Positions 1-64,000 of a DNA stretch of 64,000 nt are shown piece by piece (positions within the stretch are counted from its first letter, which is position 1; every line of letters starts with the position of its first letter). Under the pieces are notes generated by a model, which saw only the letters and a list, made by a program, of their open reading frames with translations, made no database searches and had not been told where the DNA came from. The translations under genes were made by a program, and so were the position numbers. The DNA comes from Fragilariopsis cylindrus CCMP1102 (Eukaryota > Bacillariophyta > Bacillariophyceae > Bacillariales > Bacillariaceae), in the NCBI GenBank assembly GCA_900095095.1, contig FMBT01000290.1, forward strand, positions 930,001-994,000. The letters run 5' to 3'.

Positions 1-108
1 TCAAATTCGTTCTATTTCTGTTTTGTTCCATTTTCTACTTTCTTTGGTGGCATGTCGTGTAGTGTGTCGTGTTCCATTCGACTTTGAAAATCTACCAACG
101 TTACTTAC

Positions 109-763
109 CACATTTTGGAAATCCTATTATAGCAAAATCTAATAAATATTGTCCAATTGTATTATTATTATTCTTGTGTGATTGTGATTGCAGTTGTAAT
201 GAATTGGCATCACCATCCATTATTGTGTTTGCTGCATCACTTGCAATAGCAACATCCATACGACTTTTTAGTAATTTATATAAATCATTATTTGGTGGTT
301 TTTCACCACCGGGTAAAGTATCGAATTTTATATATGGGATCGTCGGGAGTGGTATTATTGTAGTTGATGTTGTTGTATTTGCATTTGTATTTGTATTTGT
401 CGTCTTCGTCTTCGAGATTATTGTACTGGTGACGATGGTAGCTTTAACAGAAGTGGACTTAGTATCGCTGATACTATTAATTATTCCGCTTTGAATATTA
501 TTTTCAATACTATTATTGCTTCTTTCACTATCATTATCATTATAATTATCATCATTTTGTTGTTCTTGGATAACAATCACAAAATAAAATGGTAGTAGAC
601 CTAAAATTGTTGCAGTAATACTAATTATAATTACAAATAATGTCAAAATACTAATGCGTCTTCGTCGCTTAGTACTTCGTTGTTGTTGTTGTTGTGGTTG
701 TTGTTGTCCTTTTCGTCGTTCTACTACTACTAGTAGTCGTCCAAATAAAGAACTTATCATCAT
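109..763 (-). CDS. Sulfotransferase-like type II membrane protein, first exon only (gene runs off the window)
   Basis: Seen: ATG at 763 (a double ATG), then a Gln/Arg-rich cytosolic stretch, one strong hydrophobic segment at about residues 37-65, and a long Asn/Ser/Thr-rich stem. The exon ends in the motif FAIIGFPKCG. Known: this is the 5'-phosphosulfate-binding loop (P-K-x-G-T) that opens PAPS-dependent sulfotransferases, which in this form sit in the Golgi and sulfate glycans or proteins. The reading frame meets a clean donor (G|GTAAGT) with the last exon base at 109. The expected G-T-T part of the loop would come from the next exon, which is not visible before base 1. The catalytic domain is therefore outside the window and the substrate cannot be guessed. 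The call rests on one short but well-placed motif plus the type II layout. Confidence 0.7.
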
Positions 764-1568
764 TTACCGTATACAATATATATGTTTCCACTACCTGTCT
801 AGGTAAATTAGATATCTCTCCTACTACCGGAATAGTACTTTCAACAAGAGCAAGGAAGGAAAGGAGATAACAGAGATTCAGTTTTGTGATGTTTTTGATA
901 TTTTGCGTTTGTAAATCGATGATTAGGCCAAATTACAGAAGTTTTTGGTAACGATAGCGCGTCGTACATACTGTAGCTACAATGTACTAGGTCCTAGTAC
1001 TAGCTAGTAAACATACAGTAGCAGATACGCCGGTAAAAAATAAAATAAATATAACATAGGAGGAGGGGTCGTACACACACGTCTGTCACGCGTTCAGTTT
1101 GTTAATTAAGCTAACTCGATGAATGCTATGACTAACTTCCTTTACTCTTACTACTACTGAGGGCTTTTATTATAACATTATATTGAGATAAGCGAAGCAT
1201 GACTGTAATTGTTTGCATTCCAATGTTTTAACAATCTGCGAATATACAGTAGTACAGTATGATAGAGTTACATCTAGTTTTCTTCTTTTTTAGTAATAGT
1301 TCAGCTTTTTAAAGCAATTTTTTTAAATAAAGGTACGGTAGTAATACCATATACTCTATTCAGAGATAGAGCGAGTAAGGAGTATCAGATATAGATGGAA
1401 ATTGAAGATACAATAATATAACCTGTTTTTACCGTATTATAGTCCTAGTATATGATTATATGATAGTTATGGTTTGTCACGACTACATGAACAGTATAGA
1501 AGTCGTGTTTATCTGCATCTTATTACGCTTTTCTGCTCTTTTCTTTCTTCGTCACTCTCACGATGACA
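764..1568. other. Intergenic, AT-rich, nothing recognised
   Basis: This 0.8 kb between the 5' end of the sulfotransferase and the 3' end of the phospholipase-like gene has only short broken frames. It contains several small palindromic CTAGTAC/GTACTAG-type strings near 985-1015. It presumably holds the promoter of the first gene. No element can be assigned. Confidence 0.5.
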
Positions 1569-2435
1569 CTACGAACGAGACGGAGTTTCTTCACAAATAT
1601 TAATACCCAGCTGAGTAGTAAGCTTATTAGTCAAAATCGTACAAAATCCAACGGCTGTATCTAATTGGATTGGATCATCACCTGTATAACCACCAGTACT
1701 ACATTCAAGAACCTGACAACACGACCCTGCCGCAATCAAAGTAGCTTCATTCCCAAGAATGGCAATCGGAGCAAATGGGAGGGATTCACTAATTGTTTGT
1801 TCATAAAAATCTGCATCACATAATCCGGTAGGTCCGCTCTCTCCACTTGTTTCAATGGCGACAGCTAGATTAAAGACAAGTTCCACCTCACATGCACATC
1901 GGCGAGGGATTGGGATTGGCAAACTTCCACAAAGGTCGTCTTCAATAATAATAGTATCTAAACATGTATCATGAATTTCGCAGGCAGAATCAACATCGTC
2001 ACAGGCAATTGCTGGACATGGCGCTTCTTCTTCTTCTTCTTCGTCTTCCTCTTTGCTGTGCTTCTCCTTCTTGCCCTTTTTGTTGTTTTTCTTCTTCTTG
2101 CTGTTATACTTTTTGGACTTCTTGTTCTTGCAAGTGCTTACTTCGTCAAATTCGGGACAAAGATCGGAAGCAACTTTTTTGGGACGACATCGGTTCAATC
2201 TTCCACAGTACTTTCCATACTCCAAAGCATCAATCGCAGCCGGCAAGTCTCCATTTAGTGCGAAAAGAACTGGATCAAAGCAGTTCCCTGAAAGCTGTTC
2301 GCAGGGTTCACTGGATGATGTACAAGATGCATCCACTTCTTGCACATCAGTTAGAAGTAGCAACGAGAAAGCAATTAGATATTGAACAGTACCATTGCGC
2401 GACAGAAAGGAAAACATCGTGGATAAGTAGTCCAT
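1569..2435 (-). CDS. Secreted phospholipase A2-like protein with a charged insert
   Basis: 288 residues, ATG at 2435, no intron seen. The N-terminus has a hydrophobic stretch (about 17-36) that can serve as a signal peptide. Seen: YGKYCG at 73-78 resembles the calcium-binding loop of secretory PLA2. CDDVDSACEIHDTC at 145-158 resembles the active-site helix, with the His-Asp pair at 155-156 and flanking cysteines. Known: sPLA2 enzymes use this His/Asp pair and a Ca2+ ion to cut the sn-2 ester of phospholipids. Odd: loop and helix normally lie close together. Here about 35 residues of Lys/Asn-rich then Glu-rich sequence (about 103-137) separate them, and the second Gly-rich part of the loop is not obvious. 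The second half is also Cys-rich (for example SCCQVLEC). Activity is unproven; a non-catalytic Cys-rich relative is possible. Confidence 0.6.
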   Translation of the reverse strand: MDYLSTMFSFLSRNGTVQYLIAFSLLLLTDVQEVDASCTSSSEPCEQLSGNCFDPVLFALNGDLPAAIDALEYGKYCGRLNRCRPKKVASDLCPEFDEVSTCKNKKSKKYNSKKKKNNKKGKKEKHSKEEDEEEEEEAPCPAIACDDVDSACEIHDTCLDTIIIEDDLCGSLPIPIPRRCACEVELVFNLAVAIETSGESGPTGLCDADFYEQTISESLPFAPIAILGNEATLIAAGSCCQVLECSTGGYTGDDPIQLDTAVGFCTILTNKLTTQLGINICEETPSRS

Positions 2436-4311
2436 AGTTCAATTTGTTTCAAACGGCAAGGAGACTTTTTTTTGTGTCATCTACCAAACGATGTAGGCTA
2501 CTTGTACATGATGTAAAACAAAAGCTTTGTGCATTTTTCTGAACCACGGTCCGTTGGGCACCATCGCTCTTGACGTTTTTGTTCTGTGAAGCAAATACAA
2601 ACACGTATCAATAAAGGAGCGATATGCCTTTCAAAAAGTAGGAGAAGTCACTAATTATCGCACAACGGCAATATAACAAGACTTCTTCAAGATAACAAGA
2701 CTACTTCAATACCGTTTTGTCGAATCAATCAATCAAGGAGCGATATGCCTTTAAATAAAAAAGGAGAAGTCACTCATTAAATTATCGTTAACTACTTCGA
2801 GTACGAACGAATGAATCAATCAATCATGTTTTAATAAGAATAGGAGAAGTCGGCGAGCGCGCATGGTGAATCCAATACTGTACATTGTTTTTCAAAGCGA
2901 TTAATTTGGTTTTTTCTTGCCGTTAATCAACCGTTACGGCATATGTTACAAACCAACCGCTCGTTTTCCGCGCCTGACAATTACTGTGTCCAAGTAATCC
3001 TTTGTTACGGAATTCAATTTGCAAATATGATGAACAATAAAGATCCGATAAGACATGCAACGACCCAGTCAAACGACACTGGTGTATGGTAGCTCTTACG
3101 AGTTTTCGACTGTTGTTTACCGAAAGCCTATTTGATAATCGTCAACACGATTGTTCAGCATTGATATGTGAACAAGTTACTCGTACGATCCAAGCGGTGA
3201 AAGTAATTTGCGAATGTGTCTTGCACATAATATTAACAGACAGCGTTTAGTTAGCTTTGACTGGTTTACAGTTACAAACGATGACAGTCAAACTTTGCAT
3301 CTTTTCTTCACACTCTCTATTTCCTCGTTCCACCATCCATATACAAGTACTGCGTTGTCATCGTCATCGTCGTCATATCTTTCTGATTCTACCGTCGTCG
3401 TCGTCGTCGTCGTCTATAATTAATTCCGATTCACCATGAATCACAATCCATCCGTCAGCGTAGTGCGTAAGATCGAAATGTATTATTTCATACGAGAAAT
3501 AATGAAACTAGATCGCTGTTGGGACAGAACCCATATATGCCACGGTACAATTGTTTCTCGGAACGAGTAATCTATAAGGATATAATTCTGTTGTTACTGA
3601 CCATGAGATTGATTTATCATAAAAGATTTAGATATTCTTCGTTGTCCTCTTTAGGTCAAGTCAAACCGAGTTTCATACGCAACGTGTGTACAGATAGGAT
3701 GGTTTTTTGGATCATCTCCAAGCATAATTGCTCTACGGATTTCATTACAGCTAGTAGCATGCATACGGTTTATGATATTTCATTAGGATTTTTTGCTGAT
3801 TACTTTCAACCTTATGACCCCCCCCCCCCTTCTTTCCTTCTCCTCCTCCTCCCATTGGACCGTTTGATATTCTTTACTGCAGTAGTACATGTACGTCTTA
3901 CATCCGCTGAACGTTTTACAACCAACAAATTCTGACTTTTCTTCGTTGCAAACTGAACAATGAGTATCGAGGTAATTCTTGGTCCGATCCGATTCTTCAG
4001 TACCAGCTGAATACTGTTAAATTCTTTGAATAGTTCGTCCAGTAAATGAACAAAGAAAATAGCATAGGAGGTTTTGCGTTATAGTAACGCAATACCCAAC
4101 CAACTGATGAATGACTACTTGAACGACCACGGATGATTGCTTCTACCTAGTAGCCAACTTTATAAAAGGTGGTAGCAATATCATGAAGAAAACGAAAACG
4201 AAATCAATTCTAGAAAAATTAGAAACGCCTACAGCAATTAGCTGATAAAGCAATCACTACAGTAGTCTTATTTATTTATTCTTACATATACATATATCTT
4301 TATTGGAATTG
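2436..4311. other. Intergenic region with a diverged repeat and microsatellites
   Basis: No gene is supported across 1.9 kb. It holds three diverged copies of a short repeat (2613-2850, listed separately), a CGT/CGTC microsatellite at about 3357-3416 and a C-run near 3819-3830. A 138-residue frame at 3519-3935 has no recognisable domain, and the C-run codes for its proline tract, so it was not called. Confidence 0.5.
2608..2850. repeat. Three imperfect copies of a 35-40 bp repeat
   Basis: The string around GAGCGATATGCCTTT followed by A-rich bases and GGAGAAGTCACT occurs near 2616-2655 and 2735-2775. A weaker copy (AATAGGAGAAGTC) lies near 2838-2850. AATCAATCAATCA strings precede the second and third copies. 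This is a diverged local duplication. Whether it acts in the promoter of the phospholipase-like gene (ATG at 2435) is unknown. Confidence 0.6.
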
Positions 4312-5265
4312 TCAAGCTGTACGTGATGTTGTTTCTTTCTTTCGATAGTCACCACTTCTTGTTATAGGTATCGGTGCTAAATCACCGATTGCATGTTTTA
4401 ATACAAACATGTTCCTTTTGGTACCACGATTAGTTGTTTTGTGATTATTTGTTTTGTCGTTCCAAGAAACGACTCTTAGCGATTCTGATATTATCTTGCT
4501 GGTTATCATTACTATGCTGTCATTGTGTTTGTATTGATCATCGTCACTATCATTTATGGGCCCTTCATCTTCTTCTTTTATTTTACTTGCGATTACAACA
4601 TGTTGTTGTTTCCGACTCCTCTTCGGCATCACCAGCATGGTATCCCTCTTTTCTTGTCTAAAAGGCTCATATTGTTGTTTCCAACTTCTATTCGGTATTA
4701 CCAACCTTGAATCACTCATTGCTCGCCTGATATGAGATCGATTGCTATCACTATGAGTGCTATGATTGGCATCCCATCGATCAATTTGTGTCTTATTACC
4801 TTCCATTCGATGGAATACCTCTGGACGGTTCTTTGCGAAGCAGCGAGCATTGTCGCTCACAAGAGCAACAGAAAGTCGACGCTGAGGACGCTGATTTAGT
4901 ATTGTTGAAAAAGCATCGGTACCAATAACAGCATTAAGAGCAGGGATGGTAGCAGCAACAATTTTCTCCTTTGAATCTATACTAGAGACTGTATCATCTT
5001 CCGATACAAAAAGAGAATGAGGACGATGATGTAGTATTGTAGAAAAAGCATCGGTACCAATAACAGCATTAAAAGCAGGGATGGTAGCAGCAACAAGTTT
5101 TTCCCTTCCATTTATACCAGAGATTGTATCATCGTTTAGTACAGATATAGACCAACGATCGCTATTGCCATCCTCGATAATGTCTGCAAATTCTTCGTTG
5201 TTGAAATTATTTTCTTCTACCGATAACAGTTTATCACGAAGTAAATTTCGTATAAAACAATCCAT
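4312..5265 (-). CDS. Unknown protein with internal 45-residue tandem duplication
   Basis: 317 residues, ATG at 5265. Not recognised as any family. Seen: two adjacent copies of a block of about 45 residues (about 46-90 and 91-135), each containing VAATIPA-NAVIGTDAFSTIL. They are almost identical at the DNA level too (around 4890-4975 and 5025-5105), so the duplication is recent or kept homogeneous. A second pair of short repeats follows (SDSRLVIPNRSWKQQ and DTMLVMPKRSRKQQ). The C-terminal half is basic and Ser-rich with an acidic patch, and is probably disordered. There is no signal peptide or membrane helix, so it is likely cytosolic or nuclear. The preserved reading frame through a DNA duplication supports a real coding gene. 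Confidence 0.6.
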   Translation of the reverse strand: MDCFIRNLLRDKLLSVEENNFNNEEFADIIEDGNSDRWSISVLNDDTISGINGREKLVAATIPAFNAVIGTDAFSTILHHRPHSLFVSEDDTVSSIDSKEKIVAATIPALNAVIGTDAFSTILNQRPQRRLSVALVSDNARCFAKNRPEVFHRMEGNKTQIDRWDANHSTHSDSNRSHIRRAMSDSRLVIPNRSWKQQYEPFRQEKRDTMLVMPKRSRKQQHVVIASKIKEEDEGPINDSDDDQYKHNDSIVMITSKIISESLRVVSWNDKTNNHKTTNRGTKRNMFVLKHAIGDLAPIPITRSGDYRKKETTSRTA

Positions 5266-6576
5266 ATTGATTTTGTCATCAACTTACTTATTTTCGACGT
5301 ATGACAAAAACAATATATCTCCACTCATCAAAAGGGTTGTTCGCGAACATTTACTTTGTGGTATGATGAATAAATGAATGGATACATCGCAACAGGTGCG
5401 CGTTGAAGCAAACAGATGTTGCAAAAAAAACGTAGTGGACCACCATTGACTGCAAGAATGTTGTATGTATGCATCTACAAACTAAATGTTGCATAGACAC
5501 TCAATCTTCCCTTTTCATCGCTTTTGTGTTATTGCGACCCTTCTCTTTCATGAAGCAAAGACTACTAGTACCGTATTCCAATAGAACAATTTACACGCAT
5601 ATGCTTGTAGATAGAGTATTTGAGGGGGCTGCGATAATCTGAAAAATTCGTTTCAAGACTAGAGTAATTGAAGCTATCAGAACGGTTTTTGACTGATATT
5701 TTGATGCGATCGAAGCGAATGAATCAATCGCGACTACACTGCTCTGGAGTAATGATAATATTATATTATTACTAAATTCTCGCTCCGAATGTTTTACATA
5801 TTGATCAGGATCATTACGATATTACATTAAATGTTGATGTGTTGAATGGTATGTTTTTTCTTCCTTTAGTTAACGCAATCTATTGACAGAGAGGAGCGAA
5901 GCGGTAGCTCTTCAACAATAAATCATACTATAATATTATGCAGATAATTCATAGGACGCGAATAATGCGGCAACGAATGATACGCACACTCGCTTGTTCC
6001 CTGACAAAGAATCACATGAGGACAACGAGATAAGAACATGAATGTTTAATAATTGTATCCAGTAAACTAGCGTGGATTGACCTAAATTTGCTGTTTTATA
6101 CCCTTCTCTTTCATGACGCAAAGATTTTTCCAAATGCATTATTCTCTTAGCGCTTGGCGCTTCGTCGACGAACATAACATAATTCTCTGTGTAAAATCAT
6201 TGATTTAATTAAAATTTAATTTTTACATTATCAAGACAATTTTAAGCTTTTAAATATGTTAGTATTTTGATTAACTATCAGCAAGAACCATTATTTCTTC
6301 CGGGTGTGGTTAAAAAAACAGTAGAATTAAATTAGCACCCAGGGACAAGAATGTAAGCGCTCGAACGAACTGCCAGCACGATAGATGTTGGTGTGGTTGG
6401 GATGGGATGGGATGGGGTCCACGAGCACATTAACAATCGCCCATCCTGGTCATCGCGGTGTTAGCGTCACTTTATATCAACCGACTGCGGTACCCGTTCA
6501 ATGACTGGTATTCGATTTTCGAACTGCTGCATACAAATTGCGTCGTTATCCCCGTACACCTGTTTCTTCTTTTCTT
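5266..6576. other. Intergenic region carrying copies of a neighbouring promoter
   Basis: No gene is supported. The notable content is a diverged copy (6022-6197) of the DNA immediately upstream of the fucosyltransferase-like gene, and a weaker partial copy near 5530-5605. A 79-residue frame on the minus strand at 5936-6175 falls inside the copied promoter DNA and is not considered a gene. Confidence 0.5.
6022..6197 (-). repeat. Diverged copy of the upstream region of the 6577-7773 gene
   Basis: On the minus strand this segment aligns along its length with 7789-8006. Shared landmarks are GTTCGTCGACGAA, CATGAAAGAGAA, TATAAAACAGCA, TAGGTCAATCCACGCTAGTTTAC and CTTATCTCGTTGT. Only part of it resembles a third place (about 5530-5605). 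A gene copy does not follow on the minus-strand downstream side, so this looks like an orphaned promoter left after a duplication and loss. Confidence 0.7.
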
Positions 6577-7773
6577 TTAGCAAAACTTTGCAGCTAAACG
6601 ATCTGTTTCTTTCGTTATTATTGTATTGATTTGTTCTTTCGACCACCTAGTGGATAGAAAATGTGGAAATCTGTTTCTTACTTCTTTTGATAATTGTGCA
6701 AACCCAATGGGTGGTAATACAACTAAGCCAGTACTAAATAATGCCGGGACAATACTAAATTGGGATGTACTTGATATGAATATATCAGCTGATGCGATTT
6801 TTTTCCAAACTACTGCCAAATCAGTATCAAGTTCCACATTGTACCCACGATGATTAAAGTCATCAAATGGTTCCACTGTTTCAGATTCTGAATATATTGT
6901 TACATCCATATTCATGTTGTTGTTCTTGTTGTTCTTGTTGTAGTTGTCAAAATATTGATCCAGTATTTCAAGAAAGTATTTATTTGGAAGGTATCTGGTA
7001 TACTTGTACCGTTCAGTACATGGACTTACATCCCCACGTCGTACATGAACAGCCACATGATACGTCGTTGAGGATGATAATGCCGATTTTTTTGTTATCA
7101 AAGAAGTCGAATCTGATGATGTTAAGTTTAGATTCGTAATGTTTTTGCTGTTATTATTCTGTGCGTTATTATTAGTATTAATAGTAATCGAGTGTTCTTC
7201 TTGTTGTGATAATATTTGGTGACGTTGACGTTGACGGTTGATATCAGCAAGCCAATCTGGTGTAATGTAACGGTAATCTAATATTGTAGTCTTATTTAAT
7301 ATATTTGGATGATTATAATTTATACCGGTAGATGATGATGGTGATGTTATATTATAATTTGTTGGACATGATGATGCATTGAATAGCGGTGTAAGATGCA
7401 ATCCATCTAAGCAAGAGTTGACTTGATTGATACGATTTTCATAAGTATGACATAAACCACGGAAGGTTAAATCATTATAGTATGCGTACGAATGTGCGAA
7501 GATCATTTTTGCTATAACCGAACCAGCACGATCACCATTGTGATGGACATACCAAAATTCATTATTTGGATAATATTGCTTATCGTTATCTTTTCTTAGT
7601 TGTTTGATACCTTCCCTGAAACTGTTACTACCAAGACCACCAACCAAGAACATTTCTTTTGAAAGAAAATACAAGCAATATATCATTGTTGTGCATCCGA
7701 GAACAATTAGGAACCACCAAAACAAACGAACCCTGTTCCTACTTTTACTGTATCTCATGATACGCGACAACAT
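6577..7773 (-). CDS. Fucosyltransferase-like type II membrane glycosyltransferase (HxRRGD family)
   Basis: 398 residues, ATG at 7773. Seen: a short basic cytosolic tail, one transmembrane helix at about 16-37, a stem and a luminal domain. HVRRGD at 243-248 is the signature of GDP-fucose-using transferases of the GT11/GT23 type, where Arg binds the nucleotide-sugar phosphate. The C-terminal stretch SADIFISSTSQFSIVPALFS matches the family's second conserved segment. An Asn/Thr-rich insert (about 195-235) precedes the motif and is typical low-complexity expansion for this genome. Inference: it adds fucose to glycans in the Golgi; acceptor and linkage cannot be read. The gene has a candidate TATA box about 100 bases upstream, and its promoter region is duplicated at 6022-6197. 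Confidence 0.7.
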   Translation of the reverse strand: MLSRIMRYSKSRNRVRLFWWFLIVLGCTTMIYCLYFLSKEMFLVGGLGSNSFREGIKQLRKDNDKQYYPNNEFWYVHHNGDRAGSVIAKMIFAHSYAYYNDLTFRGLCHTYENRINQVNSCLDGLHLTPLFNASSCPTNYNITSPSSSTGINYNHPNILNKTTILDYRYITPDWLADINRQRQRHQILSQQEEHSITINTNNNAQNNNSKNITNLNLTSSDSTSLITKKSALSSSTTYHVAVHVRRGDVSPCTERYKYTRYLPNKYFLEILDQYFDNYNKNNKNNNMNMDVTIYSESETVEPFDDFNHRGYNVELDTDLAVVWKKIASADIFISSTSQFSIVPALFSTGLVVLPPIGFAQLSKEVRNRFPHFLSTRWSKEQINTIITKETDRLAAKFC

Positions 7774-7788
7774 ATTACAATACCCAGT

Positions 7789-8006
7789 ACAACGAGATAA
7801 GAAAGCGAATGTTCAATGAAATCTAGAATTGTATGCGGTAAACTAGCGTGGATTGACCTAAATGTGCTGTTTTATACCGTTCTCTTTCATGTCGCAAAGA
7901 GTGTATGTATTCCAATAGAAACAATTAACAGATGTACTGCATTATTCGCTTCGCGCTTGCATTGGCGTTTCGTCGACGAACAATAACATAATCTCCTTGT
8001 AAAACG
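7789..8006 (-). promoter_or_regulatory. Upstream region of the fucosyltransferase-like gene with candidate TATA box
   Basis: Read on the minus strand, TATAAAA lies at 7876-7870, about 97 bases before the ATG at 7773. The whole block has a diverged second copy at 6022-6197 in which the TATAAAACAGCA string is kept. The conservation of this string between copies is the main support. No transcription start is known. Confidence 0.45.
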
Positions 8007-8376
8007 TCGTAAAACGTTAGATAAACATGTTTCAATTGAGAGCTAAAAGAGCGGTTGTTGTACAGACCACAAGGCGCGCGCTACCACACACTCGCCACCA
8101 TCACTTAACTGATAAGCCTTCGCTGTTGAAGCAAAGATGTTTTTGTTTTTAAGGTACAGGTTGTGAAACTTTAAATTAGTGGATGTGTGTTGAAGAGGTG
8201 CGACGACATGAAATGAGGCACAATTACTTTGCTTGTTTGTTTCAACCAAGCCAATCAATTAAATAGCAAATATAGAATAAGTAATTTAAAAATCCCCTAG
8301 TAGACCTACAGTAGTTAGCTACAGTACAGGTATATTCAATTAGTTAAGAAAAGATACGTAGAACAATCTAGAAACC
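8007..8376. other. Intergenic, nothing recognised
   Basis: A 0.37 kb gap between the promoter of the glycosyltransferase gene and the decayed ORF block. It contains repeated ACAGTA/TACAGT strings near 8307-8332, which are common between genes throughout the window. Confidence 0.4.
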
Positions 8377-9650
8377 TTGGAAAACAAGATTGAAAAGGAA
8401 GATAATGTACTGGGAGACTTCCTCAGCAATAACTTGGCAGCCTGTAACCTGGCAAGCTTCCATGATTTGGTAGGCTGGTCCAAGGAAAGGTTCAATAGGA
8501 TCATAGATAAGAAACACGTTAAAGGCAGAAACTGTGCCCTACTAGCTAGGAGGGACAACCTGGATGGTACAAGTGGATTACAGCTGATCCACTCCCTCTT
8601 CATTGGAAAGGACCAAGAGGCAACAGCAAGGGTGGTAGGGTTCCTTGGCTACTCAAATTTTGAATAGCCAGTAGAGGTTTCATCTGAACCAGCAACGTCA
8701 ATCACTACAGCAATCCGGAAACTGGAAAGAAGAGAGCAGCACGGAGATGCCCTTCCTTCAGGTGTAAAACTGCTCGGGGCCGAATCAGTCGAGGCATTCA
8801 TGGAGGCATTTGACCATGAAACACTTTCCACTGAAGCACTGATCGAGGCAAAGAAAAATCATCAAGCTTTACTACTGGACAGCTTGGCTCTTGGCCTATT
8901 GAACTTGCTCCGAATCGACAGCCTAGTCCAATTCCTTTGGGCAACAGCGAAAGAGCTCAATCTAACCATTCCAGCCTTTGGACAGAGGGAATGGGACACA
9001 AAAACTCTACTAGCAGTCAGTCAGATCAAGTCGCAGTTCAACACAGCTCCTAATTGACCAGACACTAGAGGAGGAACAAGCAAAGGATGGAAAACCGGCG
9101 GGAGTTGGAAACAGAGAAGAGACAGCAGAGGAAGGGTTAGCAGAAGAGGTCAACAACCCATCAGTATATTCATCAGAAGATGAGGGAAAATCCCCTAGGG
9201 GTGGAGTTAGGGCCGAAGGCAGAGACTACTCCATCAGCAAGTCCAAGAGAAACAGGACAACATCAGGAGGTGTTACTTTTGAAAGACCAATCGGTGGAGG
9301 AAAGAAAGCAGGAGGAGGATCGACCGGTGGTGGAGGAAAAAGAGCAGGTGAAACCAAGGACAAAGGGGATCCGCGATCCAGACTCACCAGAGGAAAGCTT
9401 GGTGACTCGGATGACTCATAAGAAGATTCAGATAACTCGGATGTATAGGAGTGGGAGAAAAGTGCAGCAAGGAAAAGGGGGAAGAAGAAGAAACAATCCA
9501 GATGAAGAGGCTAATGGCAGTTGTGACAACGTTTGCCTCTGCCAGCCAGGACCAGTCCAAGGACAACAGAATCCGTCTAGATAGAGACACCTTGAAGAAA
9601 TCAATGGTAGAGAAGGAAGAACAGAATATGGTTCCAGTACTACAATAAAG
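8377..9650 (+). pseudogene. Decayed ORF block of higher GC, possible mobile-element relic
   Basis: This block is clearly richer in G and C than its surroundings. One frame is open from about 8377 to 9057 apart from an in-frame TAG at 8665, with no ATG at the left edge. The reading then fits the next frame (from about 9056), which runs to TAA at 9418 and resumes with further stops (TAG and TGA) in an acidic then Lys-rich tail. The first part looks like a helical folded domain; the tail is Gly/Arg/Lys and Asp/Ser-rich. Two or more stops and a frameshift indicate a dead gene. No RT, integrase, transposase or zinc-knuckle motif was found, so the family is unknown; a Gag-like or nucleoprotein-like origin is only a guess. 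No terminal repeats were seen. Confidence 0.45.
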
Positions 9651-9945
9651 AATATATACATCTAGCTAGATTATGCATACCATATAGTATTGACTCTAGC
9701 ATATTTTGTTGTTGAATCGCATGCCTTACTTACTCAAAAGTACGTCATCATTTGGACCTAGCGAGTGGATGAACATTAATTTATAAGGCTGATTATTGTC
9801 ATTTTCATTATTATTATGGATTACAGGTATGATTCGAACAAATCACAATAGTCGTCGATTCAATGAGTAGTTTCAAGTGAGTCAAGAAAATCGTTGTGTG
9901 TTCACTAATGCTGGTATCGATGATTCACCTGTGCGACTGTATTTA
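9651..9945. other. Intergenic, 3' side of the PWWP-like gene
   Basis: AT-rich gap with no gene or clear structure. Confidence 0.4.
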
Positions 9946-12186
9946 TTATGCGGCCTTGAAGAATGGAGTAGTATTGTTACGGGTACTCCTCAAGAAGGGA
10001 CACGAAATATACAACTCAAGACAGATGTGTTCTTCGTTGGACATTTCGCTGTTTGTGACAAGATTTTGATCGATACCCTCCTTGGCAAGTTTATCTTCTA
10101 ATTCATTATCATCGTACCGATCATCACTACCAGGGATTTCCCATTTATACGATCGATACATCATACCTAACTTCAGAAGCATTTTCTGTAGACCGGAATT
10201 ATCGATTCGATTCGCAATTTCAGAAACGTCCTTGCCACCGACTAGGTTTTCCACACGATGGTAACATACCCATGCCATGAGTGCCTGAAATCGATCCTCC
10301 TTTTTCGCCGATCGATCCTTGATTCCTCTTAATGCTACACCATTGATACAAAGGTACGATCGATAATCGTCGATAGAATAGAATGTTCCTTCTCCACCAG
10401 GAATTGTGAACGTGCTATTACCGATATCAATAGCATGACCTGCTTCCTCTAAAGCAAGACGAACATTCCCGTCAAAATCAGGAATCTCTTTAATGTCACG
10501 CGATCGAAATATTCGTTCCAACAAGGAAGGTTGCTTGCATAATATCCCAAGACGAGAGTTATCTACATAACTATTATCGCTTGATGAATTGCTTGCTTTC
10601 CTTTTCTTTGTTGTCTTTTTAGTATAAGCTTTTCTTGTTGTCTTCGTCGTCGTCACATTCGATAAGTCTCGGAAGACTTTAATAGTATTACTCGATTTCT
10701 TCTTTCTATTTCCTGCTTTTGATTCGTCGCTATTTGATAGAGCAGCAGGGTATCTATCATTGAGTACAGTATAGTCAAGCAATTCGGAGGAGTCCGCACC
10801 TTCCTTTAGCCAGCACCAATTCCCATCCTCCCATTCACTGTCAATATCATCATTCCTACTACTAACATTATTAGTTTCTTCAAGACTACAAGATTTCATA
10901 CCACCGTTGCTCATGGATGGTAGTGTAGAATCGATACTGAATAGTGTAGATTCGCTCAATGCTTCTTGGTATCCTTCAATTACATTACAATATCTAGCAA
11001 TATCTGTGAATGCAATTGCAGTACCGGTTGTTATTTTTTCTTCGTTGTAGGGGATAATCTTTTTTTCTTTTGTTGTTGTTGTTGTTGGGTTCCCAAACAG
11101 AAATATTCCTGTACTACAATCATCTCTCGACAGTACCATCACTACATCTTTCCAGAGTAGTCCAATTTCAGTCGTTTTGATTCTATTTATTATACTATCT
11201 TCGTCGCCGTCGCCGTCGGTCAAAACATTCGTAATTGTAATCCTGTTTGATATTGTTGTTGTTCTTCTTCTTCTTTCTTGTGATGCTTTTTTTTGTTTCA
11301 GTAATACTTGTAGTTTTTGTTTGGTAATAGCTTCAGGGAAACGACTCATATCACGAATGAGGATGGCTGGCCATGGGATGATGCAATCATTGGTTGTTGT
11401 TCCACTATCATTATTACTATTATCGGCGACTTTCACGACAATATTAAAAAAGCACAAACGTTTTACAGAAAATTCCGGTTCGTTCTTCTGATCGACAGCA
11501 AATTCTGTTCTAACACTGTGATGATGGATCAAGGTAGAAGATGGACTGGTATTTAGTGAAGATGACGAATGAGTTCCTTGCCTATCAACACCTCCATCAA
11601 CACCTGCTGCAGAAGAAGATAATATAGCTGCAGCTTCTTGAAAAGCCCCCGATACCGATGCGGCAGTCGCAGCAGCTGTGGCAGTATTGGTACTGGTGTC
11701 TTCTTCCCCCCGGCTACTACTCTCGTCGATTGTCGTCACAAATTCGAGAACATTACTATCATCTTCAAAAATCAATCGTTGTTTGTTCAGGGTAGATAAT
11801 AACTGGGACGAACCGAGGAGAAAAGCCACCGGTTGCTGCTTGTTTTTGTTAAGCCGTTGACCTTCTTGTAATAATTGTGTTCGATGCTTGTTAATAGCTG
11901 TATCGGCATCAATGATCGACGTCTTATTGGTATTGCCGAGAATATCTTGGAGTTTATTTCGTTGACGTTTATAATCTTCTAGGTCATCAAAGATTACGGC
12001 TGGCCAGCACGAAACCCCTGGTGGAGATGACGACGGCGAAAATGATAATGATGATGATGGCAACAGTGTGACGAATTTTACAAATCCTACCTTCTTCCGA
12101 AGTGAGTTATTATTATCCGTCATAGCGATAATGGTTGTTTCATCTGCCAGGTCGGGGTGTTGGCTTGTTTTTCTAGTAGTGTTCAT
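9946..12186 (-). CDS. Large protein with two PWWP-like segments, probably nuclear
   Basis: 746 residues, ATG at 12186, no intron needed. Seen: two segments that look like degenerate PWWP domains. The first has CWPAVIFDD at about 60-68 followed by a basic helix and VAFLLGSSQLL. The second has PWPAILIRDM at about 271 followed by a Lys-rich helix and GIFLFGNPT. Known: PWWP domains bind methylated histone tails and DNA. A Trp-rich patch (NWCWLKEGADSSELLDYTVL) lies near 455, then a basic Lys/Thr stretch that could act as a nuclear signal. The C-terminal part (about 560-700) is a well-ordered unknown region. Ala/Ser/Thr spacers separate the modules. A chromatin-associated role is an inference. The 3' end is uncertain: the last 40 residues look less conserved in character and a missed intron there cannot be excluded. 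Confidence 0.6.
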   Translation of the reverse strand: MNTTRKTSQHPDLADETTIIAMTDNNNSLRKKVGFVKFVTLLPSSSLSFSPSSSPPGVSCWPAVIFDDLEDYKRQRNKLQDILGNTNKTSIIDADTAINKHRTQLLQEGQRLNKNKQQPVAFLLGSSQLLSTLNKQRLIFEDDSNVLEFVTTIDESSSRGEEDTSTNTATAAATAASVSGAFQEAAAILSSSAAGVDGGVDRQGTHSSSSLNTSPSSTLIHHHSVRTEFAVDQKNEPEFSVKRLCFFNIVVKVADNSNNDSGTTTNDCIIPWPAILIRDMSRFPEAITKQKLQVLLKQKKASQERRRRTTTISNRITITNVLTDGDGDEDSIINRIKTTEIGLLWKDVVMVLSRDDCSTGIFLFGNPTTTTTKEKKIIPYNEEKITTGTAIAFTDIARYCNVIEGYQEALSESTLFSIDSTLPSMSNGGMKSCSLEETNNVSSRNDDIDSEWEDGNWCWLKEGADSSELLDYTVLNDRYPAALSNSDESKAGNRKKKSSNTIKVFRDLSNVTTTKTTRKAYTKKTTKKRKASNSSSDNSYVDNSRLGILCKQPSLLERIFRSRDIKEIPDFDGNVRLALEEAGHAIDIGNSTFTIPGGEGTFYSIDDYRSYLCINGVALRGIKDRSAKKEDRFQALMAWVCYHRVENLVGGKDVSEIANRIDNSGLQKMLLKLGMMYRSYKWEIPGSDDRYDDNELEDKLAKEGIDQNLVTNSEMSNEEHICLELYISCPFLRSTRNNTTPFFKAA

Positions 12187-12336
12187 GGTAGTAGTAGGGC
12201 TACTGTGTTAAGATATGCAACTGACAGGTATGTAGTGCACAGGATCAAAAATCATACTTTAAAAGAAACGGGATGTGAAAAGTGAAGAGGGAAAAGAATT
12301 CGTCTCACCCGGTGCATGCCCTTTTTTTCCATCACA

Positions 12337-12423
12337 GGACCATCTTCTAATCGCGAAAAAATCAAATTTCATACGCTAATAACTAAAGAGTTTTTTTAAT
12401 TTTCGCCAAACGGAAGATGGTCC
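12337..12423. repeat. Inverted repeat / hairpin, 87 bp
   Basis: GGACCATCTTC at 12337-12347 is matched by its exact reverse complement GAAGATGGTCC at 12413-12423. Inside these arms, GCGAAAA (about 12353-12359) pairs with TTTTCGC (about 12400-12406). The structure lies about 150 bases upstream of the ATG at 12186. It could be a small MITE-like element or a regulatory hairpin. No target-site duplication was evident. Confidence 0.6.
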
Positions 12424-14992
12424 AGTAATCACAAGATAAACTGCCGAAGCAACGTGCGTGTTTTTGAGCTCATTTTCAAGAAAACTACATCCAACAAAGC
12501 AACAAATTGAATGGCTCCATGTTGAAGTCAGTCCACATTAAGATGCTTATCAGTAAAGTCAATAGCATACATCAAGTGCATGAATCAGGAGCTAAGCCAT
12601 ACTGGTCAGTTTTTGACTCTTGGTTGTTTGACAATTCCCAATTCCAATAGATTTTCCTTCGGATCATCACTATAATCTCAAACAGAAACAGTAGGCTGTC
12701 TTCTAATTGTTTGTGGAAGAAATTAAAGGTGGTAGTTGAGATCCAATCAGGAGAGTGTAGATTTATTTGTCTGCTTCTTTTGACAACAGCAGCAGCAACA
12801 ACAACTCTTATTACTACTGGCAGTTCAGCCTCCTCCTCCTCCTCCTCCTTGCCATACAGTAGCAAAATATTAAGTAATGTGTTGAGAGATGATGATGATT
12901 TACTTTTCAGAGAGTGGTGGTGGATTTGTTATGAAAGAGCCTCCAGTAGCTTGGAGTGTTGATGTTGTGCTAATAGTTTTTCTGAAAAGCTCAACATGTT
13001 GAATACGCATCCCATTATTCACTACCTGCTCCTCCTCTCACCTCCAGGATATCTTCTCCATTGATCCATATTATTATGTTAGGGTTTCATCTTCATATAC
13101 ATGCATTTATGTGATGAATTTGCAAGACACACATAGACCTCTTGTCTTTTTCTGTTGGTCTTGAATATGTCTAGCTTCTTTAAAAATTGCACACAGCAAA
13201 CTCTGAACTAAGGAGGAGGAGATCAGCCCTACTAAAATTCTTATAATTCCACCTTCTCCCAAGATGATAATTAGGAGAATTAAGATCAAAGCATGCATTC
13301 CAGATTTAGGGCTTTTGTGTACATCTTCTTCTATGTGGGTTACCTACACCTCCACATCCCTCCACAACAACCAGATACTCACAACAAGCATGCTGCTGCC
13401 ACTCCTGTTGATTGAGAAACACACAGCATTGCTCCATACCTAGCCAATAGGTACAGCTGTGCTCTGCTGTGCTGTGCTACTGTTTATGTTACCATTTTGT
13501 TTTGTGAGGTATGTATGTGTGATGCATTTTCTCTAAAAACATGTTTATGGGTGACCAACTAGAATAATGAAATGATTATGTGTCATGTCCATCTCTATAT
13601 AATGTAATGATTGTACAGCAGTATCACCTACTTGGATGCAAGGTAAGGTTGTACAACTACAATGGCAACAACAAAAACAAAAACACCAACATCCCTTCAA
13701 CTAGGAACATTCTATTTTGAATGGTTAATAGGAGCTACAGGAGGAACAGGAGGAAAAGTACACTGTGACACTGTGCACTGTGCCAGGATGAGGAGGTTAC
13801 TACTAACCATTAGCATATTATTATCTGTGACTGGCTTAGTGATACGGGATAACAAGCATGATGGACTCAAATAATACTAAACAAAATCAATTACTGAAGT
13901 TTGCCTCTTTACATTTGGGTGCTTTTTTATCAATTAGAACTTGCGCAAATGCCAGCAAATCTCCTGTAGAAAGCATGGTAGCTTGTCTGTGATAAAGGCC
14001 TGTACCAACCCTGGTTTACCAAAAAAGCATGTGGGCAAGGAGGATATTGAAGAGAGTTTATGCATGAAAACGTGATATGTGATTTTGGTCCAATTTTTAC
14101 AAAGAGCTAGTAAATAACTACAACACCATCCATGTCACTAATAATGCACCTAATATTTCCTGCACTTCCACTTTTGCATGCATTATTTGGTGACTGCACA
14201 CAAGATATACACTGTTTATGCTAGATAGAGCTTGTTGTTGCCAACAATCATTGCTAGTGTGTGGTACTCTCTTTTTGATGTCAGATGCTGCTGTAGCAGC
14301 ACACATTCAGCCTGTAACATGTATCAGCACATATTTTGCCTGTAATACATGTTGTATGTTGAATAGTAATATACAGTGATAATAATGCCAAACATCCCAG
14401 GGATGCTCCTCCTACAATCAGTGTACACAAGTATCATCTAAAATATAGAAACTCCTTATAAAGTATTGTTGTTAAAAGCGCATACCATCACAGCATTGGA
14501 AAACTTGTTTCCTTAGTACAGCACAGTAGGTAGGAAAATGTACCATCAGTGTAGTTTCAAAGGAATTGCTGCCATGAACTACTGGTCAGAAAATTCTAAA
14601 AATGTACACCACAAATAGCGCATACATGTAGACAGAAATGCCTGTGGATTGCACATTAACATAGCAGTACAAGGTACACATGCATGTACTGCTTTGAGTT
14701 AACAAGCTTGTTTGTCTATTGTCCATTGTTGTTAGTGTGCGATACATACTCGTGTTACTATTAGATAATGGTGACCTAGTAGGAACAGCCCTTGGTTTAG
14801 TGAAAGAATTGGTGCAACTGCTTACTCCTATCCTCTTAGAAGGGAATCAACACTCAGAATATAACTACTGCATACAGTCCCTATCTATAGATCTGATGGT
14901 GATTATTAGCTGGTCCAGCTACATGCATGTTACGTTGAACAGCCAAACTTTCATTAGACTAAAAAATAAGGAATCACAAAATATGTATTGTG

Positions 14993-15036
14993 TTGAATTG
15001 CATTGTATTGCATTGTATTGCATTGCATTGAATTAA
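14993..15036. repeat. Degenerate 10-bp/pentamer repeat (TTGCATTGTA type)
   Basis: About four head-to-tail copies of TTGCATTGTA-like units, just beyond the 3' end of the reductase gene. Simple repeat with no assigned role. Confidence 0.8.
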
Positions 15037-15093
15037 GTTATGTTAATATTTTGTTCTATACAGTACTGTGTATTTTTATTTAATTTAATTTAT

Positions 15094-16137
15094 CTATAAA
15101 TGACCTTTTGATTTTAAATCTTCAATTGCATCACGTAACATTTCTTTTGCATTACGACAATTAACATTTAATGTATTCATTCTTGTATGATCAAATTTCG
15201 TTGGTTCCGCTAATATATCATCATCACAGTGTGGTACATCTGGCATTAATGGATATAATTCTTTTAATAATGCAAATATATCATTCCAATGCAAGCTTGT
15301 TGCCGTAACACTCATATATCGTCCTTCTGCATTCGGATCTTGTAATGCTTTCACGTGATGTGATGCTGTATCTCGTACATCAATAAAGGACATTGAATCA
15401 TTCCTTGCTTTCTTTTGTTTACCCGTTTCTTTATCAATGCCATTACCATTTCTACACATATGTTGTAAATATCCCATAGTTGCATTTACACTACCTTGTT
15501 GTAACATTGGACCAAGAACAAGTGTTGGACATATAGCCACAAAACGGAATGGTGCTTTACCTTCCTTCGTTGTGTATTCTTTAATATATTCTAATACAAA
15601 TTTTTCCTGTGCAGTTTTTGTGGCATCATACCAACGTCCACCCTCAATCTGTAGTTTTTCATCGGACCAACAATCTTCTGTCTTAATCTTTGGTTCCGGT
15701 TTGGGTGCAATAGCTGACATTGATGATGTTAATACAAATGTCTTCAATGTTTTAGATGCGACACGTTCAATTGATTTTAAGATTTCTTTTGTGGATAACA
15801 TTGCTGGATCATATATTGATTTTTTTCCATCTTTTAACCCGAACGCAACAGGTGTGGCGGCATGTATAATAGCATCACAATCCCGTATTGCATCATCAAA
15901 TAAAGAGGAGGATTCAAAGTTTATATTTTCACCTAAATTACCAGTAGAAAATAAAGTAAGACGTCCTGTTGTTGTTGATGTACCACCATCCTCCATTTCC
16001 TTTAAATGATTTACTTTCTTTTCATTTGTTGCATCACGGACACATCCATTCACAATATATCCCTCATCTAATAATTGTTTTACTATATGAGATGCAATAA
16101 ATCCATTTGCACCTGTTACACAAACTTTCATCGTCAT
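15094..16137 (-). CDS. NAD(P)-dependent extended short-chain reductase (dihydroflavonol/cinnamoyl-CoA reductase-like)
   Basis: 347 residues, ATG at 16137 (a second ATG two codons on). Seen: Rossmann fold start VCVTGANGFIASHIV with the dinucleotide-binding glycines at residues 9-12. HAATPVAF (about 91-98) and the strand VLTSSMSAIAP (about 134-144) place the catalytic Ser region. YDATK at 169-173 is the catalytic Tyr-x-x-x-Lys. ICPTLVLGP (about 200) and SFIDVRD (about 250) are the usual conserved strands of this subfamily. Known: these enzymes reduce carbonyls of aldehydes, ketones or CoA esters with NADPH. Length is normal for the family and all key residues are present, so it is probably active. 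The substrate cannot be told; true flavonoid reduction is unlikely in an alga. It is divergent with the leucine-rich protein gene, 745 bases apart. Confidence 0.85.
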   Translation of the reverse strand: MTMKVCVTGANGFIASHIVKQLLDEGYIVNGCVRDATNEKKVNHLKEMEDGGTSTTTGRLTLFSTGNLGENINFESSSLFDDAIRDCDAIIHAATPVAFGLKDGKKSIYDPAMLSTKEILKSIERVASKTLKTFVLTSSMSAIAPKPEPKIKTEDCWSDEKLQIEGGRWYDATKTAQEKFVLEYIKEYTTKEGKAPFRFVAICPTLVLGPMLQQGSVNATMGYLQHMCRNGNGIDKETGKQKKARNDSMSFIDVRDTASHHVKALQDPNAEGRYMSVTATSLHWNDIFALLKELYPLMPDVPHCDDDILAEPTKFDHTRMNTLNVNCRNAKEMLRDAIEDLKSKGHL

Positions 16138-16882
16138 TTTTGATTGGTCCTTGGTCTTTGGTTTTTGTCTTTCGTTTGTTGTTGTTGTTGTTTCGTGAAT
16201 AATGCCGGCGATAGAGATTTTTTGTGAGAAAGATACCTATGTTTGCTTATGGGTAACGTTATGATGCGATGATGGTGTAAGAAAAAGAAAAATCACATGA
16301 GAAAGATTTTTTTCGTTGCTTGCTTCCTTCGGTGACATCTCGGTGAGATCTTTCGGCGAAAAAAGATGACACAAAACACAGACACGAATGAAATAATGAA
16401 ATGAATGCTGACGAGCCAAGGTACAGTAGGTAGGTATGAGGGAATAAATGAATTCATTACCATACACAAATAAAAACCTGAAAAATTAAAAAGATGTTTT
16501 GGAGCGTATCGAACCCGTAACACAAGGCTGTTCTGCTAGTCCTACTACAGGTGCCTGTACAGGTGCCTGTACAGTTGCCTGTACGGCAGATCCTCGAGGA
16601 GGGGTTTATCAGACTGTTCGTCTGGTCAGCTACCAGGTGCATACAACTCGTGGGAGAAGATTGAAACGGATTCGACACTGTTATAAGAAGCGAATTTACA
16701 GTATATAAATTCATCTCAATAATTTGCTATTCCCTACCGTAATCTTGCACCTGTAGCTTAAAAAAAGGTACAAATGAAATCATGAACTAGTCATCTAACA
16801 TTTATTTAATAAACATCAAGTGATTATTGTTCATTAGACTACTATTATACGTTCGAAGGAAGAGAAAAGGCAATCATTCACC
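16138..16882. other. Divergent intergenic region between the reductase and LRR genes
   Basis: Holds both promoters. The only marked structure is the 12-bp tandem repeat at about 16549-16582 and a B-box-like string beside it (see findings). No gene is supported. Confidence 0.45.
16545..16584. repeat. Three tandem copies of a 12-bp unit (CAGGTGCCTGTA)
   Basis: CAGGTGCCTGTA, CAGGTGCCTGTA and CAGTTGCCTGTA lie head to tail. Each unit is near-palindromic and contains a CAGGTG E-box-like core. It could bind a dimeric factor; this is speculative. Confidence 0.75.
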
Positions 16883-18127
16883 ATGGAGAAAAATATGTCC
16901 AGTGATTTCATTGGCGATATTTTTACTGTAGCTATTATCGTCGGTCTTGTCATGGGTGAAGTTTCCCGGAATACACACCATGGTGAATTAGATTGGCACT
17001 TTAGCCAAAACAAGACGTTAAAACAAATGACTTCATACAAAACAAACACCAAAGGTCAAATTACTGGACTCAATCTAGGTAAATGGTTAATTATTCGACC
17101 TAATCTACTAGATAAACGACAAGCGGAGTGGTCTCTTCCGGGAGTAATCGAACGCTTGATATTTTTAAAAGATTTACGATTGAGAAATTGCATGTTTGTA
17201 CCTTTCGAATTAAAGAATCTTATACGTCTCAATTGGCTTCAGCTTATGGGTTGCAATATCACTAATTTTGGTAACATTTCATTGCCATCTCTAGAATATC
17301 TTGAGGTACGAAATTGCGTAGTGCGTCGCGGTGGTAATGTTACTGCCAAACGACGCGTGATAAAAAACATGTTAGTGAAAGGATTCCCAAAATTGGAACA
17401 TTTTGCCGTATACGATACATCACGGATCAGTAACGATAATGTAGGAAAACTAGTCTTTAAGGAATTAGTAAACAACAGCAGCAGTTGCTGCTTTCGTTAT
17501 AGTCTCAAGTCACTTTTGATCGCAAGAAGTAATTGGGACGATAAAATCGACGATTTGGAAATTGTCTTATTGCGGATCATTCCGCAATTCCCAAACTTAG
17601 AACGTCTTCAAGTTAAATGCAACAGACTCCGGTCCGTACAACCGTTGATGAAGATGATTGAACAGAAAATGGAATTGGACGACGAGGACACAAATAACGG
17701 CGTCGTTCGTGTGAAATTATTTTGTGCTGACAACGTACCGGGAATTCCTGCGATCGAACGGACCAAAACAGATCTCAAAGAGAAAAAAGCCGTATTGAAA
17801 CTATTACGTAGATTTCCCGGGATTTGCAATCTGGGTTGTCACTCGTACGATCCCGAAATTGAGTACGAATTAAAATTGAATCTAATTGGAAAAGCTTCGA
17901 TTGTAAACGGGTCCCTAGCGAGGAATACACAAACATTGAAATTGTGGCCTATCATTTTAGATAGTAATCGGAATTTTTTACAAGACGTGTATTCTACTAC
18001 TACAATCAAGAAGAAAAATCGACCGGATAGACGAGTGGAAGATGCCACTTTTATTTATAGATTATTGCATGATATGCCGCAATTAGTTGAACGACCTACG
18101 TCTTTTTGGTGTCTTCGTTCATCTTGA
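16883..18127 (+). CDS. Leucine-rich repeat-like protein
   Basis: 414 residues, ATG at 16883 in an ACCATGG context. Seen: irregular leucine-rich repeats between about 55 and 245. Examples are LKDLRLRNCMFVPFELKN, LNWLQLMGCNITNFGN, LPSLEYLEVRNC, FPKLEHFAVYD, LKSLLIARSNWDD and FPNLERLQVKCN. The spacing is about 22-24 residues and resembles plant-type or intracellular LRRs. The C-terminal ATFIYRLLHDMPQLVE is like the conserved tail of short LRR proteins I associate with diatoms. There is a weak hydrophobic stretch near the N-terminus (about 9-26) but no convincing signal peptide. LRR proteins of this kind mediate protein binding; no partner is known. The ORF ends in TGA straight after a Ser-rich tip. 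Further small frames after it look unrelated. Confidence 0.7.
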   Translation: MEKNMSSDFIGDIFTVAIIVGLVMGEVSRNTHHGELDWHFSQNKTLKQMTSYKTNTKGQITGLNLGKWLIIRPNLLDKRQAEWSLPGVIERLIFLKDLRLRNCMFVPFELKNLIRLNWLQLMGCNITNFGNISLPSLEYLEVRNCVVRRGGNVTAKRRVIKNMLVKGFPKLEHFAVYDTSRISNDNVGKLVFKELVNNSSSCCFRYSLKSLLIARSNWDDKIDDLEIVLLRIIPQFPNLERLQVKCNRLRSVQPLMKMIEQKMELDDEDTNNGVVRVKLFCADNVPGIPAIERTKTDLKEKKAVLKLLRRFPGICNLGCHSYDPEIEYELKLNLIGKASIVNGSLARNTQTLKLWPIILDSNRNFLQDVYSTTTIKKKNRPDRRVEDATFIYRLLHDMPQLVERPTSFWCLRSS

Positions 18128-19199
18128 TAAAAAAATGATGATACGGTATATCATGCATTATTTATTGAATCATCATACGTTAAAATTTGCACGAGCATTC
18201 ATCCTACGCCGTGATCTAGTGAGTGATGTAGTTAATATTATTCTATACATACTACATTTACAATTCAAATAGTATTGTAATAAGAACGTTCAATATAAAT
18301 ATAAATATTCTATTTAATTCAATTTTATGTTATTGTATATTTGTTGCTGTTGTTATTTGTTTCTGCCCGTTTCTTACCCAACTGAGTACCTTTAATTCCT
18401 CGATCCGTGTTTATGTTCAACGAAATCCAAGCAAACATTTGACCATTACTATTGTGCTATAAATGAATAATCGAATGAATGAATCAATCGAATGAATCTA
18501 ATCTACAACGCGTCAGACACACAAACATTTCAATCGTACTTACTCGTGACTTACAAATACAATCTTGCTTTTGGGCGAGAGGTGGGCGTAGCTGGGTTTT
18601 ACCCCCTTGATTCTCACACTGAAGGTCAATCAATCAATTGTTTGAAAGAGAAGGTACACAATAAACAACAAGTACGAGTATGGTTTGTTTGATAGATGGG
18701 TCTCACTGTGCAAATGTCGACCTTTTCTACTGATCATACAGCAGAGTACAAGTTACAATGGGACGTTATGAAGGAGTACGTCACAAATTGCGTTAGAGTT
18801 AAAACCTATCATATTGCGACGTATCATAGTATTATATGGCTTACGATGAGAATGTATGGAGCAGGAACATTCTTTGATAGAACTCTTATTGACATATACG
18901 CGATGGTTCTAAACTACGATTTAAGTGAAAATAATCGACTACAGTGTAGCTAGAGAGTACTTGAGGTATGTATCATTTGACTTATGTATCATTTGACTTC
19001 AAAGCCAACAATTATTCGACAGCAAAAACAAGGTAAGATCACCGACTGTTTACGCTTTTATTGATATGACTGGTTACATAGATTTATAATAACTAGGCTA
19101 TGTATCAAATTATACTGTACCACATATAATCCGTTATGATTAAAAGTGTTCATTGAGACGCATTCGTTTCTGCGTTTTTCCCATGTAGTATCTCTCTGA
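18128..19199. other. Intergenic, no supported gene
   Basis: About 1.1 kb between the LRR gene and the 3' end of the Cys-rich gene. It includes repeats of TGAATGAATCAATCGAATGAAT type near 18465-18500 and a short direct repeat (GTATCATTTGACTT) at 18968 and 18986. Short open frames at 18492-18953 have no recognisable content. Confidence 0.4.
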
Positions 19200-20147
19200 C
19201 TACGACCATCTTCCGAGGCATCGTTTTTCGGATTTCCTCCATACGCAACCCTTTCGCATACACCATGATCTCTTCTTTCCGGAGGAACATTGTGCTGTTT
19301 CTAATGCGGTTTTGCACCTCCCTTTTCTTTTTCTTTTCTTCTTCTGCCAGCTGCAGCCGAATGTGGTTATACACGCTTTCTTTTGTTCACACTGGTAACA
19401 GATGTTGGGGGTAGGATCATCCGTGGGATTACTATATGCAGTGACCGGTGTTTCAGTGAGGATGCCAGATGCAGAAGAACTTGGAATGCCGGAGGGTGCA
19501 TCAGATGGCGAATGAGATGGACTACGCAACGGAGAAATACTTGGTGATGCATTCGGTTCGCTAAATGGACCACTGGCAATAGCAAGATTGCAACATTCTG
19601 GCCCGCTGTTCTTTTGGACGATCGGGCATAACGTTGAACTTAATACTCCGTTTGCAGCGGCAAAGTAAAGACCGTCGCAGTTCTGTTTACCGCAACAACC
19701 TGTATCTGTTAGCTTCTCCCTATTTGGTCTTGGAATATAATTGAAGTCTAAGTCGGACGCTCCGCAGATATCACATGAAGCGTTTGGGTCATTTACATTG
19801 TCCTGTGGTGATGGTATGTCAGGACCAGCACAATCGCACCTGTGAAACCAAGCAAGATATTGAGTTAATCCACATAATTCTGCTTCGCCTGGACTCCCAC
19901 CCACCGGTTCTACATCTTGAACCCACTCTTGCAATTCACCGCATGTAGTATCCCTTCCGTTAGATTGTGTAAAACTTTTACCCGGATTGATTAAATATCT
20001 GTCCCCTTGTGATGGATCACGACAGACATTACATGAGTATTCGTCTACTATAGGAGCTCCACGACAATGCAAAACAGAGATATAAAGTACTACGCTTAGT
20101 TGTCTCAACAGAGACGACGGAACAGGCGGATAAGAAGATGATGGCAT
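19200..20147 (-). CDS. Secreted cysteine-rich protein with two CxxC modules
   Basis: 315 residues, ATG at 20147. Seen: an N-terminal hydrophobic segment (about 14-30) consistent with a signal peptide. Two related Cys modules follow. The first starts CNVC, with INPGKSF and TCGELQEW, and ends at CDC. The second starts CDIC and ends at ECCN. I associate this layout (CxxC, then an NPG-like turn, then TCGEL) with a secreted family common in diatoms. A Ser/Pro-rich linker (about 195-245) then leads to a C-terminal domain with about eight cysteines and many Lys/Arg (CYQCEQKKAC to WRKSEKRC). The mix of a Ser/Pro linker and a basic Cys domain suggests an extracellular matrix or cell-wall protein; the role is inferred only. 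Confidence 0.7.
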   Translation of the reverse strand: MPSSSYPPVPSSLLRQLSVVLYISVLHCRGAPIVDEYSCNVCRDPSQGDRYLINPGKSFTQSNGRDTTCGELQEWVQDVEPVGGSPGEAELCGLTQYLAWFHRCDCAGPDIPSPQDNVNDPNASCDICGASDLDFNYIPRPNREKLTDTGCCGKQNCDGLYFAAANGVLSSTLCPIVQKNSGPECCNLAIASGPFSEPNASPSISPLRSPSHSPSDAPSGIPSSSASGILTETPVTAYSNPTDDPTPNICYQCEQKKACITTFGCSWQKKKRKRKGRCKTALETAQCSSGKKRSWCMRKGCVWRKSEKRCLGRWS

Positions 20148-21139
20148 TTTATTCCGAGTTCAAGGACGTTATACAATAATACCTAGATTACTCGGCATAA
20201 AATATCTCTTAATTTGTGAATGTTCCGAAGGAAAGTTATGCGTTGACGTAGATGGTAAAATTATCTGCGCTTCGGAGGGTAGATGGAGATCCACATACAA
20301 TTAATGACTGGTTAATTATATCCCTCGAGAACATTAAAGCGTTTACTCAATATAATAATAGATTGACTTTCGAAAGTATGTCTGTCATGCCAGCCTTGAT
20401 GATAAAATCTTCTTCGTAATCATTAAGTAATTCAGATTTGTATGTGACACGAACGAATCTTCCGTTCAAGATCTTATTTTTCGTTTAGTACATATATTAT
20501 TTTATGTGTAACAAACGCCATGGGTCCATGTCATGGTGCGATGAGTAGTGAAACCAAAATTGTCGAGGGCACGTAAATAATATCGCGTAAAATTGGAAGT
20601 CGCGAGGATTCATTAAGTAAAAATTGCAAAAGTTTATGTGAATGAACGAACTTTTTTTCATGTCGGTGCTCGAAACGAATCATCGACGGCAACAACGAAA
20701 AACGAAAAACCACAACGGCAACAACGAAAAAAGGGAAAACTGCATAACGCCCGAATACATCCAGGAGTAGACAGTGACCAAACGAAAGGAGAATAAGCAC
20801 AAATGATGATTTCGCAAAGAGGATCATCATCATCATCAGCAGCGTCAATAAATCTTACGCCCTTCATCACCATTGCGAATGCAGTTGCCTATCGATCGTA
20901 ATGAATAAAAATATATGACGCGGAACTATAATAATTATTACAGCATCTATTAATATTGTTCTTAAGTAGGCCTATTTTTATGTGTAGTGATTGTGATGAT
21001 GGTGAAAATCATTTTGCTGATGCAACTAATTCTCTGTATTTGAAACCGTTGTTGTTTGATCTCCACCAATGGCAGTTAGAGCGCGAGAACTGTTATCATT
21101 CTAAGTAGGAACAATAACTCCAACAATATTACAGTACCT

Positions 21140-21175
<36 letters not shown>

Positions 21176-21267
21176 TTACTAACATTCACTTTGTTAAAAT
21201 TATACTCTTAATCCTACCACCACTGTACTTATGCTACAAACATCATTAGGTCTTTTCAATGGCTAAC
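20148..21267. other. Intergenic, with a TA microsatellite
   Basis: About 1.1 kb with no supported gene. A (TA)n run lies at about 21144-21172, close to the 3' end of the GT32 gene. A minus-strand frame at 20531-20873 is low-complexity and was not called. Confidence 0.45.
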
Positions 21268-22730
21268 CTATTCTATTGATCCTGTTTTATCTTGGGAATT
21301 TTTATATAAATGATCAATGCACCTACCGCTTTGAACATTTCTTCGGTTTTCAGCCAAATGTACTTTCCAATGTGTTGTATTCATATCTTTATTAACTCGT
21401 TCTTTTCTGGTAGTTTTTGTTGCCGTATCTCTGCTACTAATACTATCCGGTGTTTTAGTATAACTATCATCAAGTTTATGAACCATTTTATTTGGATATG
21501 GTGGTCTTAATCTATGTATGCCTGTACTGAAAATTTGTTTATATGGTTCCTTGCCACCATCACCAGTCGATATGACAGTCGTATATCCCTTTTTTAATGA
21601 ATCCGGTCCAGTCACGAAAACAAGTCTAACCTGTGATACATCAGCTAGATGTACTAATTGTTCTATTATGATCAACATTGTATGATACATAATAGGATGA
21701 TTCGGTTCAATACCAATCAACCATTGACTTGGTCGATTCCAAGCATCACTTAGAAAAAAAGCAGAAATATTTTGGTGGACTGTTAATTCTGTTAGTTTTG
21801 GCCCAGGTGCAACATCAAAATCAGCATAGAATCCTTTCATGAACATAATGAATGAACAAAACAAAACAAAACAAAGCAAAACGGTCATTATTTTCGTGAG
21901 AACAAAATACAAGTATGAGTTTGATCTCAGAAATTTGATATAAACCAAACTCTTCTTCAAATCAAAAATACGCATACATATATATATATATACAATCCTA
22001 GGCTAGGACCTACTAGTACGTACGTACCGCCATATCGATATAAAATAAGAATCCGCCATATATCAATCCTCATTGCACTACCAAATTTAACACAAGAATT
22101 CATAATTTCTTTTAATTGTGGAAATGTATTATACCAATAATTACCAGTATCATAAAATAATGCATCCACTGCAACATCATCATGAAAATAAAAATTGTAC
22201 GATGGGAATTGTTCCTTCCATGTATCAACGATATCGATCATATCTTGTGCTAAACATCGACTTAATCCTAGTTTGTCATTTGGGAAATGATATCCTCGAA
22301 TCCATGCAAAATGAATTGATTTTGTAATTAATTGTTGTTGGTTTTTGTTGCTGCTGTTTTCGTCATAATTACTACTATTACTACTACTACTACTACTGAT
22401 GATCCTATCATATACTGGTAAAAGTGGTTCCGGACATATAATATTTTGGATATGACTTCGAGTCAATTCACTCAATTGTAGTGGTGGTTGTTGTTGGTTT
22501 AATAACAATTTTTGCTGCTGTTGTGCTGGTTGTGGCGCATTATTGAAATATGCAGCGTCTTTATTATAATCAATGGTATTATAAAATAATTTCATATCGT
22601 GATAATTGGCAACATATCCAAAAAGAACACAACCAACCAGCATCAGCATCAACCATGCTTTAGTTGAATTGCCTTTGTTACTATTATCATCGACGTGCAT
22701 CCTTTTGTCACGGCTTCCCTTTGCTTTCAT
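21268..22730 (-). CDS. GT32-type glycosyltransferase (OCH1-like), two exons
   Basis: Exon 1 is 22730-22028 and exon 2 is 21833-21268, with a 194-base intron (GTACGTAC donor, GAAAG acceptor). Joined they give 422 residues. Seen: a basic N-terminus, one signal-anchor helix at about 27-43, a Gln/Asn/Ser-rich stem, then KSIHFAWIRG and DTWKEQFPSYNFYFHDD, as in the GT32 start. The splice joins RYGG to FYADFDVAPG, restoring the DxD sugar-nucleotide and metal-binding motif (DFD) right after RYGG. Known: GT32 enzymes add mannose or other sugars from nucleotide donors in the Golgi. The join is strong evidence because neither exon alone completes the motif. C-terminal text beyond about 380 is not recognised. 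It is divergent with the transporter gene, 614 bases apart. Confidence 0.8.
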
Positions 22731-23344
22731 GTTACTATTATTTGTACTCTATGGGATGCTCTTTTAATTTGGATGAGGATGGTAACGTTAGGATGTTGCC
22801 TTATTTCTTCTGTCATGCTTCCTTTATGTGTTACCTGTAATTGTATCTGATATAATAGACTGATGGAGCATGTTAACGGATAATTAATACAGTTGATATT
22901 ATGATTGACGACACGACGTAATATCTAGCAGCTTAGTTAACCTGCAAATCACTCATAATATGAACAATACATAGTATTGGTAGGACCTTATGTAGCTCAC
23001 ATAGCTATTATTTGATCGTCGGATGTACGCCAATCGCGTTTTTTTTTTAAATTTCATTCTCGCGATGAATGGTGAAGAACTTGTTCTCTCCAAAGTTCAA
23101 TACCGTTTTATGTTCGTGCTGCATGCTGCATTATTTTTAAAAGAAAAATAGATCTTTTATCCTTTGCCAATAATCAATCATTAATCATGTCAGAGTCAGG
23201 TGAGGATATTAATGCACCTATTAATAATGGAGGAGGCAGCAACAAATCCAATTATAATGGCAACGAAAACGACGACGCAGTAGCAATAGCAATAATACAG
23301 AAGTCGGATAGGATGCTTCGAACAATAATAACAATAGCATAACA
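22731..23344. other. Divergent intergenic region between the GT32 and transporter genes
   Basis: Contains both promoters. An ATG at 23188 opens a short Asn/Gly-rich frame that looks like coding sequence for about 30 residues but is not in frame with the transporter and stops at about 23340. It may be a 5' coding part separated by a sequence error or allele frameshift, or a leader ORF. Confidence 0.4.
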
Positions 23345-24728
23345 ATGATTCCTTCATCTGGCCGTAACAGTCATTCATCCCAATTCGACAAAAGAAAAAG
23401 AAGAAGAGGATCCACATCATCATCATCATCAGCTGTTGGTTCCTATGAGAATCGTAAAAGGGCATATCTTGAATCTGTTACATCCCTTAAGGATTTACCA
23501 TCATGTGAATTTCGTCAATCTATTCGTTCAAGTGCTATATTAAAAGATTGTGATGGTAATGTTGATAGGATTGCTGCTGCTTCTACTACTGATACTACTA
23601 GCTGTGGTACAATAAGTGGTTGGTTACATACAACATTTACATTTACCACAAAAGGTGGTACGGCATTTGATGGATTTTTATTAGCAGCAAGTCAAGAAGT
23701 GGGACAAGTTATATTAACATTACCATGGGTATTTTCATTAGTGGGTATGACATCTGGTATTATACTACAGATTGTTTTTGCAACAGCGGCATTGTATACA
23801 AATTACTTATTAGTTAATTTACATACCGAATTTCGGAAACGTTTAGCTGCTGATAAAGATGATCCACGGTAAGTTTCTTGTTGTTGTTGTGTTTTTTTTT
23901 GGTGTTCTTCCTTCCTTTTTATCTACTAGATTGCTTGCCGATCGAATGAATCAATTAGATTCAACTTCAAATTCATTCATTCCTTCGTCTCACTTTTGAT
24001 TCACGTTACGTTTACGTCGCTTCCTTTTTTGTTCATTTTTTCCTTTCAAACTAAAAAAATAAAAGATCACAAGATACACATTATGTTGTATCGTATCATG
24101 ATATAATGGGTGGTTTAATTGGTCGTTCTTTCAGGAATTTCACTTTTACTGTTGTTTTCTTAGCATTATTTGGTTTATCAACAGTACAAATTATTGCAAC
24201 AGGATCTAATATGTATTTGTTGAGTGATGTATTGCCCAAACGCTCGTGGAGTTTAATTGCAGGTGGAGTGTTTGCTTTAGTAGCATTTATACCAAATTTT
24301 CGTCATTATCGATTAATGGTTATATTAGCAAATATTGCAACAACATACACATCATGGTATATGACAATTACAGCAGCTGTAGAAGGTCCGGTACCTGATG
24401 TGGTGTATGATGCACCAGCTAATATACAAGATTGGTTCCGTGGTATGGTTGGTTTATTATTTTGCTTTGGTGGACATGCATCCAATATTGAAGTTGCTGA
24501 TGTAATGGACGATCATTCAACATACGATAAAAGTTATTTTTATTCTTTTTTATATGTATTTACATTAACATTACCAAATGCAGTCACAGCTTATCATACG
24601 TATGGTAATATTGCACGCGATAATAATAATGCATTTGGTTTATATCCAAAATCTGCTGCACGTGATGTTGGTATTATTTTAATGAATATTAATAATCTTG
24701 TTGCATTTGGATTATTTATTGGTCCATT
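23345..24728 (+). CDS. Amino acid/auxin permease (AAAP) family transporter, C-terminus missing
   Basis: Exon 1 is 23345-23868 and exon 2 is 24066-24728. The 197-base intron has a GTAAGT donor and an AAAAG acceptor, and the join reads DDPR then SQDTHYVVSYHDIMGG. Seen: a Ser-rich cytosolic N-terminus, then helices starting FDGFLLAASQEVGQVILTLPW, which is the AAAP TM1 signature. Exon 2 has FTVVFLALFGLSTVQIIATGSNMY and HYRLMVILANIATTYTSWYM, and ends FGLFIGPL. Known: AAAP carriers move amino acids with protons and have 9-11 helices. About eight are visible here. The frame reaches a perfect GTAAGT donor at 24729, but no exon with the last helices is found before the next gene at 25369. Either the gene is truncated, or the final exon is lost or far diverged. 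The start could lie further upstream (see 23188). Confidence 0.7.
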
Positions 24729-25368
24729 GTAAGTTTTAATTATTTTGATTTGTTTCGAATTGTGGGTGGGTGGGTGGGTGGGTGGGTGGGTGGGTGTTCA
24801 TTACCATTTTGTTGTTGAATCACACCGTTTCGGTTTTCATCACGTTCCATTTCTGTTGTTGTTCCTTACTTACTTACTTACTTCATCCCTGTCATTAACA
24901 CTACGAATATTATCAGATTTCAAAGAAAGTGGACTGTAATACTAATCCACATAAACTCGTGCTTTTTTTCATTTCGGTATTTGGGGTTTGGGGGATCCCT
25001 CAAACCAGTAAATAAACAGCCATTTACAATTTTAATGCCTCAAAAAGACATTGATACCGGTATTTACATACTTACTATCGTCAAAAACATATGCCCTCAA
25101 TAATTCGTATTTATGACAAAGAATAATGACGCGAGCGATGACACATAATACTTGCATGAAAGAAAAAGCAGGTGAAGAAGCAACACTACTGTACAAGAAG
25201 AGTCCTTCAAGATCCAAAAGCAGTCATCAACAACGTAACAGGAGAACACACGATACAATTGTACAAAAGGAAAACAATGTACGGTAAACATATTACATCT
25301 TTAGAAACAAATCAAATAATAGTAATCATAATAATAATAATCATAATAATAGTAATAAAAACGATAAG
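24729..25368. other. Intron-like/intergenic stretch after the truncated transporter
   Basis: Starts with a consensus donor, then a (GGGT)n array at about 24763-24796 and a CTTA/TTAC array. A possible acceptor (TTATCAG) near 24917 leads into an open frame of about 60 codons that does not resemble an AAAP C-terminus. Before 25369 the frame of the next gene is open back to about 25288 and reads as Asn/His-rich, after a possible TTTAG acceptor at 25304. The next gene may therefore have an upstream exon. Confidence 0.45.
24763..24796 (+). repeat. (GGGT)n microsatellite, G-quadruplex-prone
   Basis: About eight head-to-tail GGGT units lie just 34 bases after the splice donor of the truncated transporter. 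Four or more G-triplets spaced by single T are expected to form a parallel G-quadruplex in DNA or RNA. Confidence 0.9.
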
Positions 25369-26511
25369 ATGATAGACACAATAAGTGATGGAGATGAAAA
25401 ACTGAAAAGTCTAACACAGAGTCCTGGTGGTGCTAAGAGTGCATACGCCAAACGAACATGGAGTCCCCATCAAGCGAATATGAGTCGACGTAAAAAAGTG
25501 GATGGTGCAGGTGATCAAAGTACATTAAATGACAGTTTTGGACAACTATCATTAGCTAATCTTCATGGTGATGAAGAAGAAGAAGAAGATTATTTAGCAA
25601 AGTCTTTATCATCAATCAAATCGTTGTCATCATCAGGGTCGTCATTAGGCGGCCTAAAATCACCGAATCCTCGCGATCGTAGTGGTGGTGGTGGTCGTCG
25701 TACTGGTGGTCGTCGTCCATCCGGATCCACCCCTGCTGCTCAACCATCATTATCGTCATCAAAAGCATCGTCAATGTCATCATTGCCGCCGTCGTCGTCG
25801 TCACGTCGTTTATCCTCTAATAAAACTAGAACTAAAACCTCTACTACCGGTAGTTCTCGTTCTCTCAAAACAAAAACAAAACAAGAATTGATGGATGAGA
25901 TACCAAATGATATTAAACATAAATTATATAAGATGTCTGATCCAGAATTATCAATAAAAGAACGTGTGCTATTAGAATTAGATATGATGAAAACAAGTCC
26001 AGAAGAAAAACGTATACTATTAAAATTTAAAAGAAATTTTGAACGTAAATTATTTATTGATTATCGTGATGAAACACAACAAAATGTAACAAATAAAATA
26101 CAATCTGATATACGTAAAGAACAAAAGAGAGAAGATGAATTTTTATTAACATTAGAAGAAAAACACAAACAGGAACGACATGTGGAACGTGAACGGTTAC
26201 GTCGGGAAAAACAACATGAAGACGATGCACGTGCACACAAGGCAAATATTATCTCACGAGATATGACAATTATCAAGGATGCCGCATTAGAGGCCGCAAC
26301 TATTAGTGTGGAACGAAATCAAAAAGAAAAACAACGTGAGATTAAAAAAGTTCAAAAACGGATAGATGATTTAAGAAATAGTGAAGAAGGAAAAAAAATG
26401 AGTGGCGGTCAACGAGCATTAAGGGAAGCATTGATTGAACAAAAGGTATTACCAAGTACAAAATTGAAAGAAAAGAAGAAGAAGAAGAAAAAAATGGAGG
26501 AGGAGGAATGA
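25369..26511 (+). CDS. Coiled-coil protein of unknown function
   Basis: 380 residues from the ATG at 25369; an upstream exon is possible. Seen: an acidic patch (DEEEEEDY, about 69-77), a Ser/Gly-rich disordered section to about 165, then a long highly charged helix from about 200 to the end. That helix is rich in Lys, Glu, Arg and Gln (for example HKQERHVERERLRREKQHE) and fits an extended coiled coil. The end is a Lys run followed by Glu residues. No known domain is recognised. No membrane or targeting signal was seen. A scaffold or cytoskeletal/centriolar role would fit but is not shown. Confidence 0.65.
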   Translation: MIDTISDGDEKLKSLTQSPGGAKSAYAKRTWSPHQANMSRRKKVDGAGDQSTLNDSFGQLSLANLHGDEEEEEDYLAKSLSSIKSLSSSGSSLGGLKSPNPRDRSGGGGRRTGGRRPSGSTPAAQPSLSSSKASSMSSLPPSSSSRRLSSNKTRTKTSTTGSSRSLKTKTKQELMDEIPNDIKHKLYKMSDPELSIKERVLLELDMMKTSPEEKRILLKFKRNFERKLFIDYRDETQQNVTNKIQSDIRKEQKREDEFLLTLEEKHKQERHVERERLRREKQHEDDARAHKANIISRDMTIIKDAALEAATISVERNQKEKQREIKKVQKRIDDLRNSEEGKKMSGGQRALREALIEQKVLPSTKLKEKKKKKKKMEEEE

Positions 26512-27149
26512 ATCGAACTAAAGAAAAAAATTGGCATGAAAAACAAAACCAAAAATGCTCTTTGTAAATGCATTATTCAAACAACAAAAACAACGAACTT
26601 CGAAAGAGGAAAATATATATGTATATAAAGTAAGCATGATATGAACTATCGATATGCTCTGTACTGATAAAATTGTGCCTAATAGTACGGCCGTAAGAAG
26701 ATGTAGTATCTGAAAGCAAAAACAAAGCGCACATAAGAGAAAGAAGACAAAAAAGAAGGTGCGGAAAGCTTTACCAGATAAAATGTATAATTTTTTTGAT
26801 TACATTACTGTATATCAAAATAAATAGTAAAAAGTAAATAATAAGGTCCGAATAACTACTGTCTTTCATTACATTTTCTTTTCTTTCCTTTTGGACTATC
26901 GCTGTTTGCCATATTTTATTCTCATTATTTAGTTGCTAGTTGACGTTGACGTTGACGTTGAAGTTACCTCCTGGGCAAAGACTACAAAACTTCTCATTGT
27001 GATACAACAATGGTGCACACAATACTGTATGTTCAATAAATTGATTCCATACGCGAGATTTAGTGAGATTGGCCTAGATAATAAGAACCAAATAGTTACT
27101 AACATGTCTTCCATTGCATTTTTTCTTCCTCCCATTTGGATGATCACTA

Positions 27150-27297
27150 TTTGCCATATGTTTTCCTTAATTTTTTGTTGCTAGCGGATAGATATTACTC
27201 AACTTTGTGATCTATGATTCCAATTTGCCATATGTTATTCTTAATTTTTTGTTGCTAGCGGATAGATATTACTCAACTTTGTGATCTATGATTCCAA
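27150..27297. repeat. 74-bp tandem duplication
   Basis: Two nearly identical units start at 27150 and 27224. Each begins TTTGCCATATG and ends CTATGATTCCAA, with only a few differences. A degenerate part-copy (TTTGCCATATTTTATTCTCA to TTGCTAG) lies at about 26903-26939. Confidence 0.9.
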
Positions 27298-27974
27298 TCG
27301 AGATTTCCTTCTCTTGTGCACCTCTTTGGACTTTGCTTTCCAATCTTTATCGCAATCCCACAGAAAATCCAACACTTTGAGCTGCAACAAGAAGAATGTT
27401 CGATAAATACTAGTAGATTTCAGAGTGAGATTTAGCAGTGAATTGGCCTAATTCTTTATCATACCTATTATATCATACTAACATAGTCCTAATTAGAATA
27501 TAATCGTACTATACTAGGATTTAAACATACCCTTATACTTATATAATTATTTATATCTTATCACGCGCACGCGCAATAGCGGCATACATTGCCGAAATCA
27601 TAACATTCAAAAAAAAAATCATTACATACCTTATTTATGTGAAGCAACCTTCACGCATGATATTTTCATGTCATTCAAAAAAATCATTACTTAATGAGGT
27701 TGGAGCCGGCAATGTCTAATCGATTTTTTGAAACAGCTTCAACGCAATCTAAGCAATCCTATTTAGCTAATTTGAAGAAAATTGAAAGTCACCATCGAAT
27801 TGATGATTCATTCGCGATTGTTTATTGTTTAGGCGAGTTTTTTTGGTAGCTTTTTGTTTGTAAGCAATTAGCAACCATTTAGAGCTAGTACAAAAAAATA
27901 TTGTAAAATCGCACGAAGAACAAAACAAATAATACATTTAAAAGGCAACAAAAAGCATGGAAGGTGATCAATAA

Positions 27975-28045
27975 TGTAAACAAAACAAAACAAAACAAAA
28001 CAAAACAAATCAAAGGCAAAACAGAACAGAACAAAACAGAACAAA
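27975..28045. repeat. Pentanucleotide array (AAAAC/AGAAC type)
   Basis: Run of ACAAA and ACAGA pentamers, interrupted once, about 200 bases upstream of the large multidomain gene. Simple sequence. Confidence 0.85.
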
Positions 28046-28247
28046 CATTGTACTAGTACCATTGACAAGATAGAACTGTATCACATCCAAACCCTCTTTC
28101 TTATTTTATTCCCCTCACAAAGGCAATTAACTCCCCTCGTACTGTAGTAGAGATTCAATTTGATATTCCCTAATAATACTGTAGTCAAAAGGTAGCCAAC
28201 GAACTAACGAACTAACTACAGTATCAGTACTGTGCGTGTTGTACTGT

Positions 28248-31200
28248 ATGATGGAACAACAACAACCAGTAACAACGTCAAAAAAGAAGGACGATGCGGA
28301 TGAGGAAGAGACGACTAAAATCAAGCCGCCAACAACTAAAAAAAGAAAATCAAGATTATTGAGAGAACTTGAAGATCATCTTGGTTTACCTGATCTATCA
28401 TCGTCTAGTGATGATGACGATGACGACGATGATAACGATAGCGATAGTGATAGTGATAGTGATATCCAATGTCCTCCTCCCACGAAGAAAATGAAAAAGT
28501 TAGTAAAAGTAGTTGCTGCCGACAAGAAGAAGAAGAGTAAAAATAAAAGCAAAAGCAAACCAAAAAAGGAGAAAATGAAACAAGAACTTTATCATCGTCG
28601 TAAACAACGATATCACGATAATTTATCATCATCATCCGAACTAAGCAGCTCGAGTGAGAATGAAGATGGTGAGTCGGGTAATAAACATTTATCTCCCATA
28701 GAAAAAATGGAAAAGGAAATTGAGATGAGGAAGACAGTGGATCGTTACCCTAATGGAACAAGGATTATGAAACAGTTTGAGAATGGTGGTGATTGGTATA
28801 ATGGTACAATCAAATCATACAGTAAAAAACGTGGATATTATTCCATTAAATTCGACGATGGAGAGATTGAAGAATTCGACGACGATGATGTCAAACAATG
28901 GTTGAAGGATGACGACGATGACGAAGAAATGGGTGACAACAACGATTCCTCGGGATGTGAAACCCCCTATAATTTTAAAATTCTTTGGGTTAGTCTTAAA
29001 GATAAGGGATGGGAATGGCAGCCACCAAATAACAGCATTGATGATTATTGGTACTGCAAACCGGCATCGATGCGACGACCCAATAAATTGGAATGGATTC
29101 AAGGTGTTGATTATTTTTGTACTCAAGAGGAGGTAATTGCATTCTGCAAACAACAAGAACGTGACGACGGTGCTGCTTCGAGTAGAGATAAGGACGGCGC
29201 AGCAGGTAGGAACAAGCTCGACGACGCAGCACCATCGAAGAATGCGAAGAAGAAAAGTTCCCTTGTAAAGCGTAAGAGTACTACTATTAGCACTATTACA
29301 TCATCAAGTAATAACGTAGACACACTTCCTTCCAACACAACAACAACGATGACGATAGACCTTTGTGATAGCAGTGACGACAGCAGCGTCGATAATGATA
29401 ATGACAATGAAAAGACGAAGAAAAATAAAATAGCAAGTTCAAGTTCAATTCCACAACAACAACAAGAAGAACAAGAACAAGAATCTAATATGGTGAAGAA
29501 GACTATGAAAACAAATGAAACATCAAATAGTAGTAGTAGTTTAGTAGCAGCAATAGCAGCAGCAGCAGCAGCAATAAGTTCATCATCCAGTGCTAGTATT
29601 CATTTATCATCAATTCCAGTTCAAGAAGAAGAAGAACTAGTAACGACAATAAGTAGTAGTGACCATTTTTGGAATGCAATCCAGGAAGGGAATATTAGTA
29701 ATGTACAAAAATATTTAGAATTACTAAATAAAAATGTTGTGAGTAGTGTAGTAGTTAATGCACCAAAACCAAATCTTGAAATTGATACTGATATTGATTC
29801 TGGTAGTAGTAATAGTAATACATCTGATGAGACACCATTATATGTTGCTACTAATAACGGTTTTATTGATATTGTTGAATATTTATTGAAACAACCACAC
29901 ATTGATGTTAATAATAGTGAGAATATAAATTTAATAGATAAACGTCCATTATTTGCATCGTGTCGAAATGGGAATATTGAAATCACACGACTATTATTAA
30001 AGGCTGGTGCCACACCCACATGTGCCGATAGTAAAGGTAGTACACCACTCCATGTCGCATGTAGTTATGGTTGGATCTCCGTTGCGAAATTATTACTGGA
30101 TTATTTATATCGGTTTGGTGGAAATAGTAAAATTGAGTTAGTCAGATTATCCGACAATCATGGTTTTACACCATTGCATTCTGCTGTTTGGGGTGAAAAT
30201 TATACTTGTTCCGACGAAGATGACGGTAATGACGGTAATAATAATAATTTATCAAAAAGAAAAGAAGATATGGTTCAATTATTATTAAATTGTGGTGCAA
30301 ATATTGATGCACAAGATAAGGAAGGCGAAACTGTATTACATTTGGCTTTATTAGACATGTCTATATTACAAAATAATAATAGTAATAATACAAATACAGA
30401 CACAGACTCGGTATTATATGCAACATCACCACTAGTAGAATTATTATTAAAACATGGTGCAAATAAAACAATATGTGATGAGAATGGGAATTCATTCTTT
30501 CATAAGTATGCACGGAATGAAAAAGTTCGTATATCGAATAATGAATTATTGTTGCTTTCAAAGAGTAATGTTACTTACAACGTTACTTCCAAGACTAATC
30601 CATTATTGATAAAAAATAATTCAGGGAAAACACCAATTGAATTAGCAAAAGAATATAATCAAGAGGATATTCAAAAAATATTCCATAGTTTTATCTCAAA
30701 ATTAGATTATAATGAAAAACAACAACAGCCACAACCAAACCATGTTACTATTCTATTTTATACACAACGATTAGGTTTTGTCATTACAACACCACCATCA
30801 GATAGTAATAATGATAATGACGGGAATGGTAATGGTAATGACGGTAATGGTGTGATTGTATCGAATGTACGGAATGATCTCTATAAAGATCAAGTATTTG
30901 CTGGTGATAAAATTATGTCTATAGGTACTACGAATGTATGTCAACAATCCATTGATTTTGTCACTGATATGATATTAACTGCAACTCGGCCAGTAGCAAT
31001 CACATTTCTAAGAAGAAGTAGAAGACATAACAATGATAATAATTCTGCTGCTACTACTACTACTAAAAGTAATAACAACAACGTCGTCGTCAAACAAGTA
31101 CAAAAACAGCAACAGCCATGTAATAACGATAATAAAAATAACAACAGCAAGTCTATGATGACGCCACAATCAATTTCATTATTATCAACACAAGTAGCAG

Positions 31201-32702
31201 TAGCAGCAGCAAAATGCAGTAGTAGTAGTAGTATTAGCAGTCGTACTTCCAATGATGAAGAAATTGCGCATGATGTTGTTTTTTATACACAAAGATTAGG
31301 ACTGCATTTACAAGTTATATCAAGTACTGGTGAAATTACTGTTAAGGCTGTTTCAAATGAGGAATATAATGATATCATCCTTCCAGGTGATATTTTGATT
31401 TCAGCAGGTGATTTGGGTATATTGAAACATAAATCAATGTCAGAGGTATCTACATTTATTACGTCCTCAAAACGTCCATTATCAATCCGATTTAAAAGAC
31501 CACAACAACAAGATAAGACTAAACCATTGGCGGTAAAGAAATCAATATCATCATCAGTCTCATCATCACCGACGGAAAAGCAACAGCAACAGCCGTACCA
31601 ACATCAGAAACCAATAGATATACCAGATGATGGCAGTCATTCATTGAGAGAAGTACTCAATATCTTATCACCAGAAATATTATCCGATAGTATAAAATCT
31701 GACGATGATGACGATGACCATGATGCAAATCTGTCCGAAAGTAGCCCAAAATCTAATAATGGTGGTTATGATACTTCCGATTATAAACAACAACGACAAC
31801 ATGAGAAAGTACTTGCAGAAAGTCAAAATGAAGGACAAGCTAGGTTACTGTATAATTGTCCTCTTTGTCATAAAACCTTCCGATCAAAGGGCGGGCTGGA
31901 GTATCATACCGATTGTCAAGTATGCTTATCTAAAGATCTAAAGACGTTGCGTACGAGCTCATCGCAGCGATCAGCTCAAGGAGCAAAGAACCCACCGGTT
32001 GAATACGATCTACTAGCACCACCACGATCACCTGCATCTAGCAGTTTATCAAGTCCAGAGGGGGTTACTGTTACTATTCCTGAGATCGGTATTGCTACTA
32101 CTAGCAACAAAGAGCGGGTAGCTGCAGCAGCAACGAATAATCCTAACGTAGCTGCATCAGTACCAGCACAAGCCGTTACAATCAAGAATAATGACACCAT
32201 CAAGAAACTAGAAGGTAGAGGAGGAGGAAATCATCCTCTGATCCATCCTCTACCTATTGTAGATGCCTCACAATCAGTTGTTAGCATCGATTTCCAAAAC
32301 GTTGCACATGGTTCTGGTCCTACAACGTCAGCGGCGATGACGATCAAAGAAGAAGAGGTAACATCAAGTGGTGGTAAGGTTGACATTATGTATCCAGATG
32401 CGGCTCTTTCGGAACAAGAGGAAGAAGAATTTCCATTACATGCCTGCGTGAAATTTGGATTTCTTGATTTTCTGGAAGATGAATTACGAAAGGATACAAC
32501 GGTCGTGAATGCTGTAGATACACATGGTCGAACAGCATTGGACTTAGCAGCATTGACGGGACAATTAATTCTTGTGAATCGTTTGAGAGAAGCCGGTGGC
32601 ATTTTTCGATACAAGAATGGGCCACGTATGGCAGCCTTAGCAAATAACCGATCCAAGGCAATGGAAAAGTATTTAAAGGAAGTACGTACATCTGTAGGAT
32701 AA
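28248..32702 (+). CDS. 1484-residue Tudor-like / ankyrin / PDZ-like / zinc-finger protein
   Basis: Start chosen at the ATG at 28248, the first in the frame; the frame is open from 28236 without an earlier ATG. No intron is needed. Seen in order: an acidic/basic disordered N-terminus. A Tudor/Agenet-like barrel at about 165-220 (RYPNGTRIMKQFENGGDWYN to FDDGEIEEF). A Trp-rich module at about 241-304 (GWEWQP, WYCKP, GVDYFCTQEEVIAFC). Ankyrin repeats at about 473-815 (TPLHVACSYGWISVAKLLLD, ETVLHLAL, VELLLKHGANKTICDENGN). Two PDZ-like domains at about 832-920 and 1009-1084, both opening FYTQRLG. One C2H2 finger at about 1201-1224 (CPLCHKTFRSKGGLEYHTDC), and a last ankyrin pair at about 1394-1450. 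A nuclear scaffold reading chromatin marks is inferred. The intact 4.5 kb frame argues for a functional gene. Confidence 0.8.
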   Translation: MMEQQQPVTTSKKKDDADEEETTKIKPPTTKKRKSRLLRELEDHLGLPDLSSSSDDDDDDDDNDSDSDSDSDIQCPPPTKKMKKLVKVVAADKKKKSKNKSKSKPKKEKMKQELYHRRKQRYHDNLSSSSELSSSSENEDGESGNKHLSPIEKMEKEIEMRKTVDRYPNGTRIMKQFENGGDWYNGTIKSYSKKRGYYSIKFDDGEIEEFDDDDVKQWLKDDDDDEEMGDNNDSSGCETPYNFKILWVSLKDKGWEWQPPNNSIDDYWYCKPASMRRPNKLEWIQGVDYFCTQEEVIAFCKQQERDDGAASSRDKDGAAGRNKLDDAAPSKNAKKKSSLVKRKSTTISTITSSSNNVDTLPSNTTTTMTIDLCDSSDDSSVDNDNDNEKTKKNKIASSSSIPQQQQEEQEQESNMVKKTMKTNETSNSSSSLVAAIAAAAAAISSSSSASIHLSSIPVQEEEELVTTISSSDHFWNAIQEGNISNVQKYLELLNKNVVSSVVVNAPKPNLEIDTDIDSGSSNSNTSDETPLYVATNNGFIDIVEYLLKQPHIDVNNSENINLIDKRPLFASCRNGNIEITRLLLKAGATPTCADSKGSTPLHVACSYGWISVAKLLLDYLYRFGGNSKIELVRLSDNHGFTPLHSAVWGENYTCSDEDDGNDGNNNNLSKRKEDMVQLLLNCGANIDAQDKEGETVLHLALLDMSILQNNNSNNTNTDTDSVLYATSPLVELLLKHGANKTICDENGNSFFHKYARNEKVRISNNELLLLSKSNVTYNVTSKTNPLLIKNNSGKTPIELAKEYNQEDIQKIFHSFISKLDYNEKQQQPQPNHVTILFYTQRLGFVITTPPSDSNNDNDGNGNGNDGNGVIVSNVRNDLYKDQVFAGDKIMSIGTTNVCQQSIDFVTDMILTATRPVAITFLRRSRRHNNDNNSAATTTTKSNNNNVVVKQVQKQQQPCNNDNKNNNSKSMMTPQSISLLSTQVAVAAAKCSSSSSISSRTSNDEEIAHDVVFYTQRLGLHLQVISSTGEITVKAVSNEEYNDIILPGDILISAGDLGILKHKSMSEVSTFITSSKRPLSIRFKRPQQQDKTKPLAVKKSISSSVSSSPTEKQQQQPYQHQKPIDIPDDGSHSLREVLNILSPEILSDSIKSDDDDDDHDANLSESSPKSNNGGYDTSDYKQQRQHEKVLAESQNEGQARLLYNCPLCHKTFRSKGGLEYHTDCQVCLSKDLKTLRTSSSQRSAQGAKNPPVEYDLLAPPRSPASSSLSSPEGVTVTIPEIGIATTSNKERVAAAATNNPNVAASVPAQAVTIKNNDTIKKLEGRGGGNHPLIHPLPIVDASQSVVSIDFQNVAHGSGPTTSAAMTIKEEEVTSSGGKVDIMYPDAALSEQEEEEFPLHACVKFGFLDFLEDELRKDTTVVNAVDTHGRTALDLAALTGQLILVNRLREAGGIFRYKNGPRMAALANNRSKAMEKYLKEVRTSVG

Positions 32703-33610
32703 AACAAAAACAAAATAAACAAACAAACTTCTGTCGTTAATTGGAAGAAAGTGAAGTTGAACGGCAAGTGTTATAATAGGGCGGGAAATTAAAAAAAAAA
32801 GAATGTGAGAAAATAACCCAGAGCAAAATGAATATATAATGCAAATGTTGCTATAGGAGGGTGTTTGTAATAATACATATCATTAAATATATATATTAAA
32901 GTTAGTCTTTATACGTCTATCAATAATAAAATATATCTAAGAAGTTCCGTTATGGCAAATGTGTCCGTCCGTCCGTCCGTACCTCTTGTTATAGTATCTT
33001 GCTGTTGTCGGGGGGGTTTTCCTCATCATGTATGTATTCAAGGATGAAATCCATTCCGGATGCAAATTCTGATTAGATCTTCAATTTTCTCTCCACTGTA
33101 ATTCACGTCACGCTTATCCGTTAACAAGTTGACACTTATCTTATGCTTTCTTCTTTGTTCTTATCGTCGTTTGTTACAGTATCATTAGTTGTTGTTGTTG
33201 TGATTGTTGTCGTCGTCGTCGTCCATATGTCTGTTTGCTGCCATCGGCCGTATATGGCATCATTTATTATTTGATGGTCATTTGGGGGCCGCAGGCAGTA
33301 CTCTAAGAGAAGAGAAGATAAGAGAGGGGGAAAAAGGAAAAGAGTGAATCCAGGAAATTCGCGCGGATTGCAAAGACAAGTAATAAAGCGCGACAACGGT
33401 ACAGTACTGTACGGTGTACGGCAAGGTACCAACTTTAAGCAGAAGCGCTATTGAACAACACAACATCACTTATTATGAACTGATGTACTGCCTGCACACG
33501 GTACACACAACCACAAACTAAACGCAGCCAAACGAGATTCATACATAGAGTAGTACATTCCCTAATATCCCCATTCATTATAACAAGCAAAACCGTACAT
33601 AGCTAATCAT
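32703..33610. other. Intergenic, no supported gene
   Basis: 0.9 kb containing a TCCG run at about 32965-32980, a G-run near 33009, a GTC/GTT microsatellite near 33188-33222 and the palindrome-rich string GGTACAGTACTGTACGG near 33399-33415. The last lies about 200 bases upstream of the next ATG. Confidence 0.45.
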
Positions 33611-34450
33611 ATGATGTCAGAAGAGTCCACACCAGTTCCCATAGCAGCAGCAGCAGCCGTTGCTGGTAGTAGTAGTAGTAGTAGTGCTGTTGCTGATAGT
33701 AAAACTATGCCTAATATTTCTGAATTATTACGTTCAATGACAACTAAAACAACAATTGAAACTCCGACGACGACAACAACAACTTTATCTGGTGAAGATA
33801 ATAATGATACGACTACGACTACGACGACGACTACTACTATTACAGATCCAATCTTAACAATCGCGCCTCAACAAAAATCGCCGCCATTACATCGTCATGT
33901 TCCATCATCATTATCATTACCAAAAACAATCAGTCGTTCTTATTTGATATATAAAATTCCAACACATATGTTTTGTCAAATATATAATGATCGTATTGTA
34001 TTAGGTATAACACAACTTAGTAAGTCGAAAGGACATATTGGTTCATGGGTATTATGTCAATCCTCCAAAAGTGAAATTAATCCGAAAAATATTGATTATG
34101 AATTATCCACATTATTAGGTAATAATAATATTTCTACTACTAGCAATAATACTGCATTTGATGAAAAAGAAATTTATTCACGTCGAATCACAGAACGATT
34201 ATTAGAAAAAGCAATAGTTGTTCCACGTGGTATAGATAAATTAACAGTATTATTAGGTATATCATTATTACCAATTAATAGTAATTCAATTAATTCAAAT
34301 CCAAATCCAAATAATTCAAAGACAAAATCAACATCAACATCAACATCGGAGGAGAATGATGATTTCACCTCTACTTTTACATCAATGGAACGATTTAAAA
34401 TAATAGTTGAAGTATTGGTTGAATTAATTGAAGAAACTGCATCATTATAG
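33611..34450 (+). CDS. Candidate proteasome assembly chaperone 3 (PSMG3/PAC3-like)
   Basis: 279 residues, double ATG at 33611/33614. The first 110 residues are Ala/Ser/Thr-rich low complexity. The conserved core starts near 117: YKIPTHMFCQIYNDRIVLGI then TQLSKSKGHIGSWVLCQ. After an insert it continues with LSTLLGNN, then VPRGIDKLTVLLGISLLP and a final helix FKIIVEVLVELIEE. Known: PSMG3 is a small protein that, with PSMG4, helps build the 20S proteasome alpha ring. Its order (vPT-phi-C, TQ-x-G-K-x-G, LLG, LL strand, C-terminal helix) matches what is seen here. The family is short (about 120 residues), so this one is enlarged by low-complexity inserts. The match is by pattern and could be wrong. 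Confidence 0.5.
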   Translation: MMSEESTPVPIAAAAAVAGSSSSSSAVADSKTMPNISELLRSMTTKTTIETPTTTTTTLSGEDNNDTTTTTTTTTTITDPILTIAPQQKSPPLHRHVPSSLSLPKTISRSYLIYKIPTHMFCQIYNDRIVLGITQLSKSKGHIGSWVLCQSSKSEINPKNIDYELSTLLGNNNISTTSNNTAFDEKEIYSRRITERLLEKAIVVPRGIDKLTVLLGISLLPINSNSINSNPNPNNSKTKSTSTSTSEENDDFTSTFTSMERFKIIVEVLVELIEETASL

Positions 34451-34706
34451 AATAAACATCAAATCAACAATCAACAATCATTCATTTTCTTTTTTTGATA
34501 GATGGATTACCACAGGAGGAAAAATACTGTCTACTCTATATATATTTACATTGTCTACGTAAAACAATAAATGCAAAAATATCATTCTGAAATCACATAT
34601 ATATATATATTATTTCTAGTTAGGATTTAAACATCACTACCACTGTCTTTAGATACTCTAAATCGTAGTTCTTTTAAATTCGATTCGTCGCCGCATTTAT
34701 TTCTAA

Positions 34707-35801
34707 TTAGACGCTACTGTCAGCAACCGCATTATTATTCTTGTCCTCGTTGTTATCTTCCGAGTATTCCAATGGATCGACACTATCCATGGAGACATTA
34801 ATGGTGTAGTAATCTTCTGGAAATGTATCGGGTAAGGTGTTCATTTTGTGGTCCAAGTAAGCCGGCATAAGTGTCAATCCAAGAGAGAAGCATGCAAGGA
34901 AAGGAGCCACGGGAGCTAACATACCAGCTGGTAGGTAACCAATTTGAGCAATATCTTGCAAGACTAAGACATTGATCCACTGGAAACCCAATACAACCTG
35001 GTATACATTATACTTTGTCATGTTGAGGTACCCACGAGCACGGGCGATTCCCCAAACACCGCTCACCATTTGCAGTAGACCAATGTACATGGAAATACCA
35101 GGGTATGAAACAATGAAAAAGGCAACTGCAATTGGACCATTCTCTAAAGTATTCATGTTGAAACGCGCTTGGCACCATGTACCCAGGAGGAATTGAAAGA
35201 ATCCAGCTAATGCTAGGAGGACGCTGTACATCATCATGCGTCCTCTGAAGTAGTTTCCGCTGCGACTTTCTGGCTTGCCAGTTGTATACGCATTCAGCGA
35301 AAAAACCATAAATGCCATTGAGCCTACAAAGCCGAATCCATATACCATAATTCCTAGTACGCCCATTGCGCCTACGAATTTTACATCCACATCTTCTGGA
35401 TTGTAAGCCACGGGAATAAAGCCATTCATTTCAGCAGACATCATGGCGCCTTTGCTGACAGCCGTCATATCGGTAATGTATCCAATCCATGCTGTTTGAA
35501 TAATAATCATGAGGAAGATGTTCAGATATTTATTACTCCAATCGTGGACTGTTGCCATATATCCAGTGAACACTCCAGTTACGCCAAAAATAAAGACAAA
35601 CAGTCCAGCAATCATACCCCAGAATGGAATCTGACTGGGATCGTTGGTATTGGCACCATTTGGTCCAAACGCAGATACAATACCAACGAGTGGCATTACG
35701 ACTTGTGAAAACGATAATAGCATCAGCAATCCACCATATTGTCGAATGTCGGACTGGAAGCGATAGGAGTCTGGTTGAGTAGTCTTCATAGTAGTTGACA
35801 T
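34707..35801 (-). CDS. Polytopic membrane protein of unknown function (about eight helices)
   Basis: 364 residues from the ATG at 35801. The frame stays open upstream but has no earlier ATG. Seen: a short hydrophilic N-terminus, then about eight hydrophobic helices. Examples are YGGLLMLLSFSQVVMPLVGI, FWGMIAGLFVFIFGVTGVF, LNIFLMIIIQTAWIGYI and VLGFQWINVLVLQDIAQIGY. The tail is acidic and Asn-rich (DNNEDKNNN). The composition (few gaps, high Met/Gly/Phe, cleaner codon use than neighbours) suggests a well-expressed, conserved protein. I do not recognise the family; no transporter signature was found. It is convergent with the PSMG3-like gene (256 bases apart). Its upstream DNA carries a four-copy 114-124 bp tandem repeat starting about 200 bases before the ATG, which may be regulatory. 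Confidence 0.75.
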   Translation of the reverse strand: MSTTMKTTQPDSYRFQSDIRQYGGLLMLLSFSQVVMPLVGIVSAFGPNGANTNDPSQIPFWGMIAGLFVFIFGVTGVFTGYMATVHDWSNKYLNIFLMIIIQTAWIGYITDMTAVSKGAMMSAEMNGFIPVAYNPEDVDVKFVGAMGVLGIMVYGFGFVGSMAFMVFSLNAYTTGKPESRSGNYFRGRMMMYSVLLALAGFFQFLLGTWCQARFNMNTLENGPIAVAFFIVSYPGISMYIGLLQMVSGVWGIARARGYLNMTKYNVYQVVLGFQWINVLVLQDIAQIGYLPAGMLAPVAPFLACFSLGLTLMPAYLDHKMNTLPDTFPEDYYTINVSMDSVDPLEYSEDNNEDKNNNAVADSSV

Positions 35802-36000
35802 TTTATCAGTTTTTTCAAAATTTAAGTTAGATTTATCTTGTGATTTAATGTTTGTTGTTTTGAGTTGTTCGAAACTTTGATTTGTGAGAGCTTCGTAATG
35901 AATTGAAATTTCTGATCGTGCCAAAAAAAATCATCGAAAGCGTTTAGTATTCACTGTATGAATGGACGAAGAAATGTAGCATATGCTTCACTCATGTATC

Positions 36001-36460
36001 TTCTGCCGCGTTGATGTTTCCTATCTACTTAACAATCAACGTTGATTAATTCCAACCCGAGCATTTAATAGATCACATTTCCTGCTTCGTTGCTCACGCT
36101 TCACTTGCTCATTCATTCTTTTCCGCCGCGTTATAGTTTCCGACTTTAACAATCATCGTTGATTCATTCTAACCCGAGCATTTATTGGATCACATTTCTT
36201 GCTTCGTTACTCATTCTTCACTTGCCCATCATTCTTGCCGCAGCGTTATAGTTTCCGACTTAACAATCATCGTTGATTAATTCTAACCCGAGCATTTATT
36301 GGATCACATTTCCTGCTTCGTTACTAACACTCACTTAAAGTCTTGCTCATTATTCTTGCCGCGCGCGATTGAAGTTTCTTCTTACTACAATCATCGTTGA
36401 TTAATTCTAACCCGAGCATTTATTGGATCACATTTCTTACTTCGTTACTCACTACTCGTT
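36001..36460. repeat. Four-copy minisatellite, 114-124 bp period
   Basis: Each unit carries GCCGCG, GTTTC, ACAATCATCGTTGATTAATTC, AACCCGAGCATTTATTGGAT, CACATTTC and GCTTCGTTACTCA-like strings. The ATCATCGTTGATT landmark recurs at about 36031, 36148, 36262 and 36387. Copies differ in the spacer and by point changes, so they have aged. It lies 200-660 bases upstream of the 35801 ATG. Confidence 0.9.
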
Positions 36461-37794
36461 CTTGTATAAGCCTGAGCAAAAAGTAAGTCCCACTTCTTCC
36501 ATACTTCCTCATTTCCTATGTTGTACCAGTATACATATGCTTTGTATATAGGAGTCATATGATAAACCATACATACACTCTATACACGTGTAGCTACAGC
36601 TGAGTCTTGGAGGTTCCACCTGCCTTCAGTTATTAATAGTTGTCTTCTGGTGAAATGGAAAGAACACAATTTGCTCTGTCCCACCTTTCAGGAAGAATAG
36701 GCAGTTTCTCGTTGTTTTTGGCTATGTGATCCCAATATGTAACTATTTAGTTCAGTCTATGGGTATGGATGGATGGATGGAGCTTCCTTTGTGTGCTTTC
36801 AAATCAATCCATAGGAAGATATAAGATTGGAGTGGAATGCCTGCCACCAAGTGAAATATTGTTCAATTTCCTTCTCCAACAACAGCCCTTTATTTGATTG
36901 AGATTTTGAAAAGTAGGTATACTGTAGAGTAAAACAAGTTCATAACACAGTATAAATATCCTGTTTTACGAATAAACCATGTTACTGTAGAAAATTACCA
37001 GGTATATGAGTATAGTACAGTACTGTACCATGTATAGTAGGATAGGATATCTAGTCTTGCTATTACAATCAAGTGAGGATAATTCTTTGATCAACTATAA
37101 TATGGCCAGCTGGCACAATATCACCAACAAATCAATAACTATAAGAGCCGTCTAGTCTCATGGCAGAAGTTTTGGGTCAACTGTAAACTTGCTACTGTAG
37201 CCTCTTGAAGCCAGATGTTAGAAATAAGGAGATAAAATACAATGCAACAATAACTTATAAACAAATAGGTTATATTTATAATTAATGATAGGCCCTACAA
37301 GATGGTACACACAGTAAACCAATTTCTAATTTTTATGTGCTTTCCATTCACGCTGAAGCAAATTTCCCCCTCAGCATAGGTTAAAAATAACTTGAAAGAG
37401 AGTGCGTGTTGTCAAGTGTTATCTTCAAAAATGACCTCAACTTTTTTCTTAATTTCCTCTCAGCCTCTTCCAATGACTCCTATATAATGTATGGATTAGA
37501 TCTTTATGTGAGACAAGGCCCAGAGCAAATAGCCATAACAGAAAGACATATTATATGCATTACATTACAATCTTAAGTGCTGTACTATTGTAGTACTTGT
37601 GCTACTTGCAGTAACCGTGTTCTTGTACAATGTACTTGTACTTGTATTTGTACTTCTACACTCTTCGCCTTTCAAAATACGAGTTCGCAATACCATATAG
37701 TACTTCAATTCGCGTTTTCAAACAAACGCCTTCAAGTATAAAGAACACTATGAAATATTGATTTACATTACGCCCTCTATTGCTTTCTTACAAA

Positions 37795-38009
37795 ATTAGA
37801 AATCACGAGGTCGTAGTACACATCATACATTATAATTGGGTTCGCTTCCATCGCTTTTTATTGAAGTCGTATGAAAAACCATCGGGCTCTACAGTAATGA
37901 ATTAGAAATCACGAGGTCGTGGTACACATCATACTTTATAATTGGGTTCGCTTCCATCGCTTTTTAAATTGAAGTCGTATGAAAAACCATCGGGCTCTAC
38001 AGTAATAAA
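37795..38009. repeat. Tandem duplication of about 106 bp
   Basis: Copies at 37795-37900 and 37901-38009 both run from ATTAGAAATCACGAGGTCGT to GGGCTCTACAGTAAT, with about five differences. It lies about 600 bases upstream of the TPR-like gene. Confidence 0.9.
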
Positions 38010-38626
38010 TCTGTATGATTATGCCCATGTCAACGTGTGACTACTTGTTTTGAAAAAGTCGCTCTGTGTAAGAGAATCTGCTGGTATTTTACCACCAAGT
38101 CTAGAAGCAGCAAACTCACAGCTGTTCTCTTTGCTCCCTCATGTACACAAGTACAAGTAGTAAGTGTGTTTGCAGTTCGCACTTTAATTTCGAGGCACTA
38201 CAACATTGCTATAAGTGCTAAAAATCATACGCGCTACATCAAAAAATACATACAATTTAATACCTAATAAATTTTCACGATTACTTAATGGGACATTGAA
38301 GTTTGAAGTATTACATCGATATCAGTCCCGTTTTCCTCTTTTTCGTTTCAGAAGATGCGCTCACAAAATACCGTAATCATCTCGTTTATAAACAGCGGTT
38401 CACTTTTTATGTTGTGAGCAATGACTCTCCTTTTTGTTGCCGCTTTCCTTTGTTTTTTATTTTTTTATTTGCATACTGTACTTTCATTACCGTATCCTAC
38501 TACTTTTTACCTGTGCATTATTTACATCACAAAAATAGATTAGCGCTTACATCAAAACATACCGTACATAAAAGCGAGCAAATTTATAGTCACAATTCAC
38601 AACAACAATTCACAACCACAATCACG

Positions 38627-39865
38627 ATGAGTAATCCAAGTATTATGAATAATACAAGTAATGTACTACCAAGGATAAATATGACAGCTGATTTTAATCG
38701 AGCTGTATTTGTTAATAATGAAGGTACAAGACTTGTGAAACAATGCCAATACGATGCAGCTGTTAAATCATTTACAACTGTATTAAAAATATTAAAACCA
38801 TTAGCTGCAATAGTTGAAAATAATGCACATCAAAATTCAATGCGTCCCATTGACGTTACTGGATCTGAATCTACTACTGTTACTACAAGTACTTCCAGTA
38901 GTGCTACTAGTATACCATTGACAATCAGTTTTACGAATAGTAATAATAACTCATCGTCGACAACGATGGACAGTAGCTCAACGAACACAAACAACCCGAC
39001 GACAGAGACAGCAATGGCACAGATTCATCTTCCGCCACCATCAACATCACCATCACCAGTACGACCCTATTCGTCATTATCTGGGGAACAGCAGCAACAA
39101 CAACAACAACAACAAAAGAAGGAGAAGAAGAACATATCAGAATTAGAAGGAGCGGCTGTTGCACAACAACAGAAGCTATTGGGTTCGTCACAACTTAAAT
39201 CTTCAATTACTACATCTGACAAATTATCTGCACGTAAGCCATCCTATTTTGTATTCCGTGAACCAGTTGAAATCCCACCTGGTAGTGTACAAAGAAAGAA
39301 ACGAAAAGCAACATCAATGATGATGTCGGACAATAATAATATGGATGTTGATGAAAATGAAAATGAAACGTTGGAAGATGAATTATTGTATTATACTCCT
39401 GGATTATTTTCAAAATTTCTTATGGTTACAATGTACAATCTTGCATTAACATTACATTTACATGCACTATCATTATCAACGCCACCATCATCAAAAAACG
39501 ATACAACCATTGCAAACAACAGTGATAACAACAATACAAATAAAATCAAAAAACTATTTTTACGTTCAAGGAAATTATATGAATTATCATTTGAAATGCA
39601 TTTAGATGAATCATGTGATGTTAATTTATTATTTACATTAGCATTAATAAATAATTTAGGTCTAGTATACTATACATTGAATGAAAATAAAAGATCACAA
39701 ACATGTTTTAAAAATATGTTTTCAACTATGATGTATCTAATGGACACGAATGAATCGTCAACAATTAATGAATGGGATGGATTATTATCAAATGTAATGG
39801 ACATATTATTCTATAATACTAAAAGTGATTGTTCTATGTATGAAGTTGTTGCACCAGCAGCATAA
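38627..39865 (+). CDS. TPR-like protein
   Basis: 412 residues. Start chosen at the ATG at 38627, the first in the frame and after an ACAATCACG leader. Seen: FNRAVFVNNEGTRLVKQC then YDAAVKSFTTVLKILK (about 25-60), which is a TPR-type helix pair. A long Ser/Thr/Gln/Asn-rich insert follows (about 75-190). The second ordered part (about 245-400) has KFLMVTMYNLALTLHLHA, RKLYELSFEMHL and TLALINNLGLVYYTLNENKRSQTCFKNMFSTMMYLM. The Phe-Asn-x-Ala-Val plus Asn-Asn-x-Gly opening resembles a family I associate with diatoms. TPR folds bind other proteins; no partner can be read. No targeting signal from this start. Confidence 0.7.
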   Translation: MSNPSIMNNTSNVLPRINMTADFNRAVFVNNEGTRLVKQCQYDAAVKSFTTVLKILKPLAAIVENNAHQNSMRPIDVTGSESTTVTTSTSSSATSIPLTISFTNSNNNSSSTTMDSSSTNTNNPTTETAMAQIHLPPPSTSPSPVRPYSSLSGEQQQQQQQQQKKEKKNISELEGAAVAQQQKLLGSSQLKSSITTSDKLSARKPSYFVFREPVEIPPGSVQRKKRKATSMMMSDNNNMDVDENENETLEDELLYYTPGLFSKFLMVTMYNLALTLHLHALSLSTPPSSKNDTTIANNSDNNNTNKIKKLFLRSRKLYELSFEMHLDESCDVNLLFTLALINNLGLVYYTLNENKRSQTCFKNMFSTMMYLMDTNESSTINEWDGLLSNVMDILFYNTKSDCSMYEVVAPAA

Positions 39866-42800
39866 AAAGTAATACGGTAGATTAAAAATAAAATAAATCT
39901 CTTAAATTCTTTATTTTCTATTTTCACATCGACGTGCTTTTACTTTAGATCTAGTCCCGCGTGCGAGTCACGGTAGGAGAATGTGTGGCGCGCACGTGCT
40001 TGACTTTGCATTAGCCAACCGCAAGTACGAACAAAAAATAGCTAAATCAGATGGCCAAATTGTACTTGTATTATTTTAATTTTGTTAGTCTAATATAATA
40101 GTAACTTTAACACCAAATATATACACCTAATATGTCATTTTTTTGGAATACTAAATGAAGAAGTTTACTATTGACCTTTGGATGCTGTTAGTTTCCTTAG
40201 TCTTGTTAGCCTACTGGTATTGTGTCTCACATTATAGGCTCACACACAGCACAAACCAAATAACATTAAAAAATTGCCCATTTTGGGTGTTTTGTAGACA
40301 TACAGTACACTCAAAAAGATTATCCATACCAAAATCACCAAATCTACCAAAAATATTTCACTCCTGGTGCTTTGTGTTGATGATCCAGCTGAGGTGTGCA
40401 TTAAAGTGGAAACCCCTGGTTTAGGACCTGAATGGCACATTTTGTGGTAAATGCACCCCAATACCTTCCTATTATTATCTATAAAGCCCAAAGCATTTAG
40501 TGCACCTTGTAGGTATAGGCATAACATTGAACTCTGTACATTTTTTTCAAAACTTAAGTATGTGTAGATAGTGCATCAAGGCCTTGATTGCACACAATTT
40601 TGTTATTTGGTGGATTTTTGTGATGTAGTAGTGGCGGGTTTTGACCCGTGACACCCCAACTATGTGTATGGTTGCCAGAAACAATAATAGAATTGAAATC
40701 CATATGGAATAGGAGGATGTCTAGCTATTGCATTAATCAAAATACCTGGGTATGGGAGCGGTGGTATCTCAAATTCTTTTCCAACAGGTCTATTTTTGGC
40801 AATTTATATGTCTATTCTTTTGTTCCCTGCTCCATTGCACCACCAATATGGCCAATGTTCCACGTGTTTCTGGTGTTTTTGATCATATGTATATATTAAA
40901 GGTGTCTGTATGCTCAAACCATGGCCCAATTCCTTTTTTAGATGCTTTGTGTAGATGCTTTGTGTAGCTTCTTTCTGAATGCTACTTGTATGGCATGGAA
41001 ATATGGCATGCATGATGATGTTCAAAATGCAATGTTTGTTTCTGGAGGCAAAAATATCATGGTGGGGTATGTGTAAGGGATCGCAACCCTTTATCCATCC
41101 CCTATGTGTATGGGTTGGATGATTGGGTGGTAATTTGGTGCACCATACTGGTGTATCTTATGATCTAATGTAAAAAAGTTGTTTCTAAATATTTATTTCC
41201 ATACCCAAACTCCACTATAGAATTTGGTATGAAAAGATACCAATTAAATTTCCTCCATATGAATGCTGGGAAGGTCCATACAAATTTTCCTGGCTCGATA
41301 TCAATCAATGCTTAGAGCACACAACACATCAGGGTGTTGGTAGATAGTGATAGTTTCCAGGGCCTACACCTGCAATATTAGTACCACCACCAAGCATGGG
41401 CAACAGCAAGATCACATCCCATAACGTCTTCTTACAATTCACATTGCCTTGTAGTAGCTATGTGTGGAGGTAGTTCAGTAAGAAGCGTGCATACTGCAGG
41501 CAGATAGTAGTACAAAAATATTATGAGCTATTATTATTTACAATCTGAACAATAAAAATGCATGTGCACCAATTAGATGGAGAGAGAGCATCTAACCTTC
41601 TAAACACATTGCTGTCATATGTTGCAGCATGTGAGGTAGTTGAACGTATAAAATGATTTGTTATACAGTACAGATTACAGGAGGAAGTGTATAGTATAAA
41701 ACGTGCACAAAAATTATAATGGTAATACTACTATTAATTTTGAAAACTTATCATTACTTATAAAATTTACTTTTCTCAGATCTGTTCTTGATACCACAAT
41801 AATAGATAGAAGATAGATAGAATTAAAGAGCACATAGAAAAGTATGGTTGATACCTCCTAGGTTTGGAGAGTATGTTTCTATTTGTTTACCACACACCCT
41901 ATTCAAAAATACGCAAAGATATTTCACAATGCTTTGTTGCTGGAGACACAAACAATAATTAGTGTGTCATTTGATGCCGTTGGGACTCAGTGCATGTGTA
42001 TGCACCTTACCAAAACAAAATGCTTTATTGGTGGTGGTACTTGCCATGCTAAAGCTCTCCTCAATAGCAGTGAAAAATGTGTAAGAACAGAAGAATTTCA
42101 CTTGTGTTCTTGTAATTGAAAATAAACTCAGCTGCTGTTATTCAAGAAGTGTGTGAAATATCAGAATATTCTACAAGAAGAACATGCGCACACATGGATG
42201 GAGGTAATGGATGCGCGGTGTGGTCCATCCACCATCAAGCATTTAGTTAGTAAGCAAAATTTTGTATTATACTTATTACTGCTTGTTTGTTGGACATTGA
42301 AATGAGTAGTTATATATGCATCCCAAAGAAGGGTGCACATATGTGCAGCCCCCCCCCCCCCTTCTATTTTACCCAACTACTTACTTCTGGTCTATTCTTG
42401 TTGATTGACCTTTCATTCTTTACAATATACAGTATCATACTATTAATAGTAGACAAACAGATAGCCACACTTGATAAGATCTTGGATCCACTAGCAAGCG
42501 GGAATGACACCATTACTAGCCAGTATATCAGAGACTACAGCCCAGCATGATAGTTACAACCAGACGAGCCATACCCAGTCACAGATCAGTCGCTTGGTAC
42601 AGAAGATAGCCTACCCATTGAATAGAAAGATGAATGGAATAGACACCCCCAGTTGAGTGGAAGATAGGATAGAACTCATAATAACTTTAAACATTAGTTT
42701 AATAGCAAAGAACATTACATAGTAGCTTGACAGTTTAAAGTTATATTGTTACTAAGCAGCAACAAGGAGACACTAAACAGACATACCGTACGTTCACAAC

Positions 42801-43050
42801 ATACTGTAAAGACAAAAAGAAAAAGAAAAACAGACAGTAGCATATCAAATCAAAAATACAACAACAACCTAATAATAATATGGGTATTTAATTTAACTTC
42901 TTCCGGCAAGTGATGATAAACGTGAACGGCCTACCACTGCACACGAAGATCTGGCACCCTGTTAAGGGCACGAGTAGTCTATGTTAGTCTAGTTCTGTAT
43001 ATTTGTAGAAGTCTGACAGGGTTGTCTAAATACAACAACAACCTAGAAAG
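39866..43050. other. 3.2 kb without a supported gene; probably holds element remnants
   Basis: Short broken frames on both strands. From about 40150 to 41500 and 42300 to 43050 the sequence is less AT-rich and more coding-like than true intergenic DNA here, with frequent stops. That fits old inserted elements, but no domain was recognised. The last 450 bases lead into a dead Copia Gag and may include its LTR end and leader. The string AAATACAACAACAACCTA occurs at about 42851 and again at about 43028. Confidence 0.45.
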
Positions 43051-43759
43051 ATGTCGTAGAAAGAAATAGAAGAAGATATCAACTTAGCACACATCACCCG
43101 TAACACCAGTCTACCAACTCTAATTATTATCACAATCACAAAAGCCAGGAGAGAAATCAGTATCTAGACAGTTATAGACAAGAGTGTGTGCCGTCGTGTA
43201 TACCTCATATGGGACAACAGTGAACTGCAAATAAAAGAGCCAAGTCACATCACAGATCATTCCACCAACCAACCTAGGAGCATACGGAGGAATAACACAC
43301 AACACGCTAGAGATCCACAGGACAAAGCAATTAGCATGGAAGCAATACAAGTTAGCCTAACCTGCAACATAAAAGATGATCATGCTGATCATGCATTCAT
43401 TCAACGACTATCACTTCTTGGAATTTCAGGATGACAATGGAGACATTGTGGGATACACTGCAATTGAATTGTTTGACCATCTAATGGACCAACATGTCCA
43501 GCAGTAAGATGTGGCAGATCAGGTAACAGTATGGCACAAAATTCTTGAGCAAGACTATAACCCAAATATAGAGCCACAAGTGTATTACAGGACAGTGCAG
43601 GACGCAAGGAATACACTTGCATCTTTAAATGAAGCAATCTGCACTGCCTATCAGCAATTTCCCAAGCAAAAACACATCATCAATGCATGGTTTAGATTTG
43701 GTGATACTATTTATACAACAATCACATACTACACTATACACTGCCTTGACCAAAGATAA
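43051..43759 (+). pseudogene. Degenerate Ty1/Copia-type Gag
   Basis: A Gag-like reading starts at ATG 43051. It has in-frame stops at 43057 and 43165, a one-base frameshift near 43418-43421 and another stop at 43505, and ends at 43757. Recognisable pieces are VYLIWDNSELQIKEP, then TNQPRSIRRNNTQH (reads like the family's P-x-x-IRRNN-QH), IELFDHLMDQHVQQ, and DYNPNIEPQVYYRTVQDARN. These resemble the Gag of Copia elements in diatoms, which packages the element's RNA. No protease, integrase or RT follows, so only the 5' part of an element remains. The call rests on my pattern memory of that Gag. Confidence 0.55.
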
Positions 43760-44568
43760 TGTTTTAGGAGCTATTCTTCTCTGAAGATGCTTGCTTGCTT
43801 GTGTGTGTATGTGTATGTGTATATGTGTATGTGTATGTATATGTATATGTATATGTTGTAGTGTGTGTGTGTGTGTGTGTGTGAAGGTGAGTAGGTAGTT
43901 AGTTAGTTTTTACACATGGCATGGCATGGGGGATCATCAGTATTCATACATAGCATGGTAGTGAGATTGTATTGTTTTAATGATCATTGTTCATAAGGGT
44001 AAAGAAGAGATATGCCTGCAAGATACACAGAAAAAGATGAATGAAAAAAAAATCTCAAAAACTAAATAAAAAAAAGATAAAAGAAGATGACATGTGGTCA
44101 TAATAAGGACTGGAACCTGGAGGCTCCAGCGCTAGATAGTTAGAATGAACCACAATACCATATATGCGCGATTTTCATGTACATAAATTACCTCTAAAAT
44201 AAATTAAGCAGTGCGTTGTCGTCGTTTGCTTGTTCCATACTAGCCAACACGACAGCACGCAGTGTCAAACGATTTCTGTAGGTCGGACAGACTGACCACA
44301 CAATCACATCATCATCATCCGTACTTACGGTAACAGCATATCTCATCGCTCTCATCAGAATCTTGAGAATCAGAATCGGCAAACAAAAACAACAAGAACA
44401 TACAGCAACTGGTCAACACAACACAACTCAACTCAACTCAACTCAACTCATTCAAGCTTTTTGTTGTACACTGTACAATATATCATCACAACAAACAGTT
44501 CAAGCACAACACAACAACAACACAAGTACACTACTTAACAATACGAATAAAACAATTACGAAACAATA
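43760..44568. other. Intergenic with a TG microsatellite and a tRNA-like hairpin
   Basis: Contains a (TG)n/(TATG)n array at about 43798-43885 and a 62-base hairpin-forming segment at 44093-44154. A CAACT pentamer run at about 44416-44450 lies in the likely 5' UTR of the bL17 gene. Confidence 0.5.
43798..43885. repeat. TG/TATG microsatellite
   Basis: Long run of GTGTATGTGTA and GTGTGT units, just downstream of the Gag relic. Confidence 0.9.
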
Positions 44569-45240
44569 ATGAAGAAACGATTAGCTCAATTCCGTAAATT
44601 AAATAGAACACCCTCACATAAATGGAGTATGTTACGTAATATGATGAGTTCATTAATTGAACATGAAAGGATTGTCACCACCGAAGCAAAAGCAAAAGAA
44701 TTACGTCACTTAGCGGATCAAATGATCACATTAGCAAAGAAGGGCAATACTAATTATAATGCAATTATTATGAATACGAATAATAATACAGATAGTAAAA
44801 CTAAAAGACAAAAAACAGCTGGTGAATTATTACATTATCGTCGAATGGCCTCGAAAGTCATACGTGGTGATTGGAATATCACGAAATTATTTGAAGTATT
44901 AGGACCACGATATATATTACGTCAAGGTGGATACACTCGTGTCTTAAAATTAAGTAAACCACGAGCTGGTGATAATGCACCAATGGCGGTGATTGAATAT
45001 GTTGATCGTCCTGGTGAAATCCGTCCCGCACGACCACCCACTATTTTAAGTAGTGATGCTAGTGACGGTAATAATGTTAATGCTAAGAATGCTAATCTAC
45101 AAGGTGGTGGTGGTGTGGAAGATGCATTACGTAAAATGGGTATTCGTTCGGTGGATGAATTAGTTTCAGAGGAAGAAAAGAAACAAATTGAATCAGAACT
45201 AGCATTAGCAGCACAAGAAAAAACGGAAGAGAAGAAATAA
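44569..45240 (+). CDS. MRPL17: Ribosomal protein bL17, mitochondrial type
   Basis: 223 residues, ATG at 44569. Seen: KLNRTPSHKWSMLRNMMSSL then IEHERIVTTEAKAKELRHLAD, the N-terminal bL17 signature. After an Asn-rich insert (about 62-83) come KLFEVLGPRYILRQGGYTRV and APMAVIEYVDRP, the C-terminal signature. Known: bL17 lies at the polypeptide exit tunnel region of the large subunit of bacterial-type ribosomes. It is nuclear-encoded here and has no long plastid presequence, and it starts almost at the mature end as mitochondrial L17 proteins often do. Mitochondrial location is therefore favoured, but plastid cannot be excluded. A poorly conserved acidic extension follows about residue 160. It is convergent with the copper monooxygenase-like gene (302 bases apart). 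Confidence 0.92.
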   Translation: MKKRLAQFRKLNRTPSHKWSMLRNMMSSLIEHERIVTTEAKAKELRHLADQMITLAKKGNTNYNAIIMNTNNNTDSKTKRQKTAGELLHYRRMASKVIRGDWNITKLFEVLGPRYILRQGGYTRVLKLSKPRAGDNAPMAVIEYVDRPGEIRPARPPTILSSDASDGNNVNAKNANLQGGGGVEDALRKMGIRSVDELVSEEEKKQIESELALAAQEKTEEKK

Positions 45241-45542
45241 ATAAGAATAAATAATATATAACAAGAATAAATACGAAATACGAAATACGAAAATATTGTG
45301 TTGATGGAACAACGTGATCGTGATCAACTAAAAATAATATAATTCAATATAATAATATATAAAACGAATACGAAAAGAGAGGATCATAAATAAATAAAAA
45401 TTATGACGAAAAAGTATCACGTACATACTACAGTTTTCTTTTATTACACACAACTGTGTATGCTAAAGATAATATTTGTTAGTTTTCTTCTAACATTCTT
45501 ATGAATATAATTCTAGATAAAATGAGAAACATGATATGCACT
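45241..45542. other. Convergent 3' region between bL17 and the monooxygenase-like gene
   Basis: 302 bases, very AT-rich, containing repeated AATAAATA and ACGAAATACGAAAT strings. AATAAA-like polyadenylation signals for both genes could lie here; no other content. Confidence 0.4.
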
Positions 45543-48443
45543 TTAAATGATAGATACAATAATTGCCATAACCATCGACAAAACTCCAATAGCACCACTA
45601 CTACTACTAGATGAATCTTCATCATCGACATCTAAAGGACCAGCATCTTGGATTGTTACTGTATCGCCTTGGATTGTTACTGTATCGTCTTCTTCGACTT
45701 CTTCGTTACTGCTTTTAGGACTACAGCACTTAGGTTGAAACCAGTTCACTCTTAAAAATTCTTTGATCTCACTTGTTACATCTATAGCTGTTGCTTTATT
45801 AGATAAATAGGACTCAGCATCAGAACATGTATAGGAAACGTAATCAGTTCCACCGCCCTCAACGATGCATGCATCTCTTGTAACATAAAGTGGTGCCTCA
45901 TTACTATCCTTTTCATCATATGTACCACCCTCACAAGTATACCCTGCTATAGAACTAGACATAAGTTCGTCGTTGACTTCTTTACCATAACAAATCAAGG
46001 AATTCTTGTTCTCGTGATTCTCTTCTTCTTCAGGACAATCGCGCGCTTCACCTGTGATAGTATAATCAAAAATCGATCCATATACAGGGTATGTACATGT
46101 ATCAGTTGTTTCGATGGGATGATCGTACCAAATCTTACGTGCATCTTCATCGGACTCTAACGTTCCTTGCCATACATCGGTGGTATGATTCTCATCGTCT
46201 GCAACACAATTGAAGGATCGTAAATTTAATTCTGTACTAAAACCGATGTCACCAATTTCATCTAACGATGGAGTTTTAAATGTCACAAAAACACCAATAA
46301 TACACATTTCATCATACGTTGATAGACCAAAGTAGGTATCTTCGTCGCGATTCTTTGAGCTATAGACACAGGATACTTGAATTTTATCACCTGCTTTCAC
46401 TTCCACGCCTCCCACCATCGTAATATCGTTGCCACCGTCCACGTCAACATCAATGACAAATTCTTTATCCATAGGAATCGTTTCTTGATTATCGAAGAAC
46501 CAAATTTCTCTACTTTTCAGGTCTTTCTCAGTCATCGATGGTGTACTACTGATATCGGCTTGTTTCTTCGCGACGGATACCTGTACATCTTCTTGATCTT
46601 GTGTATCTTCTTCTTCTTCTTCTTCTTCACGGAGCAACGTTGCATACATTTCAGTTCCTAGCAAATGTGCATGATAATTGACTGAAGACACTCGATAATT
46701 TAACGGATCTCTTGGGTTGACTTTACTCGTAGTATTAGTAGTAGTACCGTCAGTATCATCAGGCATATCACCACATAAGCCGCATGATACAGGACATAGC
46801 CGTTGCAAATAAATATCAATTCCATCTACAAAACAAAATGATTTGAGTGTTTCACATGACATGTTACTATCAACATAATCATCATCAGCATCATCATCAA
46901 AAGCGTCATCACCGAAATAAAAATCAGTGTAGTCATCACCACTTTCATCAAGACGACGACGACGACGAACAAACCCTAATTCCTTTGCAAGAACTTGTAC
47001 TTGTTGATTGGTTGCATCTCGGCATGAGCTATCAACAACACAAGTCCTTGTAACAAAGAATCGGTCGGTGGACGGAGGAATGAATAATTCACCTGGCCCA
47101 AACGGAATATTGATTAATTGTTTTCTCATGGAAGTGTACTCTCTAAGATCTGGTGTATAATAAATTTTGATACCGTCGGTTGCTATCTTGAAAGTGTCGG
47201 TAGTGGGGTCTTCATAATCAACATCGGTATAATGAACATTTAAGGTAATAGCTTTAATCCCCATGGATCGTCCAAATGCAATACCTGTATTCAATGTCAT
47301 CGTTTCATCAAATACACCAGATCCCGGTGCCTACATATCAACCATAAGAACGCAGAGAGAAAGAGAGAGAGAGAAAAAAGAACAGTCAGTGTTTTTTGCG
47401 CACTATATAAAGTTTCATGAATCAGCAAACATCAAACAACTTACCCATTGACCAAGTGGAATAGTACAATCGTAAGTGTAATCGTCCATCGATAATCCCT
47501 CTTCGGAAGGATCAATACGATCAGTACATCCCATCATCACAAAATGATGTAAATGTTCTGTTTGTGAAATAATTGCTTCTCCGTATACAGCATGTACCAT
47601 ATCAGGGAAATCTTCTGGAAGGTTGAAAAAAAAGTCAACATATGTAGTCGTTGCCACTGGAAGAGCATATGGTTTCATTATAAATTCTATCGAGGCACGT
47701 TCTTCTTCAGGATTATAATATTGATCAACATTGATAGTACTGTCTTCTGGATCGACTTCGACTTCGACGTCTTCTTGTGATGGATCGACTACGTCTTCGA
47801 CTACGTCTTCGACTACGTCTTCGACTACGTCTTCGACTACGTCTTCGACTACGTCTTCGACGTCAACGCCACACAACGAAGTCTTATCGTAAACAAACCC
47901 GCCGCTGCCGCTGCCGTCAGCTGATGATGGTGGTGGTGGTGGTGGCATATCATCGTCCATACCAGGATGTGATGGAATGAACCCATCAATTGAATCCAAA
48001 CTTGTACTGATATCACCCTGTTCCCACGTACAACATGGATCACCTAATTCTTGTCCATTCGTATAACCATCCCCATCACTATCCATTTCACATAATTCAC
48101 GTGTCCACACAAATCCTTGATTTCTAAAATCTTCACCAAAAGGATTTAATGAAAGAAGACGTGTCCCTTCCTCGTCCACCGATACATCCGTATCAAATTG
48201 CAGTCCACCACAATTCCAATGTCCTAATCCTAAACACAGACCAGAGGGTGTGCATCCACCCTCACCACCACCTGAATCTAAGATACTGGACGGACAAGGT
48301 ACTAATTCACCATTAGGAATTTTTGTACCAAACGATGGTAATGCGTCCACAATAATAATGTGAGGATGCGACAATAACAAGATCGTCGCCGCTGCCGCTG
48401 CTGCTGCTGTTGTTGCCGTTGCCATGATGGTAGGCGATGTCAT
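45543..48443 (-). CDS. Copper type II monooxygenase-like surface protein with Temptin-like and ShK-like modules
   Basis: Exon 1 is 48443-47445 and exon 2 is 47330-45543. The 114-base intron has TGG|GTAAGT and TAG|GCA ends, and the product is 928 residues. Seen in order: a signal peptide (about 12-35). A Cys-rich Temptin-like domain (LPSFGTKIPNG to QELGDPCCTW) with a Ca-loop-like DSDGDGYTNGQE. Six DVVE repeats at about 190-224. Then copper-site motifs: HLHHFVMMGC (about 294), NVHYTD (about 363) and NYHAHLLGTEM (about 550). Just before the last lies an ShK-like six-Cys module (CETLKSFC to CPVSCGLC, about 490-520). A C-terminal hydrophobic tail after Ser residues suggests a GPI anchor. Known: PHM/DBH-type enzymes hydroxylate substrates with two coppers bound by His/Met. 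The visible ligands fit, so activity is plausible; substrate unknown. Confidence 0.75.
47776..47866. repeat. In-frame 15-bp coding minisatellite (DVVE repeats)
   Basis: About six units of CTTCGACTACGT-type sequence (plus strand) encode Asp-Val-Val-Glu-Asp runs in the monooxygenase-like protein. Near-perfect copies imply recent slippage. It forms a strongly acidic linker between the Temptin-like and copper-binding parts. Confidence 0.85.
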
Positions 48444-51400
48444 TTTTTGTTTTTGATAGGTAAGTAATAGGATGTACTGGTACTGTTCTGTGCGTTGATG
48501 TTGTTTATATTTACGTTCTTTTATTTTTTCTTAAAAGAAACAAAGATTTTTTTATGAGTATTTTACAATCATCAACCATTGGTCTTTTTGAAGTTCAGCA
48601 TGGTGACGAGGGATTCGATTCGATTCGTGATGATACCACCTTAAACAGAGATCTTTTGTTCGTGGGGAGAATACATTTAGCACTGCTTCAAGTACGGCGA
48701 CTTAAATTCAAAGATCATCAGAGCATTATTTAGTCGTGCTTCAATTAAACGCTACTGAACTACTGGTAGACTTCATCCAATTCGTCTTCAATAAGAAACA
48801 CTCGCGTATACTTCACCGCTCCTCATCTTGTTTTGTTATTATTGCTTCTTGGAGAACTACCGGTATAAACAGCATTTATTTGTGTTCGAAAAAGATGACT
48901 GACGAATCTGTCATGCAGCATTATTTATACATTATTGTAATTAGCGGATTCAATGACGATCTCGGTAAGACGCCGAGTTGGGTCGTGGAGTAGTGTTGGC
49001 AGGAATGAAATCACATACGGTTGACAGAAAGACATCACGATGTAACTGGAAGAGAACACTGAAAGAGAACACTTCACACTTATATGGAAGGAACAATTAC
49101 ACCAAGTGAAAGAACATCGAGATACAGTAGGAGCATATCTTGTATTCTCACAAATTAGGAATAATGTATACCACATGAATAATAAGGAAACAATGGTAAA
49201 GTGAGACACACATTCTACAGAAATAGGTACTTGTAGTCAAATCATTCCAAGAGGAAAACCTGCGGGGAAGTGGCACTTTTCAAGCGTCATTGAACCAAGC
49301 ATCATAGAACAAGCAGTACCATGAGTAAATATACCTATACTCACTCATATAGCAATTCTTGACTATATTTCTATTCTTTAATCTATGATTCCTAGTCAGA
49401 AAACCTGAACACTAATAATGTTCTCCGCAAAACGGGCAGCTGTCTAAATTCTCTGTATTAGCTCATTGCTTATTCTAGTCCTATTCAATTATTTATGAAT
49501 GGTGGGTAAAAACTTCAAAAAACTGAAAACTACCTTTCTGCGCCCCCTTTCCTCCTTCCTCCTTCTCTCCGTCCCTTGCTCTTCCACTTGTCTCCCATCC
49601 ATCCTTCCTCCCTTTTGTGTCTCCACTACATATCTCCTGGTGATCAATGTGACTTGAAATACTGACCACTACTAATCTAATCTATTCTAATCTAATCTAA
49701 TCTAATCTAATCTAATCTATTCTATTCCAATCTAATTAACTACACTACTACTAAATCATCCAAGTATCCATGATGGGAAAGATACTGTACGAGATCTGCT
49801 CTACTGACTAGAGTTCTTTATTTATCTAACACATTGATTGTATCTATGTTGTGTTGTTACCACAATTTTTCTTATCCCAGTAGTCAGCCTGGACCAAAAC
49901 ATGCAGCTCTCTGTGGAAGATAAAAGTATCTCACATTTTATTTGACTAGGTAGCATAATACAACCATTATTGAGGAGGAGTACAATAATGTGATGTGCTG
50001 TGAAATATGTTGGCAGGGTCAATTACTCATGTATATTGTGAGTGAATAAGGCAGTTTTTTCCTTGGATTGTGATGCCTTGTGGGTCCAGTTCCCTACTGA
50101 GAGCGTATACATTATATGATCTCTGCGGTATGTGCTTGTGCAACTCTTTGTTGGACATTGTTTATCTGACCTGCCTTCAGATCTTCTCTCATGATGATCT
50201 GTGCCATGGGGTTCTCTCATTGCCTTGCTTTGTATGTACTGGCTGAAAGTGTGATTATGTTGACTCTAATTTTCTGGGGTGAGATATCTTGGTTTGGTTG
50301 GACTTACTGGGTGACTGCAGGTGATGTATTGGCTTGAGGGGTGATGGTAATATCCTGGGCAGCAATTTGGGTATCTGCATGGGCAGCAAGTTTGGAGAAT
50401 TTGCACAACTGCTGGGGCAATGATTGCTTCAGGGAGGATGACTTGTGGGGGTAATAGCATTTTCCAGAGTGATTGCTGGTACTTCCTGTGCTGATTGGGC
50501 ATTGCCGTTGTCTTGTGCTGTATTGATGACTACTGGTGAAGCAATTGTACTCAGAGACTATCCAGTATGGAAATTTCTCCTGTTGGATAATAATGCTCAT
50601 AATAACCAGTAGGAGAATCTACTCTAGAGTATTGTAAAATCAATCATCTAATTTTTATAGAGAAGTGAGAACAGTCTCGTAAGGGTTAGGACAGTACTCA
50701 ATTATCCTATGAAGATGCCTACGGGGTATTAGTCAGTATACATCGGAAGACATATCTTTTTGCACCATCAAATCACTCCTTTATTTTACTGTAAGTATAA
50801 TCTCACCTGTATACCAATGTACAGTATGGAAGTATGCATTGTGTGCCCAACACTTTTGATAGCTCCTCCTAGTAGTAGTCTTCACAAATGATAAAGTATA
50901 TGCTTTCAACTGGATCAATGAAGAAAAGAAACAACAGCGGTTCTTCTATTAGCTGCGTTAGACTAAGTAAACAAGGCCTTTTACCATAATTTTTTGTAAG
51001 ATGTCAGACATAATATCAGCTCTTCTTCTACTTTACTTAAACAAGTAAGCAACTTTTGACTAAGTAATAGCAATTTTTAACTGCTGTACGTAACAAGGCC
51101 ATTATCATTATTAACTTTGTTCTTGAATGACAGACGACATCATCATCGGTTCTTCTTTTTTACTTAGGCGCGTAATTAATTAACAAGGCTTTTTTTATCA
51201 TTATTATTATTATTATTTGTTTTGAAATCACAGACGTACTAGTAATAGCCTTAAAATATAATGCGCTACCTTTTGAAAGCCTAAGTATATAGGCCTATCA
51301 AAATTCCCCGGAGCCATTCACAGGTGATCAAGTACTGTAAGTGAGTAAGAAAAACAATGAACAACACAACTACTAGTACACATTGACCGAACACCCACTC

Positions 51401-51781
51401 GAAACTCGAAACGAAGTTGTTCATGTCACATAAAAATCAAGTTAGCGACAGTACAAAAGTAAAAGCCATCAAGTAAGTGAAATCTAAAGGAACAACAACA
51501 GCAAAAGCAAGAACAAATCATAGAGCTAATAGCGACCATTGTTTTTTCTTCTTTTCGAAACCCGCTGCTACTTTCGCCATTTTCTGATCGGCGCTACTTA
51601 CTTCACTTGCTAACTTGACGTCTTTTCTTTGTTTTTCAGTCAAATCGACGACGTCAGCTCTACTGTACCAGTAATACTGTACCAGTAGTAGTAAGTAATC
51701 TTATCAAGTAGTCTTAAATACAAAACAGAAAGTGCGGCCCATGATCAAGAAAACTATTCATTCGAAAAATAAATAGAAAAC
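48444..51781. other. 3.3 kb divergent intergenic region with simple repeats and a possible relic
   Basis: No gene is supported. A TAATC pentamer array lies at 49674-49735. The stretch at about 49830-50640 is higher in GC, with several overlapping minus-strand frames of coding-like composition broken by stops. It is probably an old element on the minus strand, family unknown. A TATTAT run lies near 51200. The last 400 bases are the likely ZIP gene promoter. Confidence 0.45.
49674..49735. repeat. (TAATC)n pentamer array
   Basis: About eleven TAATC/TATTC units head to tail. Confidence 0.9.
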
Positions 51782-53923
51782 ATGAATAAGTTAACTTTTA
51801 TTGTCGCCTTTGTGGGTGCCATCGTCAATAGCAGTATTTGCATCGTAGCTCAAGGAGCAAGGAATAGCAGTCGTGACTTGTCAGCGTCATCCTCGTTCAG
51901 TACTGACAAGATCAACAAATTCCAACGATCTGTTCAGCAGGAATCTGTTAGTAGTAGTAACATCACTCGTGCATCAGATAACAACGAAACATCAACTGAT
52001 GAAATTGAAACTGAAGAAGAACATGATGATCAGGATCAACATACTGATGAAGATCTTTACTTATCAGCCAATGATGGTTGTCATTGTGATGGAGATGTTG
52101 TTCATTGTTGGGGTGGTGATGCCGATGAATCAGCATATCATTGTCACGATGGTGTAATTGAAGGAGCATCCGCAGCGGACGCTCATGCTCACTCATCCGA
52201 TTGTCACTGTGACGGCAATGTTCCACATTGTTCAGACGCCGCCGATGAAGCATCATATGATTGTTCTAGTACAAGTCAATCTTCATACGAACCTGATTGT
52301 CATTGTGATGCGGATGTTGTACATTGTACGGGTGATATTGGTGATGATATTTGTTCTTGTACAACAGATGGTGTACTACAATGTGAGGGATTTGATATTA
52401 TTGTGGTTGGAGATGATATTCGTTATGTTGCACTTTATGGTAAACCATGGCTAGAAATTATTATCACATCATTAATTGTTAATTTATCAACATTGGCCGG
52501 TGTTTTTGGTACGTTAATATAATAATATGATTCGCATGCATGCTCGCATTCGCATGTCGTCTCCCTACTACTTCTGCACAAAAACAAACTGATTTATTCT
52601 AACTTCCTCGTCTTATTTGCTTCTTCTCTGTTATTGCTGGTCGTTATTTCATATAGTTGTTGCTGGTGCTTGGTTTATGAAAAGATTCTTTCCTAATTGG
52701 AAAGCAAGTAAAGCGACTGGTATTTTATGGATGGAAGTTTTGATTCCAATGTTTGCTTGTGTAAGTTAGTAATTGCAAATATAAAAGATTGACGAATCTG
52801 ACCGGCCCGACCGCCAACAACAACAAAATTAAAACAACGCAGACTCGACTCACTCAACTTATATACTTATCTTCCTTCCCTTCCTTTGTTTTCCTTTTGT
52901 TTTTTTTCGTAGGGTGCGTTATTAGCTACAACATTCTTTATATTGTTACCAGAATCATTCAATATCATTATGGCCGAGTTTACTGGTATTGATTTACATG
53001 AAGGACATGGTCATCGACGATTCTTAGAAGGTGACGAAGAAGATGATCTACCTGGTGAATCAGCCGGTACATGGAGATGGGGTGCATCTATTATGGGTGG
53101 ATTCTGGATTCCTGTTCTAATGCATTCCTGCTTTCCACATGATCATTCTGGTGCTGGTCGACATTCACACGATAATCATGTTCACGACGATACAAATGAT
53201 GAGGAAGAAGCAAATCAAAACTTAACTCTTGTTGACAATACGAAGACGTTAGAAAAACGAGAAAGTGATGGAGCTGTTACAGGTATTGAAGGCAGTCAAG
53301 AAATCATCAGGCAGGAAGAAGCCGTAGTGAAAGCTGTTGAAACCAATGGCGACGATGATGGTAGCACTAATAGCAGCAATAGTGATGCTCCTACCAATGA
53401 TATTGATAATGATAATGATAAATATGTTGTTTGTTGTTGTGGACTAGTCCGATTAAAGAATTTACCATTATTTGTATCAATGAATGTTGGTGAAGCATTA
53501 CATAATTTTACTGATGGGATATTTATTGGTACTGCATGGTTATTATGTGGAAATTCAATGGCAATATCAATTGCAATTGCAACTATATTACATGAATTGC
53601 CAAATCAACTTGCTGGTTATTTAGTCATGGTCAATCAATGTGGTATAAATCCGATTGTTGCACTTATATTAAATTTCTTATTTGGATTATCTATTTTGTT
53701 TGGTGGACTAATGGTGTTAGTATTTGATTTCAAGCAAGTTACTGTGGGCTGTATACTAGCAATCGGGGGTGGTACATTTATTCATGTTGCAATTGGTGAA
53801 TTACTACAAAATGCTGAACGTAATATGACGACGAGTGGTATCCAAATGATATATTGCTTTATTGCATTTTTAGCTGGTGCAATACCAATTGGATTAGTTT
53901 TAATTAATCATGAACATTGTTAA
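51782..53923 (+). CDS. ZIP family metal transporter with Cys/His-rich ectodomain, three exons
   Basis: Exons are 51782-52508, 52657-52760 and 52913-53923. All splice ends are GT-AG (for example GTAAGT and TTTCGTAG), and the product is 613 residues. Seen: a signal peptide (about 1-25), an acidic linker, then three Cys/His motifs near residues 98, 140 and 173 (CHCDGDVVHC, CHCDGNVPHC, CHCDADVVHC) before the first helix at about 222. The membrane part has GALLATTFFILLPESF, a His-rich loop (HDHSGAGRHSHDNHVHDD), NVGEALHNFTDGIFIGTAW and TILHELPNQLAGYLVM. Known: the HN-x-x-DG and HE-x-P-x-x helices form the binuclear metal site of ZIP (SLC39) importers of zinc and iron. Here the E of HELPxE is Gln (HELPNQ), which may alter selectivity. 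The Cys/His region probably binds metal outside the cell or in the lumen. Confidence 0.88.
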
Positions 53924-54414
53924 ACTTACCGACCATAAAGGAGGAAAAAAACACACACTATTTTCGACGTGTTCGAACTGAATAATAAGAAAGTACCTTC
54001 AAAAAACTACGACAAAAATTGGCGTTACGAATTTAAAGAGGTAATAGTCTTAAAAAAATTAGCTAGATACATTCATAAAAAATATATTAAATAGTAAATC
54101 AACAAAACTAAATCACATCATATATCACATCATATAACAACAAACAAAGCATCTGCATTGCCTATTATTTAAATTATGCTTTTAGATAGTTATCTATACA
54201 AAGTATATATATATGAATGAATCTTGTTTCTATGTGCTTTGAATGCTGTTACTCATTAATTCATTGATTATTATATAATTGTATAATTGATACTTTCACT
54301 TCATTACTAGTACCTGCTTATACGTGGATTTTGTGGTTGTCTTTTTTCTTTTTTTATGATTATATATTTGGGTTGGTAGTATTGATCAGCAAGTGTTATC
54401 TTAATATCTTACTT
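53924..54414. other. Convergent 3' region between the ZIP and barrel-protein genes
   Basis: AT-rich, with a short direct repeat (CACATCATATA) near 54115-54137 and no gene. Confidence 0.4.
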
Positions 54415-55821
54415 CTAAGGTGCAACAGGGAGAGGCATATTTGATTTGATAGAGATAGTCTGGACGATCGAACCAAGCCGGACTTTGGTGAACGTAAGAA
54501 GTTTTTCCTCGCTAAGAGCGCGCTTACAATCATCACATGGTGTAAGAATTGGACCAGTAGTACCACAGATTGTTGCAATATCTACAGTTCCCTCAATCCC
54601 TTCGAAGCTTCAAAATAAGATAAAAATGGAACAGAATAGAATTGAAGAAGCAATATTTGTATATTAGTGCAATGGTCTGATAAAATGCATTCTTTTTCTT
54701 TCAAAATATTACACTTTAAATTGTACATACCTTCCGGTGCCTCCAATAATTGTAGAAGGAAATGGTGGTGGAAGTTTAATATCACCTTCAACTGTATAAT
54801 CCAAGTCCTTTGGACTTGAAATCTGTTCTCCAATATCAAAGACAAATGACGTGCCAGAATAGAATGCAATACAATTAAAGCCACCACCACCTAAACAAAT
54901 ATTTAAATTACATGTATGTGATAGTACGGTAATAGAAGCAAGAAATCCCTCTATATCCAAACCAGGTCCCAGCTGACGGTCTACTCTTTGGGGGAAAGGT
55001 GAACTGATAGCTGAATTTACAACACATTCTCCGTGATAAAAGAACGCCGAATCACCGGGGGGGACTGGTTGTTTTGGTTGGCGATCACCAGCAAATCTGT
55101 ACATATATATCATAATGTTTATGGTTGTGGAAAGGAAAAAAGGAATGTGATAGAAAATGAACGATTGTGAGTTGTGACTTTTACACCAAAACACATTCTA
55201 AAATTTGACAGAATGATGTATATAACACCAACACTGAACAAACCCCAATGACTTACTTAAAACCACCAATTGCATCTAAGGCATCTCCTTCATCATCATT
55301 GAAAGATGCAAGGACTGCTGGTGTTAAATCTTCTGGTCCAACACCATTTAATCTATTAACAAGATCAATATCAGCCGGATCATAAACTCCCCCTTCAATA
55401 TATAACAAGTAGACAAACAAATTAAGTGGGTTAGTAGTAGTCAAGTAGTAATGGACCTTGTTTTATTGTACATCTTTTACACACATATATAAATGTAAGC
55501 ACATACGTTATAAGATTACGTACCTTTCTGAATGGTGGAAGAACCTACCAAACTTGGTACACCTGAACCAATGTTGATCGCCCCATCTGGGAAAACAGTT
55601 ACAAAGTCTTCAGGTTGAATAATAGTAAGATAGTTACGAGTATATTTATAACCCGTTGACGAGGATGATGCTAACTGTCTCTCATCATTGTTGATGCCAT
55701 CTTCCATAGTAGCAGTAGTAGCAGTATTATCACCCATACCTCCTTTCGTACTGAGGACAGAAGGAACATAACAAGAGGCATGTGCCAAGATGATGAACGT
55801 TACAGCTGTTAAGAGTTTCAT
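54415..55821 (-). CDS. Secreted dirigent/allene-oxide-cyclase-like barrel protein, four exons
   Basis: Exons are 55821-55524, 55392-55257, 55096-54731 and 54607-54415. Introns are 131, 160 and 123 bases, all GT-AG, and the frame is kept through all joins (330 residues). Seen: a signal peptide (about 1-24) and a Ser/Thr-rich start, then a helical piece with NRLNGVGPEDLTPAVLASF. The folded part has PGDSAFFYHGECVVNSA, a CNLNICLGGGGFNCIAF strand, and the hallmark STIIGGTGSFEGIEGTVDI made by joining exons 3 and 4. Known: G-G-T-G-x-F/Y-x-G-x-x-G-x-V is the conserved turn of dirigent and allene oxide cyclase beta barrels, which bind or steer small lipophilic molecules. The joined motif is good support for the model. 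C-terminal residues (about 270-330) include CDDCKRAL. Ligand or reaction unknown. Confidence 0.75.
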
Positions 55822-57727
55822 GATGATGATGATGATGTTATGATTGGTCGTGTTGTGTTGTTTGATGATATATTACGTTTGATCTTGTCAGAATATGATA
55901 TTATGAAGAAAAAAAGAGATGTTGTGTTTTGAATTTTTGTGAAAAAAGATGGATAACCACTGCTTAAATACTGTAGCTGTACGGTAGTCTTTGAAGGATT
56001 GACAACAGTATATGTTAGGAGTATTTCTGCGTTTCTTCGATCTGCTTTCAGCATTTTCTTCTCAGTTCTACTTTTGAATGCGTCGACGTGCTAATACGGT
56101 ACGGTATGGTACATCGAAAACGAGTTGGAATAAAAAAGGAGGCCCAAGATCATCGCATAGGCCCTAACCTTTCGTTTGTGGTCAAAAAAACAAAAAAAAT
56201 CTATGCGAAATCAATAAGTGTATTTTGAGACGCTCATGAACTTGAAAATAAATATTAATATTGCCTGAACACAAAATCAATAAGTGTACTGTTGAGACGC
56301 TCGTGAATTGAACATAAATTCTTCTCATTTATTCCAATGCGCGTACAGTACCATGCGCGATGATTTGCAATTCTACTTCCTTTCACCTTGTATTGATCGT
56401 GCGTCACGCGCACATAACCTTTTTTGTAAATGTTAGCGTCGTTGAACAAATGTTGCGTCGTACTATCAGGTACTACTTTTGATAATTGAGATCATCATCA
56501 TCTATCATCATCAATCAAGCATCATCAATCAGCATCAATCAGCAAAGTCGTCGAAGAAGAAGAACAACAATGGCGACATACCATTGTAGGCAGCGTTGTT
56601 GAACAAATGTTGCGTCGGACTACTACTACTACTACTACTACTACTTACAACAAACAAAAACAGTGCCAATGCCAATGCCAATATGCCAATGCCAGCTTCC
56701 ATCGTTCATTAGTTATGCATGGACTGGATTATATGTTAGTTATTCCAGGATGGAGGATGAATGAATCGTCTTCTTTACACAACGTCGGTTTAAATTGCGG
56801 CTGGCAATGCAACCAACTACTATCTTTTATTAGGGAGAAAGCAAAAAAAACAAAACAAAATCGACGATCGATGACACCCCCCCCCCCCAAAACAAAAACA
56901 AATGAATTGAAATTGAAATTGAAATTGAAAGTGGAAGTGGAAAAGACAACACAACAGATGGTATTAATTTTCCCGTACTGTACTGTATTTTCAGGAATAA
57001 TAAGAAAGGTGATATGATAATAATATTCTATGCTGATCTGATCTGATCTGATTGATTGATTGATTGATTGATTGATTCGTTTCGTCTACTGATGAAGTCT
57101 GCTGACTGCATGATGATGGTAATGGTAATAGAAATGGTATGGATATGACATGGCAAAGCAAACCCACAACACGATTATATACAGAGATGGTACCCTTCTT
57201 TCTTTCTTTCTTTCCTTTCCATAATAGACGAAACGAAAAGTGTGCTATGCTGTGCTTCTGATAATACCAATATATAACCTCGGCAATTGGATATGCAATT
57301 GGATATGCAATTGGACAATTGGACAATTGGACAGTGCAATGGTACATAACGCCAATAACTGTACGAATTTATATCAAATATGAAACTAGTAAGCAACCAA
57401 GCAATCAATATAGCAGTTATCCAAAACAAAGTATTCAATACAAAAGGTACACGTGTGATATAGTATAGGGAATGAACCCCATCTCATTATTTGAATCGAA
57501 TAGAGAACGATCGGCGAATGAAATATAATTAGAGTACAGTAGTAGTAGTAGTAGTAGTACTTATAGTAAGTAAAGTCGTCAAACTAGATATGGAATATCT
57601 TTTTTTTATAAATAGTAGTAGATCTGTTATCGAATCAGAATCAGAATCAGAATCATTAATTAAAACTCATTCTTTTTTTGTTTTGTTTTGTTTTGCTTTT
57701 CTATTTCATTTTCTTTATTTTCATCAT
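55822..57727. other. 1.9 kb intergenic region with local duplications and microsatellites
   Basis: Seen: a 45-65 bp duplication (AATCAATAAGTGTA to GAGACGCTC) at about 56207-56235 and 56274-56305. TGAACAAATGTTGCGTCG occurs at 56438 and 56598. There is a CATCAATCAG array near 56500-56545, an ACT array near 56617-56645, a C-run near 56877, TGAT and TGATC arrays at 57034-57077, a GCAATTGGA array at 57283-57330 and AGT repeats near 57538-57560. A 136-residue frame at 56607-57017 is simple sequence and was not called. Confidence 0.5.
57034..57077. repeat. TGATC/TGAT microsatellite
   Basis: Four CTGAT(C) units followed by six TGAT units. Confidence 0.9.
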
Positions 57728-59194
57728 TCATTTTCCAATATAATAGGAAATATATCCGATAAGTAGTACTGTGATCCATACCATGACTGTCACTAATTTA
57801 TTATTAATATCACTATTACTATCATCGACGACGACGTATTTAGTAGTGTTACTCTTAATAGACGAAGTATTATTGTTTGAATAGGAATCATTATTATACT
57901 TTTGAATTTCAATTTCTTCTTTTTCTATAGTTGGTTCCGCTGTTGTTGTTAATCCTGCTATATGTACACGCCAATATTGATGTGCATTTTCTGCAAATTC
58001 TAGAATCGGTGGTTCATCATGTTCATGTTCATGTTCATGTTCATTTTCATTACTATCAAAATCTTCTTGACTATAGAATGATGAGGACGATCGTGATTGG
58101 AAGACATTCTGTACCGCATCTGTTTCACCTTCTTCATCAAAACCAATTAAATCATCCAGACAATTACAGACCATCGTAATACAACTTTTATCATCATTAT
58201 TGAAACTACCGGTAGTAGTACTCCGCGTTTTTAAATTATCATTTATACCATTACTAGTACCACAACTTTCATTGCTACTTCCACTATCTACTAGTCGATT
58301 GCTACTTCCACTATCTAGTACTAGTCGTCGTCGTCTTTGTCTTTGTCGTTTTTGTATTCGTCGTCGATCTTTGGATCCAATCATAATGGAATCTAAACAT
58401 GATTCTAATCCTGGTGCAGCACGTGGATGATTGACAATACCAACTGTTATACCAGATATTTTAATAGTAGTAGTAGTACTTTTATTACTACTATTACTAC
58501 TACTACTATCACTACTACTACTAATCGTTCTTGCAACTAATTCTTCCGCAATTGTTATATAGCGTTGATATTGTTTCTTCTTTTGTTGCACTGCTACTGC
58601 TACATCCTCCGTGGATGATGCTGTGGATGATGATGCTGTGGATGGTGATGATGGAATTAACATATCCACAACAATATAAACATTCGTCGTTGTTATCGGT
58701 GGTATTGGTATTGGTGTTAGTGTTGTGTTTGGTACTTGTACTAGTAGTAGCCTATTTAATTTTTCAATTGCTGTTTGAATAATTTTATTAGAAAAGGATT
58801 CTACTGCTGCACCATTATCATAGTCGTCGTCGTTGTCGTTGTCGTCGGAAAATAAGAAGGTATTAAAATCCCATAACAAATATAAGATCACATAGGGAGA
58901 TACTAATGATAATGATGAATCTTCTGAATCTGATTCTGATTCAATTTGATTATTTTTATCATTATAATCATTCAGATATATAGGCCGGATAGCATTTTGT
59001 TCAATTTCACTTAACATATAATATCGTTCCACACTATATGGTTTACCAATACATGTTTTTACTAATCCTTTCACTTTTACTTTCACTTTTGCGTCTTTTA
59101 CTACGTCTTTTACTTCTACGTCACTGTTACCGCTTGTAATATTAGTACTAGTATTAGTATTAGTAGTAATTACAGTTGCATCTGCAGCGACCAT
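57728..59194 (-). CDS. Tail-anchored protein of unknown function
   Basis: 488 residues, ATG at 59194. Not recognised. Seen: a Thr/Asn-rich start, then Lys/Val repeats (VKDAKVKVKVKGLVK) leading into an ordered piece (KTCIGKPYSVERYYMLSE). Then come a hydrophobic segment SPYVILYLLWDFNTFLF (about 99-115), acidic and Ser-rich spacers, and conserved-looking islands: IIQTAIEKLNRLLLVQV, YQRYITIAEELVART and GITVGIVNHPRAAPGLESCL. An EHEHEHEHDE run is at about 395-404. The C-terminus is a single hydrophobic helix (TVMVWITVLLIGYISYYIG) within about 3 residues of the end, which fits a tail anchor in the ER or an outer organelle membrane, with the bulk facing the cytosol. It is divergent with the second sulfotransferase-like gene, about 540 bases apart. 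Confidence 0.65.
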   Translation of the reverse strand: MVAADATVITTNTNTSTNITSGNSDVEVKDVVKDAKVKVKVKGLVKTCIGKPYSVERYYMLSEIEQNAIRPIYLNDYNDKNNQIESESDSEDSSLSLVSPYVILYLLWDFNTFLFSDDNDNDDDYDNGAAVESFSNKIIQTAIEKLNRLLLVQVPNTTLTPIPIPPITTTNVYIVVDMLIPSSPSTASSSTASSTEDVAVAVQQKKKQYQRYITIAEELVARTISSSSDSSSSNSSNKSTTTTIKISGITVGIVNHPRAAPGLESCLDSIMIGSKDRRRIQKRQRQRRRRLVLDSGSSNRLVDSGSSNESCGTSNGINDNLKTRSTTTGSFNNDDKSCITMVCNCLDDLIGFDEEGETDAVQNVFQSRSSSSFYSQEDFDSNENEHEHEHEHDEPPILEFAENAHQYWRVHIAGLTTTAEPTIEKEEIEIQKYNNDSYSNNNTSSIKSNTTKYVVVDDSNSDINNKLVTVMVWITVLLIGYISYYIGK

Positions 59195-59734
59195 TATTTT
59201 TTATATTAGGATGTTATATTATCCGGTAACTGTACTGCTGCTGGCTGGTAAGGTTCAAAGAAGAAAGAAGGTACAAGTAAACAATGATTGTACTAGTACT
59301 GTCTAAATAGATGATTGTAGAATTTACGCTACGATTTTTATTATTATTTGATGATGATGATGTGCGATGTGATTGTTCGGCTCGTCATTCATTCATTCTC
59401 GAATATTTCTTGACTTCATGCATTATTCGATATTCGAACGACACGAAGGGAAGATTTGTTTGTCGCGCGAAGTACATACGTGAAGAGAGTTTCGTTTACG
59501 CAATCGCGCAACAAAAACGAATTTGGTGTATTCTCTTCACAAGATACGACACGAAGCAGGGGCCTTAGCGAATGAATAAAGAATTGAGTTGATAATCAAT
59601 TGCATCTTACTCCAGACCTAGAAAATTTTAATTTTCTTTTAAATCGTAATCATCGTTATCGTCAACGTCAACGTCAACTACTATATATTCTTATTGCTGT
59701 ACAGTATAGTTCCATAGTAATAATAGTACTGATA
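59195..59734. other. Divergent intergenic region
   Basis: Holds the promoters of the tail-anchored protein and the second sulfotransferase-like gene. The frame of the latter is open back to 59600 without an ATG, so that part is taken as 5' UTR. No other element. Confidence 0.4.
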
Positions 59735-60880
59735 ATGATGGGAGTAGAAACAACAACATCCAAGTATCGCGAGTGCGAGAAAAATGAAAGCTTTTTATTA
59801 CTACCACGTAGCAATCGTAAGTCATTCCTTGTGGTTGTAATAATAGTACTGGTCAGTGCTGTAGTAGTAGTAGTAGTAGTTGTTGCTCAGGGAATGCTAT
59901 CAAATTACTACCAGTCAACGCCGAATACATTGTCATCCACTACTACGCATTCCACAACAACAACGACACTAATGCAATCCACCACGACGAAACCATCATC
60001 ATTACTACTAGATTCAGAAATAACAAACTCAAATAATATTATAATTTACGGTCATTTGCATTTTCCTAAAACTGGTGGAACGAACTTAAATGGTAGGATG
60101 GCAGCCACCTATGATAATGTTTGTGGTAATAAAGGATATTCCTATGATGCGTATCAATTTAATAGTCGTGGCCGTCAAAATAATATCACCATACCTGGTT
60201 ATAATATCGATGCTATATCAGAAGCAGTATCAAAAGATGATAGTCAAAAATATCAATACAACAAGAATGGGAAAGGAAAATTTGATCGTGGTAAAGTTCC
60301 GAAAGAACTGATGAAGGAAATTGGTTATGAAGATTGTCATTATATCTCACAAGAAAAAAAATATGAATTTTGGCCAGAATTAATACATGATTTAAATCGA
60401 AAAAATAATGACTATAATGATAATAATAATAACAATTCAACATTGACATTAGAATTACATGTACCATGTCGTGAACCAATACAACATTTAATGAGTATGG
60501 CATCTCATTTACATAAAAAATATGTCTGTGATGAAAAAGAAACTGAAATAACTATTGAAACAGCAATAGATAAGGTCTATCTAGGTGAAGAAAGATTTAG
60601 TAATAACTTTAATCATAATATTGAAGTAAAATGTTTCAATCCATTCCCAATAGAAAATTATATTAATTATATGAAAGATAAATTAACTTCACGTCGATTT
60701 CCAGTACCATATTATCAAAGCCGTACCACAAATAAAAAACATGACAAAGCAAAAGAATGTATCTGGGATTCTACTAGTGATGACTATAAACAAAAAGTGA
60801 TACAATTATTAATTGAGAAATATCCATATATGAAATTTTGTTTTGATTGTATTGGATCTAGTAATGAATTGCAATTATAA
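59735..60880 (+). CDS. Sulfotransferase-like type II membrane protein
   Basis: 381 residues. Start chosen at the ATG at 59735, the first in the frame (a second ATG follows at once). Seen: a short cytosolic tail with basic residues, one transmembrane helix (about 31-52, almost all Val/Ile), a Ser/Thr stem, then HLHFPKTGGTNLNGRMA at about 108-124. Known: F-P-K-T-G-G-T is the 5'-phosphosulfate-binding loop of Golgi sulfotransferases, with the Lys contacting PAPS. The later HVPCREPIQHLMSMASHLHK could be the 3'-phosphate-binding strand-helix (R-E/D-P-x-x-x-x-x-S), where Arg and Ser bind PAPS. Both landmarks are in the right order and spacing is reasonable. The acceptor is unknown; carbohydrate sulfation is likely. 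It is unrelated in detail to the partial gene at 109-763. Confidence 0.72.
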   Translation: MMGVETTTSKYRECEKNESFLLLPRSNRKSFLVVVIIVLVSAVVVVVVVVAQGMLSNYYQSTPNTLSSTTTHSTTTTTLMQSTTTKPSSLLLDSEITNSNNIIIYGHLHFPKTGGTNLNGRMAATYDNVCGNKGYSYDAYQFNSRGRQNNITIPGYNIDAISEAVSKDDSQKYQYNKNGKGKFDRGKVPKELMKEIGYEDCHYISQEKKYEFWPELIHDLNRKNNDYNDNNNNNSTLTLELHVPCREPIQHLMSMASHLHKKYVCDEKETEITIETAIDKVYLGEERFSNNFNHNIEVKCFNPFPIENYINYMKDKLTSRRFPVPYYQSRTTNKKHDKAKECIWDSTSDDYKQKVIQLLIEKYPYMKFCFDCIGSSNELQL

Positions 60881-61909
60881 TTATAATTAGAATTAGAAAC
60901 AAAAAAATACCGGTGGTATGATTGATGATGAATTTTGATCAGATCTGGGAAGAAGATGAATGGTTCCAGGCATGGTACTGGGAGGTTGGAGTAGTAACTA
61001 ATTTATACAAACACAACAATATACACGATGATCTACGGGGAATTGGGTGAATCAACGAAACAGATCCGGATCCAATCTATAGTATGGGAAGGAAATGGGT
61101 GAATCAACAACTGGATCCGATCCGATCTATGATCTATAAATCTATATTACCGAGACGAATGGGTGGATCAACAAAACGGACCTATGCATACAACCACAAC
61201 AATACACATGATAAACTAACATACTATGGGGAGGAATGGGTGAATGGAACGGATCCGAATGGATACTGTACATACCTGGTACTGTATTTGCAATCGCAAC
61301 AAGTATAGTACGTACAGTATCTATGCATCATTAATAAACACACACATTAGTACTTATTAATATAAATATAGCTTATATGATTCAATCGTAATGATAGTTA
61401 TTTGGATTTATCTTGTTGTATTGAGTATCGTTTCATCGTTATCTTTGTTTTAGGATTCTGTGCATGATGTAGAATTCGAATTCGGGAATCATCGAATCCA
61501 TCGCCATCCTCAATCAACGAAAAATAATGCACCATGATGCGATCAACTAACTAACTAACGAGATCGAAGTAGTTTATAATGAATATAGACTTTACCGTAA
61601 ACACCACCAATGAATAACGGTACTGTACGTCACAGATTTTGCTTTTATGCGCGCCATTAAAAAATCGTGAGGATCGCTGATCGCTCAGTCCACCAAAAAA
61701 AAGGCAAAATCATAAACAGCATTAAAAGTAAAATTGTATCTGCCTTTTGACCCATCACTACATCACATCAAACAACATACATACCGATACATCAATGGGT
61801 AGAGCAAGAAGAACGGGAGGGTTAACGATTGTATATACCCAACAAGATAGATAAGAATCTACAATAGATACGAATAAGAAGAAAACAGAAAAAAGCGATT
61901 CAATCGAGG
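60881..61909. other. Intergenic with degenerate GGATCC-containing repeats
   Basis: About 1 kb. Units of GGAATGGGTGAATCAACRAAACGGATCCGAT type recur loosely at about 61039, 61089, 61158 and 61232. No gene is supported. The last 150 bases form the likely promoter/5' UTR of the plastid-targeted protein gene. Confidence 0.5.
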
Positions 61910-63781
61910 ATGATGGTATTATTATCTTCGCATACCGGTAATAGGCCTTACCATTATAACATACCTTTGTCATTTATTGTACTGATGCTTGGTGTAGTAT
62001 TTTTGATGGTAGTGACGACGACGACAAAAAGCTCAAACCTTTCTGTAGTAGAAGCGTTTCAATCCACGACTGTCTCATCGTTCCGTCCATTAGCTTCCTG
62101 TCATGATCGTCAATGCAACTACAACTACAACTACAATAATAAACGTGGAAGAATAAGAAGAAGAAAGCATCAACTATTTGCACTTGTATATGGTACTGAT
62201 GGAAAAGTCGTTAAAGATGAGAACCAATTTGGTTACAATAAAATCAGTGGTGGTGATATTGATGAACATTCCTTTTTGTTAGAATCACTACGAAATTATG
62301 ATAGTAATAATCTATTCTGGACGAAGATTGCATGTGCTTTTGCACCACCTCCACATAATCGGTTAACATCAGATCTGGTCAAAGAAGCTACATTAATGAA
62401 AGTTGGTAACACAAATTTTGATATTGCTATTGCTGTTCCGACAAATAATAATAATGGAAGTGGTGGTGGTGATCAACTTGTACAAATTTTAGTTACAGTT
62501 GGATTTCCACAAGCAATTGATCTGGAAAATATAATAAATCCACAAGATAAATTATCAGCGTTAATTCAACAGGTACATGTATTGGATGGACATGCCACAG
62601 ATCGATTAGCGTCGATTCAAAAACAACAACAAGTTGGATTCAATGATGAATATTACTATGAAAGAATTGTTATTGAAAAAAATTGGTTGGAACGATTACA
62701 AAAAGAACCAACAATACCAGATAAGAGTACAGAATCACAATCACAGGTATATTATCCAGATTGGTGGACAACAATTGAACTACCAGAATCATCATTGGAA
62801 TTAGTTAATGAATGTAAATCATTAAAAAGTTTGATAAATGAAGATGAGTTTGAAGATGAACTACGTGCATTATTTGTTCAAAATTATGATCATGTTCATA
62901 ATGATGATGATAACAGTAGTAGCATCAAAAATATGCTTGTTTTAAGAGCAGCAGTTTCATCAATTGGTTCATCTGGTATGTATTTACAGGCACGTGTTGT
63001 TGTCATCACAAAAAATGAAAATAATAATGATTTAAGTAATGAAGTTATTCTTGCAGCTGCTGTTCCATTTGAATCAAATCCAGTACTTAGAAAAGAATTT
63101 CATACTGTTGATGATGTACGTGAAGGTGTATTAACACTGGTAGAATCAGTTGCACCTATGCCAAAACCTACATTGCCACCATTATCATCTTTATTGTCGT
63201 CAGGAGGAAGCATGACGACCACCACCACGGTAGATACTACTACTGCTACTACTGAGACTACTTTCACTCCGTTTAATGAACAAGTTATGAAATCGGTCAA
63301 TAATGCTGCTGATGCTGCTGATGCTGCTGATACTACTGATACGGTAAAATCACTTGAACACGATAATAAAACGGACAACAGTACGATCCCGATTCCGACT
63401 TCGTCGTCGGACGAGGAAGATGACGATAACGATGACGATGACGATGAACCACCTCAAGGTTCCGCTGCCATCGCAACCGATACAATTGCCATCAAAAATA
63501 TCACTGCCACTGTTGCTACTACAAAGGCGGAAGGCGATGATGTCGAAGAAGACAAAGAAGCAGTAACGTCAACGACGGTGGAATCATCGTCTTCGTTATC
63601 GTCACCCTCGTCGTCAGTTAATGATACTGATACTAATACTGATAATGCACTGAGAAGGCAGCAACCAAAATCTTCTGAAGAAGAAGCGAAATTGGCAGCA
63701 AAATATGGTGCTATTGAAGATTTAGGTGAACGTGCATACACAATTTTATGTGATTTGAACATGGTTAAGAGAAAAATATAA
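61910..63781 (+). CDS. Plastid-targeted protein of unknown function
   Basis: 623 residues, double ATG at 61910. Seen: a signal-peptide hydrophobic core (about 18-36) followed by SVVEAFQS, with Ala-Phe at 49-50. A Ser/Arg/Lys-rich, Asp/Glu-poor stretch follows to about 90. Known: this signal peptide plus transit peptide with Phe at the +1 position is the import code for complex plastids of diatoms. The mature part has an ordered region (about 105-400), with FWTKIACAFAPPP, YYPDWWTTIEL and VLRAAVSSIGSSGMYLQARVV. An acidic Thr/Ser/Asp-rich disordered stretch follows (about 420-590), then a conserved-looking C-terminal helix pair (EEEAKLAAKYGAIEDLGERAY). I do not recognise a catalytic domain. A stromal role is inferred from targeting only. 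Confidence 0.75.
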   Translation: MMVLLSSHTGNRPYHYNIPLSFIVLMLGVVFLMVVTTTTKSSNLSVVEAFQSTTVSSFRPLASCHDRQCNYNYNYNNKRGRIRRRKHQLFALVYGTDGKVVKDENQFGYNKISGGDIDEHSFLLESLRNYDSNNLFWTKIACAFAPPPHNRLTSDLVKEATLMKVGNTNFDIAIAVPTNNNNGSGGGDQLVQILVTVGFPQAIDLENIINPQDKLSALIQQVHVLDGHATDRLASIQKQQQVGFNDEYYYERIVIEKNWLERLQKEPTIPDKSTESQSQVYYPDWWTTIELPESSLELVNECKSLKSLINEDEFEDELRALFVQNYDHVHNDDDNSSSIKNMLVLRAAVSSIGSSGMYLQARVVVITKNENNNDLSNEVILAAAVPFESNPVLRKEFHTVDDVREGVLTLVESVAPMPKPTLPPLSSLLSSGGSMTTTTTVDTTTATTETTFTPFNEQVMKSVNNAADAADAADTTDTVKSLEHDNKTDNSTIPIPTSSSDEEDDDNDDDDDEPPQGSAAIATDTIAIKNITATVATTKAEGDDVEEDKEAVTSTTVESSSSLSSPSSSVNDTDTNTDNALRRQQPKSSEEEAKLAAKYGAIEDLGERAYTILCDLNMVKRKI

Positions 63782-64000
63782 TATTCTGCTATAGGCGAAA
63801 CAACAAAACACGCATATTAGCTAGCAAAAAGTAGGGCTCGTTACACACATCAGTAAAATGATTTAAAAATCCAATAATTTTACAATATACTTGTTTTATT
63901 CCTCTACCATTCTTTAGTCGCTCTCAGGAGGGTGCATGTTGCTTCTCTACCATTTAATTTACTGTATTCGTCATTAACATTTATCACAGAAAGGAGAGCA
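63782..64000. other. 3' flank to the window end
   Basis: AT-rich; nothing recognised. Confidence 0.4.

Follow-up and report, generated by a model that had tools for sequence, protein, structure and literature searches.

Positions 48443-45543 on the minus strand of the window, that is, the whole 64-kb stretch of DNA that was analysed, hold one protein-coding gene, which runs from the A of its ATG (48443) to the final base of the stop codon (45543); the coordinates given in the earlier note (45543..48443) are therefore correct. Two long open frames, 47415-48443 and 45543-47300, are joined across a 114-nt intron, and splicing of the reading frame gives a protein of 928 aa without internal stop. 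The earlier note had spoken of one protein, which holds as regards the single gene, and had left the intron at 47331-47444, which splits the N-terminal copper domain at W333/A334, unmentioned. From the N to the C terminus the modules follow each other as a signal-like start, Temptin, an acidic linker, Cu2_monooxygen, an ShK-like unit, Cu2_monoox_C, a Cys-rich region and a hydrophobic C-terminus, and the features are located as follows.

47445..48443, minus strand: exon 1 (aa 1-333), from the spliced reading frame
48342..48443, minus strand: probable signal peptide (aa 1-34) with a VDA/LPSFG junction, from hydropathy, its function and cleavage site being predictions
47964..48341, minus strand: Temptin module (aa 35-160), Pfam Temptin_C (PF24784), best stretch aa 98-148
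48048..48083, minus strand: calcium-binding-type loop DSDGDGYTNGQE (aa 121-132), from the sequence and the same in the paralog
47785..47861, minus strand: acidic DVVE linker, a 12-bp tandem repeat of 6.4 copies with 100% matches
47445..47687, minus strand: Cu2_monooxygen, exon 1 part (from aa 253), Pfam match aa 253-371
47544..47549, minus strand: H299-H300, CuH ligands, aligned to the HH of DBH and PHM
47331..47444, minus strand: intron of 114 nt, phase 0, with GTAAGT and TATGTAG ends (GT..AG)
45543..47330, minus strand: exon 2 (aa 334-928 and stop), from the spliced reading frame
47217..47330, minus strand: Cu2_monooxygen, exon 2 part (to aa 371), Pfam
47232..47234, minus strand: H366, third CuH ligand, opposite the histidine of VHY in the alignments with DBH and PHM
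46695..47039, minus strand: enlarged loop (aa 431-545) within the C-terminal copper domain, from its length against DBH
47022..47024, minus strand: C436, which may pair with C519 according to Cys parity, each of the two being conserved in the paralog
46773..46877, minus strand: ShK-like module (aa 485-519), Pfam ShK (PF01549) and paralog
46665..46673, minus strand: H553-A-H555, CuM ligands, aligned to the HTH of DBH
46305..46307, minus strand: M675, CuM ligand in DEMC, aligned to the DEMC/EEMC of PHM and DBH
45690..46205, minus strand: Cys-rich C-terminal region (aa 709-880) with eight Cys
45546..45617, minus strand: Ser-rich stretch with hydrophobic C-terminus (aa 905-928), resembling a GPI signal by hydropathy

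The gene is real, and the earlier reading of it is correct apart from the intron. A pseudogene was considered and dropped in view of the open frames, the intact ligands and dN/dS values below 1 in both gene copies. Searches of the 64-kb window for tRNA genes and Rfam families gave no match.

The spliced protein was searched with Pfam profiles, whose curated cut-offs are 27 bits for Temptin_C, 30 for Cu2_monooxygen, 23 for Cu2_monoox_C and 20.9 for ShK; the remaining matches, to TSP3_bac, TpcC and GDYXXLXY, all three fall under their cut-offs. Cu2_monooxygen (PF01082) is matched at aa 253-371 with 38.5 bits (1.6e-9) and Cu2_monoox_C (PF03712), in two stretches, with 42.9 bits (4.5e-11), and all six copper ligands of DBH and PHM are present in the sequence alignment (H299, H300 and H366; H553, H555 and M675). 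The PHM/DBH-type histidine motifs of the earlier note are thus borne out, together with the significant copper-domain matches in Pfam that it had set beforehand as their check. The assignment of H553 and H555 rests on motif and order, since the H-x-H segment by itself scores -1.1 bits against DBH. By both domain models and both ligand sets, the predicted protein is a copper type II ascorbate-dependent monooxygenase. Its best solved relative is DBH (4zel; 1.8e-8 by single sequence and 1.1e-10 with a profile of the window gene and its paralog), with which it shares both copper domains and all six ligands. The residues after DEMC differ from those of DBH, and no DOMON was matched in the spliced protein at E up to 10 in Pfam, Temptin standing in its place, so that the protein lies outside DBH/MOXD in the narrow sense, of which an N-terminal DOMON is the mark. 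An AlphaFold2 single-sequence model, computed on the gene read through its intron, reached a pLDDT of 33.4 and a pTM of 0.24, and is too poor for copper-site geometry or for the position of modules.

The N-terminal module, which resembles a snail pheromone, had been described as a Temptin-like domain with a calcium-loop motif, and this description stands: Temptin_C scores 83.7 bits (1.4e-23), and the loop D121-x-D123-x-D125-G-x5-E132 is complete with its 12 residues. It contains a DSDGD motif, in agreement with the DSDXD motif named in PMC10075465, so that the two marks of the Temptin family, a Temptin_C match over cut-off and a DSDxD loop, are found together. The six-unit DVVE acidic linker was likewise correctly seen, as a 12-bp unit in 6.4 perfect copies. 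Since the 12-bp repeat is perfect and is absent from the paralog, the array suggests a product of recent slippage; we accordingly dropped the DVVE run as a functional or conserved module and regard it as a tandem-repeat expansion.

Searching the assembly (67.9 Mb in 818 contigs), in which the window occupies 930001-994000 of contig C91, detected Temptin_C at two places, each followed by the copper domains. The second is a paralog on the minus strand of another contig (C303, 156572-159766). Its gene model has four exons and codes for 905 residues, and Temptin, the N-terminal copper domain, the ShK-like unit, the C-terminal copper domain, the Cys-rich region and the hydrophobic tail follow in it in the same order. 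One of its introns interrupts the reading frame 4 nt beyond the intron site of the window gene, and another falls within the ShK-like unit. While overall identity is 53% (447 of 846 aligned residues), the 28 cysteines of each protein all align with none private to either gene, and the six copper ligands and the calcium loop are identical. The whole plan, cysteines included, is hence shown to be kept in a second predicted protein that has diverged.

According to the earlier note, an ShK-like unit sits between the two copper-binding halves. The unit does lie within the monooxygenase region; the DBH alignment and the paralog place it inside the second copper domain. Between the Cys before the loop and the H-x-H strand, DBH (chain positions 352 to 367) has some 15 residues where the algal pair has about 120 profile positions, making the loop some 105 residues longer. 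Moreover, C430 and H553 are 123 residues apart here against about 25 between the corresponding Cys and His in the two other copper enzymes of the genome. This lengthening, relative both to DBH and to the other copper enzymes, supports a predicted position of the ShK-like unit inside the C-terminal copper domain, before the H-x-H motif, and not merely between domains. Besides the unit, the expanded loop holds a stretch with five arginines and acidic residues, of which the Arg5 is absent from the paralog.

As for constraint, identity to the paralog amounts to 86/122 in Temptin, 109/180 in the N-terminal copper domain, 82/149 in the C-terminal one and 18/35 in the ShK-like unit. By the Nei-Gojobori method, dN/dS is 0.27 overall, 0.25 in Temptin, 0.13 and 0.215 in the N- and C-terminal copper domains, 0.24 in the Cys-rich region and 0.45 over the 35 codons of the ShK-like unit, values that are approximate and of which the direction alone is reliable because dS, at 0.85-2.2, is near saturation. 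The two copper domains thus have the lowest dN/dS of the segments measured, whereas by plain identity Temptin is better kept than they are, so that constraint alone does not single out catalysis. This leads to the question of whether the protein is still an enzyme at all. Its copper core might have come to serve only as a structural support that carries Temptin and the ShK-like unit; these binding modules are prominent, the insertion of some 105 residues lies close to the CuM ligands, and Temptin is the best-kept part by identity. Yet all six ligands are intact in both copies and, dS saturation notwithstanding, dN/dS is lowest in the very domains that would have lost their task, and we regard a mere scaffold as unlikely. 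With a complete set of copper ligands, enzymatic activity of the predicted monooxygenase is likely.

The ShK-like Cys module that the earlier note described was detected and its order is kept in the paralog; its score is borderline and it has five Cys. In the whole spliced protein ShK is matched at aa 486-519 with 20.3 bits against the cut-off of 20.9 (8.2e-4), while the unit reaches 24.4 bits when scored alone and 25.1 bits in a six-frame search of the genome. We name it ShK-like rather than ShK because neither gene has the first of the six cysteines of ShK. It could be argued, from the score under cut-off in the window protein and from five Cys instead of six, that the unit is a chance Cys-rich loop unrelated to ShK. 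The paralog, however, passes the cut-off (21.6 bits), the five Cys and the CPVSCGLC end are conserved in it, and the unit does better by itself, all of which renders such a coincidence quite unlikely. The usual ShK disulfides include C2-C4 and C3-C5, and we take the PHM-type pairs to map here to C430-C708, C306-C326 and C654-C676. Under this assumption each other segment holds an even number of cysteines, and in the loop only C436 and C519 stay unpaired after C2-C4 and C3-C5 have formed. As the usual partner of C519, the last Cys of the module, is the missing first one, and both cysteines are left over by parity, the missing bond may be made with C436 of the host domain. The main objection to this proposal is the pairing elsewhere in DBH, where a Cys near the position of C436 presumably pairs with a C-terminal Cys.

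The diatom protein has in common with PHM (1opm, 1yjk) the ligands and the DEMC motif, and it differs from it by a weaker match, by substrate Arg and Tyr positions that are not kept and by the lack of a lyase domain, none being found in the spliced protein with Pfam. In PHM, we take R240 and Y318 to hold the peptide carboxylate, with R240 two residues before the first His of HxH. The position of R240 is N551 here, going by motif position without a PHM alignment, and that of Y318 is G679 by alignment, with S in the paralog; the carboxylate-binding Arg and Tyr that would mark a PHM/PAM are thus replaced. With these residues at both positions and no lyase domain, the C-terminal glycine of a peptide is an unlikely substrate, and peptide amidation an unlikely reaction, for the predicted enzyme. 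One could nonetheless imagine a PHM that amidates secreted peptides, as the PAM of Chlamydomonas does: fold family and ligands are the same, 1yjk is among the PDB matches of the single sequence (0.0051), and an active PAM has been reported in a green alga, as far as the consulted part of PMC6313938 goes. Against it, besides the Asn and Gly/Ser at the substrate positions and the lack of lyase, the two-gene profile gives 43.3 bits to DBH and 13.9 bits to PHM, which is not significant and is placed under a TetR protein. We consider a PHM improbable and return to an enzyme of the DBH side. Lastly, fusions claimed from genome sequence alone can be artefacts, and a gene model joining neighbouring Temptin and copper-enzyme genes, or a chimeric contig, is scarcely credible given that Temptin and the start of the N-terminal copper domain share one uninterrupted exon (aa 1-333), that the locus on contig C303 has the same order, and that the same fusion is published in animals in the section of PMC2762978 that we could consult.

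At the other end, the protein carries the C-terminal anchor-like tail announced in the earlier note, hydrophobic to the last residue with a mean hydropathy of 2.23 over aa 910-928. Both genes have a hydrophobic N-terminus and a terminal hydrophobic tail by hydropathy, and these two traits suggest secretion and a location at the cell surface. Putative GPI anchoring is compatible with the tail and is possible, signal peptide and GPI signal being both called from hydropathy alone. The Cys-rich region at aa 709-880 gave no match in Pfam or PDB; in its own genome it matches the window gene, the paralog (2.3e-41) and one more sequence at E 0.2.

Taken together, the gene appears to encode a relative of DBH and DBH-like proteins, a copper type II ascorbate-dependent monooxygenase that is secreted, probably attached to the membrane or through GPI, and equipped with Temptin and an inserted ShK-like module. 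We give this reading a probability of about 0.72. In the catalytic cycle of PHM and DBH, both coppers are reduced by ascorbate and O2 binds at CuM; a C-H bond of the substrate is hydroxylated, with CuH supplying an electron. By analogy, the diatom enzyme would hydroxylate one substrate C-H bond outside the cell, both of its coppers being reduced by ascorbate, O2 being activated at CuM and CuH delivering the second electron. Temptin, with Ca2+, and the ShK-like unit would act as non-catalytic binding or scaffolding parts. Their task might be to retain the enzyme within the cell coat or to bring a partner close to the CuM side, and C436 would take the place of the lost first ShK cysteine and so lock the module to the enzyme.

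The fusion itself has a history. A study of 2009 (PMC2762978), as far as the available part of its text goes, describes a Temptin/mono-oxygenase hybrid in Aplysia (DBH-like AAY42041), Lottia and Pomatoceros, reports that the combination of Temptin and monooxygenase was not found outside Lophotrochozoa, and adds that the N-terminal part alone also resembled a Trichoplax gene. The likeness to the diatom protein, drawn from the published architecture without sequence alignment, lies in an N-terminal Temptin followed by PF01082 and PF03712, where Temptin replaces the DOMON of DBH-like proteins. The differences are the algal host, with its silicon transporters and light-harvesting proteins, and, in the diatom protein, the ShK-like unit in the second copper domain, the Cys-rich extension and the hydrophobic tail; the part of PMC2762978 consulted contains no mention of ShK in the hybrid. 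A fusion once presented as a marker of the mollusc and annelid clade (Lophotrochozoa) therefore exists, in the same order, in a photosynthetic alga with silicon transporters; the predicted diatom gene pair contradicts lophotrochozoan exclusivity, the claim needs to be revised, and other cases from outside the animals may well be present in today's databases. Related entries are likened here by annotation alone, without domain architecture in the parts of the sources seen: a transcriptome table of a diatom with two genes under GO:0004500 'dopamine beta-monooxygenase activity' (PMC6688387), and IPR000323 listed in a marine heterotrophic flagellate (PMC7852580). In the part of the open-licence PMC literature that was consulted, we saw no description of a Temptin or ShK copper monooxygenase of algae. 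The module order had been called unusual in the earlier note; this no longer applies to Temptin followed by two copper domains, published in lophotrochozoans, and still applies to the ShK-like insertion, not seen described in that same part of the literature. The insertion is apparently the new part of an architecture already known.

Within the assembly, four matches to PF01082 were found at E up to 0.001, of which, taken as single exons, only that of the window passes the cut-off, and PF03712 has four matches at the same four loci, all over cut-off. The copper monooxygenase loci on contigs C273 and C384 lie downstream of a membrane sequence resembling acyltransferase-3, whose scores of 20.9 and 12.2 bits stay below the cut-off of 31, and none of the genome matches to Temptin_C or ShK falls at either of them. 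When the search was turned to other organisms, the two-gene alignment or a 49-residue Temptin piece gave 64 and 77 pattern stretches in bacterial and archaeal contigs, and the two-gene alignment or the C-terminal copper domains gave 40 and 36 in viral contigs, with no confirmed relative among them; plasmids, searched with the protein by tblastn, yielded nothing at E 0.01.

ShK is matched 27 times in the genome at E up to 0.1, a threshold at which one of 14 control genomes (E. coli) also gave a match, under cut-off. Eighteen of the 27 matches, in 14 regions, were inspected, with a Pfam scan of four of the open frames. At two of the loci, L020 and L032, no enzyme domain passed its Pfam cut-off. 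At two others ShK-like units stand beside redox enzymes: L025 combines ShK with glutathione peroxidase, and in L027 an ShK-like unit (18.3 bits, under cut-off) stands between two halves of 2OG-FeII_Oxy_3, the first scoring 17.4 bits alone (profile 12-56, under cut-off) and the second 31.5 bits (profile 55-97), with 43.7 bits for the whole protein. An algal SELENOM-ShKT fusion is likewise known from Emiliania, according to the part of PMC7539508 at hand. The unit of the window gene differs from such ShK-enzyme fusions in that it lies inside the copper monooxygenase domain and misses its first Cys. It seems that an ShK-like unit nested in an oxygenase domain occurs, as predicted, in two enzyme types of this genome, the 2OG oxygenase being an apparent second instance; the window gene offers a test case for the embedding of a cysteine module in an oxygenase domain, beside the catalytic ligands.

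It is tempting to go one step further and to speculate that the Temptin-copper monooxygenase did not arise in Lophotrochozoa but is an old extracellular enzyme of eukaryotes, or one that moved between marine lineages, that in this alga the ShK-like module, set into the catalytic domain and tied in by C436-C519, would form a lid or a docking arm beside CuM, and that such insertions are in this genome a recurring way to regulate or to aim secreted oxygenases, possibly in the building of the cell coat or of the silica wall. We offer this wider picture tentatively and hold it to be possible but doubtful. Because a role of temptin in mollusc biomineralization is cited in the part of PMC10075465 that we consulted, a role in the algal cell coat is a testable question.

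Regarding the host itself, the assembly contains 27 matches to silicon transporters, the best at 1.1e-226, and 104 matches to light-harvesting proteins, which point to a photosynthetic alga that uses silicon, most probably a diatom; no RuBisCO large subunit was found in the assembly. For one of the light-harvesting (LHC) proteins, the PDB matches below 1e-30 are four chains of a single entry, 9vfj.

The nesting of a ShK-like unit inside the copper monooxygenase domain of the gene under study has an apparent second case in G000, the genome assembly containing the window, where at L027 a ShK-like unit with six cysteines splits a 2OG-Fe(II) oxygenase domain into two halves, the ShK match and the first oxygenase half each scoring below its own Pfam cut-off. 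The ShK-like units of L025 and L020 both lack the last cysteine; the first is also absent from that of L020, and in L025 its position would precede the start of the open frame. In L025 the module immediately precedes the glutathione peroxidase domain. The open frames of L023, L024 and L030 terminate in NDEL or SDEL, which suggests that their products are retained in the ER.

Loci with ShK or ShK-like units in G000
C563:57500-62500, with 2OG-Fe(II) oxygenase (L027)
C88:475000-478500, with glutathione peroxidase domain (L025)
C340:225000-228500, ShK-like unit (L020)
C748, open frame ending NDEL (L023)
C459, open frame ending NDEL (L024)
C438, open frame ending SDEL (L030)

Two related loci carry, in shared orientation, an acyltransferase-3-like membrane sequence and an unassigned segment followed by the Cu2 type II monooxygenase; they represent a possible fusion, the acyltransferase-3-like matches scoring 20.9 and 12.2 bits, below the cut-off of 31.

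Cu2 type II monooxygenase loci with upstream acyltransferase-3-like sequence in G000
C273:6000-12000 (L014)
C384:220500-226500 (L015)

Equal spacing and identical or near-identical family-search scores between paired contigs of G000 (e.g., C268/C581, C331/C90 and C201/C651) suggest that such pairs are uncollapsed haplotypes.

Within the window, the neighbour domain scan took in 10 of the 29 open frames.

Neighbouring genes
44569-45240, +, ribosomal protein L17
52943-53923, +, ZIP metal transporter

The ribosomal protein L17 gene and the gene under study (48443-45543, -) lie tail to tail.
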